61,047 bases of DNA from Candidatus Planktophila sp. (GTDB lineage Bacteria > Actinomycetota > Actinomycetes > Nanopelagicales > Nanopelagicaceae): NCBI GenBank assembly GCA_030681675.1, contig JAUXRP010000004.1, positions 1-61,047 on the forward strand, read 5' to 3'. Position 1 is the first letter of the stretch, and each line of letters opens with the position of its first letter. Shown here piece after piece: positions 1 through 61,047 of the stretch. The notes beneath the pieces are model-generated. The model did no database searches. It had not been told where the DNA came from and worked only from the letters and a program-made list of their open reading frames with translations. The position numbers and the translations under genes are program-made.

Positions 1-396
1 AGAGATTCTCAAATATCCGAGAGATTCATATAAAGGAATTGCTTCTAGGTTATCTGTCTTTACTTCCAACATCATCGCGTTTGAGCCTTGCGTCTTTGCC
101 CATTCAGTGAGGAGGGCCATTAACGCTCTTGCAATGCCATGGCCGCGATGCTCTGGAATAACTCCAACGGTCAAAATATCTGCTTCAGTTCCCCCTGGTG
201 CAAAAACACCTGCATATCCAATAATATTTTGTGCTTCATCAAGGGCAACAATATAATGTCGGGTTGGAGCAGAAATCTCTTCTCTGTATTGGCCAGATGA
301 CCAAGGTGAGTAAGGGAACAATTGTTTATCCAGCGAAACCATAACGGGAATATCTTGCGCGTTGGCACTGCGATACGTAACTCCATTTTTAGTCAT
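1..396 (-). CDS. rimI: Ribosomal protein S18 alanine N-acetyltransferase, 3' end cut by window edge
   Basis: An open frame of 132 codons runs from an ATG at 396 to the window edge without a stop, so the C-terminus is missing. It reads as a GNAT acetyltransferase: the acetyl-CoA pyrophosphate loop RGHGIAR lies near residues 82-88, after a strand ILTVGVIPEH, and the later LEAIPLYESLGY is the usual RimI C-terminal helix signature. RimI acetylates the N-terminal alanine of ribosomal protein S18 in the cytoplasm. The start overlaps the tsaB stop by four bases (ATGA), so the two are translationally coupled. The tsaE-tsaB-rimI order is a common bacterial arrangement and supports the RimI call over another GNAT. 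Confidence 0.88.
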   Translation of the reverse strand, partial: MTKNGVTYRSANAQDIPVMVSLDKQLFPYSPWSSGQYREEISAPTRHYIVALDEAQNIIGYAGVFAPGGTEADILTVGVIPEHRGHGIARALMALLTEWAKTQGSNAMMLEVKTDNLEAIPLYESLGYLRIS

Positions 397-932
397 GGTT
401 GGCGATCCGCCGTTGCAACAGCATCAGGATGACGCAGATAAATTGGTTCCGTGATGCCTCCTTTAAGTGAGACCATTGCTAGCAAATCAGGAAATAAATT
501 GCTATAAATTTCAGCGCCTTCTACTGCGGCTGGAAAATTAACTGCAGGTTCGCCCACCCGAACTCCGTCAACATAGCGAGCCCAATACACCTCTTTGCGC
601 CGCGCATCGACAGTAACAATAAAATCCTTAGACTGAACTTGGGCTGCAATAGCATCGAGTGAACAAATGCCGCGTACCGGAATAGAGCGTGCTAAGGCAA
701 AGCTGTGTGCGAATGCGATACCAATACGAAGACCTGTAAATGGTCCCGGTCCCATTCCAACTACTACTTCATCAATTGTGCGGCTTTTGATAGCTTCCTG
801 CACTAATGCAGGAAGAGCTGGGCCATGGGCAGTAGCTCCATCTTTAAAGCCACTCCAGAGTAATTCACCAGCTTCAATAATTCCCACGCAGGTTCTAGAT
901 GTCGATGTATCAATAGCTAAAGTAATCGTCAT
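393..932 (-). CDS. tsaB: tRNA t6A biosynthesis protein TsaB
   Basis: The 179-residue product begins MTITLAIDTSTSRTCVG, the ASKHA-fold ATPase-like N-terminus of TsaB, and has the GMGPGPFTGLRIG segment near residues 60-72 that is diagnostic of the family. TsaB is the non-catalytic partner of TsaD and TsaE in making threonylcarbamoyladenosine at position 37 of ANN-decoding tRNAs. The ATG at 932 was preferred to one at 950 because it overlaps the tsaE stop as ATGA. The protein is shorter than the about 220-230 residues common in the family, so the C-terminal part may be reduced. Confidence 0.92.
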   Translation of the reverse strand: MTITLAIDTSTSRTCVGIIEAGELLWSGFKDGATAHGPALPALVQEAIKSRTIDEVVVGMGPGPFTGLRIGIAFAHSFALARSIPVRGICSLDAIAAQVQSKDFIVTVDARRKEVYWARYVDGVRVGEPAVNFPAAVEGAEIYSNLFPDLLAMVSLKGGITEPIYLRHPDAVATADRQP

Positions 933-1363
933 AGTGAAAAACCCGACCAACGCTCACCAACTGCTCTTATTTGAACTTTTCTAATCTCATCACTTCTATC
1001 GATGGTGATCTCTAAGCGATCTTCACTCAAACGTGCCGATTCCGCGCCACCCCACTCGATAACAGTGACGCAGTTTTCAATGTCTAGATCTAAATCATCG
1101 ATGTAGAGGCTGGGATTGTCGGTATCTAGTAAGCGATAAGCATCGACATGAATCATGGGTAAGGCAGCTTTATGTACTCGAGAGATAACAAAGGTCGGCG
1201 ATGTGATATCAGTGATTCCCAGGCCACTACCAATTCCTTGGGCTAAAACTGTTTTACCGGCACCGAGCGGACCATTAATGAGAATTAAATCTCCCCGCCT
1301 TAGACGCGGCGATAGTTTTTTACCGATATCAAACATCTCTTCGGCACTGGCTGCAGTAATCAT
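929..1363 (-). CDS. tsaE: tRNA t6A biosynthesis ATPase TsaE
   Basis: The 144-residue product has a Walker A loop GPLGAGKT at about residues 31-38 and the following TSPTFVISRVH switch-like motif of TsaE. TsaE binds the TsaB-TsaD complex and its ATPase activity resets the t6A synthase. It is the first gene of a tsaE-tsaB-rimI operon, with ATGA overlaps between neighbours. A strong hairpin lies just upstream (1385-1417), so the operon probably has its own promoter, but I see no clear one. In many actinobacteria tsaE directly follows alr; here a transporter cassette separates them. Confidence 0.94.
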   Translation of the reverse strand: MITAASAEEMFDIGKKLSPRLRRGDLILINGPLGAGKTVLAQGIGSGLGITDITSPTFVISRVHKAALPMIHVDAYRLLDTDNPSLYIDDLDLDIENCVTVIEWGGAESARLSEDRLEITIDRSDEIRKVQIRAVGERWSGFSL

Positions 1364-1384
1364 GAGGGCTCAAGAGTAAAGGAA

Positions 1385-1417
1385 AACGGGGGTCTGGCTT
1401 TCGGCCAGACTCCCGTT
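1385..1417 (-). terminator. Rho-independent-type terminator after the liv/hydrolase operon
   Basis: A 14-base-pair stem (arms 1385-1398 and 1404-1417, one G:T pair) closes a 5-base loop. It lies 22 bases past the stop of the secreted hydrolase and just before tsaE. On the minus strand it is followed by TTTTCCTTT. On the plus strand a T-rich run also follows, so it could work in both directions. Confidence 0.85.
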
Positions 1418-1438
1418 ATTTCCCTCGTTTTTTACGTT

Positions 1439-3082
1439 TTACTGGTTGTAGTACTTAAGTAGTGGAGCATAGAAGTTCCGATCGACAACGAGATTGCCCG
1501 CCTTGCGGCCTGCCGAAACGATTGGGCCACCTGATGGCAACGTCCCGGTGAGTCCAGCACTTACCAAACTCTTCGCAACAAGCACTAGCTGTGCCGATGT
1601 GAAGTTACAGTGGTTAGTGCCAGATGCTGCAGGAGTTGTTGTAATTGGAGAGCCCGCATCTGTAAAGGTTGTGTAACCCTTACTTGGCGTCATGTTCCAC
1701 AACATCAGTAGCCTATTGGTAGGTCCTTTGTAAGACCTAGTTGTCTTATATGCAGCAAAGGCAGCTAATTTTTCATCTGCAAATTGCTGGGCATAGGCAT
1801 CAACGATGCGTTGTGAGGCACCTGCAGGTGTAATTGGATCTGCGACACCTGTCATGAGGATGGTTGGAACATTGATTTTTCCGGTATTGCTATGGAGTGC
1901 ATTCATCTTCGCAATTGCAGCTGCATTTCCAACGGCGCGTGGTGCACCCGGATTTGCAGTAGAAAGTGCGCCAAGTAATACATCGATAACTGTATTGCCA
2001 GAAAGAGCAGCGTTATATATAACTCGCTCGTTTTCAATTCGAGCGGCGTAATCAGTCATTGTGTTATCAAAGATTGCACCCCCTGCTTGAAGTTCAACAT
2101 CTTGTGTTGCAAGTACAGCAAGTGCTGCAGCATTAGTTCCATTTTCTAGAATTGCTAACGCGGGACTAATTGCTAATGGGAATGAGAGTTTTAGAGCTCC
2201 TTCTGGTCCTCTAATTGAGTCGAAGTGAGCCGATTGCGTTGGAAGTCCAGACATTAAACCGAGCAGCAAAAGTGCGCTGCGAGGTGGAACTCCGCCGGCA
2301 GCAAGAGCCTTGCCTGTTGCAGATGATGTATCTGGCCAAGCATTAGTAGAAAGCGATGCCTGCAACTTACCCATAACCGTAAAGACTTTAACTAAGTCGC
2401 CATAAGCCTCAGCATTACCTGCCGCTCCTGCCGAATAATTACCGCCCTTAATTGTTGGATCGAAAAGCACCTTAAGACCCCACAAGAAATCTCCAGCCAT
2501 TGTTAGCTCAGCTGGAATATTGTCGGCCATGCACATTGGTGCTGCTGCAGAGATGAGATTTGGATACTTCTCTGCAAGTCCCTGAGTGATAACTCCACCA
2601 AGAGATGATCCCCACGCAACAATTTTTGTAGTCTTTGGGAACTGCGCTTTGAAGACACCAATTAACTCAACGTTTGTAGCTATCGCCGAATCTGGATTCC
2701 ACCCTTGTCGGGCAAAGCCAGAACCCACGACTGCGACACCTTGGCTAAATAAGTACTGTGCAACTGCCGCATTTCCACCCGGAATAGGCTCTGGTGTATT
2801 AGTAACTTTGTATCCACCAATGAGGGGAATTCCAACTGGAATATCTATGTTGTAACGATATCCATGTGAGTACAGAGCGACAGTTCCGTTAAAATTAGCT
2901 GGAACCATCATTGAATACGGAGCACCATCCGATGTCACACCAACGCATGATTGAATTGGAGATTTTCCATCGCATGCAGGTGCAGCGTTAGCTGCAACTG
3001 GGATCGAAACAATGATTCCAGTTACGAGTGCGCTCGCACTAAGAAGTGCGTAGATTCGCGTTTTAGCTGAAGTAGGTCTCAT
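1439..3082 (-). CDS. Secreted alpha/beta hydrolase
   Basis: The 547-residue protein has a classic signal peptide (hydrophobic residues about 10-30, cleavage near ANAAPA) and an alpha/beta hydrolase fold. The nucleophile elbow GSSLG puts the catalytic serine at about residue 160; an Asp in GVADPITP (about residue 415) and a His in GTNHCNF (about residue 493) complete a plausible triad. SHGY near residue 72 resembles the oxyanion-hole segment. Its ATG overlaps the stop of the upstream transporter binding-protein gene by one base (TAATG), so it is translationally coupled to the liv operon. Substrate is unknown; an exported esterase or peptidase whose product is imported by the neighbouring ABC transporter is a reasonable inference. 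A terminator follows. Confidence 0.85.
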   Translation of the reverse strand: MRPTSAKTRIYALLSASALVTGIIVSIPVAANAAPACDGKSPIQSCVGVTSDGAPYSMMVPANFNGTVALYSHGYRYNIDIPVGIPLIGGYKVTNTPEPIPGGNAAVAQYLFSQGVAVVGSGFARQGWNPDSAIATNVELIGVFKAQFPKTTKIVAWGSSLGGVITQGLAEKYPNLISAAAPMCMADNIPAELTMAGDFLWGLKVLFDPTIKGGNYSAGAAGNAEAYGDLVKVFTVMGKLQASLSTNAWPDTSSATGKALAAGGVPPRSALLLLGLMSGLPTQSAHFDSIRGPEGALKLSFPLAISPALAILENGTNAAALAVLATQDVELQAGGAIFDNTMTDYAARIENERVIYNAALSGNTVIDVLLGALSTANPGAPRAVGNAAAIAKMNALHSNTGKINVPTILMTGVADPITPAGASQRIVDAYAQQFADEKLAAFAAYKTTRSYKGPTNRLLMLWNMTPSKGYTTFTDAGSPITTTPAASGTNHCNFTSAQLVLVAKSLVSAGLTGTLPSGGPIVSAGRKAGNLVVDRNFYAPLLKYYNQ

Positions 3083-4371
3083 TAGTTTGGTAATCCCTTC
3101 GCTGGCATCGCTGGGCGCTTGTACGTAGATTTAACAACTGCGCCTGCACCTGAATCGGTCGTGTAGGTGACATACGTTCCACCAAGTGGAAGTAGGTCTC
3201 CTGTTGGAGAATACTTGCCAACCCAGTAGCCAGTTAGTCCTACGTGACTCTTAGCTGAGTATCCAACTGGAGTAAGCGCAGAGTTAGCTAAAGTAGCGCC
3301 TTTAGTATTTAGAACTGCCATCAATGACTTACGCGTTGGATTTTGACCCGCCGCTTTTAGAGCTTGAGCAGTCATGAAGGCCGTGTTCATACCAAGTAAA
3401 ACATTGAGATCAAAGACTGATCCTGGAACGGCTTTGGCATAAATATCTGAGAAGAGTTTGATGTACTCATCGTTTAAATCAGTAGTAGCTGGCACCGGTG
3501 AAAAACCAATGGCGTTATATAGAACGCCAGCTGGAACTCCTGTTAGCTTGATAGTTGTAGCATCGCCACCAACTGAGCCAAGCATCCACTGCGGTGCATA
3601 TTTCAACACAGCGGCCGTACCGAGCATTGCAGAAGTTGCACTCGATACTCCGAAGAGAATTACGACATCGGCTTCAGCGGCCTTGAACTTTGTAATCCAA
3701 CCCGCAGCAGCTGCAGCGCCTTGCGAGCCTGATGCATATGGAACTTTTACTGCAAAGTTGATACCGGCAGTTTTAAAACCTGCCAGCGCATCGCTACCAA
3801 AGTCATCATCTTGATACAGCAGGCCAATTTTCTTGCCCGCAAAGTTATCCTTGATGTATTCACCCATGATCTTGGCCTCCATAATATATGAAGGTAAAAT
3901 TGCATAGGTAGTTGGGTACTTCTTCACATCAGCAAAGCCGCTAAATCCAGTATTGACAAATAGAACTGGAACGCCACGTCTAGCTGGGTTAAGCGAAGAA
4001 GCAACTGCCTTTACATTCGCAGTTCCTAAGGGTGCTAGTAGTGCCATGACTTTATCTTTTAAGATCAGTTCGTTGGTCTTGGCTACGGCCTCAGTTGGAA
4101 CATAACGATCATCTTTAACTATGAGAGTGATTTTGCGACCGTTGACTCCACCATTTGCATTCAGATAATCGAAGTAAGCCTTCGCGGCTCCTGGGATCTT
4201 GTTGTAACCAAGGGATGCTGCTCCGGTCATTGGAAGTGTCATTCCGAGTTTGATTTCAGATGACGCAACTCCAACTTCTCTCGCGTTTGCCGGAACTGCT
4301 GTTGCAGTCAAGCTCGCTACGGCTAGTACCGCAGAAACTGAAATCAGTTTCCGGCGATTCATTGCTTTCAT
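3082..4371 (-). CDS. LivK-type ABC transporter substrate-binding protein
   Basis: The 429-residue product starts with a signal peptide (basic MNRRK, hydrophobic stretch, cleavage near PANA) and continues as a type I periplasmic-binding fold (IKLGMTLPMTGAAS, then GGVNGRKITLIVKDD), typical of branched-chain amino acid or amide binding proteins. There is no lipobox cysteine in the leader, so the anchoring mode is unclear. The start at 4371 has a GGAAGG ribosome site; an ATG three codons later is possible. It is the fifth gene of a livG-F-H-M-K set. The true ligand could be amino acids, amides or small aromatics; sequence reading alone cannot decide. Confidence 0.9.
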   Translation of the reverse strand: MKAMNRRKLISVSAVLAVASLTATAVPANAREVGVASSEIKLGMTLPMTGAASLGYNKIPGAAKAYFDYLNANGGVNGRKITLIVKDDRYVPTEAVAKTNELILKDKVMALLAPLGTANVKAVASSLNPARRGVPVLFVNTGFSGFADVKKYPTTYAILPSYIMEAKIMGEYIKDNFAGKKIGLLYQDDDFGSDALAGFKTAGINFAVKVPYASGSQGAAAAAGWITKFKAAEADVVILFGVSSATSAMLGTAAVLKYAPQWMLGSVGGDATTIKLTGVPAGVLYNAIGFSPVPATTDLNDEYIKLFSDIYAKAVPGSVFDLNVLLGMNTAFMTAQALKAAGQNPTRKSLMAVLNTKGATLANSALTPVGYSAKSHVGLTGYWVGKYSPTGDLLPLGGTYVTYTTDSGAGAVVKSTYKRPAMPAKGLPN

Positions 4372-4404
4372 GTGTTTCCTTCCATCGAGGGTTTGGATAG
4401 AGCT

Positions 4405-5400
4405 TTACAACTTTTTCTTTGCCGCTTTTTTAGCTGCACGCGCTCGATGTTGTTCAACTGGTCCATTGGGTACAAATAGAACAGTCACAATCAAGAGCGC
4501 ACTCACTATAAAGCCTGGCAAATTTGTAGTGATGTTCTCGGAGCTTCCGATGCGGTGTGCCACCACATCGGCGATCTCTGGGATTGCCACCAATGTCACT
4601 GCCCCAATCATGACCCCTGAGAGGGTACTTACGCCAGAGAGAACCGCACCCGTCAGGAGTGCAAATGAGAGAGTCAGCGGAAAGGCGCTGGGTGAAACCG
4701 TTCCAATTGTCATGGATAACAGGGCGCCGGCTAAGCCAGCAATCCCGGCACTTATGGTGAAGGCCAGAATCTTGCTTCGGCCGGTATTGATGCCGCAGAT
4801 CTGGGCGGCCACCTCATTGCTTCGGCCTGCGCGCCAATTTCGACCATATCGAGAACTCAAAATATTACTGAGGAACCACGTTGAAATGAGTGCGGCTAAG
4901 GCCGCGATCCAAAAGTACCACTTATATTGAGTGAAATCTTCGCCTAATCCAAGAGGCGGAAATCCAACATCAAAGAGAAGTCCTTGCTCTCCGCCGAGAA
5001 TGGAGAATTGATTGGCAAGTGATGGAAGACCGATTGCTAGCGCCAACGTTGTGCCAGCTAAATACGGACCAGATAATCGCGCCGCTGCCGCGCCAAGAAG
5101 TGCACCCCCAACTGCTGCTGCCAAAACTGCAATAAAGAAAGTTACGATGATTGGAATTTGAAATTCATTTCGCGCAAGCGTTGCACTATATGCACCAATT
5201 GCCATAAGAGCGCCATGACCGAGTGAGACTTGACCTGAATAACCGGTAAGTAAAATGAGTGATGAGATAGCAATAACGAATACTGCAATTGATGCACCTT
5301 GATACACACGCAGTTCATCTACGCGGTTACTTGCCAAGAATAAGATAAATCCAAAAATTAGAAATAAAGCGAAATGAGCACGGGGCTTTAGCTTATGCAC
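4405..5400 (-). CDS. livM: Branched-chain-type ABC transporter permease (LivM family)
   Basis: The 331-residue integral membrane protein has about nine to ten hydrophobic segments and the LivM signatures LILLTGYSGQVSLGHGALMAIGAYS (about residues 48-72, written here only as a location guide for the SLGHGA core) and a GRNWRA coupling-loop motif near residue 190. It forms the channel with LivH. Translation starts at a GTG that overlaps the livH stop by eight bases. The C-terminus is lysine-rich and cytoplasmic. Confidence 0.9.
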   Translation of the reverse strand: MHKLKPRAHFALFLIFGFILFLASNRVDELRVYQGASIAVFVIAISSLILLTGYSGQVSLGHGALMAIGAYSATLARNEFQIPIIVTFFIAVLAAAVGGALLGAAAARLSGPYLAGTTLALAIGLPSLANQFSILGGEQGLLFDVGFPPLGLGEDFTQYKWYFWIAALAALISTWFLSNILSSRYGRNWRAGRSNEVAAQICGINTGRSKILAFTISAGIAGLAGALLSMTIGTVSPSAFPLTLSFALLTGAVLSGVSTLSGVMIGAVTLVAIPEIADVVAHRIGSSENITTNLPGFIVSALLIVTVLFVPNGPVEQHRARAAKKAAKKKL

Positions 5401-6298
5401 GGCGCCCTACCTTTACTCCAATTATTCCCTGAGGGCGTATAAAGAGAACTAATAATAGAACCACAAAAGGTGCGATAAAGAAAAGACCACTGCTGACATA
5501 CATTAAAATAAATGAAATAGTTAGTCCTAAGAACATTCCACCGATTACTGCGCCAAGCAAACTATCAAGTCCTCCAATGACTGCGGCTATAAAACCAGAT
5601 ACTAAGAGAAGTGAAAATTCAATTGAGTCAGGTGAGAAATTTCCATTTCCATTGACGGTCTGAAAAACTCCAGCAACGGCACCTGCCGCACCTGCTAACG
5701 CCCATCCTAGAGTTCTTATCAGATCCACTCGTATTCCAGACAGACGTGCAATTTCAGGAGCGTATGCCGATGCACGAAGCGACAGGCCTAGATTTGTTCG
5801 TTGAAAAAGTAGTGTAAGTAAAGCCATCAAGATTAACGTTGTGATTAAAATAAGTAGTTTTAGGGGTGAAAAGACTAAAACTTCTCCGTTGACTGTAAAT
5901 CCATTATTAGAAACAGGTGGAAGAATTCGTAAATCTTGGCCGCCCCAAATCATCGCAATTACCGAGCGAATTAACCCCAATAATCCAAGGGTTGCAATAA
6001 TTGGAGCTACACCTGCAATTGGACCACTCGATGAGTGTTTAACTAAAACACGCATTAAAATAACTTCTACAAGTGCAGAAAATATTGCTCCACCAAGCAT
6101 CGCAATCGGCAAAGCGATCCAAAATGATCCAATTCGGGTTACTGCTTCATATCCAAAATATGTTGACAGTAAAGCCATGCCAGCCTGAGCAAAATTGATG
6201 ACTCGTGTGCTTCGCCAAACTAATACAAATGCAATCGCCATTAGTGAGTAAATAGAACCGGCTGTAATTCCAATTAAAATCGTGTTTAGTAATTGCAT
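5393..6298 (-). CDS. livH: Branched-chain-type ABC transporter permease (LivH family)
   Basis: The 301-residue membrane protein begins with LLNTILIGITAGSIYSLMA and has the LivH motif RVINFAQAGMALL near residues 32-44 plus the conserved GLDSLLGAVIGG near residue 245. About eight transmembrane segments are visible. It pairs with LivM to form the inner-membrane translocation pore of the HAAT family. It starts two bases after the livF stop and overlaps livM by eight bases, so the operon is very compact. Confidence 0.9.
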   Translation of the reverse strand: MQLLNTILIGITAGSIYSLMAIAFVLVWRSTRVINFAQAGMALLSTYFGYEAVTRIGSFWIALPIAMLGGAIFSALVEVILMRVLVKHSSSGPIAGVAPIIATLGLLGLIRSVIAMIWGGQDLRILPPVSNNGFTVNGEVLVFSPLKLLILITTLILMALLTLLFQRTNLGLSLRASAYAPEIARLSGIRVDLIRTLGWALAGAAGAVAGVFQTVNGNGNFSPDSIEFSLLLVSGFIAAVIGGLDSLLGAVIGGMFLGLTISFILMYVSSGLFFIAPFVVLLLVLFIRPQGIIGVKVGRRA

Positions 6299-6300
6299 AA

Positions 6301-7011
6301 TTAATACCCCAAATAAGCAGCGCGCACTGCTGGGTCATCTATGAGCGCTTGTGCATGATCAACTGCGACTACTTTTCCAAGATTTAGAACAATTCCTAAA
6401 TCTGCAATTCTGAGAGCACCCATCGCATTTTGTTCCACCAACACCACGGTCAAACGCATTGATGTAGTTAATTCACGAATTGTTTGAAAAATCTGCTCAA
6501 CAACAAGTGGAGCTAATCCGAGCGAAGGCTCATCAAGAAGAAGTAGTTTTGGTTTTGACATCAATGAGCGGCCAATTGCTAGCATCTGACGTTCACCACC
6601 TGAAAGCGTGTCCGCTCTTTGTGTCAATCTCTCACCAAGACGTGGAAAAATTGAAACTACTAAGTCAAGAGTTTCAACCATCTCTTTCTTATCACGTCGC
6701 CAAATAGCACCTAGCTCAAGATTCTCTTTGACGGTTAACTCTGGGATTACAGATTTGCCTTCGGATACATGTGAAATTCCTTTTCTTACTAATATCTCAG
6801 GTTTATCTCCAAGAATTGACTCGCCCATCCAACTAATTTTCCCATGCGAAGCTTTATTCAAGCCAGAGATTGCCCTTAATAAACTCGTCTTTCCAGCTCC
6901 GTTTGAGCCAATCACCGCGGCCAGTGCTCCAGTTGGTATCGCGAGTGAGAGTGAGTTAATTGCTCGTATGGCACCATAGTGAACGCTTAAATGAGAAACA
7001 TTGAGTGTCAT
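6301..7011 (-). CDS. livF: Branched-chain-type ABC transporter ATP-binding protein LivF
   Basis: The 236-residue ATPase has Walker A GSNGAGKTS (about residues 36-44), signature LSGGERQML (about 137-145), Walker B LLLLDEPSLGL and an H-loop replaced by VEQNA, which is normal for LivF. It ends in RAAYLGY, the typical LivF C-terminus. It energises import together with LivG. Its ATG overlaps the livG stop by four bases. Confidence 0.92.
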   Translation of the reverse strand: MTLNVSHLSVHYGAIRAINSLSLAIPTGALAAVIGSNGAGKTSLLRAISGLNKASHGKISWMGESILGDKPEILVRKGISHVSEGKSVIPELTVKENLELGAIWRRDKKEMVETLDLVVSIFPRLGERLTQRADTLSGGERQMLAIGRSLMSKPKLLLLDEPSLGLAPLVVEQIFQTIRELTTSMRLTVVLVEQNAMGALRIADLGIVLNLGKVVAVDHAQALIDDPAVRAAYLGY

Positions 7012-7775
7012 TTATTCACCGTTCCTAAATATGCTGCTATTACCGCTGGATCTCGTCGGACAGTTTCGGCGCTGCCGCTTGCGATAACTTCGCCAAAGTT
7101 GAGTACATATAGTTTGCTGCAGACTGACATGATTACATCCATGTGGTGCTCAACCAGTAGTACCGACATCTGTGTGCTCAAATTTCGGATGAGCGTATTC
7201 ATCCACTCGATATCTTGTACCCCTAATCCACCGGCAGGCTCGTCCAACATTAAAATTTTTGGTTCACTCACCAGAGCTCGAGCAATCGCAACTCGTTTGG
7301 TATCGGGATACGACAAAGTATCGGCACGACGAGCGGCAAGGCCACCTGCGTAGACGCGCTCGAGAGCGATTCGTGCCCTTTCACGAATTCGATTCTCATC
7401 TTTAATATTTCTGGCGAACGCAGCCGAAACTAAACCGGTTTTCGCTAAGTGTTGTGCACCGATCATTACATTTTCTAGAACACTTAAATCCCCGAATAAA
7501 CCGACTCCTTGTAGCGTACGCGCGATTCCAAGGTCAACTAACTCATCAGTGCGAGGAAAATCACGACGCGCACCTTGTAAAAAAAATCTGCCCTCATCTG
7601 GAACCACGAGTCCGCACAGCGCATTAAATAGAGTGGTCTTGCCAGCGCCATTTGGACCAATGAGACCAACGACCTCATTGCTGCCGATCTCAAGGTAGAC
7701 ATCATTGAGTGCCCGAAGACCGCCGAAGGAGATAGATACTCCCTCGATATGCAACGCTGCAGTTTTAATAGACAT
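7008..7775 (-). CDS. livG: Branched-chain-type ABC transporter ATP-binding protein LivG
   Basis: The ATPase has Walker A GPNGAGKTT, Walker B ILMLDEPAGGL and VEHHMDVIM (H-loop), with the LivG C-terminal ending AAYLG. The usual LSGGQ signature is degenerate here (LSYPDTKRVAIARAL), which is an unusual replacement worth noting for an ABC ATPase. I chose the ATG at 7775, giving 255 residues; it lies inside the last codons of alr. Upstream in-frame ATGs at 7784 and 7808 would extend it further into alr and are less likely. It opens the liv part of the operon behind alr. Confidence 0.88.
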   Translation of the reverse strand: MSIKTAALHIEGVSISFGGLRALNDVYLEIGSNEVVGLIGPNGAGKTTLFNALCGLVVPDEGRFFLQGARRDFPRTDELVDLGIARTLQGVGLFGDLSVLENVMIGAQHLAKTGLVSAAFARNIKDENRIRERARIALERVYAGGLAARRADTLSYPDTKRVAIARALVSEPKILMLDEPAGGLGVQDIEWMNTLIRNLSTQMSVLLVEHHMDVIMSVCSKLYVLNFGEVIASGSAETVRRDPAVIAAYLGTVNK

Positions 7776-8868
7776 GAGGTGCATAGATTCTAGGCACCCT
7801 TGGCCCAATTCGTGTAACTATCTCGTAGTTAATTGAAGCCGAAGATGCCCCCCAATCATCGGCCGTGTACTCGCCATGCGTGCCATCGCCAAAAATAACC
7901 ACCCAATCCCCGGATTTCGCCGTGGATTCTGGACCCAAATCAACTACAAATTGATCCATGGATACTCGCCCGATAATGGGCGCTCGTCTGCCTTCGAAAA
8001 AAACTCCAGCTCCTTGAGCAATTCGTGGTATTCCATCGGCATAACCCATCGCAACAATGCCAAGCTGTGTATCGATTTTCGTTATTGCACTCGCGCCATA
8101 TCCGATGGGAGAGCCAGCTGGTACATGTTTTACCAAATGAAGTTTTGCACGCAGCTGCATTGCAGGTTTTAAGCCTAAGCTAGCACTATCGCCAAGGTTT
8201 TCTACATCGGGTGATAATCCATACATAGCAATGCCAGTACGTACTAAATCAAAGGCAGCTTGATGGTTTTTTAATGTTGCAGCCGAGTTAGATAGGTGTT
8301 TGACGAGTGGGTTAACTCCGATTCTCACCAATTGCGCGAGCATTTCTTTGAAGCGAATGATTTGATCGAAGTTTTGGCTTTGCTCTGGTTCGTCTGCACG
8401 TGCAAAATGTGAGAAGAAACCAACGACTTCAACAAAAGAGAAATCTGCCTTTAATAATTCGGGCCATTCATTGAGGAAACCTCCGCGATTCATTCCCGTA
8501 TCGACCTCGATGTGAATTCGTGCTTTGATTTTTAATGCAGAAATCTCTTCTAATGCAGCTAAACAAGAGACTGCGACGTCGATATCGTGGCTATGGGCCG
8601 CCCTAAAATCAGATCCCGGTGGCAGCAACCAAGCGAGAATTGGGATTCGAACACCGTGAGTTCGAAGTGCGATTGCCTCTTCAAGTAAGGCGACACCTAA
8701 CCAATTAGCTCCAGCTTTTTCAGCCGCTAAACCAACTTCGATTAAACCATGACCATATGCATCGGCTTTAACAACCGCTAATAGATCAACGCCGCTTATT
8801 GATTTCAATGTAGAGATATTGGCAGTGATCGATGCGACATCGATTCGAGCTTCGGCGCGGTGCTCCAT
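7765..8868 (-). CDS. alr: Alanine racemase
   Basis: The 367-residue PLP enzyme converts L- to D-alanine for peptidoglycan. The PLP lysine is K34 in VVKADAYGHG, and the second catalytic Tyr is in PIGYGASA near residue 264. Length is normal for bacterial Alr. It starts one base inside the acpS stop (TAATG) and its end overlaps livG. The acpS-alr coupling matches common actinobacterial order; the liv genes that follow are an insertion relative to the usual alr-tsaE neighbourhood. Confidence 0.96.
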   Translation of the reverse strand: MEHRAEARIDVASITANISTLKSISGVDLLAVVKADAYGHGLIEVGLAAEKAGANWLGVALLEEAIALRTHGVRIPILAWLLPPGSDFRAAHSHDIDVAVSCLAALEEISALKIKARIHIEVDTGMNRGGFLNEWPELLKADFSFVEVVGFFSHFARADEPEQSQNFDQIIRFKEMLAQLVRIGVNPLVKHLSNSAATLKNHQAAFDLVRTGIAMYGLSPDVENLGDSASLGLKPAMQLRAKLHLVKHVPAGSPIGYGASAITKIDTQLGIVAMGYADGIPRIAQGAGVFFEGRRAPIIGRVSMDQFVVDLGPESTAKSGDWVVIFGDGTHGEYTADDWGASSASINYEIVTRIGPRVPRIYAPHVY

Positions 8869-9212
8869 TACCTACGCTCCACGACAACCATTGCCGATGC
8901 GATACCAGCATCGTGCGAGAGCGAAAGGTGGACATCTGCGCCATCAATTAAATCGGCGATTTCTCCACGAAAGAGAAAAACGGGCTTACCGTTTTCAAGG
9001 TTTATTACTTCGGCATCGTGCCAAGCAAGGCCTTTTCCAGCACTGATCGCCTTAGCTAGAGCCTCCTTTGCCGCAAAGCGGGCGGCAAGTGAGGCAATTG
9101 GTTTAGTACGTTCACCTTCAGTAAAGAGCTTCTCACGCAGGCCAGGGGTTCGATCAAGTGAGGATTTAAAGCGTTCGATATCGACCACATCGATGCCAAT
9201 CCCATCAATCAT
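8868..9212 (-). CDS. acpS: Holo-[acyl-carrier-protein] synthase
   Basis: The 114-residue protein begins [15 protein letters not shown], with the metal-binding Asp8, and has the second ligand Glu in [11 protein letters not shown] near residue 49. AcpS transfers 4'-phosphopantetheine from coenzyme A to acyl carrier proteins for fatty acid synthesis. Its size is normal for group I AcpS. The gene lies between a PAP2 phosphatase and alr and overlaps alr by one base. Confidence 0.95.
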
Positions 9213-9222
9213 GCAGGAAATC

Positions 9223-9873
9223 CTAGTGCAGTTGACTCTTAGAAGGAACGTAGCGATCTACCGCAATTACAGCCACTAATAGTGCGCTACCTATAAAAAG
9301 TCCACCAAGTAAATCGGTGAACCAATGTGTATGACGTATGAGTGAGACAACGCAAACGGTTAATGAAATTGTCACAACTCCTGCACTTGCTAGTCGACCT
9401 TGATACCTATCAACACGGGCGTATCTATAGATTATATAAGCCAAAATTCCCCATGTCAGAACGGCATTCGATGCATGACCGCTGGGATATGACATTCCTC
9501 CGGCATGAAGTAAATCAATACCATCGCGGGGTTTAGTTCGTCCAAGAAATATTTTAAAAACTCCCACTACAAAATTGAGTGCGAGCAGAGATAAAACAGC
9601 CAAGTTAAGTGGACGCCAAGTTTTGAATGTGTAAGCGATATATGAAGCTGCAATTATTAGTATCACTGTAGTTAACCAACGTGCGCCTAAGTCATCTAAA
9701 CGCCTTAGTAGAAAACCCGCAAAACCCTCAAACTGGGGTCGGTGCGTTCGGTTTACATCCTTATCGAAATTAACAAGTGGGCCATTACTTAAAACTTGTT
9801 GTGTCACAGCAAGAAAGCCGACGAATAGAAGTGCCGACCACCGTAAAGCGCGAAACATTTGTGCTTTACGCAC
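9223..9873 (-). CDS. PAP2-family membrane phosphatase
   Basis: The 216-residue membrane protein has about five to six hydrophobic segments and all three PAP2 signatures in order: [19 protein letters not shown] and [14 protein letters not shown]2 phosphatases of this type act on lipid phosphates such as undecaprenyl diphosphate or phosphatidic acid with the active site at the outer face. The listed GTG start immediately follows the glmS stop; an ATG at 9858 would shorten it by five residues. Its place beside glmS, glmM, acpS and alr fits a role in cell-wall lipid recycling, which is inference. Confidence 0.87.
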
Positions 9874-11712
9874 TTATTCGACCGTAACTGATTTTGCTAA
9901 ATTTCTCGGCTGATCTACATCATTGCCACGAGCTACCGCCATCTCATATGCAAAAACTTGTAGCGGCACTGTTGCAAGCACTGGCTGAAACAGTGCCGGT
10001 ACAACTGGGATGCGAATTATATGTTCAGCACCTTCAACTCGTGCTCCTTCTTCTGCGATGACGATAACTCGGGCACCTCGCGCTTTTACTTCTTGAATAT
10101 TACTGAGCATCTTTTCATCTAGTGCGTGCTCATGGCCTGCAGGTAATATTGCAATAACGGGTGTTCCGTTATCAATCAATGCGATGGGGCCATGTTTAAG
10201 TTCGCCTCCAGCAAAACCTTCGGCATGAATATATGCAAGCTCCTTTAATTTAAGCGCACCTTCAAGGGCAACGGGATAACCGATATTTCTGCCAAGAAAC
10301 AAAACGATGTTGTTGTCAGCAAAACTGCGGGTTAATTCACGAAGCGGTTCGACGGTTTCAAGAATCTGTTCTATTTTTCCTGGGAGCTCCAGTAGCTCGT
10401 TATAGAGCTCTGTGACTTGATCATCGTTGAGCGCACCATTGACTTGGGCTAAGTGCAGACCAATGAGATATACCGCAATCATTTGTGTTAAAAGCGCTTT
10501 AGTTGATGCAACGGCAATTTCTGGTCCTGCGTGTGTATACAAGACGGCATCTGATTCACGTGGAATTGTCGAAGAGTTAGTGTTGCAGATTGCTAAAACT
10601 CGAGCCCCAGCCGCTTTAGCATGACGCACGGCCATCAACGTATCCATCGTTTCACCCGATTGAGATATAGCAATCACCAAGGTCCCGGTATCTATGATCG
10701 GATCTCGGTAGCGATACTCACTAGCAATCTCAACTTCTACCGGAATCTTCGCCCATTTTTCTATGGCATATTTGGCGACCATTCCTGCGTGATATGCGGT
10801 ACCACATGCAATGACTGTTATCTTTTTTAGCGCTCTTATCTCATCGGGGCTCATACGTAACTCATCTAAAACTATCTGATGATTATCACTTAAGCGGCCG
10901 ATTAAGGTATCGGCAACGGCTTTAGGTTGTTCGAAAATTTCTTTTAACATGAAGTGGGTGAAGCCACCTTTTTGTGCAGCGATAGCGTCCCAAGAAATCT
11001 CATACTCCTTGGGTTTAATTGCTACGCCTTCAAGGTCGGTGATTTCTACGCTAGTTGGAGTGATGGTTACAACTTCATCTTGGCCGAGCTCTATGGCTCG
11101 CTTGGTATAGTCAATAAAAGCTGCAACATCTGATGCCAAAAAGTTTTCGCCGACGCCGAGGCCGACCACAAGAGGAGAGTTACGACGTACTCCTACGACA
11201 ATATCGGGGGCATCGGCATGGATCGCAACAAGGGTAAATGAGCCACGTAAGGCTTTAACTGCATCGCGCATAGCCGCTGATAAATCACCATTTCGTTCTT
11301 TGCGAAGATCACTAAGTAAATGAGCGACGGACTCAGTATCAGTCTCAGAGGAAAAAACATGTCCGCGAGCTTCTAAGTTGTTACGAAGTTCGGAGTAGTT
11401 TTCAATAATTCCATTATGAATAACCGCCAACTTGCCCTCATTATCAAGGTGAGGGTGTGCATTCCGATCGGTTGGACCGCCGTGCGTTGCCCAACGAGTA
11501 TGCCCAATGCCCGAATGCACTACAGGAAGTGAACCATCGAGTGCGTTCTCTAAATTTACAAGTTTGCCTGCTCTTTTTTCAATAAATAATTTGCCAGGAA
11601 CTCCCAGTGCGATTCCGGCGGAGTCATAACCTCGATACTCAAGTCGTCGCAAACCCTCAATGAGTGGCGTAATGGCAGATTGTGGCCCGCTGTAACCCAC
11701 AATTCCACACAT
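9874..11712 (-). CDS. glmS: Glutamine-fructose-6-phosphate aminotransferase (isomerising)
   Basis: The 612-residue enzyme starts MCGIVGYSG with the N-terminal nucleophile Cys2 of the class II glutaminase domain (about residues 1-240), followed by two SIS sugar isomerase domains (about 280-610) and the standard C-terminal ending in LAKSVTVE. It makes glucosamine-6-phosphate, the first step towards UDP-GlcNAc. Length is normal. It starts eight bases after glmM, so glucosamine synthesis and its next mutase step are co-transcribed. I see no glmS ribozyme in the upstream region, as expected because glmM occupies it. Confidence 0.97.
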   Translation of the reverse strand: MCGIVGYSGPQSAITPLIEGLRRLEYRGYDSAGIALGVPGKLFIEKRAGKLVNLENALDGSLPVVHSGIGHTRWATHGGPTDRNAHPHLDNEGKLAVIHNGIIENYSELRNNLEARGHVFSSETDTESVAHLLSDLRKERNGDLSAAMRDAVKALRGSFTLVAIHADAPDIVVGVRRNSPLVVGLGVGENFLASDVAAFIDYTKRAIELGQDEVVTITPTSVEITDLEGVAIKPKEYEISWDAIAAQKGGFTHFMLKEIFEQPKAVADTLIGRLSDNHQIVLDELRMSPDEIRALKKITVIACGTAYHAGMVAKYAIEKWAKIPVEVEIASEYRYRDPIIDTGTLVIAISQSGETMDTLMAVRHAKAAGARVLAICNTNSSTIPRESDAVLYTHAGPEIAVASTKALLTQMIAVYLIGLHLAQVNGALNDDQVTELYNELLELPGKIEQILETVEPLRELTRSFADNNIVLFLGRNIGYPVALEGALKLKELAYIHAEGFAGGELKHGPIALIDNGTPVIAILPAGHEHALDEKMLSNIQEVKARGARVIVIAEEGARVEGAEHIIRIPVVPALFQPVLATVPLQVFAYEMAVARGNDVDQPRNLAKSVTVE

Positions 11713-11720
11713 ATATTTTT

Positions 11721-13061
11721 CTACCCCAATTCAGCTTTAACGATATCTGCGAGCGATCTAGCGATTTCTTCGGCAAGGTTATCACTGGCAGCCTCAACCA
11801 TCACTCTGACGAGCTCTTCCGTACCCGATGCTCGCAACAAGACTCTTCCACTATCTCCAAGTCGATGCTGCGCTGCTTGTACCGCCGATGAAATCTGTGC
11901 TGATGCGTGAAGCTCTTCTTTCTTAACATCACGCACATTTATGAGAACCTGCGGAAAACGCTGCATCGTTGCGGCCAACTCGTGCAAAACCATACCGGTT
12001 CGCACAATTTCTTGTAGAAGTTGTAACGCCGTTAGTATGCCATCACCCGTATTAGCTAGATCGCGCATAATCACATGCCCCGACTGCTCGCCACCTAATG
12101 AAAAATCGTTAGCAATCATATTTTCCAATACATAACGATCTCCAACAGGCGTCGTAACTACTTCAATGCCTGATTCTCGCATCGCATGCATAAAACCTAA
12201 ATTGCTCATTACCGTCCCAACAACGGTGTTGCCCTTTAACGTGCCACGCGCCTTGAAACCTCGCGCCAAGATAGTCAGAATATGATCGCCATCGATTTCA
12301 TTTCCGGTGGCATCGATTGCTAAACATCTATCGGCATCACCATCGTGGGCAATACCAACATCAGCGCCTTCTCGCAAAACCGCTGCACGTAATTGATGCA
12401 GATGTGTTGAGCCGCACTCTTCATTGATATTCCAGCCATCTGGCTGATTAAAAATCGCAATAACTTCGGCGCCAGCTCGACGATATGCTTCAGGTGCCAC
12501 GGTAGATGCCGCACCATTAGCGCAGTCAACAACAATCTTTAAGCCTTTAAGAGGAGTATCAACCGAGGCTAAAAGATGCTTCAAATACCGCTCAGTTGCG
12601 CTGTCATCATTAATTACTCGACCAACATTGCGACCAGTTGGTCGCTTCCAACCTTCACCCATTCGAGCCTCGATGCGTGCCTCAATAGCATCATCTAACT
12701 TGCCGCCACCTCGTGCAAATAACTTAATTCCATTATCTGGCATTGGATTATGCGATGCGCTAATCATGACGCCGAGATCGGCCTTACTTTCGGCAACTAA
12801 GTGTGCAATCGCTGGCGTCGGTAAAACTCCAACACGATAGACATTGATTCCGGCGCTCGTTAATCCAGCGACAACGGCTGCCTCTAAAAACTCTCCAGAT
12901 GCGCGCGAATCTTGACCTACGATCGCCGTCGGTCGGTGATCTCTATTAGAAGAGCTTTCCACCAAGATGTGCGCTGCGGCAACTGCGAGATCGAGTGCTA
13001 ATTCAGCGGTGAGTTCGCCATTGGCTAAGCCACGAATTCCATCGGTACCAAAGAGTGCCAT
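11721..13061 (-). CDS. glmM: Phosphoglucosamine mutase
   Basis: The 446-residue enzyme begins MALFGTDGIRG and has the phosphoserine motif SASHNP with the active serine near residue 103, plus the magnesium loop DGDADRC. It interconverts glucosamine-6-phosphate and glucosamine-1-phosphate. The frame is open for 34 more codons upstream, but the ATG at 13061 has a good GAGGAG site six bases away and matches the family N-terminus, while the longer version would overlap rpsI. It follows rpsI by 25 bases, so rplM-rpsI-glmM-glmS probably form one transcript. Confidence 0.96.
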   Translation of the reverse strand: MALFGTDGIRGLANGELTAELALDLAVAAAHILVESSSNRDHRPTAIVGQDSRASGEFLEAAVVAGLTSAGINVYRVGVLPTPAIAHLVAESKADLGVMISASHNPMPDNGIKLFARGGGKLDDAIEARIEARMGEGWKRPTGRNVGRVINDDSATERYLKHLLASVDTPLKGLKIVVDCANGAASTVAPEAYRRAGAEVIAIFNQPDGWNINEECGSTHLHQLRAAVLREGADVGIAHDGDADRCLAIDATGNEIDGDHILTILARGFKARGTLKGNTVVGTVMSNLGFMHAMRESGIEVVTTPVGDRYVLENMIANDFSLGGEQSGHVIMRDLANTGDGILTALQLLQEIVRTGMVLHELAATMQRFPQVLINVRDVKKEELHASAQISSAVQAAQHRLGDSGRVLLRASGTEELVRVMVEAASDNLAEEIARSLADIVKAELG

Positions 13062-13086
13062 TGGAACTCCTCTACTTAAATGTAAA

Positions 13087-13575
13087 TTAGCGCTTGCTGT
13101 ATTGTGAACGCTTACGGGCCTTCTTAAGGCCGTACTTCTTTCGCTCGATAACCCGTGCATCACGTGATAAGAAGCCAGCCTTCTTTAGCGCTGGACGGTT
13201 AGCTTCCTCATCAATTTGATTCAGTGATCGTGCAACGCCGAGACGTAGTGCGCCTGCTTGACCAGATACTCCACCACCATTGATGCGTGCAAAAACATCG
13301 TATTGATTTTCAGCACCTACTGTGCGAAATGGCTCTGAGACTGATTGTTGGTGAACTTTGTTTGGGAAGTAATTCTCAAGAGCTTTACCGTTAATGATCC
13401 ACTTTCCAGTTCCTGGAGTTAAGCGAACGCGTGCAACGGCTTCTTTACGACGACCTGTGCCGCCACCTGGAGCTTTAATTGCTGGGCGGTTAGTTGCAGC
13501 TGCAGGAGTTGATGAAGTGTATGAAGTAGGAACTTCGTTCTCATCGAGATCATTAATAGTTGTGTTCTCTGACAT
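13087..13575 (-). CDS. rpsI: 30S ribosomal protein S9
   Basis: The conserved S9 domain fills the last about 130 residues ([13 protein letters not shown] to the C-terminal [12 protein letters not shown], whose tail contacts P-site tRNA). About 35 extra N-terminal residues, acidic and Ser/Thr/Ala-rich, precede it; such extensions are common in actinobacterial S9. I placed the start at 13575 because AAGGG sits at proper distance there; an ATG six bases upstream overlaps that site. It follows rplM by nine bases. Confidence 0.95.
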
Positions 13576-13584
13576 TTCCATCCC

Positions 13585-14037
13585 TTACTTCACGATTTGT
13601 GAAACTTGTTCGAATAAATATGGTTTTGGAGCTTGTGCAGCATGCGGGTGGGTTGGACCGGCATAAACCTTTAGCTTTGAAGCGATATCACGCCCAAGTC
13701 GATTCTTAGGAATCATTCCCTTGATTGCTTTTTCAACAGCGCGTGTTGGGAACTTCTCAAGAAGCTCGCCGTAAACCGTAGAAGTTAAACCGCCTGGGAA
13801 ACCAGAGTGATGATGTGACCACTTAGTCTTTGCTTTGTTACCTGACAGAGCGATTTTTTCTGCATTAATAATGATGACGAAGTCGCCCATGTCCATGTGA
13901 GGAGCAAATGTTGCCTTGTGCTTTCCACGAAGTAGAACGGCGGCATGTGTTGCAAGGCGGCCCAAGACCACATCTTGCGCATCGATGACATGCCACTCAC
14001 GGACTGCGTCACCGGCTTTTGGACTATATGTACGCAC
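13585..14037 (-). CDS. rplM: 50S ribosomal protein L13
   Basis: The 150-residue protein carries the L13 core [19 protein letters not shown] and the [10 protein letters not shown] segment. It is an early-assembly protein that binds 23S rRNA. The start is GTG, giving MRTYSPKAG. The gene heads the rplM-rpsI transcript and has its own promoter at 14101-14129 with a short leader that can fold. Confidence 0.96.
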
Positions 14038-14074
14038 GCTCTTGCCTACCTTCTATTTCGAGTTATTTCATTAA

Positions 14075-14091
14075 GCGCCCTCAAGGAGCGC
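14075..14091 (-). promoter_or_regulatory. Small hairpin in the rplM leader
   Basis: On the minus strand a six-pair stem (GCGCTC against GGGCGC, one G:T pair) closes a five-base loop. It begins just after the predicted transcription start and about 40 bases before the rplM GTG. No T-run follows, so it is not a terminator. A role in L13/S9 autoregulation is possible but unproven. Confidence 0.4.
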
Positions 14092-14100
14092 AGAGGAGTA

Positions 14101-14129
14101 AGGGTACCTGTACGCGGGAGATGGGTCAA
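14101..14129 (-). promoter_or_regulatory. Promoter for rplM-rpsI
   Basis: The -35 box TTGACC (14129-14124) and -10 box TACCCT (14106-14101) are separated by 17 bases and point at rplM. The -10 fits the actinobacterial TAnnnT pattern. The same TACCCT box appears in the rpsL promoter at 41120. The predicted leader is about 55 bases. Confidence 0.7.
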
Positions 14130-14139
14130 AACCAGCCTA

Positions 14140-15741
14140 TTAATGCTCAAAAACAGGCTCAGGGCTTTCGAAAACACGGCCATCACTGCCAAAGACTAGG
14201 AAACGAGAAAATCCTCGCGTGAACCAACGGTCGTGGGTCACGGATATTACTGTTCCTTCATAATGATCGAGGGCCGTTTCCAAGCTTTCAGCACTCGCCA
14301 AATCTAAATTATCGGTCGGCTCATCGAGTAGAAGCAAAGTTGAACCAGATAGCTCGAGTAAAAGGACTTGGAAACGTGCCTGCTGTCCACCAGATAGTGA
14401 GGCAAAGCGCTGTTCGGCTTGCTGGTCTATTTCATATTTTCGCAGAGCGCTCTTAGCCGGACCTAACTGCAGTGAGTACATCTGCCAAAGGATTTCGAGC
14501 AAGCTCTGAGATTCAAACTCTGGATGAGAATGCGTTTGAGCGAAGTAGCCAATCTCCACGCGGGCACCGATTTTAAAATTACCAGTGTATTTGACTGTGC
14601 TATCTCCTGATATTAAACGCAAGAAGTGAGATTTACCGGTTCCATTCTTACCTAGAACGGCGATGCGATCACCAAAAAAGACTTCGAAGTTAAAGCTCTG
14701 CGTTAATCCTTCAAGAATCAGATTTTCAAAAGTCAATGCACGTAAGCCCGTACGACCGCCGCGCAAACCGACTCGTACATCTTGTTCGATCGGTGGCGCT
14801 TGTGGCGGACCCACTTCTTGAAACTTTCGAAGTCGAGTCTGCATCGCATGATATTTATTTGCCATGTCCGGGCTGATTGCAGCCTGCACCTGGAGGGTGC
14901 GAACTAAATCTTTAAGCCGTTGGTGTTCTTGCTCCCAGCGAAGCAAAATTTCAGCAAATCGCGCATTTCTTGCCTTTCGCGCATCGTGCCATGTTGAAAA
15001 CTTTCCACCGTGTACCCATGTTGTATTGCCAGATGCACCTTGCTCGAGAGTAACGATGCGATTGACAGTATTTTCTAGTAGTTCGCGATCGTGACTGATA
15101 AAGAAAACGGTTTTCTTAGTTGCGGTTATTACTTCTTCTAACCAGCGTTTAGAAGGAACATCTAAATAGTTATCGGGTTCATCTAATAGCAAAGTTTCAT
15201 CTGGACCTTCAAGTAAAGCATTAAGTACTAATTTTTTCTGCTCTCCACCCGAAAGAGTATTTACTTCTCTCTTTGCAACTTCATCAAATGATTTACCGAG
15301 GGCAGCAGTGCAACATACATCCCACATAGTTTCATACTCATAGCCACCAACATCTCCCCATTCAATAATTGCTTGGGCATATGCCATCTGAGCTTTTTCA
15401 GTATCTTTTTCATGCATTTCAATCTCAGTTTTTTCGATATTTTCTGCAGCATCGCGAATTCTTTTAGGCGCAACTGATAAAAGCATTTGATGCACCGTTG
15501 TGTGATCTCGGACCGAACCTATGAACTGGCGCATTACTCCAAGGCCGCCGGAGATAGATACTTGACCAGAATCAGGCTGTAAATCACCGCTAATCATGCG
15601 AAATAAAGTAGTTTTGCCGGATCCATTTGCACCAATGAGTGCAACTTTCGCGCCGTCGCCTACACGAAAACTGACGTTATTTAAGAGCACCCGGCCATCT
15701 GAAAGCGCGTAATCGACACCGCTGACATCGATATGCCCCAT
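14140..15741 (-). CDS. ABC-F family ATPase
   Basis: The 533-residue soluble protein has two ATPase domains: the first with GANGSGKTT (about residues 36-44), LSGGEQKKL and LLLDEPDNYLD, the second with GKNGTGKSH, LSGGQQARF and LLLLDEPTDNLD. A charged linker of about 80 residues separates them and no membrane segment is present, so this is ABC-F. Such proteins act on ribosomes, either in translation quality control or antibiotic resistance; the setting between truA and rplM favours a housekeeping ribosome role. The aspartate-rich DEPDNYLD variant in domain 1 marks a particular subfamily. It starts one base inside the truA stop (TAATG). Confidence 0.88.
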   Translation of the reverse strand: MGHIDVSGVDYALSDGRVLLNNVSFRVGDGAKVALIGANGSGKTTLFRMISGDLQPDSGQVSISGGLGVMRQFIGSVRDHTTVHQMLLSVAPKRIRDAAENIEKTEIEMHEKDTEKAQMAYAQAIIEWGDVGGYEYETMWDVCCTAALGKSFDEVAKREVNTLSGGEQKKLVLNALLEGPDETLLLDEPDNYLDVPSKRWLEEVITATKKTVFFISHDRELLENTVNRIVTLEQGASGNTTWVHGGKFSTWHDARKARNARFAEILLRWEQEHQRLKDLVRTLQVQAAISPDMANKYHAMQTRLRKFQEVGPPQAPPIEQDVRVGLRGGRTGLRALTFENLILEGLTQSFNFEVFFGDRIAVLGKNGTGKSHFLRLISGDSTVKYTGNFKIGARVEIGYFAQTHSHPEFESQSLLEILWQMYSLQLGPAKSALRKYEIDQQAEQRFASLSGGQQARFQVLLLELSGSTLLLLDEPTDNLDLASAESLETALDHYEGTVISVTHDRWFTRGFSRFLVFGSDGRVFESPEPVFEH

Positions 15742-16532
15742 TACCCGTTAACCATTTCTCCATTGTATTCAACTTGGCGCAGAGTTAGGCCCCTTGCGAC
15801 AAAGACAAGTGAGTCAGGTACGCGCTCTTTATTGGCCAACATCGCAGAAATCCAGTCAAGATTATTTCGACCTTCTGCAACACAAACAACTGCGCCGACT
15901 AAGCTGCGCACCATTGAATAACAGAAGGCATCCGCGGCAATATCTGCGATTAGATAGCCCGCATCGTCACGGATCCAGTTGAAACGAATAAGGTTTCGAA
16001 CTGTAGCTGCACCTTCTCGGAACTTACAATAAGCGGCAAAGTCATGGTTGCCTAAAAGTAATGCGCTTGCAGAGTTGAGAAGTTCTACATCAAGGCTGCG
16101 ATACCAAGGTGCCACATCCAAGCGGTGAAGGGGTGATACGACCTGATTGGCATCTAAAATTTTGTAGGTATAACTTCGCAGGGTGGCAGAAAAACGGGCA
16201 TGAAAACCTTTTTCCATGACTGTCACTTTTAGAATTCGAATATCATCTTCGAGCATTCGATTCAATTTAAAGAGTAGTTCTTTGATCTCGGAATTTTCAG
16301 GAATATCAACATGAATTACCTGCCCACTAGCATGTACTCCGGCATCGGTGCGACCAGCAACAACGGTTTCTATGGGGCTCTGCGTGATTTTTGCGAGCGC
16401 CGTTTCAATCTCTTCTTGAATTGTGCGTTGACCGGGCTGCTTTGCCCACCCTGCATAATTCGTTCCGTCGTACGCTAAATCGATCCGTAAACGAAGAAAC
16501 CCACTCTCTGGGTAGAGAGTGGGCTCCGACAT
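15741..16532 (-). CDS. truA: tRNA pseudouridine(38-40) synthase
   Basis: The 263-residue enzyme has the catalytic Asp in GRTDAGVHASGQV (about residue 62), the N-terminal LAYDGTNYAGWAKQPGQRT and a normal C-terminal FCYSMVRSLVGAVV segment. TruA isomerises uridines 38-40 in tRNA anticodon stems. It follows rplQ at the end of the alpha operon. Its first codons contain a perfect 9-pair hairpin (16500-16523) and there is no Shine-Dalgarno before the ATG, so translation initiation here is unusual. Confidence 0.95.
   Translation of the reverse strand: MSEPTLYPESGFLRLRIDLAYDGTNYAGWAKQPGQRTIQEEIETALAKITQSPIETVVAGRTDAGVHASGQVIHVDIPENSEIKELLFKLNRMLEDDIRILKVTVMEKGFHARFSATLRSYTYKILDANQVVSPLHRLDVAPWYRSLDVELLNSASALLLGNHDFAAYCKFREGAATVRNLIRFNWIRDDAGYLIADIAADAFCYSMVRSLVGAVVCVAEGRNNLDWISAMLANKERVPDSLVFVARGLTLRQVEYNGEMVNG
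16500..16523 (-). terminator. Terminator-like hairpin inside the first codons of truA
   Basis: The arms CCCACTCTC and GAGAGTGGG form a perfect 9-pair stem with a 6-base loop covering truA codons 4-11. On the minus strand TTTCTT follows directly. It sits 37 bases after the rplQ stop, the right place to end or attenuate alpha-operon transcription. Confidence 0.55.
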
Positions 16533-16559
16533 AAGAATATTTTTCTAAGGTGTTAAGGC

Positions 16560-16925
16560 TTAGTTATCTTTCTCAGTTAAAACTTCGATTACCGCCATTG
16601 GAGCGTTGTCGCCCTTACGTGGCCCAATCTTTGTAATGCGTGTGTATCCACCATTACGAGTTGCAAACCGAGGTCCGATAACAGTAAAGAGTGTATGGAC
16701 TACACCCTTATTTGAAATCTGAGCCATAACTTGGCGACGGGCTGGAAGATCACCCTTCTTAGCAAAAGTAATTAACTTTTCGGCTAATGGACGCAGGCGC
16801 TTAGCCTTTGCCTCGGTTGTTGTGATCTTGCCGTGTTCGAACAACTGCTCTGCAAGAGTGCGTAGGAGTAAGCGCTCGTGTGATGGGCCTGAACCCAGAC
16901 GAGGACCTTTACTTGGTGTTGGCAT
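16560..16925 (-). CDS. rplQ: 50S ribosomal protein L17
   Basis: The 121-residue protein starts [18 protein letters not shown], the actinobacterial L17 N-terminus, followed by the helical [20 protein letters not shown] core. L17 lies near the peptide exit tunnel. The gene follows rpoA by 11 bases, the standard rpoA-rplQ pair. Its length matches the compact L17 form without a C-terminal extension. Confidence 0.97.
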
Positions 16926-16936
16926 TTTCTTATCTC

Positions 16937-17950
16937 CTAGGCCTGCTCTGCTTCAACGAACTCGTCGTCTAGCGAAGCGTTGTAATTTTGGTGCTGAGTT
17001 GGATCAAATCCGACTGGGCTATCTTTCAAGTTCATCCCCATAGAGACAAGCTTGGCCTTTACCTCATCGATTGACTTTGATCCAAAGTTACGGATATCAA
17101 GCAAGTCAGCCTCTGAACGGTTAACAAGCTCCCCAACTGTATGAATGCCTTCGCGCTTCAAGCAGTTGTATGAACGTACTGTGAGATCTAGATCTTCTAT
17201 TGGAAGTGCCATGTCCGCGGCAAGAGCTGCATCCATAACAGATGGCCCCATCTCGATACCTTCTGCTTCAAGATTGAGCTCGCGAGCAAGACCAAAGAGT
17301 TCAACTAATGTACGACCAGCTGATGCAACGGCATCGCGTGGCTTCATTGATGATTTTGTCTCAACATCGACTACAAGACGATCGAAATCGGTGCGCTGCT
17401 CAACGCGAGTGGCTTCAACGGCATACGTAACCTTGAGTACAGGTGAATAGATAGAGTCAACTGGAATGCGCCCGATCTCTGCGCCAGCCTGCTTGTTCTG
17501 AACTGCGGTGACATAACCACGGCCGCGCTCAACGGTAAGTTCGATCTCAAGAGATCCCTTGCCATTGAGAGTTGCTAAGTGGAGCTCTGGATTATGTACT
17601 TCAACGCCAGTTGGAACAGCGATATCGGCACCAGTAACTGGACCGGCACCAGACTTGCGGATATAGACGACGCTTGGCTCATCGTTATCGGATGAGAGCA
17701 CCAAGTTCTTGATGTTCAAAACAATATCGGTGAGATCTTCTTTAACGCCTTCAAGAGTTGTGAACTCGTGAAGTGCTCCTGCAACGCGAATGCTTGTCAC
17801 TGCCGCACCTGGAATAGATGAAAGCAATGTACGACGCATGCTGTTGCCAAGGGTGTATCCAAAGCCAGGCTCTAATGGCTCAATAATGAACCTTGAACGG
17901 GACTCAGAAATTACTTCTTCACTGAGGGTGGGACGTTGTGCAATTAGCAC
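16937..17950 (-). CDS. rpoA: DNA-directed RNA polymerase subunit alpha
   Basis: The 337-residue subunit has an N-terminal dimerisation domain (about residues 1-230, with [21 protein letters not shown] split around residues 24-44) and a C-terminal domain (about 245-320, [15 protein letters not shown]) that contacts activators and UP elements. The start is GTG with GAGGAG upstream. The 107-base leader before it contains a 7-pair inverted repeat (17972-17993) that could fold, without a T-run. The tail after the CTD is acidic. Confidence 0.97.
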
Positions 17951-18057
17951 TGGTGCTCCTCTTCGTTTCGGGGAAATCCACTATTTGATTTCCACATTTG
18001 CCATACCTGTACTGCCCGCATGCCCGCTGAGTTTTAATGTCAGGGGCTTTTTAAAAA

Positions 18058-18684
18058 TTACTTCGAGTAAAGCTCAACGATTAGCTGCTCTTGAACCTGG
18101 GTGTCGATGACTGCACGTGCAGGAACGCCGTGAATGATGATGCGCATCTGCGAACCAACGACCTCCATCCATGCCGGTACCGACTTCTCGCCAAGTTCTG
18201 CACTTGCCACGATAAATGGTGTGAGATCGAGTGACTTTGGAAGAACATCGATGATGTCCATTGGAGTCACACGGAATGAGGGAATATTTACCTTCTTGCC
18301 ATTTACGAGAAAGTGACCGTGGCGCACTAGTTGGCGTGACATGTCACGACTCTTTGCAAATCCTGCGCGGAATACAACATTGTCAAGACGTGTCTCTAGA
18401 AGGACTAGAAGGTTCTCACCAGTCTTGCCCTGCTTGCGGTTTGCCTCTTCGTAGTAACCACGGAACTGCTTTTCGAGAACTCCGTAAATACGTGCGCACT
18501 TCTGCTTCTCACGCATCTGCAATAGGTACTCAGACTCTTTTGATCGACCACGGCCATGTTGACCAGGTGGATACGGTCGAGATTCGATTGGACATTTAGG
18601 TCCATCGCACTTGCTGCCCTTAAGGAAGAGCTTTACTTTTTCGCGACGGCAGCGCTTGCAGTCTGCTCCGGTATAACGAGCCAT
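18058..18684 (-). CDS. rpsD: 30S ribosomal protein S4
   Basis: The 208-residue protein keeps a four-cysteine zinc site at the N-terminus (CKRC and CDGPKC, residues about 9-31), so it is the zinc-binding C+ form. The S4 RNA-binding domain is LDNVVFRAGFAKSRDMSRQ to near residue 160. S4 nucleates 30S body assembly and in many bacteria represses its own operon. It lies between rpsK and rpoA, the usual alpha-operon order. Confidence 0.97.
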   Translation of the reverse strand: MARYTGADCKRCRREKVKLFLKGSKCDGPKCPIESRPYPPGQHGRGRSKESEYLLQMREKQKCARIYGVLEKQFRGYYEEANRKQGKTGENLLVLLETRLDNVVFRAGFAKSRDMSRQLVRHGHFLVNGKKVNIPSFRVTPMDIIDVLPKSLDLTPFIVASAELGEKSVPAWMEVVGSQMRIIIHGVPARAVIDTQVQEQLIVELYSK

Positions 18685-18700
18685 TTATTCTCTTCCTTCC

Positions 18701-19117
18701 CTAAACTCGACGAGGCTTGCATGGACGGCAACCATTGTGTGGAGCAGGTGTTACATCAGAGATGGCACCGACTTCCAAACCAGCTGCTTGCAATGAACGG
18801 ATTGCAGTTTCACGTCCAGAGCCAGGGCCCTTAACGAAAACATCTACTTTCTTTAAGCCATGCTCCTGCGCGCGACGAGCAGCAGCTTCTGCTGCAAGCT
18901 GTGCTGCGAATGGAGTTGACTTACGTGAGCCCTTGAAACCAACTTGGCCAGATGAAGACCAAGAGATAACAGCACCTGATGGATCGGTTATAGAGATGAT
19001 TGTGTTGTTGAAAGTGCTCTTAATAAAAGCCTTACCAACAGCGATGTTCTTCTTCTCTTTTTTACGAGTCTTTACTTTGCCCTTTGTTGCGGCAGTCTTT
19101 GACTTAGGAGCGGCCAT
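18701..19117 (-). CDS. rpsK: 30S ribosomal protein S11
   Basis: The 138-residue protein has a lysine-rich N-terminal tail and the S11 core [19 protein letters not shown], and ends in the diagnostic [14 protein letters not shown]11 forms part of the 30S platform near the Shine-Dalgarno helix. Its ATG overlaps the rpsM stop by one base. Confidence 0.97.
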
Positions 19118-19494
19118 TACTTAGTCACCTTCTTCTTACCTGCAATTGCCTTACGAGGACCCTTACGTGTACGCGCATTTGTGTGTGTGCGCTGACCACG
19201 AACAGGAAGTCCCTTACGGTGACGAATTCCCTGGTAGCTCTGGATTTCAACTTTGCGACGGATGTCGCCAGAAATTTCACGACGAAGATCACCTTCGATT
19301 TTGAAGTTTGCTTCGATGTATTCGCGAAGTTTTGCGAGCTCAGGCTCCTGCAAATCCTTAACGCGTGTATCTGGACTTATGCCAGTTTCAGCTAGCGTTT
19401 TTTGAGAACGAGTAAGACCCATTCCAAAGATGTAAGTGAGTGCGATTTCAACGCGTTTTTCGCGTGGAAGATCGACACCGACGAGACGTGCCAT
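19117..19494 (-). CDS. rpsM: 30S ribosomal protein S13
   Basis: The 125-residue protein starts [24 protein letters not shown] across its first 24 residues (core [15 protein letters not shown]) and ends in the basic [14 protein letters not shown] tail that reaches the P site. S13 bridges the small-subunit head with the large subunit. A 106-base gap separates it from rpmJ and contains a perfect 7-pair hairpin at 19560-19577 that could be a leader element. Confidence 0.97.
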
Positions 19495-19600
19495 GTATCT
19501 ACCTATCTGTATCTGGAGGTCCTCCGCTGCACTGTTCTCTGGCCTACCAGTCCAAAGGTCTTCTAGTTGTCTAGAAGTCGTACAACGAGTTAGTTACTAC

Positions 19601-19714
19601 TTAGCCTTGACGTTGCTTGTGACGAAGATTTTCGCAAATGACCATGACGCGACCCTTGCGGCGAATGACTTTGCACTTATCGCAAATCTTCTTGACGCTT
19701 GGATTAACCTTCAT
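19601..19714 (-). CDS. rpmJ: 50S ribosomal protein L36
   Basis: This 37-residue gene reads [19 protein letters not shown] and so on, with Cys11, Cys14, Cys27 and His32 forming the zinc ribbon of the C+ L36 type, and ends in RHKQRQG. It starts 17 bases after the infA stop, the standard infA-rpmJ-rpsM order. The zinc-retaining form implies that the zinc-limited paralogue, if any, lies elsewhere. Confidence 0.96.
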
Positions 19715-19731
19715 GTCTTTGTGCTCCTTCG

Positions 19732-19953
19732 TTACTTATAACGATAAATAATTCGACCCTTTGTAAGGTCATACGGACTCATTTCCACGATCACACGGTC
19801 AGCAGTTAAAATACGAATGTAGTTCTTCCGCATTTTGCCACTGATGTGAGCGAGGACTTTATGCCCATTAGTTAGTTCCACACGAAACATCGCGTTAGGT
19901 AAAGCTTCAGAAACAGTGCCTTCCATTTCGATGGCGCCATCTTTGCTAGCCAA
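19732..19953 (-). CDS. infA: Translation initiation factor IF-1
   Basis: The 73-residue OB-fold protein has the IF-1 sequence [17 protein letters not shown] and ends in [13 protein letters not shown]. It binds the 30S A site during initiation. The start codon is TTG with only a weak AGG site, which is unusual for an essential, highly expressed gene; the alignment of KDGAIE with other actinobacterial IF-1 proteins leaves no better start. Confidence 0.95.
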
Positions 19954-20067
19954 TCTGTACCTACAATTCTGTTTGAGCGTAAAACAAGCGAAGTTGTAGT
20001 TTAGAGGTCAGTCCTGAATAAGGGAAATCGACCAAGGTGAATTACACAAATGTAACTCAGACCACAA

Positions 20068-21234
20068 TTATTGGCGTTTTACGGAGAAAATCGAGCTCCC
20101 GAGGAGGACAGAAAGGCCAATAAAGACAGCCCCAGCACCGGAGGCGGCGGCGACAATACCTGCAGCTGCCGGGACTATGAACTGTCCTAACCGGTTGCCC
20201 ATCAATCGCGCAGAGACTGCCAAGGCGCGTTCCTCGGGTTGTGTTTTTTGGGCAACCAATGACATCGTCAATGGTTGCCCAATACCCAAAGAAAATCCTG
20301 CTATGAAAACTATAACCGCGAGTGAGATAGCGCTCTTTGCAAATGCCATCGCCCCACATGCAATCAGCGAAATTAATGTGCTCCACATCAATAATTGATA
20401 TGTCGAAAATCGCTCACTCAATCGGCCAAGAAAAATCCGGGACATCATGGTTGTGCCGGCACGCAATGCCAAAATAATTCCAACTGCATAAGGTGAGAAA
20501 TTGTTCTCGCTTCCATATAACGGCAGGAAGACTACAAGCACATCCGCAGTTGCAGATATGGCCAAAGAAATATAGATCGCTGCCAAAATTCCAGGCTTTC
20601 GAACCAATCTCATTGCCGCAGAATAGGTTCCTTCATCATTAGTTTTAGCCTCCACCGATGGTCGCTCGCGACGCCAGTTCAGAACAGGAACTAAAGCTGC
20701 AATTGATAGAACGGCAGCTAAAAGAAAGGCGCTCGAAGTGGACTTGGGCAAAGTTCCATTAGATCCAGCAATTACCGTTGCAAGGAGCGGCCCAATCATA
20801 TGTCCAACAGACGCGCTAAATGTGTAATAGCCAAAGTAGCGGTCATAGTTTTCTCGTGGCGTGCGAAGTGCGACCATTGTTTGTCCACCAAGCATGCACG
20901 CTAAATGCGCGACACCCGCTAATGAAGTTGCAAAGGCTAGAAGAACTAATGAATTTGAGAAAACTAAGAGGAGAGAAGTGAGAATCATTGTGATTGTTCC
21001 AGCAATAATAAACTTTCCTTCTCCAAGACGTCCTACTAAACGGCCAAACTGTAATGCAAGTAAAACGGGAAAGAGTGCATAAACTGCGGCAATTAATCCG
21101 ACTTGAGCGGCGTTAGCATCTAGTTCGAGGGCTCGATACGTAATCATCGGGCGCAGTACATAAATCGTAGCTTGCGTCAATGTAGAGCAGAGTAATAATG
21201 GCTTAGCCCAGGGTAAAAGTTTTTCGCTTGACAT
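20068..21234 (-). CDS. Major facilitator superfamily transporter
   Basis: The 388-residue membrane protein has about twelve hydrophobic segments in two halves and the MFS loop-2/3-like motif GRLVGRLGEGKFI near residue 63, repeated in weaker form as GRLSERFSTY in the second half. Substrate is unknown. It starts three bases after the tctA stop, so it belongs to the tctC-B-A transcript. This cassette is inserted between map and infA, which are usually adjacent or close in actinobacteria. It may export a by-product or import a related acid; that is inference. Confidence 0.85.
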   Translation of the reverse strand: MSSEKLLPWAKPLLLCSTLTQATIYVLRPMITYRALELDANAAQVGLIAAVYALFPVLLALQFGRLVGRLGEGKFIIAGTITMILTSLLLVFSNSLVLLAFATSLAGVAHLACMLGGQTMVALRTPRENYDRYFGYYTFSASVGHMIGPLLATVIAGSNGTLPKSTSSAFLLAAVLSIAALVPVLNWRRERPSVEAKTNDEGTYSAAMRLVRKPGILAAIYISLAISATADVLVVFLPLYGSENNFSPYAVGIILALRAGTTMMSRIFLGRLSERFSTYQLLMWSTLISLIACGAMAFAKSAISLAVIVFIAGFSLGIGQPLTMSLVAQKTQPEERALAVSARLMGNRLGQFIVPAAAGIVAAASGAGAVFIGLSVLLGSSIFSVKRQ

Positions 21235-21237
21235 TAA

Positions 21238-22737
21238 TTACTTTTTAACTGCGAATTTTTTCTTAAAGTTCCACACTACTGGTCCTATAATCACTAAAAA
21301 CAGGGTGGCATAAATAACTTTGGGGAAACCGCCAGCAATCAAAATATGCCAATCTCCTTGGCTTATTTGCAGTGAGCGTTTGAAATATAGTTCGGCTAAA
21401 GGTCCGAGGATGACGCCGATTATCAACGGAGTTATAGGTACGCCAAAGCGTCGAAATAGATAGCCAATAAAGCCCACGGCAAGAGCGACTTGTAAATCAA
21501 AAGTTGAGTTATTGAGCGCGTAAGCACCTAAAAGTGCAAAAGTTGTAATACCGGCGTATAGATAGTGGCTAGGAATTTTAAGAAGTAAGACCCAAAAACG
21601 TATGAGAGGCAAATTTAGCACTAGAAGAAGTGCGTTACCGATAAATAAAGACGCAATCAATCCCCAGACGATTTCGGGGTTTGTTTGAAATAACATTGGT
21701 CCAGGTTGAATATTAAAAGATTGAAAGGCAACGAGAACAACGGCGGCAGTAGCCGACGTTGGCAACCCAAGTGCCAACATCGGAACTAAGACTCCTGCAG
21801 CGTTGGCATTGTTAGCTGCTTCAGGTCCTGCAACACCTTCGATTGCACCTTTACCAAACTCACCTTTATTTTTAGATAGCGCTTTTTCAACGCCATAACT
21901 TAAAAATGTTGGGACCTCTGATCCACCCGCAGGAATCACTCCAAGTGGGAAACCAATCGCCGTTCCACGTAGCCATGGTTTCCATGAACGACGAAAATCA
22001 TCTTTCGTCATCCAGGCTTTGCCTTTCATCGCTAGAACCTCTACAGGCACCAGTGAATGACGACTAGCTAAGTAAAGAGCTTCGCCGAGTGCGAAGATTG
22101 CGACAATTACCGTAACGGTTTCTATTCCATCGATTGCATTGAGATTTCCGAAAGTTAAGCGCAACGCGCCTGATTGCAGATCGGCACCAACTAAACCAAT
22201 TACTAGGCCAACGGCCAATGCGACCAGCCCTCTGATTCGAGAGGCACCAAGCAGGGTTCCCACTGTTGCAAAGGCCAAAATTATTAATGACAAATAACCT
22301 GCCGGTTGAATGGTGAGGGCAAATTCGGCCAGCGTCGGAGCACCAAATGCGAGCAATAAGGTGGCAATAGTTCCAGCTACAAAGGATCCGATTGCAGCTG
22401 TTGCAAGGGCGGCACCGGCACGGCCGGCCTTAGCCATCTTGTTGCCCTCTAACGCTGTAATTACCGATCCGCTTTCCCCGGGAGTATTGAGCAAAATCGA
22501 CGTTGTTGAGCCGCCATACATCGCACCGTAATAAATCGCTGCAAACATAATCAGAGCTGACGTTGGATTAACCGTCAAGGTAATCGGCAGCAAAAGTCCG
22601 ATTGCTAAAGCAGGTCCAATACCTGGCAAAACGCCGACAAGGGTTCCGAGAAAAGTTCCTAGAAGCCCAAACATTAAATTAGTTGGGGTGAATGCAGTTT
22701 GGAAGCCATCCATTAACATTGCAAAACTATTTCCCAT
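21238..22737 (-). CDS. tctA: Tripartite tricarboxylate transporter large permease TctA
   Basis: The 499-residue membrane protein has ten or more hydrophobic segments and TctA signatures: [21 protein letters not shown] (located near residues 30-50), [16 protein letters not shown] and [17 protein letters not shown]. TctA is the large channel subunit that takes up carboxylates such as citrate using an ion gradient. Length is normal. It follows tctB by five bases. Confidence 0.93.
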
Positions 22738-22742
22738 AACTA

Positions 22743-23243
22743 TTAACCTAAAATCCCTTCAAAAAAACCGGAGGGCAGATTTATATTTAAACCTTTAGTA
22801 AAGGAAAAATAGACGATTCCTGCAAAAACTAAACTTATTCCAAAGTCCTTGAGGTATTTACGTGAACCGAATGCAAAAGCTACTCCCCAAAAACAGAGAG
22901 TTGCGGCAACAACATAACCTGCGATCTCCAATAAAATTACGTGTAAGCCGATAGCCGTTGCCAAGATTGCCATTGTTTTAAAATTTGCTGGAACAAATTG
23001 GTCTCCAGGTTCATTCCCATCCGGAGTTGCATAACGTCCGCGTAAAACTTCAAGTATCAACGCTAAGCCAACGAGTGAAGTGAAAAATGCAACCATATAT
23101 GGGAAGGCTTGCGGGCTAACAATCGATGAACCCTGAGGTATATCCATCTTTGAGGTATCCCATGCGACGAAAATACCAAGCAAGAAGAGAGAGCTGGCAA
23201 ATACCAACTCTCCCTTTCCTTGCTTAGAAATCTTTGAAATCAA
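22743..23243 (-). CDS. tctB: Tripartite tricarboxylate transporter small subunit TctB
   Basis: The 166-residue membrane protein has four predicted transmembrane segments with the typical TctB layout, including [20 protein letters not shown] after the first. It is the small, poorly conserved membrane subunit that works with TctA. Identification rests on topology, size and position between tctC and tctA. Its start abuts the tctC stop. Confidence 0.88.
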
Positions 23244-24383
23244 TTAGATTCCAAGACCCTTCATTACTCCATTGATTTCTGGGATGTGCTTTTCAAGGAA
23301 TGACTTAAAGTCCATTCCCGCTGCGAATTCGTTATCCCAGTTGTTCTTTACTAACTGCGCCTTCCATGATGGAGAGACATGCATGATGTCGATTACCTTA
23401 ATAAAGTTTAGATAATCGGCCTTTGAGAGATCAGCCGGAGCCATGATTCCGCGCCAGTTTCCGTAAACCAAGTCATATCCTTGCGAAACAAAGGTTTTTC
23501 CCTTGAATCCAGATAACTTCTTAGCCGATGAAACTCCAAGAACACGGAGTTTTCCAGATGCAACAAATGCTGCAAACTCTGCAGAGCCTGAAATACCAAC
23601 TTGAGTAGAGTTACTCAAAAGAGAAGTTACAACTTCAGGTCCACCTGAGAAAACTACGTAATTCAATTTAGTTGGATCGATTCCTGCTGTTTGAGCAAGG
23701 AGACCGATTACCTGGTGATCAATTCCGCCTTTGCTTCCACCAGCAATTGCTACACCATTTGGCTTTGCTTTTAAGTCATCCATTAACTGATTAAGTGTGC
23801 GGTACTTAGATGAAGCGGGAACAACAATTGCATCGTATTCACGCAAAACTTTGGCAATTGGAGTTGAGCTCAGAAGATTGAGTGTGGATTTATTTGAATA
23901 CATGCCACCTGTTAATGCGATTCCAACAACTAAGGCCGCCTCAGGCTTACCTTTGATCTCTTGGAAAGCCGCAAGTCCAACAGAACCACCTGCGCCTGGC
24001 TTAAATGAAGATGTGTAATCACCAAGTAACTCCTCGGCTTTGAGCGCATCGCTTATTGCACTACTCGTTAGGGAGTATCCACCAGGGTTAGCGGGAACGG
24101 TCCAATCAATATTCTTAAGCGCTTTAACATCTTTGTACCACCATTTTGTCTGGCCCTTATAAGAACCATTTGGCACTACTAAACATGTTAGATCGGTGCC
24201 ATCTACTCCACGGCCCTTTGCAACTTTGCCAATTTTGGCAGCTGCCGCAGTGCAGTCATCCCCAACCATTGCTTTATAAGCTGGCTTGATCGCGGCCTGA
24301 GACAGGCCTACGCTGCTTACGAGCATTGCGGCGACTGCCACGGCCGTTCCGATGCGTGCTACTTTTTTCATTAATTTCTCCAT
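23244..24383 (-). CDS. tctC: Tripartite tricarboxylate transporter substrate-binding protein TctC
   Basis: The 379-residue protein has a signal peptide (about residues 5-31) and a TctC/Bug solute-binding domain (about 95-379: FKPGAGGSVGLAAF, GGSKGGIDHQVIGLL, FSGGPEVVTSLL). Between them is an extra about 45-residue module with two cysteines (about C44 and C67) ending in QTKWWYKD, not part of the canonical Bug fold. An alternative start at 24371 has GGAG at good spacing and gives MKKVARIG, a typical signal peptide. It is the first gene of tctC-tctB-tctA-MFS; the upstream 88 bases are AT-rich and presumably hold the promoter. Confidence 0.92.
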   Translation of the reverse strand: MEKLMKKVARIGTAVAVAAMLVSSVGLSQAAIKPAYKAMVGDDCTAAAAKIGKVAKGRGVDGTDLTCLVVPNGSYKGQTKWWYKDVKALKNIDWTVPANPGGYSLTSSAISDALKAEELLGDYTSSFKPGAGGSVGLAAFQEIKGKPEAALVVGIALTGGMYSNKSTLNLLSSTPIAKVLREYDAIVVPASSKYRTLNQLMDDLKAKPNGVAIAGGSKGGIDHQVIGLLAQTAGIDPTKLNYVVFSGGPEVVTSLLSNSTQVGISGSAEFAAFVASGKLRVLGVSSAKKLSGFKGKTFVSQGYDLVYGNWRGIMAPADLSKADYLNFIKVIDIMHVSPSWKAQLVKNNWDNEFAAGMDFKSFLEKHIPEINGVMKGLGI

Positions 24384-24471
24384 CGCTTTTTCCCCCGAGG
24401 GTGAGGGCTTAGGTAAATTTACTAGAATTGTGTTAATTATCTATAAAAATTCATAACGTACGTATAACTAT

Positions 24472-25281
24472 TTATAGTAAATCTGAGATTTCCACACCAA
24501 AGCGATTGAGTTGAGATAGTCCACCGTCGATAGCGGTCAATACAAATGGCTTACCATCTGGGCATATTGCGTAGGTGTGTTCGAAATGCGCGCCTCGTGA
24601 TTTATCTACCGATACAACTGTCCAATCATCGCTCAATACCTTTGTGCGCCCCGATCCACGTGTAATCATTGGCTCTATTGCTAAGACAAGCCCAGGGGCA
24701 ATCTCAGGACCTTGGCCGGCCTTGCCAAAATTTAAAATATGGGGTTCTTGATGCATCTCTGTACCGATTCCATGCCCACCATATTCTCTCAGGATTCCAT
24801 ACTTACCTTGCGAATTCGTGTACTGCTCGATCGCATAACCAATGTCAGTTAACTTGGCACCGTTTTTGCCAGCGGCGATTCCACACCACATGGATTCTTC
24901 GCAAACATCCATGAGCTTTTGATCGGCTGGATCTACGCTACCTATACCGATAGAAAAAGCTGCATCCCCATGCCATCCATCGACAATTGCACCACAATCT
25001 ATTGAGACAACATCACCCTCATTAATAATCCGAGGACCAGGAATTCCATGAACAATCTCATCATTGATTGACACGCAGATTGTGGCGGGAAATCCATGGT
25101 AATTCAAGAAGTTTGATGTTGCACCGGCGCGTTTGATAACTGCCGCTGCAATTACATCAAGTGCATCGGTCGTCATTCCACCTTTAATCGCGTCCCTTAT
25201 TGCCTGATGTATTTGGGCAACAACCAAACCGGCACGACGCATTATTTTTAATTCATCTAGTGTTTTTATTTGGATCGCCAC
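24472..25281 (-). CDS. map: Type I methionine aminopeptidase
   Basis: The 269-residue metalloenzyme removes initiator methionine. Metal ligands are visible in SIDCGAIVDGWHGDAAFS (two Asp, about residues 96-107), GHGIGTEMHQEP (His and Glu region) and LAIEPMI (Glu). The start is GTG. It follows adk by 12 bases, the usual secY-adk-map order. The convergent-free downstream side holds AT-rich sequence with a small palindrome, then the tct cassette. Confidence 0.96.
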   Translation of the reverse strand: MAIQIKTLDELKIMRRAGLVVAQIHQAIRDAIKGGMTTDALDVIAAAVIKRAGATSNFLNYHGFPATICVSINDEIVHGIPGPRIINEGDVVSIDCGAIVDGWHGDAAFSIGIGSVDPADQKLMDVCEESMWCGIAAGKNGAKLTDIGYAIEQYTNSQGKYGILREYGGHGIGTEMHQEPHILNFGKAGQGPEIAPGLVLAIEPMITRGSGRTKVLSDDWTVVSVDKSRGAHFEHTYAICPDGKPFVLTAIDGGLSQLNRFGVEISDLL

Positions 25282-25293
25282 AAATATTTTCCT

Positions 25294-25923
25294 TTACGAA
25301 ACACGGTTCAGAGCCGAGATTGCACGCTCAGTTATCTCTTCTACGGTACCGCTTGCACTGACTGTAATGAGCAAACCCTCGTTGCGATAGAAGGAAATGA
25401 TCGGCGAAGTCTGTTCTTGATAGACCTCAAGACGGCGAGAAATAACCTCTACTTTGTCATCTTCGCGCTGATAGACATCTCCGCCACAGTTTGGGCATAT
25501 GTCATTATTTACAGTGGGTAATCCACAGTCTTTACATGTTCTACGACTTGATAAACGAGCGATTATTTCATCATTGTCGATAGATAGTTCAAGGACTGCC
25601 GTTAGTGGAGTCAATTTTTCCGCTAAATTTGCTCGCAAAACTTCGGCCTGCAAAACATTTCGTGGAAAGCCATCTAAGAGAAAACCATTTGCAAGATCCT
25701 CCTCAAGCAAGCGAGCCTTAACCATCTCATTGGTAACTGAATCTGGTACTAATTCGCCGCGATCCATGAAACTCTTTGCTTCAATCCCCAATGGAGTTCC
25801 AGCTTTCAAATTGCTCCGAAAAATATCACCCGTTGCGATATGCGGAATTGAATAGTGCGCCGCTAGGAATTGTGCCTGTGTTCCCTTACCAGCGCCTGGT
25901 GGACCTACCAGGACAAGGCGCAT
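25294..25923 (-). CDS. adk: Adenylate kinase with zinc-ribbon lid
   Basis: The 209-residue enzyme equilibrates ATP, ADP and AMP. It has the P-loop GPPGAGKGTQA (about residues 6-16), ATGDIFR for AMP binding and LDGFPRN. The LID segment carries a CxxC pair (CKDC, about residue 128) and a second (CPNC, about residue 143), a complete four-cysteine structural zinc site. Many actinobacterial Adk proteins are short or lack these cysteines, so this form is notable. Its ATG overlaps the secY stop by one base. Confidence 0.95.
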   Translation of the reverse strand: MRLVLVGPPGAGKGTQAQFLAAHYSIPHIATGDIFRSNLKAGTPLGIEAKSFMDRGELVPDSVTNEMVKARLLEEDLANGFLLDGFPRNVLQAEVLRANLAEKLTPLTAVLELSIDNDEIIARLSSRRTCKDCGLPTVNNDICPNCGGDVYQREDDKVEVISRRLEVYQEQTSPIISFYRNEGLLITVSASGTVEEITERAISALNRVS

Positions 25924-27218
25924 TACTTCAGGAATCCCTCATAGGAACGCTGCTGCAACTGTGACTCAATCTGCTTTGCAGTATCAAGGCCTACACCAAC
26001 AACAATTAAGATCGCCGTTCCGCCGAATGGGAAGTTCTGCGTCGCACCAAAGAGCACCAGTGCCCCAATTGGAATAACGGCAACTAAAGCAAGGTATAGA
26101 GAGCCAGGGGCGGTAATACGTGAGAGCACATACTGCAGATACTCAGATGTAGGGCGGCCTGCACGAATTCCAGGAATAAATCCACCGTACTTCTTCATAT
26201 TATCTGCTACCTCATCTGGGTTGAAAGTAATTGCAACATAGAAGTAAGTAAAGAAAATGATGAGACCTGCATAGGTAAGTACATAAATAATATTGTCACC
26301 ATTTACAAAGTTACGACTAATCCATATCGCCCATGCTGATTGGCTATTTGTGAAGTTAACAATAAGTGAAGGAATATAAAGTAAAGAGGAAGCGAAAATA
26401 ACTGGAATTACGCCGGCCTGGTTAACTTTAATAGGTATGTAGGTGCTGGTTCCGCCATAGGATTGACGTCCAACCATGCGCTTTGCATACTGCACTGGAA
26501 TACGACGCTGTGCCTGTTCAACAAAGACAACTGCTGCAACGACTAGAACACCAACGGCCATAACGAATGAGAAAGCAAAGAGACCCTTTTGAAGTTTGAT
26601 GGACCACAGTTGACTTGGAAAACCTGCCGCAATAGATGTGAAAATCAAGATTGACATACCGTTACCAACACCTCGATCTGTGATGAGCTCACCTAGCCAC
26701 ATGATGACGGAAGTTCCGGCGGTCATTACAAAGATCATTGTGACAATTCGCGACCATGAAGTATCTGGAATGATGGCCAAATCGCAGCCTGAAATCAAAC
26801 GGCCTGGTGTTCGCGCAACCGCAATTAGTCCAGTGGACTGCAAAATCGCAAGACCGATTGTTAAGTAGCGCGTGTACTGGGTTAACTTTGCAGTTCCTGA
26901 CTGACCCTCATTTTTAAGTGTTTCGAAACGAGGAATAACTACGGTAAGTAATTGAATAATAATTGAGCTAGTGATGTAAGGCATGATGCCAAGTGCAAAA
27001 ACCGAAAGCTGGAGAAGTGCTCCACCGCTAAATAAATTTATTAGGCCGAAGAGACCACCTGATTCAACAGTGGCCAAGCACTGCTGAACGTTTGAGTATG
27101 ACACGCCTGGAGTTGGAACAACTGAGCCAAAGCGGAATAGCGCCATGATGGAGAGGGTGAAGAAGATCTTCCTACGTAGGTCAGGTGTCCTAAAGGCCAT
27201 TGCGAATGCTGAAAGCAT
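25923..27218 (-). CDS. secY: Preprotein translocase subunit SecY
   Basis: The 431-residue channel protein has ten transmembrane segments, the plug-region signature near SGGALLQLSVFALGI (about residues 63-77) and the second signature SIIIQLLT, plus cytoplasmic loops C4 and C5 with the conserved RRIPVQYAKRM (about residue 215). With SecE and SecG it forms the Sec pore. It closes the spc ribosomal cluster and is followed by adk and map. Confidence 0.97.
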   Translation of the reverse strand: MLSAFAMAFRTPDLRRKIFFTLSIMALFRFGSVVPTPGVSYSNVQQCLATVESGGLFGLINLFSGGALLQLSVFALGIMPYITSSIIIQLLTVVIPRFETLKNEGQSGTAKLTQYTRYLTIGLAILQSTGLIAVARTPGRLISGCDLAIIPDTSWSRIVTMIFVMTAGTSVIMWLGELITDRGVGNGMSILIFTSIAAGFPSQLWSIKLQKGLFAFSFVMAVGVLVVAAVVFVEQAQRRIPVQYAKRMVGRQSYGGTSTYIPIKVNQAGVIPVIFASSLLYIPSLIVNFTNSQSAWAIWISRNFVNGDNIIYVLTYAGLIIFFTYFYVAITFNPDEVADNMKKYGGFIPGIRAGRPTSEYLQYVLSRITAPGSLYLALVAVIPIGALVLFGATQNFPFGGTAILIVVGVGLDTAKQIESQLQQRSYEGFLK

Positions 27219-27259
27219 TGATCTTCTCCACTCTTTCTATCTATTAAATGGTACTTTGA

Positions 27260-27700
27260 TTAAAGAACGGTGGTTTTTCCGCCGGCAGCTGCGATTTTAT
27301 CTACCGCAGTTGTTGAGAATGCATGTGCCGTGACGTTTACCTTTACATCGATATCGCCATTGCCTAACACCTTAACGGGAAGAGAGTCACGAACTGCACC
27401 TTTAGCAATTAGATCTGCAACAGTTACATCGCCACCCTTAGGGAATAGCGCGTTTATTGTTGAGACATTAACTGCCTGGTACTCAATACGAGCAGGGTTC
27501 TTGAAGCCGCGAAGCTTAGGTAAACGCATTACGAGAGGTAGCTGTCCGCCTTCGAAACCTGCACGAACCTGATTACGGGCACGAGTTCCTTTGCCACCAC
27601 GACCTGCTGTCTTACCCTTTGATGCCTCACCGCGACCCTTACGAGTTTTAGCTTTCTTAGCTCCTGGGGCTGGACGAAGATGATGAAGTTTTAATGTCAT
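27260..27700 (-). CDS. rplO: 50S ribosomal protein L15
   Basis: The 146-residue protein begins with [20 protein letters not shown] and the glycine/arginine-rich [13 protein letters not shown] stretch that threads into 23S rRNA, then the globular C-terminal domain with GFKNP and the FS..A segment. It follows rpmD by two bases and precedes secY by 41 bases. Confidence 0.97.
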
Positions 27701-27702
27701 CG

Positions 27703-27885
27703 TTATTCAACCTCCTCAACTGTGATCAAGTGACGAACTGCGTAGACCATTCCGCGAATCTCTGGACGGTCTTCTTTAACAACAACATCGTTAATGCGCT
27801 TAAGGCCCAATGAACGAAGTGTGTCGCGTTGCTCTGGCTTGTTTCCAACTTTCGAGCGAATCTGAGTAACTTTTAAACGTGGCAT
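27703..27885 (-). CDS. rpmD: 50S ribosomal protein L30
   Basis: The 60-residue protein has the L30 core [20 protein letters not shown] followed by LGLKRIND. It is a small intersubunit-side protein of the large subunit. It overlaps rpsE by one base and sits in the standard rpsE-rpmD-rplO order. Confidence 0.95.
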
Positions 27886-28508
27886 TAGACACCTACTGTG
27901 ATCTGTGAAGCGCGGATAATTGCAGCTGGTGCAACATCTTCTAATGGAAGACCACGTCGAGCAGCGATTTGCGCTGGGCTCTCAAGCATCTTTAACGCTG
28001 CAACAGTGGCGTGAACCATATTGATTGCATTGTTGGATCCAAGTGACTTAGTCAATACATCCGTGATGCCTGCACATTCAAGTACTGCACGCACTGGTCC
28101 ACCGGCAATTACTCCGGTACCTGGGCTAGCTGGGCGAAGTAGAACTACGCCAGCTGCAGTCTCTCCTTGTACTGAGTGTGGAACAGTTCCTTGAATACGT
28201 GGAACAGTAAAGAAGGATTTCTTAGCCTCTTCTACTGCCTTTGCAATCGCTTGTGGAACTTCCTTTGACTTTCCGTAACCAATTCCAACCTGACCATTGC
28301 CGTCACCGACGACAACGAGAGCAGTGAATGAGAAACGACGTCCACCCTTTACAACTTTAGATACGCGGTTAATAAATACAACGCGCTCCATAAATGGGTT
28401 TTTTTCTTTTTCGCGATCATCGCGACGTTCGCGGCGTTCACCACGACCTTTACCCGCACCAGCGCGATCATTTCCTGCAGGAGCTGCAGTAGTTGGATTA
28501 GCGGCCAT
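27885..28508 (-). CDS. rpsE: 30S ribosomal protein S5
   Basis: The 207-residue protein has a charged low-complexity N-terminal tail (Gly/Arg/Glu-rich, about residues 1-40) before the S5 double-stranded-RNA domain ([20 protein letters not shown] core) and the C-terminal domain with [19 protein letters not shown]5 supports translational fidelity. The extended tail is typical of actinobacterial S5. It overlaps rplR and rpmD by one base on each side. Confidence 0.97.
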
Positions 28509-28885
28509 TAGAACTCCAATCCATTCTCTCGTGCACCATCAGCAACTGCTGCAATGCGTCCGTGATACTTATTACCGGCGCGATCAAAAACGACAGTATC
28601 GATTCCGGCAGTCTTAGCGCGTGTTGCAATTAATGCACCTACCGCCTTCGCCTTAGCGCTCTTGTCAGCTTTATCGTTACGGAAATCTGCCTCCATCGTT
28701 GAGGCGAAGGCAAGTGTCTTGCCGATAGTGTCATCGATTACTTGAACGAACAAGTGACGTGACGAGCGTGAAACGACTAAACGTGGACGTGCTGGGGTAC
28801 CCGAGACCTTTTTGCGAACTCGGAAAGCACGACGGGCGCGGGCATTTGTTGCCGAGCCTTTGCGGACCTTTACTCCAATAGCCAT
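28508..28885 (-). CDS. rplR: 50S ribosomal protein L18
   Basis: The 125-residue protein has the basic N-terminal arm and the [21 protein letters not shown] core and ends with [13 protein letters not shown], the normal L18 C-terminus. It binds 5S rRNA with L5. Its start overlaps the rplF stop by one base. Confidence 0.97.
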
Positions 28886-29424
28886 TACTTCTTACCCGTC
28901 TTTCCTTGCTTGCGGCGAACAACTTCACCTGAGATGCGTAAGCCCTTGCCCTTATATGGATCGGCCTTACGAAGCTTCTTTACCTTGGCAGCAACTTCTC
29001 CAACTTTTTGCTTATCAATTCCAATGATTTGGAACTTAGTTGGCGACTCAACTTTGAAGGTGATTCCAGAAGGTGCTGGGAAATCAATGTTGTGGCTATA
29101 TCCAAGTTGGAACTCAAGGTTTGCACCCTTTTCAGCGACACGATAACCAACGCCTACGATTTCAATTGTGGTTGCATATCCATTTGTAACTCCCTCAACC
29201 ATGTTCGCAACTAATGTGCGAGAAAGGCCGTGAAGCGAGCGAGTTAAGCGCTCTTCATTTGGACGAGCAACGGTGATGACGCCCTCTGTTTGTGACACTT
29301 GAATTGGCTCGGCAACGTTGAGCGAGAGAGATCCCTTAGGACCCTTTACTGAAACGTTCTGGCCAGCAATTGTAATTTCGACGCCACTTGGGACGGCGAT
29401 TGGCATACGACCGATACGGGACAT
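28885..29424 (-). CDS. rplF: 50S ribosomal protein L6
   Basis: The 179-residue protein starts [17 protein letters not shown] and contains the second-domain signature [19 protein letters not shown] near the C-terminus. L6 lies at the factor-binding stalk base. It is separated from rpsH by six bases. Confidence 0.97.
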
Positions 29425-29430
29425 TAGCGA

Positions 29431-29835
29431 TCACCACACATAGGCGAGAACTTCTCCGCCTACGCCCTGTTTATTGGCTTGCTTATCAGTAAGCAATCCA
29501 GATGAGGTTGAAATGATTGCAACGCCTAATCCACCAAGTACTTTTGGTAGAGCTGTTGACTTTGCGTACACGCGAAGTCCTGGCTTGCTTACACGGCGTA
29601 AACCAGCGATTGAACGCTCTCGGTTTGCGCCAAACTTAAGATCAAGAACTAGGTTCTTAACTACTCCATCTTCTGCTTCATCAACGCGATATGCAGCGAT
29701 GTATCCCTCTTGTTGAAGGATCGCTGCAATTCGAACCTTGACCGATGAAGACGGCATTGAAACCGAATCATGGTAGGCAGAGTTCGCATTGCGCAGACGA
29801 GTCAGCATGTCTGCGATCGGATCTGTCATTGTCAT
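29431..29835 (-). CDS. rpsH: 30S ribosomal protein S8
   Basis: The 134-residue protein starts [17 protein letters not shown] and ends with the S8 motif [20 protein letters not shown] then LAYVW. S8 is a primary 16S rRNA binder and, in enterobacteria, the spc-operon repressor; no obvious repressor target is seen in the 81-base gap before it. It follows rpsN. Confidence 0.97.
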
Positions 29836-29916
29836 ACGTGGCCTCGTGGCCTTTCTCGAACTGGTTTCCTTCTCGGACCTATTTCGTTGTAGTGGGTTGG
29901 ATAAAAAAGGGTGGGG

Positions 29917-30102
29917 TTACCAGGATGCTTTCGTGATGCCAGGAAGTTCACCACGGTGCGCCATTTCACGGAAGCACACGCGACAAATTCCAAACTTTTG
30001 GTACACAGCGTGTGGACGACCACATCGGCTGCATCGGGTATAGCCGCGAACCTTGAACTTAGGTTTGCGAGCTGCTTTGACGACCAGTGATGTTTTTGCC
30101 AT
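29917..30102 (-). CDS. rpsN: 30S ribosomal protein S14 type Z
   Basis: The 61-residue protein is the short zinc-binding S14 form: CSRC (about residues 24-27) and CRVC (about 40-43) flank the [10 protein letters not shown] loop, and it ends in ITKASW. S14 sits in the small-subunit head. The position between rplE and rpsH is standard. A separate zinc-free S14 may exist elsewhere in the genome. Confidence 0.97.
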
Positions 30103-30105
30103 CTC

Positions 30106-30663
30106 TTATGCCTCCCTAAATGGAAAACCAAGGGCTTTTAATAGCGCGTGGCCTTCTGCATCATTCTTTGCTGTAGTAACGAAGGTGATATCCATTCCAC
30201 GTGGACGATCGATTTTGTCCTGTTCGATCTCTGGGAACACAACCTGCTCGGTGAGACCGAATGTGTAGTTTCCTTTTCCATCAAACTGCTTTGGAGATAG
30301 ACCGCGGAAGTCACGGATACGTGGAAGTGAGATAGAGAGCAAGCGATCTGCAAACTCCCACATGCGGTCTCCACGAATTGTTACGTGTGCGCCAATTGGC
30401 TGACCCTCACGAAGTTTGAACTGTGCAATTGATTTGCGAGACTTAGTAACTTGTGGCTTTTGTCCAGTGATAGTTGCTAAGTCGCGGATTGCACCTTCAA
30501 TAAGTTTTGAATCACGAGCTGCATCGCCAACGCCCATGTTGACCACAATCTTGGTCAGATTTGGAATCTGCATCACGTTCTTGTAACCGAATTGAGTTTT
30601 TAGTGCAGGAGCGATTGCGCTCTTGTATTTGCTCTTAAGACGTACATCTAAATCTGTAGACAT
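30106..30663 (-). CDS. rplE: 50S ribosomal protein L5
   Basis: The 185-residue protein has the L5 signatures [16 protein letters not shown] and [20 protein letters not shown]5 binds 5S rRNA and contacts P-site tRNA. It starts one base inside the rplX stop and is three bases from rpsN, consistent with coupled translation. Confidence 0.97.
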
Positions 30664-30974
30664 TAGATGTCCTTTCCGGTGCGACGTGAGATTCGAACAT
30701 TCTTGCCCTCGTCATCTTTACGAGAGCCAATGCGTGATGCCTTGCCATCAGAATCTGCGACCATGACATTTGAAATGTGAATTGCAGCCTCCATCGTGAC
30801 GATTCCGCCGACTTTAACGCCGCGATCTCCAGTTGACTCTTTAGTGTGGCGCTTTTGGCGATTCACACCTTCGATGAGGATTCGCTCCCCATCCACGGAA
30901 AGAACTTTTCCAGTAATGCCTTTATCTTTTCCGGCGATAACCAAAACAGTGTCATTCTTCTTAATCTTTGCCAT
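30663..30974 (-). CDS. rplX: 50S ribosomal protein L24
   Basis: The 103-residue protein opens with a KOW motif ([20 protein letters not shown]) and contains [10 protein letters not shown], typical of L24. L24 initiates large-subunit assembly near the exit tunnel. It lies three bases after rplN. Confidence 0.97.
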
Positions 30975-30977
30975 TTT

Positions 30978-31346
30978 TTATAGCACCTCCGGAGCTAGCG
31001 AGATGATCTTCATAAACTTTTTATCGCGAAGTTCGCGTGCAACTGGTCCGAAGATACGGGTTCCACGTGGTTCGCCATCGGCTTTCAAGATCACAGCGGC
31101 ATTCTCATCAAATTTAATGTAAGAGCCATCTGGACGACGACGCTCTTTGACTGTGCGAACGATGACGGCCTTAACGACCTCACCCTTCTTTACTTGTCCA
31201 CCAGGGATTGCATCCTTGACGGAACATACGATGATGTCTCCGATACCGGCATAACGGCGCTTGGATCCACCGAGCACACGGATACAGAGAAGCTCTTTAG
31301 CTCCAGTGTTATCCGCAACGCGTAGGCGCGACTCTTGTTGAATCAT
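30978..31346 (-). CDS. rplN: 50S ribosomal protein L14
   Basis: The 122-residue protein has the full L14 sequence pattern: [20 protein letters not shown] at the start and [20 protein letters not shown] at the end. Length is invariant for the family. It binds 23S rRNA and forms an intersubunit bridge. It follows rpsQ by 17 bases. Confidence 0.98.
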
Positions 31347-31363
31347 TTCTTATCCACCAGCCC

Positions 31364-31633
31364 TTACTTGGCCTTCTCGAGAATCTCAACTAAACGCCAG
31401 CGCTTTGTCGCTGAGAGTGGTCGAGTTTCCATGATGAGTACACGATCGCCCATGCCGGCAGTATTTGCCTCGTCATGTGCCTTTAACTTATGTGAGCGTG
31501 AGAGAACCTTTGAGTACATACCGTGCTTTACACGATTTGATACCTCGACAGTGATGGTTTTATCCATCTTGTCACTCACGACTACGCCTTCACGAACCTT
31601 GCGGAATCCGCGATCTTCATTAGCTGTTTCCAT
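31364..31633 (-). CDS. rpsQ: 30S ribosomal protein S17
   Basis: The 89-residue OB-fold protein carries [18 protein letters not shown] and [18 protein letters not shown], both standard for S17. It binds 16S rRNA early in assembly. Its start overlaps the rpmC stop by one base. Confidence 0.97.
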
Positions 31634-31851
31634 TAGGCAGCTCCCCCGATTCCTAGTTCGCGCTCGCGCATAATTGTGTAGACGCGTGCAATCTCTTTAC
31701 GTACCGCACCTAAACGGCCATGGCTTTCAAGTTGACCGGTTGCAGCTTGAAAACGAAGATTAAATAACTCTTCCTTCATTTCGCGCACTTTGTCAGTTAA
31801 CTCCTCGGCCGATAATTGGCGCAACTCTTCAGTTGTAGTTGTAGTAGCCAC
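31633..31851 (-). CDS. rpmC: 50S ribosomal protein L29
   Basis: The 72-residue helical protein has the L29 pattern [20 protein letters not shown] and then [13 protein letters not shown]. It lies at the tunnel exit beside L23 and helps dock SRP and trigger factor. It abuts rplP directly. Confidence 0.96.
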
Positions 31852-32265
31852 TTATGCCTCCTCACGCTTCACAACACGACATTTCATTGGAAGTTTATGT
31901 ATTGCAAGACGCATCGCTTCATTAGCGACAGCTTCAGTTACGCCTGAGATTTCAAACATCACGCGACCGGGCTTTACGTTTGCAATCCACCACTCCGGTG
32001 AACCCTTACCTGAACCCATGCGAGTTTCAGCTGGCTTCTTAGTGATTGGACGATCTGGATAAATATTGATCCAAACCTTTCCACCACGTTTGATGTAACG
32101 AGTCATTGCGATACGAGCGGCTTCAATCTGACGGTTAGTTACGTATGCAGGCTCTAAAGCTTGAATACCAAAATCACCGAAAGCAACTGCGCTTCCGCCC
32201 TTTGTTGCACCACTACGTGAAGGGTGGTGCTGCTTGCGGTGCTTAACGCGACGTGGAATTAACAT
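31852..32265 (-). CDS. rplP: 50S ribosomal protein L16
   Basis: The 137-residue protein starts [19 protein letters not shown] and contains [20 protein letters not shown], the L16 hallmark. It helps position A-site tRNA. The standard rpsC-rplP-rpmC order is kept with one-base spacing. Confidence 0.98.
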
Positions 32266-32266
32266 A

Positions 32267-33031
32267 TTAGTTAGCTCCTTCGACTACAGCCGCTGGCTTG
32301 GTAATAGTTACCTCACCACGCGCTGGACGTGGAGGACGTGGTCCGCGTCGCTCTGGCTTTGGTGCGCGAGCTTCAGCTAACGCTGTTGCTGCACGCTCTG
32401 CACGTGAACCAATAATCTCACCCTTATAGATCCAGACCTTTACACCTAAGCGACCGAAAGTAGTAGCCGCTTCGTAGAAGCCGTAATCGATATCGGCACG
32501 AAGTGTGTGCAGTGGGACGCGACCTTCGCGGTAGAACTCTGAGCGAGACATTTCGGCCCCACCAAGACGACCACCACACTGAACACGAATGCCCTGTGCG
32601 CCTGCCTTCATCGCAGATTGCATTGACTTCTTCATTGCGCGACGGAATGAAACACGGGCAGCTAACTGCTCGGCAATTCCCTGTGCAACAAGTTGTGCAT
32701 CAATCTCTGGGTTCTTCACTTCAAGAATGTTTAACTGAACTTGCTTGCCAGTTAACTTCTCAAGACGCTGGCGCAAGATATCTGCCTCTTGGCCACGACG
32801 ACCAATAACAATTCCTGGACGAGCAGTATGTAGATCGATACGGACACGATCGCGTGTGCGCTCGATTTCAATTCGAGATACGCCAGCGCGCTCCATACCC
32901 TTCTGCATCATGCGACGGATTTCGACATCTTCCTTGACGTAATCCTTGTACAACTTGTCTGCATACCAACGTGACTTAAATTCAGTTGTAATGCCGAGAC
33001 GGAAGCCGTGTGGGTTTACTTTTTGACCCAT
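32267..33031 (-). CDS. rpsC: 30S ribosomal protein S3
   Basis: The 254-residue protein starts [20 protein letters not shown], has a KH domain with the GRRG loop ([14 protein letters not shown], about residue 78) and a C-terminal S3 domain, then a Pro/Arg/Ala-rich tail of about 45 residues typical of actinobacteria. S3 takes part in mRNA entry and helicase activity. It overlaps rplV by one base. Confidence 0.97.
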
Positions 33032-33453
33032 TACTTGGTCGCTCCCTTCTTGTTCAGAGTTTTAGAAGCGATTTTCATGTCGCTTACTGCAACTGAGATG
33101 TGTGATGAACGCTTCAAGATACGGAATCCGCGACCTTGAGCACGTGGACGAAAGCGTTTCATTGTTCGGCCCTCGTCAACGAGAGCTTCAACTACCCATA
33201 GCTCTGAAGCATCACGGATCGCTGGGTTTTTCGCCTTTGCATTTGCAACGGCACTGTTAAGAAGTGTGTACACATCGCTACCTGCAGCTTGTGGAGCAAA
33301 CTTTAAAATCGAAAGTGCTTGATCGGCACGTTGTCCACGAATGAGATCGACGATACGTCGAGCCTTTTGTGGTGTGTGGCGAATGTCGCGCAAAACTGCG
33401 CGAGCAATTAATGGAGCCTGAGTACTCTCTAGTTCCGGCGTTGTATTAGGCAC
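33031..33453 (-). CDS. rplV: 50S ribosomal protein L22
   Basis: The 140-residue protein has the L22 core [20 protein letters not shown] and the loop that reaches the exit tunnel (ending [14 protein letters not shown]). The start is a GTG at 33453 with GGAGAG upstream, overlapping the rpsS stop by eight bases. A longer ATG frame exists to 33576 but would lie entirely over rpsS and lacks any L22-like residues, so it is rejected. A short Asn/Thr/Glu-rich N-terminal tail precedes the core. Confidence 0.94.
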
Positions 33454-33730
33454 GTGTTGCTCTCCGATCTTCGCCCTTGACGTGACCACGGAAGGTACGT
33501 GTTGGTGAGAACTCACCAAGCTTGTGTCCAACCATCGCGTCGGTAATGAAAACTGGGATGTGCTTGCGGCCATCATGTACTGCGATGGTGTGTCCGATCA
33601 TTGAAGGAATGATCATTGAGCGACGTGACCAGGTCTTAATCACGTTCTTGGTATTGGCATCGTTTTGAGCATCTACCTTCTTGAGTAGATGTCCATCAAC
33701 GAATGGACCCTTCTTGAGACTTCTTGGCAT
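33446..33730 (-). CDS. rpsS: 30S ribosomal protein S19
   Basis: The 94-residue protein starts [19 protein letters not shown] and contains the S19 signature [20 protein letters not shown]. It lies in the small-subunit head next to S13. The C-terminal coding end is shared with the rplV start. Confidence 0.98.
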
Positions 33731-33742
33731 GAGGGCTCCTAC

Positions 33743-34576
33743 CTACCGCTTCTTATTCGTTTTGCGACGACGGACAATCAATGAATCTGATGCTTTCTTC
33801 TTACGAGTGCGGCCTTCAGGCTGACCCCAAGGTGTCACTGGGTGACGGCCTCCGGAAGTCTTACCTTCTCCACCACCGTGTGGGTGATCTACTGGGTTCA
33901 TAACAACTCCGCGAACAGATGGGCGCTTGCCCTTCCAACGCATGCGACCGGCTTTTCCGTAGTTGATATTGGACTGCTCAGCATTTCCAACTTCTCCAAC
34001 AGTTGCACGGCACCTAACATCGACGTTGCGAATTTCACCAGATGGCATACGAAGTTGCGCGAGTGCACCCTCTTTTGCAACCAGCTGAACTGAGGCTCCA
34101 GCTGAGCGAGCAATCTTTGCTCCTCCGCCTGGACGAAGTTCAATTGCATGAACGACGGTACCTACTGGAATATTGCGAAGTGGCAGGTTATTGCCAGGCT
34201 TAATATCTGCCTTTGGGCCGTTTTCAACGGTTGCACCCTGCTCTAATTTATTTGGTGCGATGATGTAACGCTTTTCGCCATCTGCATAGTGCAGAAGTGC
34301 AATACGTGCGGTGCGATTTGGGTCGTACTCAATGTGAGCGACCTTTGCTGGCACACCATCTTTATCATTGCGAATAAAATCGATGAGGCGGTAGGCACGC
34401 TTGTGACCTCCACCTTGGTGGCGAATAGTGATACGTCCTGCATTGTTGCGGCCACCCTTTGAGTGGATTGGACGAACAAGTGACTTCTCAGGTGTTGAAC
34501 GTGTGAGTTCAGCAAAATCTGGAACGCTTGCGCCGCGTTGACCCGGGGTCGTTGGCTTTAATTTACGAAGTGCCAT
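33743..34576 (-). CDS. rplB: 50S ribosomal protein L2
   Basis: The 277-residue protein has the L2 domains and the universally conserved [13 protein letters not shown] loop (about residues 224-236) near the peptidyl transferase centre, plus [19 protein letters not shown] near the N-terminus. Length is normal. It follows rplW by 33 bases. Confidence 0.98.
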
Positions 34577-34609
34577 GATGATCCTTTTCTCTTAGAAGTC
34601 CAGTTCCGG

Positions 34610-34903
34610 CTAGGAAACTGGTCCTCCGAAGATGTCGATACGGTCGCCAGCTGCTACCTGCACAATTGCGCGCTTTGTGTCTTTACGTTTTCCATCACCG
34701 AAACGAGTTTTCTTATTCTTACCCTGACGGTTCATAGTGTTAACGCTGACTACCTTTACGCCAAAGACCTTTTCAACTGCGATTTTGATCTCAGTCTTAT
34801 TAGCATCTGGTGCAACGATAAATGTGTACTTGTTCTCATCAAGAAGTGAGTAGCTCTTTTCAGAGACAACTGGTGCTACTAGAACATCGCGGTAATCTTT
34901 CAT
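34610..34903 (-). CDS. rplW: 50S ribosomal protein L23
   Basis: The 97-residue protein reads [20 protein letters not shown] followed by [18 protein letters not shown], standard for L23, the tunnel-exit docking site for trigger factor and SRP. Its ATG overlaps the rplD stop by four bases. Confidence 0.97.
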
Positions 34904-35565
34904 GCGCTGACCTCGCTTTCGCGTGCTACAGCCTTAACCACTTTGCGTGGTCCGGCTAGAAAATCCTTGATTGCACTTTCAGAGAAGACAACGTCATCAC
35001 TTTTGAGAATGTCGTAGGCATTCAACTGATCTGGAACAAGAAGATGTAGATCATCAGCGTTACGAAGTGAGCGCCACGCTAGATCTTCAGAGCGAGATAC
35101 AACTACTAAAAGATTCTTACGTGTGCTGAACTGACGAACCGCTGCAATTGCCGCCTTCGTAGAAGGTGCAGTTGAAACTGAATCTAAAACATGAATACGA
35201 TCATTGCGCTGACGATCAGAGAGAACTCCACACAGTGCTGCGGCAATCATCTTCTTTGGTGTGCGCTGGAAATATGTACGAGGTCGAACAGCATGGGCTG
35301 TACCGCCGCCTTTCTGGTTAGGTGAACGTGAAGAACCCTGACGGGCACGACCTGTTCCCTTCTGCTTGAAAGGCTTCTTTCCTCCACCACTTACTTCTCC
35401 ACGGTTCTTAGATTTCTGAGTACCTTGGCGAGCGGCGGCAAGTTGCGCTGTAACAACTTGGTGAATTAATGGAACGTTTGTCTGAGCGTCGAAGATTTCA
35501 GTCGGTAGATCAACTGATCCAACCTTCACGCCTTCAGCGTTCTTAACTTCAATAGTCAGCGCCAT
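34900..35565 (-). CDS. rplD: 50S ribosomal protein L4
   Basis: The 221-residue protein contains the long tunnel-lining loop with [20 protein letters not shown] (about residues 67-86) and a Rossmann-like C-terminal half. L4 represses its own operon in enterobacteria; no matching S10 leader structure is evident here. It lies three bases after rplC. Confidence 0.97.
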
Positions 35566-35568
35566 GAG

Positions 35569-36261
35569 TTATGCACCTGCCTTTGCTGTTTCAAAGATCG
35601 CATGCTTTGCAGCAGAGCGAATAAAAACAAGTTGTCCATCTGGACCTGGAACTGATCCTTTAATAAGTAGCAAGTTGCGCTCGGCATCAACTGAGTGCAC
35701 AACTAGGTTTTGTGTTGTGACCTTTACTCCACCCATAACACCAGCCATGCGCATTCCTTTGAAAACGCGACCTGGTGTTGAACATGCACCAATTGAACCT
35801 GGCATACGGTGTTTACGATCAACACCGTGAGATGAGCCAAGACCATGGAAACCGTGGCGCTTCATAACGCCGGCAGTTCCCTTTCCAGTGCTTGTACCAG
35901 TTGCATCGATGAGTTCTCCGGCAGTGAAAACCGTGGCACCAATCTCTTGTCCAACCGTGTACGACGATGTATCAAGAGTACGTAACTCTGCAATTGAGCG
36001 ACGTGGAGTCACGCCCGCTTTAGCAAAGTGGCCAGTGAGTGGCTTCGTAATCTTCTTTGGGTCGATTGCGCCAAATGCGATTTGAACAGCTGAGTAACCA
36101 TCAACTTCAGGGGTACGAATCTGCGTAACGACGCATGGACCGGCTTCAACAACGGTTACTGGAACCATTTTGTTGTTAGCATCAAAAACCTGTGTCATTC
36201 CTATCTTCTTACCGAGAACGCCTTTGATGGACGAGCCGGCAGCTTGAGTTGTATATGTCAT
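35569..36261 (-). CDS. rplC: 50S ribosomal protein L3
   Basis: The 230-residue protein has [20 protein letters not shown] near the start and the loop [19 protein letters not shown] reaching the peptidyl transferase centre. About ten extra N-terminal residues precede the usual L3 start, which may mean the true ATG is later, but no better start is visible. Confidence 0.97.
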
Positions 36262-36277
36262 GTTTCTCGTCCTTTCC

Positions 36278-36586
36278 CTAGAGCTTGATCTCGATGTCGA
36301 CGCCAGCTGGCAGATCTAGTCGCATCAATGAGTCAACAGTTTTAGGTGTTGGGTCGATGATGTCGATAAGGCGCTTGTGCGTGCGCATCTCGAAGTGTTC
36401 GCGGCTGTCCTTATATTTGTGAGGAGAGCGAATAACACAGTATGTGTTCTTCTCTGTTGGTAGCGGCACTGGACCCGCGACCGTTGCACCAGTGCGCTCA
36501 ACTGTTTCAACGATTTTCTTCGCTGATGAGTCAATCACCTCATGGTCGTAGGCCTTGAGTCGAATGCGGATCTTTTGTCCCGCCAT
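36278..36586 (-). CDS. rpsJ: 30S ribosomal protein S10
   Basis: The 102-residue protein reads [20 protein letters not shown] near the start and ends with [12 protein letters not shown], as in all S10 (NusE). It also acts in transcription antitermination. A strong GGAG site precedes the ATG. It heads the S10 cluster, with a 104-base gap containing a hairpin separating it from tuf. Confidence 0.98.
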
Positions 36587-36656
36587 GTCGTTCTCCTTCG
36601 TTTTTAGTAAATCTTCGTCAATTCTGCATTAATTTTCTTGTCAAACTTTTGTTAAC

Positions 36657-36682
36657 GCCCGGCGGTTTTGATGCCGCCGGGC
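36657..36682 (-). terminator. Hairpin between tuf and rpsJ
   Basis: A perfect 9-pair GC-rich stem (GCCCGGCGG with CCGCCGGGC) closes an 8-base loop nine bases after the tuf stop. The following minus-strand sequence GTTAACAAAAG is not a true T-run, so termination may be partial. Between it and rpsJ lies a TTGACA (about 36639-36644) that could be a -35 box, but no clear -10 follows at proper spacing. Confidence 0.6.
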
Positions 36683-36690
36683 TTCAACAA

Positions 36691-37884
<1,194 letters not shown>

Positions 37885-37948
37885 TTTGGTTCCTCTTTCG
37901 TTTGCTAGTGCTTAGTTATTAGGGATTGTGCTTTTTAGTTTTAGGGAG

Positions 37949-40054
37949 TTATTCGCCACGAACTTTTGCAATGATTTCCTTCGCTACGTTGCCCGGTACT
38001 TCGGCATACGAATCGAACTCCATTGAATAGCTCGCGCGACCTTGAGTTCTAGAGCGAAGATCTCCGACATAGCCGAACATCTCTGACAATGGAACTAGCG
38101 CCCTAACAACGCGGGCACCTGACCGCTCATCCATGGCCTGGATTTGGCCACGACGACTGTTGATGTCACCGATGACGTCACCCATGAAATCTTCAGGGGT
38201 GACAACTTCGACGCGCATCACTGGCTCGAGAATCGCAGGATCGGCAAGTTTTGCCGCTTCCTTAAACGCCGCAAGTCCAGCAATCTTGAAAGCGAGCTCC
38301 GATGAGTCAACATCGTGATACGCACCATCAAGAAGAGTTACTCGTACATCTGTAAGTGGGTAGCCAGCAAGAGGTCCTGATGTCATTCCCTCTCGACAGC
38401 CTGCATCTACTGATGGGATGTACTCGCGAGGAACGCGGCCACCAGTGACTTTATTTACAAATTCATATCCGCCCTCAACAACACCAGTTGGAAGTGGCTC
38501 GATTGCAATCTGGATCTTTGCGAACTGTCCAGAGCCACCGGTCTGCTTCTTGTGTGTGTAGTCGTGACGAGCAACAGGCTTGCGAAGAGTTTCGCGGTAT
38601 GCAACCTGAGGCTTTCCAACATTTGCATCTACTTTAAATTCACGGCGCATTCGCTCAACTAAAATTTCCAAGTGAAGTTCGCCCATACCAGCGATAATTG
38701 TCTGTCCAGTCTCTTCATCGGTTTTTACATGAAAAGTTGGATCTTCTTCAGATAAACGCTGAATAGCAATTCCTAGTTTTTCTTGGTCGCCCTTTGTCTT
38801 TGGCTCGATTGCTACCGAGATAACTGGTGCTGGAAAGTCCATTGATTCAAGGATTACAGGCTTTGCAGGATCACAGAGAGTTTCACCAGTCGTTGTGTCC
38901 TTAAGACCCATAACGGCAACAATCATTCCTGCTCCAACATTGTCACGCTCTTCGCGCTTGTTAGCGTGCATCTGGTAAATCTTTCCAATGCGCTCTTTAC
39001 GATCTTTAGTTGAGTTAAGAATTGTTGAACCGGTCTCTAGCACACCTGAGTACACGCGGATAAAAGTTAGCTTTCCAAGGTGTGGATCGGTCATGATTTT
39101 AAAAGCAAGGGCCGAGAAGGGCTCTTTATTATCTGGGTGACGAACAACTTCAATTTCAGTGTTGTACATGTCTGTACCCACGATAGATTCAACATCAAGT
39201 GGGCTTGGCAAGTAGCGAACTACGGCATCTAGCATTGGTTGAACACCTTTGTTTTTAAAGGCTGAACCAGTTACTACTGGAGTTAGTTTTGCTGCAAGTG
39301 TTGCGCGGCGAATACCAGCGATGATTTCAACTTCAGTTAATTCAACTCCCTCTAGGAATTTCTCCATGCACATATCGTCATTCTCAGAAAGTGTTTCAAT
39401 CATGTCGTGACGAGCTTGCTTTGCTTTTTCAAGTAAGTCAGCAGGAATCTCTTCGATTGCGTAATCCTCGCCCTTTTGTGTCTCTCCACGCCAGGTAAGT
39501 GCCTTCATTGCAATGAGATCAACAACTCCGAGGAAATCTCCTTCGATGCCGATTGGAATCTGAAGAACAAGGGCTACAGCATTAAGGCGGTCTTTAATCA
39601 TATCTACGCACTTATCAAAAGATGCACCTGTGCGGTCTAGCTTATTTACAAAACAGATACGTGGAACTGAGTAGCGATCGGCTTGACGCCAAACAGTTTC
39701 AGATTGAGGTTCTACGCCTGCAACACCATCGAATACTGCAACTGCGCCATCGAGCACACGCAATGAGCGCTCTACTTCAACAGTGAAGTCAACGTGGCCA
39801 GGTGTATCGATAATGTTAATGAGGTGGTCATCCCACATACAGGTAGTTGCAGCAGAGGTAATAGTGATACCGCGCTCTTGCTCCTGCTCCATCCAGTCCA
39901 TCGTTGCTGCACCTTCGTGCACCTCACCGATTTTGTAGTTAATACCAGTGTAAAAAAGGATGCGCTCAGTAGTCGTGGTTTTGCCCGCGTCGATGTGAGC
40001 CATGATTCCAATGTTGCGAACCGTAGCTAGATCGATCTTCTCTACTGCTGACAC
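37949..40054 (-). CDS. fusA: Elongation factor G
   Basis: The 701-residue GTPase has [19 protein letters not shown] (P-loop at about residues 18-25), [12 protein letters not shown] and the domain IV loop near [19 protein letters not shown] catalyses translocation and, with RRF, recycling. The start is GTG (reading [16 protein letters not shown]). It lies 56 bases after rpsG. Confidence 0.99.
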
Positions 40055-40110
40055 GTATTGCCTCTTCTTCTCGTTTGTTTAAACTTGGGTTTAATATCTT
40101 TGTAAGCGGG

Positions 40111-40581
40111 TTACCAGCGGTAATGGGCAAAAGCTTTGTTTGCTTCAGCCATTTTGTGAGTATCTTCGCGACGCTTTACAGCAGCGCCAAGGCCATTGCT
40201 TGCATCGATAAGTTCATTCATTAGACGCTCTGACATTGACTTTTCACGTCGTGATCGTGAGTAATCAATTAACCAGCGAAGTGCCAAAGTTGTTGAACGT
40301 CCTGCTTTAACTTCAACAGGTACTTGGTATGTAGCGCCACCAACGCGTCGTGAGCGAACTTCAACTGTCGGCTTGATGTTATCTAGTGCGCGCTTCAAAG
40401 TGATTACTGGATCAACTTGATTCTTTGCACGGCAACCCTCAAGTGCGTTATAAACAATTGCTTCGGCAGTTGAACGCTTGCCATGAAGTAGAACGCGGTT
40501 AATGAGTGCAGTTACAACTGGTGAGTTGTAAACAGGATCAGCAACAACGGCAGCTTTTACTACGGGACCTTTACGTGGCAT
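40111..40581 (-). CDS. rpsG: 30S ribosomal protein S7
   Basis: The 156-residue protein has the S7 beta-hairpin region with [20 protein letters not shown] and ends in AFAHYRW. S7 nucleates the 30S head. Its ATG overlaps the rpsL stop by one base. Confidence 0.98.
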
Positions 40582-40961
40582 TAGGAAGCCTTCTTCTCTC
40601 TCTTTGTTCCGTAGCGAGAACGTGACTGCTTACGGTTCTTTACACCCTGTGTATCTAATGATCCGCGAATGATCTTGTAACGAACACCTGGTAGATCTTT
40701 AACACGACCACCACGAACTAGAACAATGGAGTGCTCTTGCAAGTTGTGACCTTCACCAGGAATGTATGCAGTGATTTCCATGCCACTGGTAAGTCGAACA
40801 CGTGCAACTTTGCGTAGCGCAGAGTTTGGTTTCTTAGGGGTCGTCGTGTAAACGCGTGTGCAAACTCCGCGTCGTTGTGGTGAACCCTTAAGTGCAGGTG
40901 TGCTTGTCTTCGTAGTCTTTTCTTCACGACCACGACGAACTAGCTGTTGAATTGTTGGCAC
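40581..40961 (-). CDS. rpsL: 30S ribosomal protein S12
   Basis: The 126-residue decoding-site protein has [18 protein letters not shown] and [17 protein letters not shown]. Lys43 and Lys88 are wild type, so no streptomycin-resistance substitution is visible at those positions; Asp89 is the usual methylthiolation site. The start is GTG with GGAG at good spacing. It heads the str operon and is preceded by a long structured leader and a clear promoter. Confidence 0.98.
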
Positions 40962-41010
40962 TTCATCTCCATTCGTATCTTCGTTACTGATCTTTATTCA
41001 CGCTCAATCG

Positions 41011-41062
41011 CCGACCCACGCGGTCGGGTGTGTTGCACCCGATTTGCATGGTTGATGCAAAT
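41011..41062 (-). promoter_or_regulatory. Three adjacent hairpins in the str-operon leader
   Basis: Three perfect inverted repeats, each with a five-base loop, stand back to back: ATTTGCAT/ATGCAAAT (41042-41062), CGGGTG/CACCCG (41025-41041) and CCGACC/GGTCGG (41011-41027). The second and third share three bases and cannot form together. They lie between the predicted start of transcription (about 41113) and the rpsL GTG at 40961. They may control str expression. Confidence 0.6.
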
Positions 41063-41119
41063 AGTTTTTCAACTTTTTACACGCACAAGCAACAAAGCCC
41101 TATGAAAGAGCAGACGAGA

Positions 41120-41149
41120 AGGGTAACCCAGCCACGCTCAAAGAGTCAA
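41120..41149 (-). promoter_or_regulatory. Promoter for rpsL-rpsG-fusA-tuf
   Basis: The -35 box TTGACT (41149-41144) and -10 box TACCCT (41125-41120) are 18 bases apart. The -10 box is identical to that of rplM. The -35 box overlaps the stop codon of a decayed gene. The predicted leader is about 150 bases and contains the three hairpins. Confidence 0.7.
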
Positions 41150-41405
41150 AACGGCCCTTTTACTCCTACTTTGGGCAAAGAGGTTGCAAAGACGCGCCGT
41201 GAAATTTCTTCAAAATTGAGCTGCGCTAGCCACTCTTGCAGGATTCGGAGCTTATACAACTCTATGATCGAGGCCAGGTCTGATGCCCGGAGGCCTGCCT
41301 CAGTTTCTAATGACTCGTTAGCGTGCCAGCCTGTCCAAGTCTCTTAAGGCACCCCATTGCTGCTGACTCTACTTCGCGACGGGTGATTTTATTTCTGCGG
41401 CCGAT
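41146..41405 (-). pseudogene. Frameshifted remnant of a small basic/helical protein
   Basis: On the minus strand 65 codons are open from 41343 to a TGA at 41146 but lack a normal start. They read ESLETEAGLRASDLASIIEL and continue LYKLRILQEWLAQLNFEEIS to LPKVGVKGPF, a plausible amphipathic-helix protein. In a second frame just upstream the reading is ALRDLDRLAR, and in a third (41405-41355) GRRNKITRREVESAAMG. Joining the three by two single-base shifts gives one continuous protein of about 86 residues, so this looks like a gene with two frameshifts and a lost start. I do not recognise the family. It fills most of the long gap before the str promoter. Confidence 0.5.
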
Positions 41406-41581
41406 ACTTTTCTAATCGATCCTTAACTGGACCGGAAGAGTGCTACCGCTCTTAAAATGGTTCCAACTTATCGCTTATAATCATTAAAAATTTTGAATTA
41501 TATTTTTTTGTAAATACTTCGAGTTAAGAAGCCCAGGGGATTGATAATCCAAAATTAAGTACTGAGAGGAGAACCGAGGCC
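41406..41581 (+). promoter_or_regulatory. Upstream region of the small gene at 41582, with a TATAAT box
   Basis: A perfect TATAAT stands at 41476-41481, without a convincing -35 box at 17 bases. An imperfect hairpin (about 41436-41453) and an AT-rich stretch (41482-41520) follow, then GAGGAG (41567-41572) before the ATG. This would give a leader of about 95 bases. Confidence 0.4.
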
Positions 41582-41788
41582 ATGTCCATCATTGATTCAC
41601 TTAAGAAAATATTTTCAGTCTCAGCTAGTACGGAAAAACCGAAATTAGAAGACTTCGTAAAAATCGTTCGTACCAAGGGAGGTGAAAGCGTCGTCGAAAT
41701 TGAAAATTCGAGTTCAATTACTATCGGTGGCGAGGAAGATAGCGGCAAGGATGAAGAAGTGATTTGGGGTAAGAAAAAGCAACCTTAA
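41582..41788 (+). CDS. Small hypothetical acidic protein
   Basis: The 68-residue protein reads MSIIDSLKKIFSVSASTEKP at the start and then an acidic, serine-rich middle (about residues 38-58) and a basic end WGKKKQP. No signal peptide or membrane segment is visible. A GAGGAG site ten bases upstream supports translation. It is the first plus-strand gene of the accessory island and is followed 132 bases later by a membrane-anchored protein. I do not recognise the family. Confidence 0.6.
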   Translation: MSIIDSLKKIFSVSASTEKPKLEDFVKIVRTKGGESVVEIENSSSITIGGEEDSGKDEEVIWGKKKQP

Positions 41789-41920
41789 ATATGTGAGCGC
41801 ATGCAAAACCAATCGATACATCGACCAATGGAGTTCACATCTAGAAAGAGTTGTTCATATTTCTTGTCACAATTCATGCTTTCTAAACTTCTAAAACTTA
41901 ACAACTAAGGGGGATCGTTT

Positions 41921-42403
41921 GTGACCGAAAACAGTGAAGAACCCATCCAATCCGTGAGTGATAATGGAGGTGGTAAGAAGAAAAGGAAGCGAAGTGCAAA
42001 GAAGATCATAGGAATAGTCGTACTTGCGATAGCAGGCTTGGTTGTGGTTTCCACATTTTTTGTGAATTCTGCAACTAAGGCTCCTTTGGCTGTAAGTGAT
42101 CTCTTCCTTAACAGTGTTCAGGCAGGTGATGCTGGTTTAGCATATGAATTATTTTCGAGTGAAGCCAAGACAACAATTTCACTTGACCAAATGCAGTCGG
42201 TTGTGAATCAAATTGGCCCAATCCTCGCCTCCACCGAAAAAGTTACGGGCAAAACAATCAATGGTGAAACTGGCTCAGCGGCTACTTCGCAAATTACTTA
42301 CGAGATTGAGGGTACCGATGGGAAGACCTACAAAGTGATTGTCAATCTGATGAAAGAGAACGACATTTGGCGAATTCTCAACTTCGATAGCAATGCTAAG
42401 TAA
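41921..42403 (+). CDS. Single-pass membrane protein with extracytoplasmic NTF2/DUF4878-like domain
   Basis: The 160-residue protein has a charged cytoplasmic start rich in Lys/Arg (about residues 18-28), one transmembrane helix (about 29-48, IIGIVVLAIAGLVVVSTFFV) and an extracytoplasmic domain of about 105 residues (AVSDLFLNSVQAGDAGLAYE, then a closing ENDIWRILNF), a pattern seen in DUF4878 or lumazine-like NTF2 folds. The start is GTG with AAGGGGG upstream. Function is unknown; such domains often bind small ligands or peptides at the envelope. It converges with the secreted Ig-like gene. Confidence 0.72.
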   Translation: MTENSEEPIQSVSDNGGGKKKRKRSAKKIIGIVVLAIAGLVVVSTFFVNSATKAPLAVSDLFLNSVQAGDAGLAYELFSSEAKTTISLDQMQSVVNQIGPILASTEKVTGKTINGETGSAATSQITYEIEGTDGKTYKVIVNLMKENDIWRILNFDSNAK

Positions 42404-42435
42404 CGCGCTGAATTGAATCCCACTGATTCTGACTT

Positions 42436-42481
42436 CTATTTCTTAACCGTTAACACGGCTATTTCTTAACTGTTAATACAG
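42436..42481. repeat. 23-base imperfect tandem duplication at the end of a secreted-protein gene
   Basis: Units 42436-42458 and 42459-42481 differ at three bases. The right copy encodes the last residues AVLTVKK and stop of the minus-strand gene; the left copy would encode the same residues, and all three differences fall at third codon positions. Confidence 0.85.
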
Positions 42482-43340
42482 CGCAACTTTTATCGCTTTT
42501 ATTGCCGGCATCATCGATTGCGATAAGGCAGAATTGAAACTTTCCATAAATTGTTTTCTTAACCGGCCATTTTTGAATGTAAGTAAAATCTGGATCGCGC
42601 TCCCCTAGCACGGTGGTAATGCGGCCGACGACTTTCTTGCCTTTCAAGATTGTGATTTGCTCATAAGCTTCGCCACTGTCATCACTGGATGTATATTGAA
42701 GGTTAGCTATGGCTCCGCGCTTACCAGTTGAAGTAAGGGCCTCTACGCTTGGCACCTCATCATCGACTGCTCCAACGTTTGTGGCAGTCGGAGTCGGAGT
42801 AGCAGTCAGGGTCGGAGTAACTACAGGCGTGGTGCCACCTTTGCGGTAGAGAACATTGTCGGCTGCAGTAGGCAATGTGTCACCTGTGCTGAATTTGCCC
42901 AAATAAATTCCAATCACATTGTCGGGACCAAACTCGAGTTTCGGCGTTGAGAATCCATTCTGGCCTGGCTTTAACACCGCTGACCACTGACCACCGAGTC
43001 CTTTTGTCGTGCAGACACCGCCACTTGATTCCCACATGAGTGCGGAGCCGTTGTATAACTTATTTCCTGCAGAATCTTTTCCAACCAGAGTGAAGTCGTA
43101 AACAATCGTCCCTGATGGAATTTCACACCCATAAGCCTTTGCCCACGGAAGTTTCTCACCTGCAACTACTTTGATCCCAGATCCTGAGTTCGATACTGTG
43201 AAGGCCACATCTCGATAGACGCCACCGACATTCCAACTCATTGCCAGCCATGGCTCTGATGCCTGCGCACTCGGAATTGACCAGATCGGCAGTATTAGCC
43301 AAGCAGATAAAAAGAGAGCAACTCTTGCGACTTTTTCCAT
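42459..43340 (-). CDS. Secreted protein with C-terminal Ig-like domain
   Basis: The 293-residue protein has a signal peptide (about residues 1-28, cleavage near AQASEP), a beta-rich N-terminal domain (about 30-155) with two conserved cysteines, a Thr/Pro-rich linker (PTLTATPTPTATN, about 175-190) and a C-terminal Ig-like domain (about 195-293) ending in the FCLIAIDDAGNKSDKSCAVL pattern of bacterial surface adhesins or enzymes. I chose the ATG at 43340, which has GGGGGA upstream; a GTG at 43355 would put that site inside the gene. It is probably exported and may bind surfaces or polymers. Promoter at 43385-43413. Confidence 0.78.
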   Translation of the reverse strand: MEKVARVALFLSAWLILPIWSIPSAQASEPWLAMSWNVGGVYRDVAFTVSNSGSGIKVVAGEKLPWAKAYGCEIPSGTIVYDFTLVGKDSAGNKLYNGSALMWESSGGVCTTKGLGGQWSAVLKPGQNGFSTPKLEFGPDNVIGIYLGKFSTGDTLPTAADNVLYRKGGTTPVVTPTLTATPTPTATNVGAVDDEVPSVEALTSTGKRGAIANLQYTSSDDSGEAYEQITILKGKKVVGRITTVLGERDPDFTYIQKWPVKKTIYGKFQFCLIAIDDAGNKSDKSCAVLTVKK

Positions 43341-43384
43341 ATCTATCCCCCGCACTTCGGCAGTTGATTACTGGATTTTGTATA

Positions 43385-43413
43385 GGTTTATCATGCTTAA
43401 CAAAACCTGTCAA
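43385..43413 (-). promoter_or_regulatory. Probable promoter of the secreted Ig-like gene
   Basis: A consensus TTGACA (43413-43408) is followed after 17 bases by TAAACC (43390-43385), a weak -10. The -35 region TTGACAGGTTTT closely resembles the promoter of the other secreted gene at 46690. Confidence 0.5.
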
Positions 43414-43454
43414 GGGAAATTTGAAACTATGTCACAGAAGATTCATCAAAGAAC

Positions 43455-43863
43455 ATGTCCGACGCCATTGCAATTTCTTCTGAAAGTCAGATGTTGCAAC
43501 AACTGATTGAGCCCAAGGCACTTACCTTTGATCTTCCGCTAGCAAAAATAGGTGAGGCACGCACAGTGATTTCGCGAGCATCTTGACGTGAAGCACTACG
43601 CTCCCACCTTTGGGAAGTCTTTGATTCGAGTAAGCAACATAATTTAACAACACTGCCTATGTGTCACCCTATTGAAATTGCGTAGCCGACTTGCTCTGGA
43701 GATTTGCAAAATAGGTCTAACTAGGTGCCACAAGATATGTCTCTAAGAAAAACACCGCATCGTTGAAGAACCCCTCCGCAAGCACATTGAGAGTCGACTC
43801 ACCTTGTCGGCAACAGCATTCTTTCGTACGAGGGTGGCCAATTTACGAAACGCACTGGCCTAG
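43455..43863 (+). pseudogene. Possible decayed coding region
   Basis: From an ATG at 43455 the frame reads MSDAIAISSESQMLQQLIEP and continues 43 codons to TGA (43584), then another 32 open codons (REALRSHLWEVFDSSKQHNL) to TAG at 43683. In the next frame a stretch reads SRLALEICKIGLTR, and after a stop 43747-43863 reads EKHRIVEEPLRKHIESRLTL then SATAFFRTRVANLRNALA. The pieces look protein-like but no family is recognised, no Shine-Dalgarno is evident, and random open frames remain possible. Downstream to 44102 I see only the leader of the next gene. Confidence 0.25.
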
Positions 43864-44102
43864 GGTAGATGGGCGCACTCGAACAGTGCCCGAGTAAACC
43901 TGCGGATATGTCGCTCGTGCACGCATATTTTTCCTCAAGAGCCTAAGTGCTAACACTAATTGTTTTTCTCTAGGACCCCTTCTACTGGAAGTCAGGTTTA
44001 CGATGAATGCTCGATCTATCACTAGGTCTGCCTTGCTTGTCGGTCCATCGAGTGAGAAATCATTTTCGACCAATTGCAAATTCGTATTTCCTAGGAGGGA
44101 TT

Positions 44103-44771
44103 ATGAAAAGCAAAATCCCAGTCCAAGAACATTTTCACTTGCTGACAGCCAAGCGTGTATGCATTCTGCTCCTCGCTTTCACCGTTACAGCTACGGCAAG
44201 TTTCGCGACTTCTGCTTCAGCGCTTAGTTCATTCGCCAAAGCTGGTGGGGGTGGAGGTGGAGGTGGAGGTGGAGGAGAACCGCCCAAGCCGCCCAAACCA
44301 ACTGAGCCACCTAAGCCACCTAAGCCAACTGGATCAGTTACTCCGCCCAAACCAACTGAGCCACCTAAGCCAACTGGATCGGTTACTCCGCCCAAGCCTA
44401 CTGAGCCGCCTAAGCCAACTGGATCGGTTACTCCGCCCAAGCCAACTGAGCCACCTAAACCAACTGGATCGGTTACTCCACCTAAACCACCTAAACCACC
44501 TAAACCACCTAAACCACCTAAGCCAACTGGATCGGTTACTCCGCCCAAGCCAACTGAGCCACCTAAACCAACTGGATCGGTTACTCCGCCTAAGCCACCT
44601 AAACCGCCTAAGCCAACTGGATCGGTTACTCCGCCTAAGCCACCTAAACCGCCCAAGCCAACTGGATCGGTTACTCCGCCCAAGCCACCTAAACCGCCCA
44701 AGCCAACTGGATCGGTTACTCCGCCTAAGCCACCTAAACCGCCTAAGCCACCTAAGCCACCTAAGCCATAA
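44103..44771 (+). CDS. Secreted Gly/Pro/Lys-rich repeat protein
   Basis: The 222-residue product has a signal peptide (about residues 1-45, cleavage near SASA), a run of eleven glycines, then only proline-rich repeats built from PPKP, TEPPKP and TGSVT to the last residue. TGSVT occurs nine times, mostly every 15 residues. No folded domain, LPXTG or lipobox is visible. The ATG at 44103 has a strong TAGGAGGGA site. The sequence predicts an extended, strongly basic polyproline-type rod that could span or bind the cell wall or anionic polymers. The repeats at DNA level imply copy-number instability. Confidence 0.8.
   Translation: MKSKIPVQEHFHLLTAKRVCILLLAFTVTATASFATSASALSSFAKAGGGGGGGGGGGEPPKPPKPTEPPKPPKPTGSVTPPKPTEPPKPTGSVTPPKPTEPPKPTGSVTPPKPTEPPKPTGSVTPPKPPKPPKPPKPPKPTGSVTPPKPTEPPKPTGSVTPPKPPKPPKPTGSVTPPKPPKPPKPTGSVTPPKPPKPPKPTGSVTPPKPPKPPKPPKPPKP
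44281..44769 (+). repeat. Tandem repeat array encoding PPKP and TGSVT units
   Basis: A 45-base unit (PPKPTEPPKPTGSVT or PPKPPKPPKPTGSVT) recurs across the array, with nested 9-base units such as CCACCTAAA repeated five times near 44479-44523. Copies differ mainly by synonymous changes (cct/ccc/ccg, aag/aaa). Because the unit is rich in non-stop triplets, other frames on both strands also stay open. Confidence 0.9.
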
Positions 44772-44807
44772 GGCCTGAGTAAGGCCTGATACAGAATCTT
44801 TGTCGCG

Positions 44808-44826
44808 CAAGAAAAGTCATTTCTTG
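44808..44826 (+). terminator. Weak hairpin after the repeat protein gene
   Basis: CAAGAAA and TTTCTTG form a perfect 7-pair stem with a 5-base loop, 37 bases after the stop. There is no T-run beyond TTTCTTG, so it is a weak candidate. A direct repeat of AAGGCCTGA also lies at the stop. The rest to 45064 shows no gene I can support. Confidence 0.35.
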
Positions 44827-45064
44827 TAAGCGGCAGTGAAAGTTACGTCCAACAGGCTTCGAAATATCTTGTGGCGGGAACGCCATGGATCTAGACGTTA
44901 AACCTAAACTCTACGACAGTACCATCATGCATGATGTATTACTTGCCGTGCATGCGGACTTTACCTTTTGCTTTTGCTTGGGCTGTCAGAGAAGTGTCCC
45001 CAAAGCTGTTTATGCCTACTGGTGGAGACAGTCATCAAATTATTCGCGGGGCCTCAAGTATCGG

Positions 45065-46660
45065 TTAACTCTTTTTTAAGGTGAAGGAGTAGGAGGATTC
45101 CGCCAATATTGCGTAAGTAGAAGTGTTATAACAAATAGCGGGAAGTATTCCTGTCAATGTCGTGCCATCCCATTGCCATACATATGGTCCTCGCATTCCC
45201 CAACTCGATGTTTGATAAGTCACGGTTATTGCACTTCCGACCCTGGTCCCTGAAAAGGTAGCGCTGGAATTTGTCGTACCTGTGATTTTGCCTCCGGCGC
45301 TCTCTTGCAAAGTGATGGAACGGTAGATGGTTTGAGCTCCACAGCTGCCGCTGGTTCCAGCTGGTTGAATATTGGGCCAACTAATATTTCCACTATAGGT
45401 TCCAGTTGCAGAGGTCGTGAAAGTAGAAGTGACGACAGAGTCTGCATTAAGAGTTAATGTGCACGCACCGACTCCGGCGCAGGCACCTGACCAAGCTGTG
45501 AAAACTGAACCGACTGAAGGATTGGCAGTTAATGTCACACGCGTTCCAACAACATAGTCACCTTGACACGTAGCTCCGCAATTGATGTTCCCAGAATCTG
45601 CACTGACTGTTCCTTGGCCATCACCGTTCTTGTTGATCGTGATTCTAAAAGTCGGTGGTGCAGTCACAGTTACCGTGGTCGTTTGACACGACTGCTGTGC
45701 AACAGTGTCAACTGCGCACACTCCAAAAGTAAATATCCCTTGTTGTCGCGGAGTTCCCGTCAACCTGCCATTGAGATCAACAATCATGCCCAGCGGTGGA
45801 AGGCCGCCAGCAATTTGGTTCGAGACATAATAATAGGGAGGAGTACCTCCGGTAGCAGTGGCTACTGGAACATTACACGGTGTTAAAGCGACGCAAACTG
45901 CTGGAATCATCGTGATGACAGGTTCTGGCACATAGGTAGTAATTGTGAGTGTGACATTTACCGATGCAGGTGGCACAGCAGAATCTGTAACAGTTATGGT
46001 AAATGGAGCAGAGATGGTGCGCGTCGTACCTGAACTCAATATGGCGCCGCGACCGCTAATAATGCATGTATCTGGAACTATCGCATAACCAGTAGGAAGG
46101 GATGAACCAGTTCGAAGGTTACAGAAGCGTGCTCCCTTTCCACCGACAGCGACTATGGTTGCTCGATATTCCTGCCCGGAAATTGCCGCTGGTAATTCGC
46201 TCGTGACCACGCTCAAAGTGCTTGTTGGTGAAGGAGTCGGCTTCAGTGTTGGTTGAGCTTTAATAACCTGGAGCTTTGTTGATGCGCAAGCAGTATTTCC
46301 TGGTGCAGTACCGGTTACTGGGCGCTTTGCTCCCGTTGCGCAGATTTTCAATGCGTAAGTTTTAATTTTCGCGGATTTTGAAACAACTCCACTGAATTTT
46401 CCAGTGGATGAATTCAATTGAATGCCCAATGGCAAACTGCCGGCAATTTTCCAGATATATGGAGGCCCAGTGCCGCCCGTGACACGGTTGGAGAATGAAT
46501 ACGAAAAAACCTTACCCTGAGAAACTTGTGGCAATTCTGGCGGTATGTCCATTGCAATGGATTGATAGGCAATGGCAGGATTCAATGGGAGTGCACTTAA
46601 AACTCCGCCGGTGACCGTTACAGTCAAAGCGAAAACCAATGTCGACAGAATCCGTCGCAC
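45065..46660 (-). CDS. Secreted multidomain surface protein (putative-Ig and InlB-B-like repeats)
   Basis: The 531-residue protein has a signal peptide (about 1-32), two or three putative-Ig (He_PIG-like) domains (about 35-135, 150-245, 250-335; the third has the TGTPRQQGIFTFGVCAVD pattern), an InlB-B/Flg_new-like module (about 338-415, GDGQGTVSADSGNINCGATC then VFTAWSGACAGVGACTLTLN) and a C-terminal beta domain with two cysteines. Such proteins are adhesins or matrix proteins. The GTG start has no Shine-Dalgarno and lies at the predicted +1 of a consensus promoter, so the mRNA is probably leaderless. Confidence 0.82.
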   Translation of the reverse strand: MRRILSTLVFALTVTVTGGVLSALPLNPAIAYQSIAMDIPPELPQVSQGKVFSYSFSNRVTGGTGPPYIWKIAGSLPLGIQLNSSTGKFSGVVSKSAKIKTYALKICATGAKRPVTGTAPGNTACASTKLQVIKAQPTLKPTPSPTSTLSVVTSELPAAISGQEYRATIVAVGGKGARFCNLRTGSSLPTGYAIVPDTCIISGRGAILSSGTTRTISAPFTITVTDSAVPPASVNVTLTITTYVPEPVITMIPAVCVALTPCNVPVATATGGTPPYYYVSNQIAGGLPPLGMIVDLNGRLTGTPRQQGIFTFGVCAVDTVAQQSCQTTTVTVTAPPTFRITINKNGDGQGTVSADSGNINCGATCQGDYVVGTRVTLTANPSVGSVFTAWSGACAGVGACTLTLNADSVVTSTFTTSATGTYSGNISWPNIQPAGTSGSCGAQTIYRSITLQESAGGKITGTTNSSATFSGTRVGSAITVTYQTSSWGMRGPYVWQWDGTTLTGILPAICYNTSTYAILAESSYSFTLKKS

Positions 46661-46666
46661 ATTTTT

Positions 46667-46695
46667 ATGCTACGTCGCTAGAAAAATCCTGTCAA
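46667..46695 (-). promoter_or_regulatory. Consensus promoter giving a leaderless mRNA for the surface protein
   Basis: TTGACA (46695-46690), a 17-base spacer and TAGCAT (46672-46667) are followed by six bases and then the GTG at 46660. The expected +1 falls on that GTG, so the transcript would have no leader. Confidence 0.78.
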
Positions 46696-46812
46696 GAGTG
46701 TGCGCTCTCTTATTCCAGTGGCAACTCTCACTAATCCAACTTGTATATGCCTAATGGAGGTAGCGACCAATATTATTCACCGGAGAAATCCTGTTTATGA
46801 TGGGATTGCCTC

Positions 46813-47367
46813 ATGGAGATTGTTCGCCCCGAAGAGCGATATTTAGAGAGTTATAAAAATGCTCTAATTCAATCGATTTCTTCCGGTACCGCCGCATATC
46901 TTGATCGCGCAGAACGTGAACTATTAGAGATAGAAGCCGATCCCCTTTCCTTCTTGGCCGAGCAAGAAGATCCAAATGCTCTAGGCCCTGATGTGAAACT
47001 TCCTGATGGCTCCCTCGTTCCCCGTTTACCTGGAATTACCCGATGGATGTGGGATGGGCAAGTGAGCGGAGAAATTAACTTTCGTTGGAAAGTTGGTACG
47101 ACGGATTTGCCACCTCATTGTTTGGGGCATATCGGCTATGAGGTATTTTCATGGAAGCGAAATAAGGGTTATGCATCAGAGGCGCTCAGGCAGATACTTC
47201 CTGAGGCAATTAAGTTGGGTATGCCTTTTGTGGAACTTACAACTGATGTTGACAACTCAATTTCTCAAAAAGTGATTAAGAATAATGGCGGAATTCTCCA
47301 CGAGAAATTTGTTAAACCTGCAGCGCACGGTGGCACGGATGGTCTACGGTTTCGAATATATCTTTAG
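46813..47367 (+). CDS. GNAT-family acetyltransferase
   Basis: The 184-residue protein has an N-terminal helical region (about 1-70) and a GNAT core: HCLGHIGYEVFSWKRNKGYA (about residues 100-120) with the RNKGYASEAL acetyl-CoA loop, then GMPFVELTTDVDN and SQKVIKNNGGI in the C-terminal part. The substrate is unknown; the long helical N-terminus resembles the predicted-acetyltransferase family with an amide or antibiotic acceptor. A partial homologous copy lies at 47735. Confidence 0.82.
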   Translation: MEIVRPEERYLESYKNALIQSISSGTAAYLDRAERELLEIEADPLSFLAEQEDPNALGPDVKLPDGSLVPRLPGITRWMWDGQVSGEINFRWKVGTTDLPPHCLGHIGYEVFSWKRNKGYASEALRQILPEAIKLGMPFVELTTDVDNSISQKVIKNNGGILHEKFVKPAAHGGTDGLRFRIYL

Positions 47368-47426
47368 CTTGTCCAAGAGAAGTTTGCGATGCCATATCAA
47401 TGCGATTTACATTGATCAAGTAATAT

Positions 47427-47594
47427 TTAACGTTTTCCGCGCATGCTCAAATGTGCAACAATCACACTTGCAACGAACAGTGCGGTTGTAGTCAACGCAG
47501 TCTCTGCGGTAAACCCATAAATCGTGGCTCCCACTCCACCAGTCAATGCCCCACTAACAGCCCCAAGAGCGAGAGAATTATTGCCATTAATTTT
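47427..47594 (-). pseudogene. Small two-helix membrane ORF fused out of frame to a duplicated leader
   Basis: An open stretch of 55 codons without a usable start reads SLALGAVSGALTGGVGATIY and ends VIVAHLSMRGKR. It predicts two membrane helices and a basic tail. Directly upstream, in another frame, lies a copy of the first eleven codons (MPEKLMAIILS) of the gene at 49359-49670. The fusion point is the shared CTCTCGCT. This looks like a gene whose start was replaced by recombination. Confidence 0.45.
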
Positions 47595-47703
47595 TCAGGC
47601 ATTGACTAACTCGTTTCTGTTTTTCAGATCAAATGATATGAATTCCGGGAACGTTAACTCTTTTGCAGGATGTCAAATATGTGAATGAGACAGCCTGTGG
47701 ATT
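47568..47703. repeat. Direct repeat copy A (136 bases)
   Basis: This copy matches 49636-49771 in the same orientation, without gaps and with about 15 mismatches by my count; the first 83 bases differ at only two. It covers the start codon and upstream region of the small envelope gene. Weak similarity continues to about 47721. Confidence 0.88.
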
Positions 47704-47734
47704 GATGATTGTCCTCGCGTAGCTTTGGTAGTTC

Positions 47735-47827
47735 ATTTGGACTTTTGGATTCGAAGTATTTTCATGGAAACGCAATTTGAGATATGAATCCCAGGCCTTA
47801 AAGCAAATGCTCTTAGTTGGGCAATTC
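47735..47827 (+). pseudogene. Fragment of a GNAT acetyltransferase gene
   Basis: The frame reads FGFEVFSWKRNLRYESQALK then QMLLVGQF before TGA at 47828. It matches residues about 107-127 of the intact GNAT at 46813 (GYEVFSWKRNKGYASEALRQ) and lacks both ends. It is a remnant of a duplicated copy. Confidence 0.75.
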
Positions 47828-47830
47828 TGA

Positions 47831-49033
47831 TCAGCCGTATTCGCGTGGTTCCACTCCGGATTCAAAATTACCTAGAAGGTTTAGTAGCCCAACCGCTTCC
47901 CAGGTTCTACTACCAGCACCTTGCGACGCGCGGATAAGAACACCTGCCTGCTCAAGTTGCACCATGGCTTCACCGACTACAGCCTTGGTACGGCCAGAAG
48001 CAGCAACAGCAATTGGTACAGAGATAATTGGGTAGCCAGGCAAAACCTCAATGATTTTCCAAGCAACAGCATCAGCGCGAGGATTTGCCGATGACAGTAA
48101 TGCTGCTTTCCACTCTCTCTGCAACATTTCAACCTCGCCAATATATATGCCTGCCAAGTTCGCCGACTGTGCCGCAGCTGCTATAAATGTCGTCAGCCAA
48201 TCCGCGGTGTCGCCCTCTCTGAATTTTGTGAGTCCGTTTATATAACTTGCTTTGTTGGAAGCGAGCACAATGCTGATCGGTGGAACGTAATGCGGTGTCA
48301 TTCCGCGACGACGAAGTACTACGTGAATAAGTGCTCGGCCTGTTCGACCATTGCCATCATGAAATGGATGAATCGTCTCAAATTGCGCGTGAATTAGACC
48401 TGCTTGGACAATTGGTGGTAACACACCTTCATTTATTGCTACGCAAAGGTCGGCTAGGAGACGCGGTACCTCCTCCGGCGGTGGCGGTACAAAATCTGCA
48501 CCACAAGGGTTGTAGTCATTGCCCCCAATCCAGTTCTGTTCAGTGCGAATCACCCCGGCCACATCTCGATTCGACGCTGACTCCATCAACATTCGATGGA
48601 TATCGATGATGTTTTCTACCGAGATGATTTCTGTATTGGTGGCATGGTCGATCGCCAACTCCATTGCATCGATGTTGGCGATGATTTCACGAGCCGTTGT
48701 GCTGACTTTCCCATTTCTTCCAATTTTCGCCTCTGAGCGCGCCAAATCCAGTGCATCAACCTGCATCCCCTCAATCTTGGAAGAAGCAATCGATTCGGAG
48801 CGCAAAAGTAAGCGCGCCAATGGAGTTAGCGCTGGAACTGAGCGTCCATTTAATTGGTGAATAGCAGTCTCGGCGTCGGAAACTGCTCCGGCAAGATCAC
48901 TGGTCAATGGTTCGGTAAATTCGGCGAGACCCTCCGGAATGAAAACTTCATAGCGGCAGGCACGACGAAATCGCGGTGGGACATAGTGAGTTGGGTCGTA
49001 TGTCCAGGTGCGACGTAGTAATTCGCCTCGCAT
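47831..49033 (-). CDS. Fic-domain protein with C-terminal winged helix
   Basis: The 400-residue protein has the Fic catalytic loop HPFHDGNGRTGR (about residues 216-227), so AMP-transfer or related nucleotidyl transfer chemistry is likely intact. An inhibitory-helix motif SSKIEG (about residues 86-91) N-terminal to the core places it in the self-inhibited class II group. The C-terminal about 80 residues look like a winged helix (IISVPIAVAASGRTKAVVGE then MVQLEQAGVLIRA), common in this subfamily. The ATG at 49033 with AAAGGAGA upstream is favoured over one at 49072. A perfect palindrome lies just upstream, consistent with autoregulation. Confidence 0.9.
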   Translation of the reverse strand: MRGELLRRTWTYDPTHYVPPRFRRACRYEVFIPEGLAEFTEPLTSDLAGAVSDAETAIHQLNGRSVPALTPLARLLLRSESIASSKIEGMQVDALDLARSEAKIGRNGKVSTTAREIIANIDAMELAIDHATNTEIISVENIIDIHRMLMESASNRDVAGVIRTEQNWIGGNDYNPCGADFVPPPPEEVPRLLADLCVAINEGVLPPIVQAGLIHAQFETIHPFHDGNGRTGRALIHVVLRRRGMTPHYVPPISIVLASNKASYINGLTKFREGDTADWLTTFIAAAAQSANLAGIYIGEVEMLQREWKAALLSSANPRADAVAWKIIEVLPGYPIISVPIAVAASGRTKAVVGEAMVQLEQAGVLIRASQGAGSRTWEAVGLLNLLGNFESGVEPREYG

Positions 49034-49055
49034 AAGTTCTCCTTTAAACCGAGTC

Positions 49056-49086
49056 AAAGTATAGTTTAGCATCTAAACTATACTTT
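49056..49086 (-). promoter_or_regulatory. Perfect 14-base palindrome upstream of fic
   Basis: AAAGTATAGTTTAG and its exact complement CTAAACTATACTTT are separated by CAT. A related half-site AAGTATGGTTTA lies at 49098-49109. On the minus strand TTGAAA (about 49087-49092) with TAAACT or TATACT in the palindrome could form the fic promoter, so a bound dimer would block it. Confidence 0.75.
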
Positions 49087-49188
49087 TCAATAGCATTAAG
49101 TATGGTTTATCTCCCAGCCCACAGAGAGAGAAAAAAGCTTGCTACAAGTAAGGAAAGCCAAATTCGAACCTTCTTCGTCATAAAGTTT

Positions 49189-49362
49189 TTACTCTGACTT
49201 GTGTTCAGGATGCTTACGTAAATATTGCACCTTCAATAAAATTAGGAAAGACATCACGAAACCGCCAATAGTTCCATACATCATATAGTCGTCCTTGCTT
49301 GTCCATGCCAAAGTTGAAAAGGTAAAAGCTATGACTCCAGCGATAATGTTCAAATATTTCAT
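49189..49362 (-). CDS. Small two-helix membrane protein
   Basis: The 57-residue protein reads MKYLNIIAGVIAFTFSTLAW then, after the charged turn TSKDDYMMYG, a second helix and the basic end LRKHPEHKSE. Both helices suit a membrane hairpin. The start at 49362 overlaps the upstream stop as ATGA, so the two small genes are coupled. Function unknown; it resembles in layout the broken ORF at 47427. Confidence 0.6.
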   Translation of the reverse strand: MKYLNIIAGVIAFTFSTLAWTSKDDYMMYGTIGGFVMSFLILLKVQYLRKHPEHKSE

Positions 49363-49670
49363 GGGCAGAGCCACCTAGATAGTGATGATGCCACAGCATT
49401 AGCTACTGATGTGGCATTAGTAGGTATTTTGATCAAAATGACTACAGCCGCAAGCGGAATCATTGTCGTAATTATTCGACAGAACGGAATGCTCTTCAGA
49501 GGCGGTGATAAACGCGCCACTGCTGAGGGTGGAGGTGCGAGTACTATTTTTTGTACGTTACTTGGAGCTGGCTTAGGTTTTGGTGCTGCACTTGCACTCC
49601 CTGTGCCGGCAATTCCAATTCCAGATATGAGACCCAGCGAGAGAATTATTGCCATTAATTTTTCAGGCAT
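49359..49670 (-). CDS. Small secreted or membrane protein
   Basis: The 103-residue protein has a signal peptide (MPEKLMAIILSLGLISGIGI, cleavage near ASAA), a Pro/Lys/Ala-rich segment and a hydrophobic stretch (about 68-82, TTMIPLAAVVILIKI). The family is not recognised. The upstream region, including its start, is duplicated at 47568. An opposite-strand open frame covers the same bases but lacks a signal or site. It is followed by a coupled membrane protein. Confidence 0.55.
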   Translation of the reverse strand: MPEKLMAIILSLGLISGIGIAGTGSASAAPKPKPAPSNVQKIVLAPPPSAVARLSPPLKSIPFCRIITTMIPLAAVVILIKIPTNATSVANAVASSLSRWLCP

Positions 49671-49771
49671 TTACTAACTCGTTTCTGTTTTTCAGATCAA
49701 ATGATGTGAATTCCGGGAACGCTAAACCCTTTGCGCCAATTCACAGGTGTGAATGAGTCAGCCTGTGGATT
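49636..49771. repeat. Direct repeat copy B (136 bases)
   Basis: This is the partner of copy A at 47568-47703. Between the two copies lie the GNAT fragment, fic and two small genes (about 1.9 kb), so recombination between the repeats would delete or duplicate that block. Confidence 0.88.
49739..49754 (-). promoter_or_regulatory. Palindrome upstream of the small secreted gene
   Basis: ATTCACA and TGTGAAT form a perfect 7-2-7 inverted repeat. In copy A the left arm is degraded while the right arm is kept, so the site has been lost there. It is a candidate operator. Confidence 0.55.
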
Positions 49772-49808
49772 ACCGGCTGCTTTCGCATAGATAACTTAAA
49801 TTTGCCGC

Positions 49809-50216
49809 TTAAGGATTTTCAAGGTTAAAAATTGCAATATCCGTCTTGTTAAAGTCGTCACCTTTGCACATGAGTTCTCGGTTCGTAGCTGAAGCAAGAG
49901 CATAGGCAAGGACATCACCAAAATTTAATCTGGCCGGATGACCTGTGCCTTTTCCATAGTCTCTATAAGCCACACGTGCAATTTCAACCTGTTTAAAATC
50001 TATTGGAATTATTTCGATTCCTGATGCTTTTATAAATGCATCAAATTTACGAATTGCTACTGGATCTTTCGTAGAATCAACAACTATCGCGCTCTCTAAG
50101 TAGTTTCCAACAGACATCGAGCAGTCATTGCTAATAATGGCCGTTAGAATTTCATCGCTCCCGGATTCAGCTAAGAGAATTGATAAAATTGCTGAACTAT
50201 CGACTATTACTTTCAT
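49809..50216 (-). CDS. vapC: PIN-domain toxin VapC
   Basis: The 135-residue protein has the PIN acidic residues: Asp5 in VIVDSSAIL, Glu in NYLESAIV (about residue 42), Asp in NFGDVLAYALA (about 99) and Asp in KGDDFNKTDI (about 117). The sequence closely follows the Rv0624-like VapC group, including GHPARLNFGD. VapC toxins cut RNA when freed from VapB. The start at 50216 overlaps vapB by four bases; an upstream frame to 50318 lies over vapB and is rejected. Confidence 0.9.
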   Translation of the reverse strand: MKVIVDSSAILSILLAESGSDEILTAIISNDCSMSVGNYLESAIVVDSTKDPVAIRKFDAFIKASGIEIIPIDFKQVEIARVAYRDYGKGTGHPARLNFGDVLAYALASATNRELMCKGDDFNKTDIAIFNLENP

Positions 50217-50458
50217 CGAGGTAGGCCCAATTCGTTGTAGAGCATTGAATCGACTGATTCTCTGTCCATGCCTTTTGGCATTCGAAGCGAGATTTCTTGT
50301 GCCAGAGTTCGCAAACATTCAAGGCGATCCTGGGCCGTGGCTCTTGCCAGGCGCTCGCGCAAGGCCACGGTCACGGCCTCAGTAAGAGTCTCGTCATAAA
50401 TCGAGGCTACTTGCGTGGCTAGCCGATGAGCCTCTTCATTCTTTATGTTCATTCCCAT
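50213..50458 (-). CDS. vapB: VapB-type antitoxin (Rv0623-like)
   Basis: The 81-residue protein begins MGMNIKNEEAHRLATQVASI, followed by ETLTEAVTVALRERLARA, the PSK-type ribbon-helix-helix DNA-binding and dimerisation pattern of the Rv0623 antitoxin family; its C-terminal tail binds the toxin. The start may be ATG at 50458 or at 50452. It is divergent from deoD and coupled to vapC through ATGA. Confidence 0.9.
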   Translation of the reverse strand: MGMNIKNEEAHRLATQVASIYDETLTEAVTVALRERLARATAQDRLECLRTLAQEISLRMPKGMDRESVDSMLYNELGLPR

Positions 50459-50467
50459 ACTTCACAT

Positions 50468-50497
50468 GTTATACCCTTAAAAAATTGTTTCTACCAA
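50468..50497 (-). promoter_or_regulatory. Promoter of vapBC
   Basis: TTGGTA (50497-50492) and TATAAC (50473-50468) are 18 bases apart. The expected +1 lies only a few bases before the first ATG at 50458, so the transcript would be leaderless or nearly so. Confidence 0.5.
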
Positions 50498-50591
50498 ATT
50501 CGCAATCCCCTGCAAAACGTGAGCAGGTTTCACTTTGCCACGCTCAGCCCGCTCCCAATCTAGAGTGGAAATTGGGCTTAGGGTGGGTTCT

Positions 50592-51296
50592 ATGAGCACA
50601 CCACATATTTCGGCCAATAAAGGCGATATCGCCGAGCGAATACTTCTGCCGGGAGATCCGCTGAGGGCTAAATGGATCGCAGATACTTATTTGGAAGATA
50701 TTACACAGTACAACGCAGTTCGAAACATGTTTGGCTACACCGGAACATATAAAGGTGAGCGAGTTTCGGTTCAAGGTACTGGAATGGGTCTTCCATCCCT
50801 TTCAATCTATGTTACTGAACTCTTCAATGAATATGGAGTCCAAAGTGCAATCAGGATTGGTACATGTGGTGGATTATTAGACAAAACTAAAATTGGAGAT
50901 GTCATTTTAGCCATGACCGCTTCAACTGATTCAAATATAAACCGCAGGTTTACAAATAATTTAGATTTTGCTCCGCATGCTGATTTCAAATTACTACTTG
51001 CAGCTCATGAAGCATCCAAGCATTTGCCAAATGTTCATATCGGTGGAGTCGCCTCAATGGATTACTTTTATGATGAAAGCGATGCTATACAGAGATTGAT
51101 CCAGCACGGAGTTCTCGGTGCCGAGATGGAGGCCAATCAATTGTATTCAATAGCTGCACGTAAACAGCGACGGGCACTTGCGATTCTAACTGTCTCAGAT
51201 CACGTAATCACACATGAATCTATGTCCTCGGCAGACCGTGAAAGTTCTCTAAATACTATGGTTGAAATCGCCTTTGCAGCACTTCTAAACGGTTAG
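50592..51296 (+). CDS. deoD: Purine-nucleoside phosphorylase
   Basis: The 234-residue enzyme starts MSTPHISANKGDIAERILLPGDPLRAKWIA across its first 30 residues (core ILLPGDPLRAKWIA) and has GTGMGLPSLSIYV (phosphate site region) and EMEANQLYSIA, the DeoD-type nucleoside-binding segment. It splits purine nucleosides into base and ribose-1-phosphate. The ATG at 50592 with AGGGTGGG upstream was chosen over an earlier ATG at 50535. It is followed seven bases later by an M48 protease gene. An inverted repeat CCCAAT/ATTGGG lies at 50554-50576. Confidence 0.94.
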   Translation: MSTPHISANKGDIAERILLPGDPLRAKWIADTYLEDITQYNAVRNMFGYTGTYKGERVSVQGTGMGLPSLSIYVTELFNEYGVQSAIRIGTCGGLLDKTKIGDVILAMTASTDSNINRRFTNNLDFAPHADFKLLLAAHEASKHLPNVHIGGVASMDYFYDESDAIQRLIQHGVLGAEMEANQLYSIAARKQRRALAILTVSDHVITHESMSSADRESSLNTMVEIAFAALLNG

Positions 51297-51303
51297 GAAA
51301 ACT

Positions 51304-52545
51304 ATGAATACCTCTGATTTCTTGTTGCTAAGTATTGTCACTTTCGTATTAATTGATTTTGGTGCCGGTATGGTAATTAACTACCTGAATGAAAATTCGA
51401 AAAATACGCCTTTAAGTGCAGAGGCGGCAGAGATTTATAATCCAGATGAGTATGCAAAGTCTATGGAGTATGGTACTGACAAATATAAATTTGAGATGTT
51501 AACCTCGGTAATAACTACAGTTGCAATTCTTTCGGCAATAATACTCGGCTGGTTTGCCAAACTGGATTTACAAATACGTGAGCGAATTGAAAATAATTTG
51601 TTGGTAACCATCGTTTTTATAGGAATTCTCATCGTAATAAGCTCTTTGAGCTCGATTCCAGGTAGGTATTACTCAACTTTCATTATTGAGGAAAAATACG
51701 GTTTTAATAAAACGACAAAGAAACTCTTTATAACAGATACGTTTAAGCAACTGCTCTTAAGTTTGCTCATTGGATTGCCACTTCTTTACCTTATCGCTTG
51801 GATTTATCAAGAAATTCAAAGCATGTTTTGGTTGGTGGGCTGGCTCCTAGTGGCAGTTTTCTCACTCTTTATGTTTGTTTTTGGTACACGAATCTTCTTG
51901 CCAATGTTCAATAAGTTAAAACCATTACCGGCAGGTGAACTGCGTGATGAGATTGAAATGTATTGCCAGTCCCAAGGTTTTCCGCTTTCCAAACTATATG
52001 AAATGGATGCATCCAAACGCTCTACTAAATTGAATGCCTTCTTCTCTGGAATGGGTAAAGTTAAAATAATTGGTCTTTTTGACACTTTAATAGAGAAGTT
52101 AACGATCAAAGAGGTAGTCGCAGTTTTAGCTCATGAAGTTGGTCATTACAAGCGCAAGCATGTGTACACAATGTTTGCCTTCAGTAATGTTCAAACTCTA
52201 ATAATGTTTGCTCTGATGGGTTGGTTACTGAGTAATCCAAATCTGTCAAAGGCGCTTGGTTCAGATATTCCAAGTTTCCATTTGTCTATGTTGGCGTTTT
52301 TCTTACTCTTTACTCCACTATCTACACTTCTTGGCTTAATTAATAACTCATTCTCTCGACACAACGAGTACCAAGCCGATCAATTCTCACTCAATACATA
52401 CCCGAATGCGCGTGAACACTTGTATTCAGCGCTGAAAAAACTATCACTTGAATCGTTGAGTAACTTAAACCCACACCCACTCTATGTGGCGGTTCATTAC
52501 TCGCATCCACCAATACTTGCTCGGCTCGCTAACCTGAAGAAGTAG
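51304..52545 (+). CDS. M48 family (Ste24/CAAX prenyl protease 1-like) membrane metalloprotease
   Basis: The 413-residue protein has several transmembrane segments (notably about 5-25, 65-85, 95-115, 150-190, 290-340) and the zinc motif LAHEVGHYKRKH (HEVGH, about residue 278) with a third ligand Glu in EYQADQFS (about residue 357). The N-terminal YNPDEYAKSMEYGTDKYKFE is the M48 N-terminal domain of Ste24-type proteases. These are common in eukaryotes and scattered in bacteria, where they act in membrane protein quality control. It follows deoD closely and its end overlaps the convergent gene by 17 bases. Confidence 0.9.
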   Translation: MNTSDFLLLSIVTFVLIDFGAGMVINYLNENSKNTPLSAEAAEIYNPDEYAKSMEYGTDKYKFEMLTSVITTVAILSAIILGWFAKLDLQIRERIENNLLVTIVFIGILIVISSLSSIPGRYYSTFIIEEKYGFNKTTKKLFITDTFKQLLLSLLIGLPLLYLIAWIYQEIQSMFWLVGWLLVAVFSLFMFVFGTRIFLPMFNKLKPLPAGELRDEIEMYCQSQGFPLSKLYEMDASKRSTKLNAFFSGMGKVKIIGLFDTLIEKLTIKEVVAVLAHEVGHYKRKHVYTMFAFSNVQTLIMFALMGWLLSNPNLSKALGSDIPSFHLSMLAFFLLFTPLSTLLGLINNSFSRHNEYQADQFSLNTYPNAREHLYSALKKLSLESLSNLNPHPLYVAVHYSHPPILARLANLKK

Positions 52546-52897
52546 TTTTTCTCGCCGACCAAAACCCGTATGTGATTATTAAAGCTGGAATAGCGTTCCA
52601 GCGTTCATTTGGGCTGCGAGATATCGCGTTCACGAATGTACCTAAGACGCCAATCACCATGAATAGTCTGGGCAACCAGTATGGATTGATTGTGCGATGT
52701 GCCCAGATCTTCAGAAACGTGCGGTACTGCCACACCAAAAGCAGTGTCGTAAAGATGTAGGTGATGCGAATTCCGGTGGGGAAAGTTTCAAATTGACCAC
52801 CAGCAGCGCGAGTCAATGCGTACTCCTGATTAAAAACTACGCCGAGTACTAAAGTGAGATTCCAGGCCAAAGCTAGAGTTATTAGCGCTTTTTTCAT
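52529..52897 (-). CDS. Small polytopic membrane protein
   Basis: The 122-residue protein has four hydrophobic segments (about 3-22, 48-62, 75-92, 100-115) with a basic cytoplasmic end RKTTSSG. No family is recognised. It converges on the M48 protease gene, overlapping its last codons, and lies nine bases after the PNPOx-like gene, so it is probably co-transcribed with it. Confidence 0.6.
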   Translation of the reverse strand: MKKALITLALAWNLTLVLGVVFNQEYALTRAAGGQFETFPTGIRITYIFTTLLLVWQYRTFLKIWAHRTINPYWLPRLFMVIGVLGTFVNAISRSPNERWNAIPALIITYGFWSARKTTSSG

Positions 52898-52906
52898 GGA
52901 GAAAAA

Positions 52907-53536
52907 CTACCCAATATGAGGTGGGACTGGAATACCTTTGGCGTTAGTCGCTGTTATGGGTTGACCAATTGTCGTGCTTATAGGCAATAAGCCTGCCCAG
53001 AGTGGAAGTGCGATGTCCTCATCATCATCAGATGGCTCCCCTGTACGCGCTTTGGCTGAGACCTTATCCAAGCTTAACTCAACGATTAACGTTGCTGCAG
53101 ACTCTCTTTTCGTTATCGGGCGGCCGTATTCCCAGAGACCTGGGATCAATTTTGTTGTGATGCGCTCTAATGCGACTTCTTTTTCGGATTCATTTAAAAC
53201 GCGCGCTTTTCCAAAAATCATTACCGACTCATAGTTCATTGAAGAGTTGAAGGCAGAGCGTGCAACGACAATGGCATTTAGCTGTGTAACGGTTACACAT
53301 AGATCAATACCCTTAGCAATCGACATCATGATTCGAGAGCCCGTGGATCCGTGAATCAGAATTCGATTGCCATCTCGAGCAAAACCCATTGGAATTACAA
53401 ATGGCAAATTGATATCTGGGTCAATGAATCCGACATGGCATACGTACTGGCTATCAAGAAGTTTTTCAATATCTAAACGCTCATGTACTTCGCGATCTGC
53501 ATGGCGCTGAACATGGAACTTTTCTTCATTACTCAT
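52907..53536 (-). CDS. PNPOx-like flavin-binding protein
   Basis: The 209-residue protein has the split-barrel flavin reductase pattern: ICHVGFIDPD-like strand near residue 34, FVIPMGFARDGNRILIHGST (about 45-65) and ALPLWAGLLPISTTIGQPI near the C-terminus. Relatives in Pyridox_ox_2 bind FMN or F420 or may degrade haem-like compounds; a precise role cannot be given. The ATG at 53536 was chosen because TATGCT (53548-53543) ends six bases upstream, giving a leaderless mRNA, and no Shine-Dalgarno is visible. Confidence 0.85.
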   Translation of the reverse strand: MSNEEKFHVQRHADREVHERLDIEKLLDSQYVCHVGFIDPDINLPFVIPMGFARDGNRILIHGSTGSRIMMSIAKGIDLCVTVTQLNAIVVARSAFNSSMNYESVMIFGKARVLNESEKEVALERITTKLIPGLWEYGRPITKRESAATLIVELSLDKVSAKARTGEPSDDDEDIALPLWAGLLPISTTIGQPITATNAKGIPVPPHIG

Positions 53537-53542
53537 AAGGCA

Positions 53543-53569
53543 AGCATAGTTGCAAGAATTGAAACTCAA
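53543..53569 (-). promoter_or_regulatory. Possible leaderless promoter of the PNPOx-like gene
   Basis: TATGCT (53548-53543) lies six bases before the ATG. The best -35, TTGAGT at 53569-53564, is only 15 bases away, so the promoter is weak or uses a different -35. Confidence 0.35.
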
Positions 53570-53575
53570 CTCTAA

Positions 53576-54001
53576 TTATCGAAAGGGAAGAACTCTAACT
53601 CCAGGTAAATCTATGAGTTCCCATTCATTGTCGGAGAAAACAACGAGGGTTTCCAGTCGTTTCCCTACAGCGAGCAACATGACATCGGCAAGGCTTACAT
53701 GAATCTGTCGCTTACTCTTCACATTATGTTCCGCGGCTTTTTTATAAATATATCCAGCCTCCACTGCATCTTCCTCAACCACCGGTACGACGTTAATATT
53801 CTTCAAACTCAATAGGGTTTGTATTTCATCTCGTGAAATACCAGTCTGTTTTTGTCTACATATTTCAAGGGTTTCCGCGAGCGCAATCGGTGTAGTTAGC
53901 GCCAATCCAGATTCTGCAATGGCATCAATAACTTTCCAACCAGGTTCTCGAAGAATTAATGCAAGTAGTGCAGAGGCATTTAATAGTGATTCTTGAGGCA
54001 T
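53576..54001 (-). CDS. PIN-domain toxin with altered first acidic residue
   Basis: The 141-residue protein follows the PIN pattern LLNASALLALILREPGW, ETLEICRQ (Glu, about residue 43), SLADVMLLAVGKRLETLVVF (Asp, about residue 107) and SDNEWE. The usual first catalytic Asp (LDASALL) is Asn8 here, which should weaken metal binding. It may still bind its antitoxin but be an impaired nuclease. It is coupled to the AbrB-type antitoxin by a one-base overlap (TAATG). Confidence 0.85.
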   Translation of the reverse strand: MPQESLLNASALLALILREPGWKVIDAIAESGLALTTPIALAETLEICRQKQTGISRDEIQTLLSLKNINVVPVVEEDAVEAGYIYKKAAEHNVKSKRQIHVSLADVMLLAVGKRLETLVVFSDNEWELIDLPGVRVLPFR

Positions 54002-54333
54002 TACTCGCCGAAAACAGCTGCCAGAAGTGCAGCTCCTCTTTTATTAGATTCAGTAGTGGATGAGTAAGTCGGATTGCTCAATCTCTCAAAACGATTCTTC
54101 TCATCTTTGGAACGTTTATGAAGCAGATCTTCAGTGGAAGGAGCCGATTGTGAAGCGACAGCCAACTCCCACAAACTCTGAATTTTCCGCTCTCTAGTCT
54201 CTACAATGAATCTTCCTTCTGAAATTTCCTCGACGACAAGTGTGTCACCAGGTTTAAAACCGCAAGCTTTTTGGAGTTCTACTGGCAAGACAGTTCTGCC
54301 TTTTTCCTTCACATTCAGCTCAATGATGCTCAT
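54001..54333 (-). CDS. AbrB/MazE-type antitoxin
   Basis: The 110-residue protein begins MSIIELNVKEKGRTVLPVEL followed by GFKPGDTLVVEE, the SpoVT/AbrB swapped-hairpin DNA-binding domain (about residues 1-50). The rest (SLWELAVASQSAPSTEDLLH and a KRSKDEKNR basic patch) should bind the PIN toxin. The ATG at 54333 was chosen; a GTG at 54360 would lie in the promoter -10. A promoter-palindrome stands immediately upstream. Confidence 0.88.
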   Translation of the reverse strand: MSIIELNVKEKGRTVLPVELQKACGFKPGDTLVVEEISEGRFIVETRERKIQSLWELAVASQSAPSTEDLLHKRSKDEKNRFERLSNPTYSSTTESNKRGAALLAAVFGE

Positions 54334-54334
54334 G

Positions 54335-54389
54335 GTGGTACAATAGCGTATGAGTACCACTCATAGAAATTAGTGTCACTAATTGTCAA
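54335..54389 (-). promoter_or_regulatory. Promoter with two inverted repeats upstream of the AbrB/PIN pair
   Basis: TTGACA (54389-54384) and TATGAG (54365-54360) are 18 bases apart. The spacer holds a perfect palindrome AATTAGTG/CACTAATT (54368-54384). A second inverted repeat GTGGTAC/GTACCAC (54335-54360) spans the start of transcription. Binding by the antitoxin here would shut off its own operon, a common type II toxin-antitoxin design. Confidence 0.75.
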
Positions 54390-54499
54390 AATACCCAGGA
54401 ATTTCAGTCTCGCCCAGTCATAGGGTCTCGCCCATAGCTAAAGCCAGAATCGGTATGAGTTTCTTGCGGATTTCGGTCAGTGCCAACAGAATCTGACAT

Positions 54500-54985
54500 A
54501 TGGATATCGAGCCGGTAATTCGACCAACAGTACGTATCTTGCTCGTCGATGATCAAAACCGCGTCTTGCTATTTAGAGGTCAAGATCCAGATCAGCCCAA
54601 CACTCGATTCTGGTTCCCAACAGGTGGGGGTATCGAACTCGGCGAAACACCGCAAGAGGCGGCGCGGCGCGAAGTGCGAGAAGAAACTGGATTAACAGAG
54701 TTTGAATTAGGTCCCCATATTTGGAACCGCCGCCATGTCTTCACCTTCTATGGTTCATATCAAGATGTGCGAGAACTCTGGTTCTTTGCCCGGACCTCTA
54801 CCTTTGAGATTGATATCTCAGGATTTTCAGAAGAAGAACGAAGAGTCATTCGCGAATATCGCTGGTGGAGCCAGGACGATCTTGAAAATACAACCGATGT
54901 ACTCACTCCACGTTCTCTCGCACCATTATTTCGAAAACTACTTACCGACGGACTTCCCAAACATCCAGTTGAAGTACCAATCTAA
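54500..54985 (+). CDS. Nudix hydrolase
   Basis: The 161-residue protein has a complete Nudix box, GGGIELGETPQEAARREVRE with the final EETGL (about residues 43-66), preceded by RFWFPTGGG. It hydrolyses a nucleoside diphosphate linked to another group; the exact substrate is unknown. No clear Shine-Dalgarno precedes the ATG; a 10-base direct repeat GTCTCGCCCA (54407 and 54425) lies upstream. It converges on rpoC, sharing a terminator. Confidence 0.88.
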   Translation: MDIEPVIRPTVRILLVDDQNRVLLFRGQDPDQPNTRFWFPTGGGIELGETPQEAARREVREETGLTEFELGPHIWNRRHVFTFYGSYQDVRELWFFARTSTFEIDISGFSEEERRVIREYRWWSQDDLENTTDVLTPRSLAPLFRKLLTDGLPKHPVEVPI

Positions 54986-55035
54986 AATTGAAGTCTGGGT
55001 TCACGAAATAAAGAGTTTGTGATTCCAGGCAAAGC

Positions 55036-55073
55036 AAAAGAGGCCCAACCTCGTGTGGGAATGAGCCTCTTTT
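55036..55073. terminator. Bidirectional terminator between the Nudix gene and rpoC
   Basis: AAAAGAGGC and GCCTCTTTT form a 9-pair stem, with a weaker inner CCCA/TGGG pairing. The plus strand continues with a T-run for the Nudix gene; the minus strand ends in TTTTGCTTT for rpoC. Confidence 0.85.
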
Positions 55074-55086
55074 TCTAAGTTAACTA

Positions 55087-58000
55087 TTAACGAGGCACTT
55101 CGACCTCATCAAGACGAACGGCTTCACCGGATCCCTGTTGATCAAATGGTGTGAAGTCATACTCATCGTATGCTGCATAAACGGCAGCCTTTGCTTCTTC
55201 CGTTGGCTCAACACGAATGTTGCGATAACGGGCAAGGCCAGTACCGGCAGGAATCAACTTACCGATGATGACGTTCTCTTTCAGACCGAGCAATGGATCA
55301 CTCTTCTCTGAAAGTGCGGCATCGGTTAGTACGCGAGTTGTCTCCTGGAAGGATGCAGCTGATAACCATGACTCAGTTGCAAGTGATGCCTTAGTAATAC
55401 CCATAAGTTCTGGGCGACCTGAGGCGGCTTTTCCACCGGATGTAACTACGCGACGGTTTTCATTTTCAAAGCGACCGCGCTCTACGAGCTCACCTGGAAG
55501 TAGATCAGCATCTCCGGCCTCAAGCACAGTGATGCGTTTGAGCATTTGACGAACGATTACTTCGATGTGCTTATCGTGAATGCCTACGCCCTGTGAGCGA
55601 TAAACAGATTGAATCTCATTTACCAAATGAACTTGAGTTGCACGTGGTCCAAGGATACGAAGAACCTGCTTTGGATCGATTGCTCCGACGACCATCTTCT
55701 GGCCGACTTCAACGCGAACACCATCTTCTACAAGTAGCTTCTGACGGCGAGTGATTGGGTAAGCAACTTCTTCGCCACCATCATCTGGTGTAACGATGAT
55801 CTTCTTACCCTTTGCATCTTCGCGGAATGAGACAACGCCTGCAGTTTCTGCAATCGGTGCGACACCCTTTGGAGTACGCGCTTCGAAAAGCTCGACGATA
55901 CGTGGAAGACCGTGAGTGATGTCATCTCCAGCAACGCCACCAGTATGGAAGGTACGCATTGTTAGCTGCGTACCAGGCTCACCGATTGACTGCGCTGCAA
56001 TGATTCCTACTGCTTCACCGACAGCAACAAGTTGACCTGCTGCAAGGGATCGACCGTAGCAAGCTGCGCACTGTCCGACCTTGCTATCACAAGTTAGAAC
56101 TGAGCGGATCTTAACTTCAGCGACACCGGCTGCAACGAGTTCATCAATATTGCGATCACCTAAGTCAATGCCGGCCTTAGCAATAACTACGCCATCGACT
56201 TCAACATCATCGGCGAGTGTGCGACCGAAGACAGAGGTTTCAACGTGGTCAAACTTAATGAGGCCGCCAGATTCTTGGCGAACACCAATCTGTAGAACAA
56301 GACCGCGATCTGTACCGCAATCCTCTTCACGGATGATTACATCCTGTGCAACATCGCAGAGACGTCGGGTTAAGTAACCTGAGTCAGCGGTACGAAGTGC
56401 GGTATCGGCAAGACCCTTACGAGCACCGTGAGTAGAAATAAAGTACTCAAGTACTGAAAGACCTTCGCGGAAGTTAGATTTAATTGGGCGAGGAATAATT
56501 TCACCCTTTGGATTTGCTACCAAACCACGCATACCTGCAATTTGACGGATCTGCATCATGTTTCCACGAGCACCAGAAAAGACCATCATCCACACTGGGT
56601 TAACGCGAGGGAAGTTTTCTTCCATCTCTTTACCCACTTCAGCTGTTGCCTTTGTCCAGATTTCGATTAACTCTTGACGACGCTCGTCATCAGTGATGAG
56701 TCCCTTTTCATACTGCGATTGAACCTTGTCGGCCTGAGTTTCATAGCTTTCAAGAATCTCTTTCTTGCGTGGAGGTGTAACAACATCTTCAATTCCGATT
56801 GTGATTCCAGCACGTGTTGCCCAGTGGAAGCCAAGTGACTTCAGAGCATCAAGTGTCTGAGCAACAACAACCTTTGGATAGAACTCAGCCAAACGATCGA
56901 CGATTCCACCAAGTTGCTTCTTGGTGACATCTACGTCAACGAATGGGAAGTCTGCAGGAAGCGCCTCGTTAAACAACGCCCGCCCTATAGTGGTTTCGAT
57001 AGTCTCGGTTGAGTCATCAAGACGGATTTTGATCTTTGCCTGCAACGAGACTGAGTGCTGATCGTGGGCCATTATCGCTTCAGAGATCGAGCTAAATGCA
57101 CGACCCTCGCCGAGCTCGCCTTCGCGGCTCATTGTTAAGTGATAGAGACCAAGAACCATGTCCTGTGTTGGCGAAGTAATTGGACGACCGTTAGCAGGAG
57201 ACAAGATGTTATTCGATGACAACATCAAGATACGTGCCTCGGCCTGTGCTTCAGCAGAAAGCGGCAAGTGAACTGCCATCTGGTCACCGTCGAAGTCAGC
57301 GTTGAACGCTGTACATACGAGCGGGTGAATCTGAATCGCTTTACCTTCAACTAGTTGCGGCTCAAATGCCTGGATACCAAGTCGGTGCAGAGTAGGTGCG
57401 CGGTTGAGAAGTACTGGATGCTCGGCGATAACTTCTTCCAAAACATCCCACACAACTGGACGTGCGCGCTCAACCATACGCTTTGCAGATTTAATGTTCT
57501 GCGCGTGATTGAGATCTACAAGACGCTTCATTACGAATGGTTTGAAGAGTTCGAGCGCCATCTGCTTTGGCAGACCGCACTGATGCAGTTTCAACTGTGG
57601 ACCAACAACGATTACTGAACGGCCTGAGTAGTCAACGCGCTTTCCGAGCAAGTTCTGGCGGAAACGACCTTGCTTACCCTTGAGCATGTCAGAGAGTGAT
57701 TTAAGTGCGCGGTTACCTGGACCTGTTACTGGACGACCACGACGACCGTTATCGAACAAAGCATCTACAGCTTCCTGCAACATGCGCTTTTCGTTGTTAA
57801 CGATAATCTCTGGTGCACCGAGATCGGCAAGACGCTTCAAACGGTTGTTACGGTTGATAACGCGACGGTATAGATCGTTGAGATCTGATGTCGCAAAGCG
57901 ACCACCATCGAGTTGAACCATTGGACGAAGATCAGGTGGAATAACTGGCACACAATCAAGAACCATCGATGCTGGCTTATTGCTTGTTGTAAGGAATGCG

Positions 58001-58899
58001 TTAACAACCTTCAAGCGCTTGATTGCACGAGTCTTCTTTGCGCCCTTGCCATTTTCAGAAAGATCGGTGAGCATCTTGTGCTCAGTTGCAAGATCAAAGG
58101 TTTCTAGGCGATGCTTAATTGCAGCAGCTCCCATGTCACCCTTGAAATACATTCCGTAGCGATCGCGCATTTCGCGGTAGAGGTTTTCATCGCCCTCAAG
58201 ATCTTGAACCTTCAAGTTCTTAAAGCGAGCCCAGACGCTCTCCATGCGCTCGAGCTCTTTCTCTGACTTCTCACGAATTGACTTGAGCTCGCGCTCAGCG
58301 GCCTCACGTACTTTACGCTTCACATCTGATTTAGCATCTTCTGCTTCGAGCTCTGCCGTGTCATCTTCAAGCTTCTTGGTACGAATATCGAGATCAACAT
58401 CGCGACGAGTCTCGATCTTCTTGCGATCGTTAGCCAACTTCTTTTCAAGTTGTGGTAAATCTTCTTCGCGAGCTTCAGCATCAACTTCGGTGATCATGTA
58501 TGCAGCGAAGTAAATAACCTTCTCAAGATCTTTAGGAGCAAGATCAAGTAAGTAACCAAGGCGTGATGGAACACCCTTGAAGTACCAGATGTGTGTTACT
58601 GGAGCTGCAAGCTCAATGTGACCCATGCGCTCACGACGAACCTTTGCACGTGTTACTTCAACACCGCAACGCTCGCAGATGATTCCCTTAAATCGAACGC
58701 GCTTGTACTTTCCGCAATAACATTCCCAGTCACGAGTTGGTCCGAAGATCTTCTCATCGAAGAGTCCGTCCTTCTCTGGCTTGAGTGTGCGGTAGTTGAT
58801 CGTCTCTGGCTTCTTTACTTCGCCAAAAGACCATTCGCGAATATTGTCAGCGGATGCAAGACCGATACGTAATTCATCAAAGAAGTTGACATCTAACAT
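55087..58899 (-). CDS. rpoC: DNA-directed RNA polymerase subunit beta'
   Basis: The 1270-residue subunit has the N-terminal zinc site [20 protein letters not shown] (about residues 60-79), the catalytic NADFDGDQM (about 533-541) holding the active-site magnesium, and the second zinc site with [13 protein letters not shown] (about 935-947). Length fits compact actinobacteria without large insertions. It starts 14 bases after rpoB with GAGGGAAAA upstream and ends at a bidirectional terminator. Confidence 0.98.
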
Positions 58900-58913
58900 A
58901 GTTATTTTCCCTC

Positions 58914-61047
58914 TCAGATTTCTTCAACGCTGCTTGGTTCAACTCGTGACAAGTTGATACCTAGCTCTTCGGCGGCCCGGAATACTTCTTCATCAGTATC
59001 GCGAAGTTCAATTGCGACACCTTCAGATGAAAGCACTTCAACATTTAAACAGAGAGATTGCATTTCCTTAATAAGTACCTTGAATGACTCAGGGATACCA
59101 GGTTCAGGAATGTTTTCACCTTTTACGATCGCTTCATAGACTTTAACGCGACCTAGAACATCGTCAGATTTAATCGTGAGAAGTTCTTGGAGTGTATAAG
59201 CAGCACCGTAAGCTTCAAGTGCCCACACTTCCATCTCACCAAATCGCTGACCTCCGAACTGAGCTTTTCCGCCCAGTGGCTGTTGCGTGATCATTGAGTA
59301 AGGACCAGTTGAACGTGCGTGAATCTTGTCATCCACCAAGTGGTGAAGCTTCAAGATATACATATACCCAACTGAAATCGGTGTTGGGTATGGCTCGCCG
59401 GAACGACCATCGAATAAACGAGCCTTTCCAGAGCGACCAATTAATTGATTGCCATCGCGGTTAGGTAATGTGTTTGAGAGAAGACCAGAAATCTCATCTT
59501 CAAGTGCGCCATCGAATACCGGAGTTGCAAACTTAGTACCAGGAGCGCCCTTTTCAGCACCGATTGCACGCATATGCTTTTGCCACACCTCATCGATTCC
59601 AGAGAGATCCCAACCAGTCTTTGCTACCCACCCTAAGTGCATTTCAAGAACCTGCCCGACGTTCATACGTCCAGGTACACCAAGTGGGTTAAGAACTACA
59701 TCGACTGGAGTTCCATCTTCAAGGAATGGCATATCTTCAACTGGAAGAATCTTAGAAATAACACCCTTGTTACCGTGGCGACCAGCAAGCTTGTCGCCAT
59801 CTTGAATCTTGCGCTTCTGTGCAACGTACACGCGAACCAATTGGTTAACGCCAGCTGAAAGTTCAAAGCCCTCTTCTGATTCGAAGATTTTTACACCGAT
59901 AACTTTTCCAGATTCACCATGCGGAACTTTGAGTGATGTGTCACGAACCTCGCGAGCTTTTTCACCAAAGATTGCGCGAAGTAAACGCTCCTCAGGAGTA
60001 AGTTCAGTTTCGCCCTTTGGCGTTACCTTTCCAACCAAGATATCGCCAGGTACAACATCGGCGCCAACGCGAATGATTCCGCGCTCATCAAGATCGGCTA
60101 GAACTTCTTCAGATACGTTAGGAATATCGCGAGTAATCTCTTCGGCACCAAGTTTGGTATCTCGAGCATCGACTTCGTACTCTTCAATGTGAATTGAAGT
60201 TAAAACATCATCTTGAACCAAACGCTGCGACAAGATAATTGCATCTTCGTAGTTATGGCCTTCCCATGACATAAATGCCACGAGTAAGTTCTTACCAAGC
60301 GCCATTTCACCCATATCGGTGCAAGGACCATCGGCGATTACTGAGCCAACTTCTAGACGCTGACCTTCAGAGACAACAACTTTTTGGTTGTAAGAAGTTC
60401 CTTGGTTAGAGCGCGTGAACTTATGTAATGAATACGTTTGATACGTTGAATCATCGGCCATAACTTTTACTTCTTCAGCAGATACTTCGGTAACAATACC
60501 GGCCTTTGTTGCGACAACGACATCGCCTGCATCAACGGCTGCACGGAACTCCATGCCAGTACCAATCAATGGCGCTTCTGCACGCATCAATGGAACTGAC
60601 TGGCGCATCATGTTAGAGCCCATCAACGCACGGTTAGCATCATCGTGCTCAAGGAATGGAATCATTGCAGTTGCAACAGAAACCATCTGACGCGGAGAAA
60701 CATCCATGTAATCAACTTCATTAGCTGGAATGTATTCAACTTCTCCACCACGGCGACGTACAAGTACGCGTGCTTCGGCGAAGTGATTGTCATCAGTCAA
60801 CGGTGCATTTGCTTGCGCAATGATGTGCTCGTCTTCTTCATCGGCAGTTAAATAATCAACTTGATCGGTTACGCGACCCTTGGAAACCTTGCGGTAGGGA
60901 GTCTCAATAAATCCAAATGCCGTTACTCGACCATATGTTGCAAGTGAACCGATAAGTCCAATGTTTGGACCTTCAGGAGTTTCAATTGGACACATTCGAC
61001 CATAGTGAGAAGGGTGAACGTCACGGACTTCAAAGCCCGCACGATCA
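58914..61047 (-). CDS. rpoB: DNA-directed RNA polymerase subunit beta, N-terminus cut by window edge
   Basis: The frame is open from the C-terminal end to the window edge. The most upstream residues visible read [20 protein letters not shown] then [12 protein letters not shown], so the beginning of the gene, including rifampicin cluster I, is missing; cluster II is included. Conserved regions such as [15 protein letters not shown] and [20 protein letters not shown] are present and the C-terminus is complete. The gene is transcribed with rpoC. Confidence 0.98.

Follow-up and report, generated by a model that had tools for sequence, protein, structure and literature searches.

Residues of a Fic winged helix co-vary with a palindromic operator array at fic promoters, which Fic very probably reads itself

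Upstream of a fic gene of Candidatus Planktophila sp. lie a long palindrome and a further half-site (49056–49109), and the question is which protein reads them and to what effect on the gene. The window, meaning the whole stretch of DNA analysed, is 61,047 nt long. A preliminary description of it had proposed that Fic, a self-inhibited enzyme with a winged helix of its own, could serve as its own repressor at this site, which would link AMP transfer to transcription. The upstream region contains the following features.

49056–49086, no strand assigned: putative operator palindrome, with left arm AAAGTATAGTTTAG at 49056–49069, spacer CAT at 49070–49072 and right arm CTAAACTATACTTT at 49073–49086
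49057–49068, + strand: half-site 12-mer AAGTATAGTTTA, arm 1
49074–49085, − strand: half-site 12-mer AAGTATAGTTTA, arm 2, start-to-start 17 bp from arm 1
49098–49109, + strand: third half-site AAGTATGGTTTA, divergent, 24 bp from arm 2, a spacing common to many relatives
49063–49090, − strand: predicted promoter TTGAAA-16-TAAACT within the putative operator, weak (1 found against 0.4 expected)
49039–49045, − strand: probable ribosome-binding site AAAGGAG, read from the sequence
47831–49033, − strand: fic gene including the stop codon, 400 aa, with Fic_N, Fic and a C-terminal winged helix

Both elements reported earlier were recovered: a perfect inverted repeat on the + strand reading, with 14-bp arms and a 3-nt spacer, and a third half-site in which AAGTATGGTTTA differs from AAGTATAGTTTA at one position. 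The palindrome is the sole perfect inverted repeat of the whole window with arms of at least 11 bp and a spacer of at most 10 nt, and the longest arm in 40 dinucleotide-preserving shuffles of the window was 12 bp. The organism's own genome (a 1.83-Mb assembly in 46 contigs, 97.94% complete) holds one match to the palindrome at up to three mismatches. Single half-sites are common at up to two mismatches, with 58 matches, fewer than for a reversed-pattern control. In a relative (G271) the site occurs only at that genome's own fic promoter, in two consecutive copies. The second Fic gene of the window's genome (L297, G000:C41:7537-7574, outside the window) has a different long palindrome, also found once and nearly identical to that of a same-genus relative (L099).

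The open reading frame list had placed the fic start at an ATG at 49072, the centre of the palindrome. This start was rejected, as orthologues L090, L091 and L092 offer only the equivalent of 49033, and the longer reading frame is, judging by these sequences, an artefact of the list. The palindrome is placed upstream of fic, at 23–53 bp, because the true start is 49033, preceded by AAAGGAG.

The gene and its upstream region are bracketed by 155-bp direct repeats (47568–47722 and 49636–49790, 85% identical), of which no further copy was found in the genome at E 0.001; the pair suggests an old duplication or insertion. Beside the fic end, a 59-bp piece of a GNAT acetyltransferase gene (47140–47198) is repeated at 47753–47811 with 73% identity. 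A VapBC-like pair on the − strand at 49809–50458 encodes a PIN domain protein and an Rv0623-like (PSK_trans_fac) protein by Pfam, and similar proteins were found near fic homologues at two of the other 88 loci (L091 and L096). A reading frame with proline-rich PPKPTGSVT-type repeats lies on the + strand at 44007–44771.

The features of the Fic protein that bear on self-regulation are these.

48767–48784, − strand: inhibitory motif SSKIEG, residues 84–89, read from the sequence
48344–48370, − strand: catalytic motif HPFHDGNGR, residues 222–230
47894–48067, − strand: winged helix domain, residues 323–380, from the predicted structure
47948–47986, − strand: recognition helix, residues 350–362, of which residues 350, 351 and 352 co-vary with operator bases 3–7

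Pfam assigned Fic_N and Fic to the protein. Among 173 relatives, 159 have the catalytic motif HPFx[DE]GN[GK]R and 152 have an [ST]xxxE[GN] motif within the first 160 residues; in the window protein the latter lies N-terminal to the Fic core at residues 84–89, as expected from the inhibitory helix proposed earlier. By these catalytic and inhibitory motifs the product is a class II, SoFic-like protein with predicted AMP transferase activity. It matches the PADLOC SoFic model at E 1e-72; against the NCBIfam SoFic equivalog it scores 55 of 550 bits, far below the cut-off. The AlphaFold2 model of the full protein (mean pLDDT 93.8) contains the winged helix that had been claimed, with helices at 323–333, 339–346 and 350–362 and strands at 366–368 and 377–380. 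The nearest solved structure is an M. marinum FIC protein solved with CDP (PDB 7cb8; Z 45.8 over 383 residues, 32% identity), for which no paper was among the literature matches listed. SoFic (PDB 3eqx and 3zcn) has the same fold over 354–356 residues (Z 37.1) and a class II inhibitory motif, although identity to the window protein in the structural alignment is 18%. As comparison of the full model mostly tests residues 14–304, the winged helix was also folded alone (mean pLDDT 81.3), and its matches in the PDB included winged-helix proteins, MarR and IclR members being two examples, all at weak E-values (best 0.005) and mixed with ribosomal proteins.

Matches to the protein at E 1e-20 were found in 11 of 296 genomes of the window's family, its own included, so that fic is an accessory gene there; other proteins of at least 58% identity turned up in just five genomes, all from a different genus. 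Related proteins are also encoded on plasmids, with 788 records showing some match and 131 covering at least 80%. One locus (L108, G271:C1:223501-223728) is a fic remnant of 76 residues that shares 72% identity with the window protein and lies approximately 1.3 kb from intact L091. Two homologues, L018 (1559–3706, 716 aa) and L012 (2530–4644, 705 aa), carry approximately 310 extra C-terminal residues with no Pfam match in them.

Conservation of the site was examined in a set of 89 distinct fic upstream regions drawn from L001–L108 after exclusion of loci that lacked the N-terminus or a start codon, had less than 140 bp upstream, contained N letters or repeated an upstream region; among those excluded were orthologues L093 and L094/L030, in which the contig breaks off within the gene. 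Absence of the palindrome next to close fic homologues, which would have spoken against the earlier proposal, was not observed: all three orthologues of 75% identity with upstream sequence bear arrays of the window's half-site, arranged as two or three consecutive palindromes, some of them imperfect. Of the 89 fic upstream regions, 56 reached a symmetry score of at least 9, as did 52 of 1186 other windows taken from these loci and 43 of 3560 shuffled sequences. In a larger set, 126 of 220 fic promoters (one of 221 loci was too short) contained a strong inverted repeat at this score compared with 17 of 205 non-fic promoters, the latter taken from the first locus set plus the window with its own fic then called from 49072 (p 3e-29 in a one-sided rank test). 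When loci were grouped by identity to the window protein, the share with a strong repeat was 3/3 at 70% or more and 16/30 at 45–70%, followed by 29/50, 37/55 and 25/42, and 16/40 below 32%. In distant relatives the operator letters differ and the symmetry is often kept.

Operators were located with a protein-blind finder that combines symmetry with a core score over half-site positions 8–12 (position 7 contributing a further 0.3 when it is A, G or C); 97 of 221 loci failed its criterion. In the 90 loci with a clear palindrome from the training set and first hold-out set described below, the two 12-mers are separated by 5 nt (66 loci) or 6 nt (24 loci), and the median position of the central palindrome is −37.5 relative to the start codon. 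At least one extra half-site 22–25 bp away, mostly 23, accompanies it in 54 of the 90. At up to three mismatches an added divergent half-site at exactly 23 bp was counted 32 times on the upstream side and 27 times on the downstream side, against at most 0.6 per cell when the arm letters were shuffled. The 24-bp spacing of the third half-site of the window is consistent with this family array.

These data bear on whether the palindrome is an RNA or DNA structure (a hairpin, terminator or recombination site) rather than a protein operator. Perfect palindromes can form hairpins, and the position of fic between two 155-bp direct repeats indicates that the segment was rearranged. Such a structure is nevertheless extremely improbable here, given that symmetry persists while the letters change with residues of the protein (see below) and that single half-sites, unneeded for a hairpin, recur at 23–24 bp. 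A role as terminator was rejected, no terminator-like site being found in 48950–49260.

If the palindrome is an operator, it could belong to Fic or to another protein. Many winged-helix repressors use palindromes of this kind, and an unlinked repressor might control fic genes through them. Genes beside fic were scanned at the 89 loci, 1.5 kb upstream being present in 67 and downstream in 60, among reading frames of at least 60 aa with fic masked, a limit above the size of a 47-aa gene such as that for AS1, an antitoxin named and proposed for Sofic (PMC12249575). No neighbour, whether a regulator or a candidate antitoxin of a two-gene system of the phd-doc, FicTA or Sofic-AS1 kind, recurs among these reading frames, the largest family being found at 5 of 89 loci. 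Three observations make an unlinked repressor very improbable: no regulator recurs beside fic among reading frames of this size, the two Fic paralogues of the window's genome have different operators, and, also in hold-out sets and on the tree, operator letters track the recognition helix of the Fic encoded next to them.

The last of these was established by comparing 392 well-filled alignment columns with operator positions in a training set of 73 aligned proteins (set A1), counts being restricted to positions where both arms agree. The 16 of 89 proteins left out of this set were the cut proteins L092, L047, L104, L061, L058 and L072, the long fusions L018 and L012, L057 and L107, and, by thinning, L063, L073, L081, L076, L087 and L099. 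Residue 352 ranked first of the 392 columns for base 7 (z 9.3), with 49/49 loci with a clear operator following the rule and 52/57 without the core requirement. Residue 351 ranked first for bases 5 and 6, and for base 3 column 22 was first and residue 350 fifth. The associations were written down before new loci were fetched, the formal hold-out rule pairing base 7 with residue 352, and A6 with P351 or Q351.

The first hold-out set comprised 100 loci, 39 with an operator, after 19 of 119 had been dropped (at least 90% identity, no start or short upstream region). The association of residue 351 with base 5, one of the training results written down beforehand (Q with C or T, scored as C only) but scored after the loci of this set had been inspected, gave 20/23 against 7.1 expected, with 0 of 20,000 shuffles as good. 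Dropping the core requirement gave 32/41 (12.4 expected), and for base 5 column 351 ranked first of 356. For base 7 the set was uninformative because R, K and Q were absent from residue 352 of the scored proteins, the rule giving 33/37 against 33.0 expected and, without the core requirement, 44/57 against 42.4. Also without the core requirement, P351 accompanied A6 in 15/17 and Q351 in 11/14, A6 being the commonest base anyway. Column 39 ranked first for base 6 in this set. A second hold-out set of 48 loci, 34 with an operator (18 of 66 dropped), was fetched by R352 queries to obtain R and Q. Counted without T and N at 352, a choice made after the first hold-out, the base-7 rule gave 30/30 against 18.9 expected (0 of 50,000 shuffles); proteins with T or N at 352 deviate from the simple rule, and the Q352 proteins of this set are close relatives of one another. 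Residue 351 and base 5 gave a weak result here, 3/6 (p 0.067), or 5/9 without the core requirement (p 0.0014).

When the training and first hold-out sets were pooled (381 columns), column 350 came top for bases 3 and 4, column 351 for bases 5 and 6, column 352 for base 7 and, by MI, column 121 for base 8. A tree-aware count of coincident changes in 146 sequences, with the winged helix left out of tree building, again placed 350 (bases 3 and 4), 351 (5 and 6) and 352 (7) on top. In this count base 8 paired best with 355 and base 1 with wing residue 375; base 1 was a near tie, as was base 4, for which columns 65 and 334 came close to 350. Q352 with G7 arose independently four times on the tree and R or K352 with C7 seven times. 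In pooled counts that include the training set, K350 is found with G3 (28/28), F350 with T3 (28/29), R351 with G5 (10/10), A352 with A7 (85/86), Q352 with G7 (12/12) and R352 with C7 (5/5). Residues K350, A351 and V352 of the window protein and bases G3, T4, A5, T6 and A7 of its operator fit this pattern, which looks like a colinear code between recognition-helix residues and operator bases. Given the co-variation of operator letters with residues 350–352 of the adjacent Fic, with which the hold-outs agree where testable, it is very probable that the operator is read by Fic itself.

The recognition code described for the LacI family (PMC2978694) likewise used local regulation to derive residue-base rules from genomes, although for another fold and family and without an enzyme. 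A closer parallel is CccR of Yersinia pseudotuberculosis, a Fic protein with a C-terminal HTH and a palindrome in its own promoter, for which self-repression is described from lacZ fusions, EMSA and footprinting, together with delivery by a type VI secretion system (PMC9755527). An autoregulating Fic acting through a palindrome is thus already known. The window protein shares with CccR the Fic domain, a C-terminal (winged) HTH and a palindrome near the promoter of its own gene. The geometry differs: the CccR site is given as AGATAATCAT-N26-ATGATAATCT (PMC9755527), whereas the 12-mers of the window array lie 5–6 nt apart with further half-sites at 23–24 bp, and the 26-bp separation was found at none of the 90 loci, which have 5 or 6 nt instead. 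Among the open-access literature matches listed, judged by title and beginning of the abstract, CccR was alone in having an autoregulated Fic operator, and neither a short-spacer array nor a residue-base code appeared.

What Fic does at the operator is answered with less certainty than the question of who reads it. Of the earlier proposal that Fic is its own repressor, action through the winged helix on the palindrome is strongly supported by the co-variation and by the frequency of palindromes at fic promoters, which far exceeds background; for repression, the weak promoter call and the CccR precedent suggest that Fic probably turns down its own gene. Bound Fic might instead activate its promoter, or both activate and repress it, which would be compatible with self-binding, and in some relatives (L090, L092) the arrays do reach further upstream. 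Activation is unlikely in view of the central palindrome's median position at −37.5 from the start codon, the extension of a half-site into the ribosome-binding region in some relatives and repression by the relative CccR.

We consider it highly likely that the winged helix of a self-inhibited class II AMP transferase reads the 12-bp half-sites and that dimers on the array repress fic. Direct recognition of the half-site by the winged helix would account for the co-variation. The family array runs ← 23/24 bp → 17/18 bp ← 23/24 bp →, and three of its half-sites persist in the window. Fic dimers, suggested by the symmetry and by published SoFic and CccR structures, would occupy the array over the promoter. 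Bound dimers would then lower fic transcription, as the promoter overlap and CccR suggest, giving negative autoregulation. Such proteins would need tight control, being presumably toxic when leaky. Tight control makes sense because wild-type E. coli Sofic, a single-gene phage defence, is described as uncloneable behind one lac operator (PMC12249575). Regulation of Sofic toxicity is there called elusive, and the words HTH and transcription are absent from the main text of that paper.

A more far-reaching and rather doubtful reading is that the array is a docking scaffold, on which dimers sit in the 17/23-bp geometry and DNA occupancy sets enzyme activity, making the operator both a DNA antitoxin and a sensor. 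Stripping or titration of the operator, for example during phage takeover, would then release the enzyme in active form and lift repression of the gene in the same step. A link between AMP transfer and transcription, part of the earlier proposal, would have a parallel in CbFic2, a class II Fic with a winged helix whose AMPylation is stimulated by DNA (PMC10628234); the analogy is limited because the DNA bound was random and HTH deletion left affinity for 20-bp DNA unreduced, and the passages of that paper mention no operator.

Self-repression through the array, the reading preferred here, would mean that operators of uncharacterised relatives might be predicted from three residues and that different codes insulate paralogues within one cell. 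For the family as a whole it offers a testable idea of how SoFic-like enzymes may be kept harmless, by self-repression through an operator array with a partly readable code.
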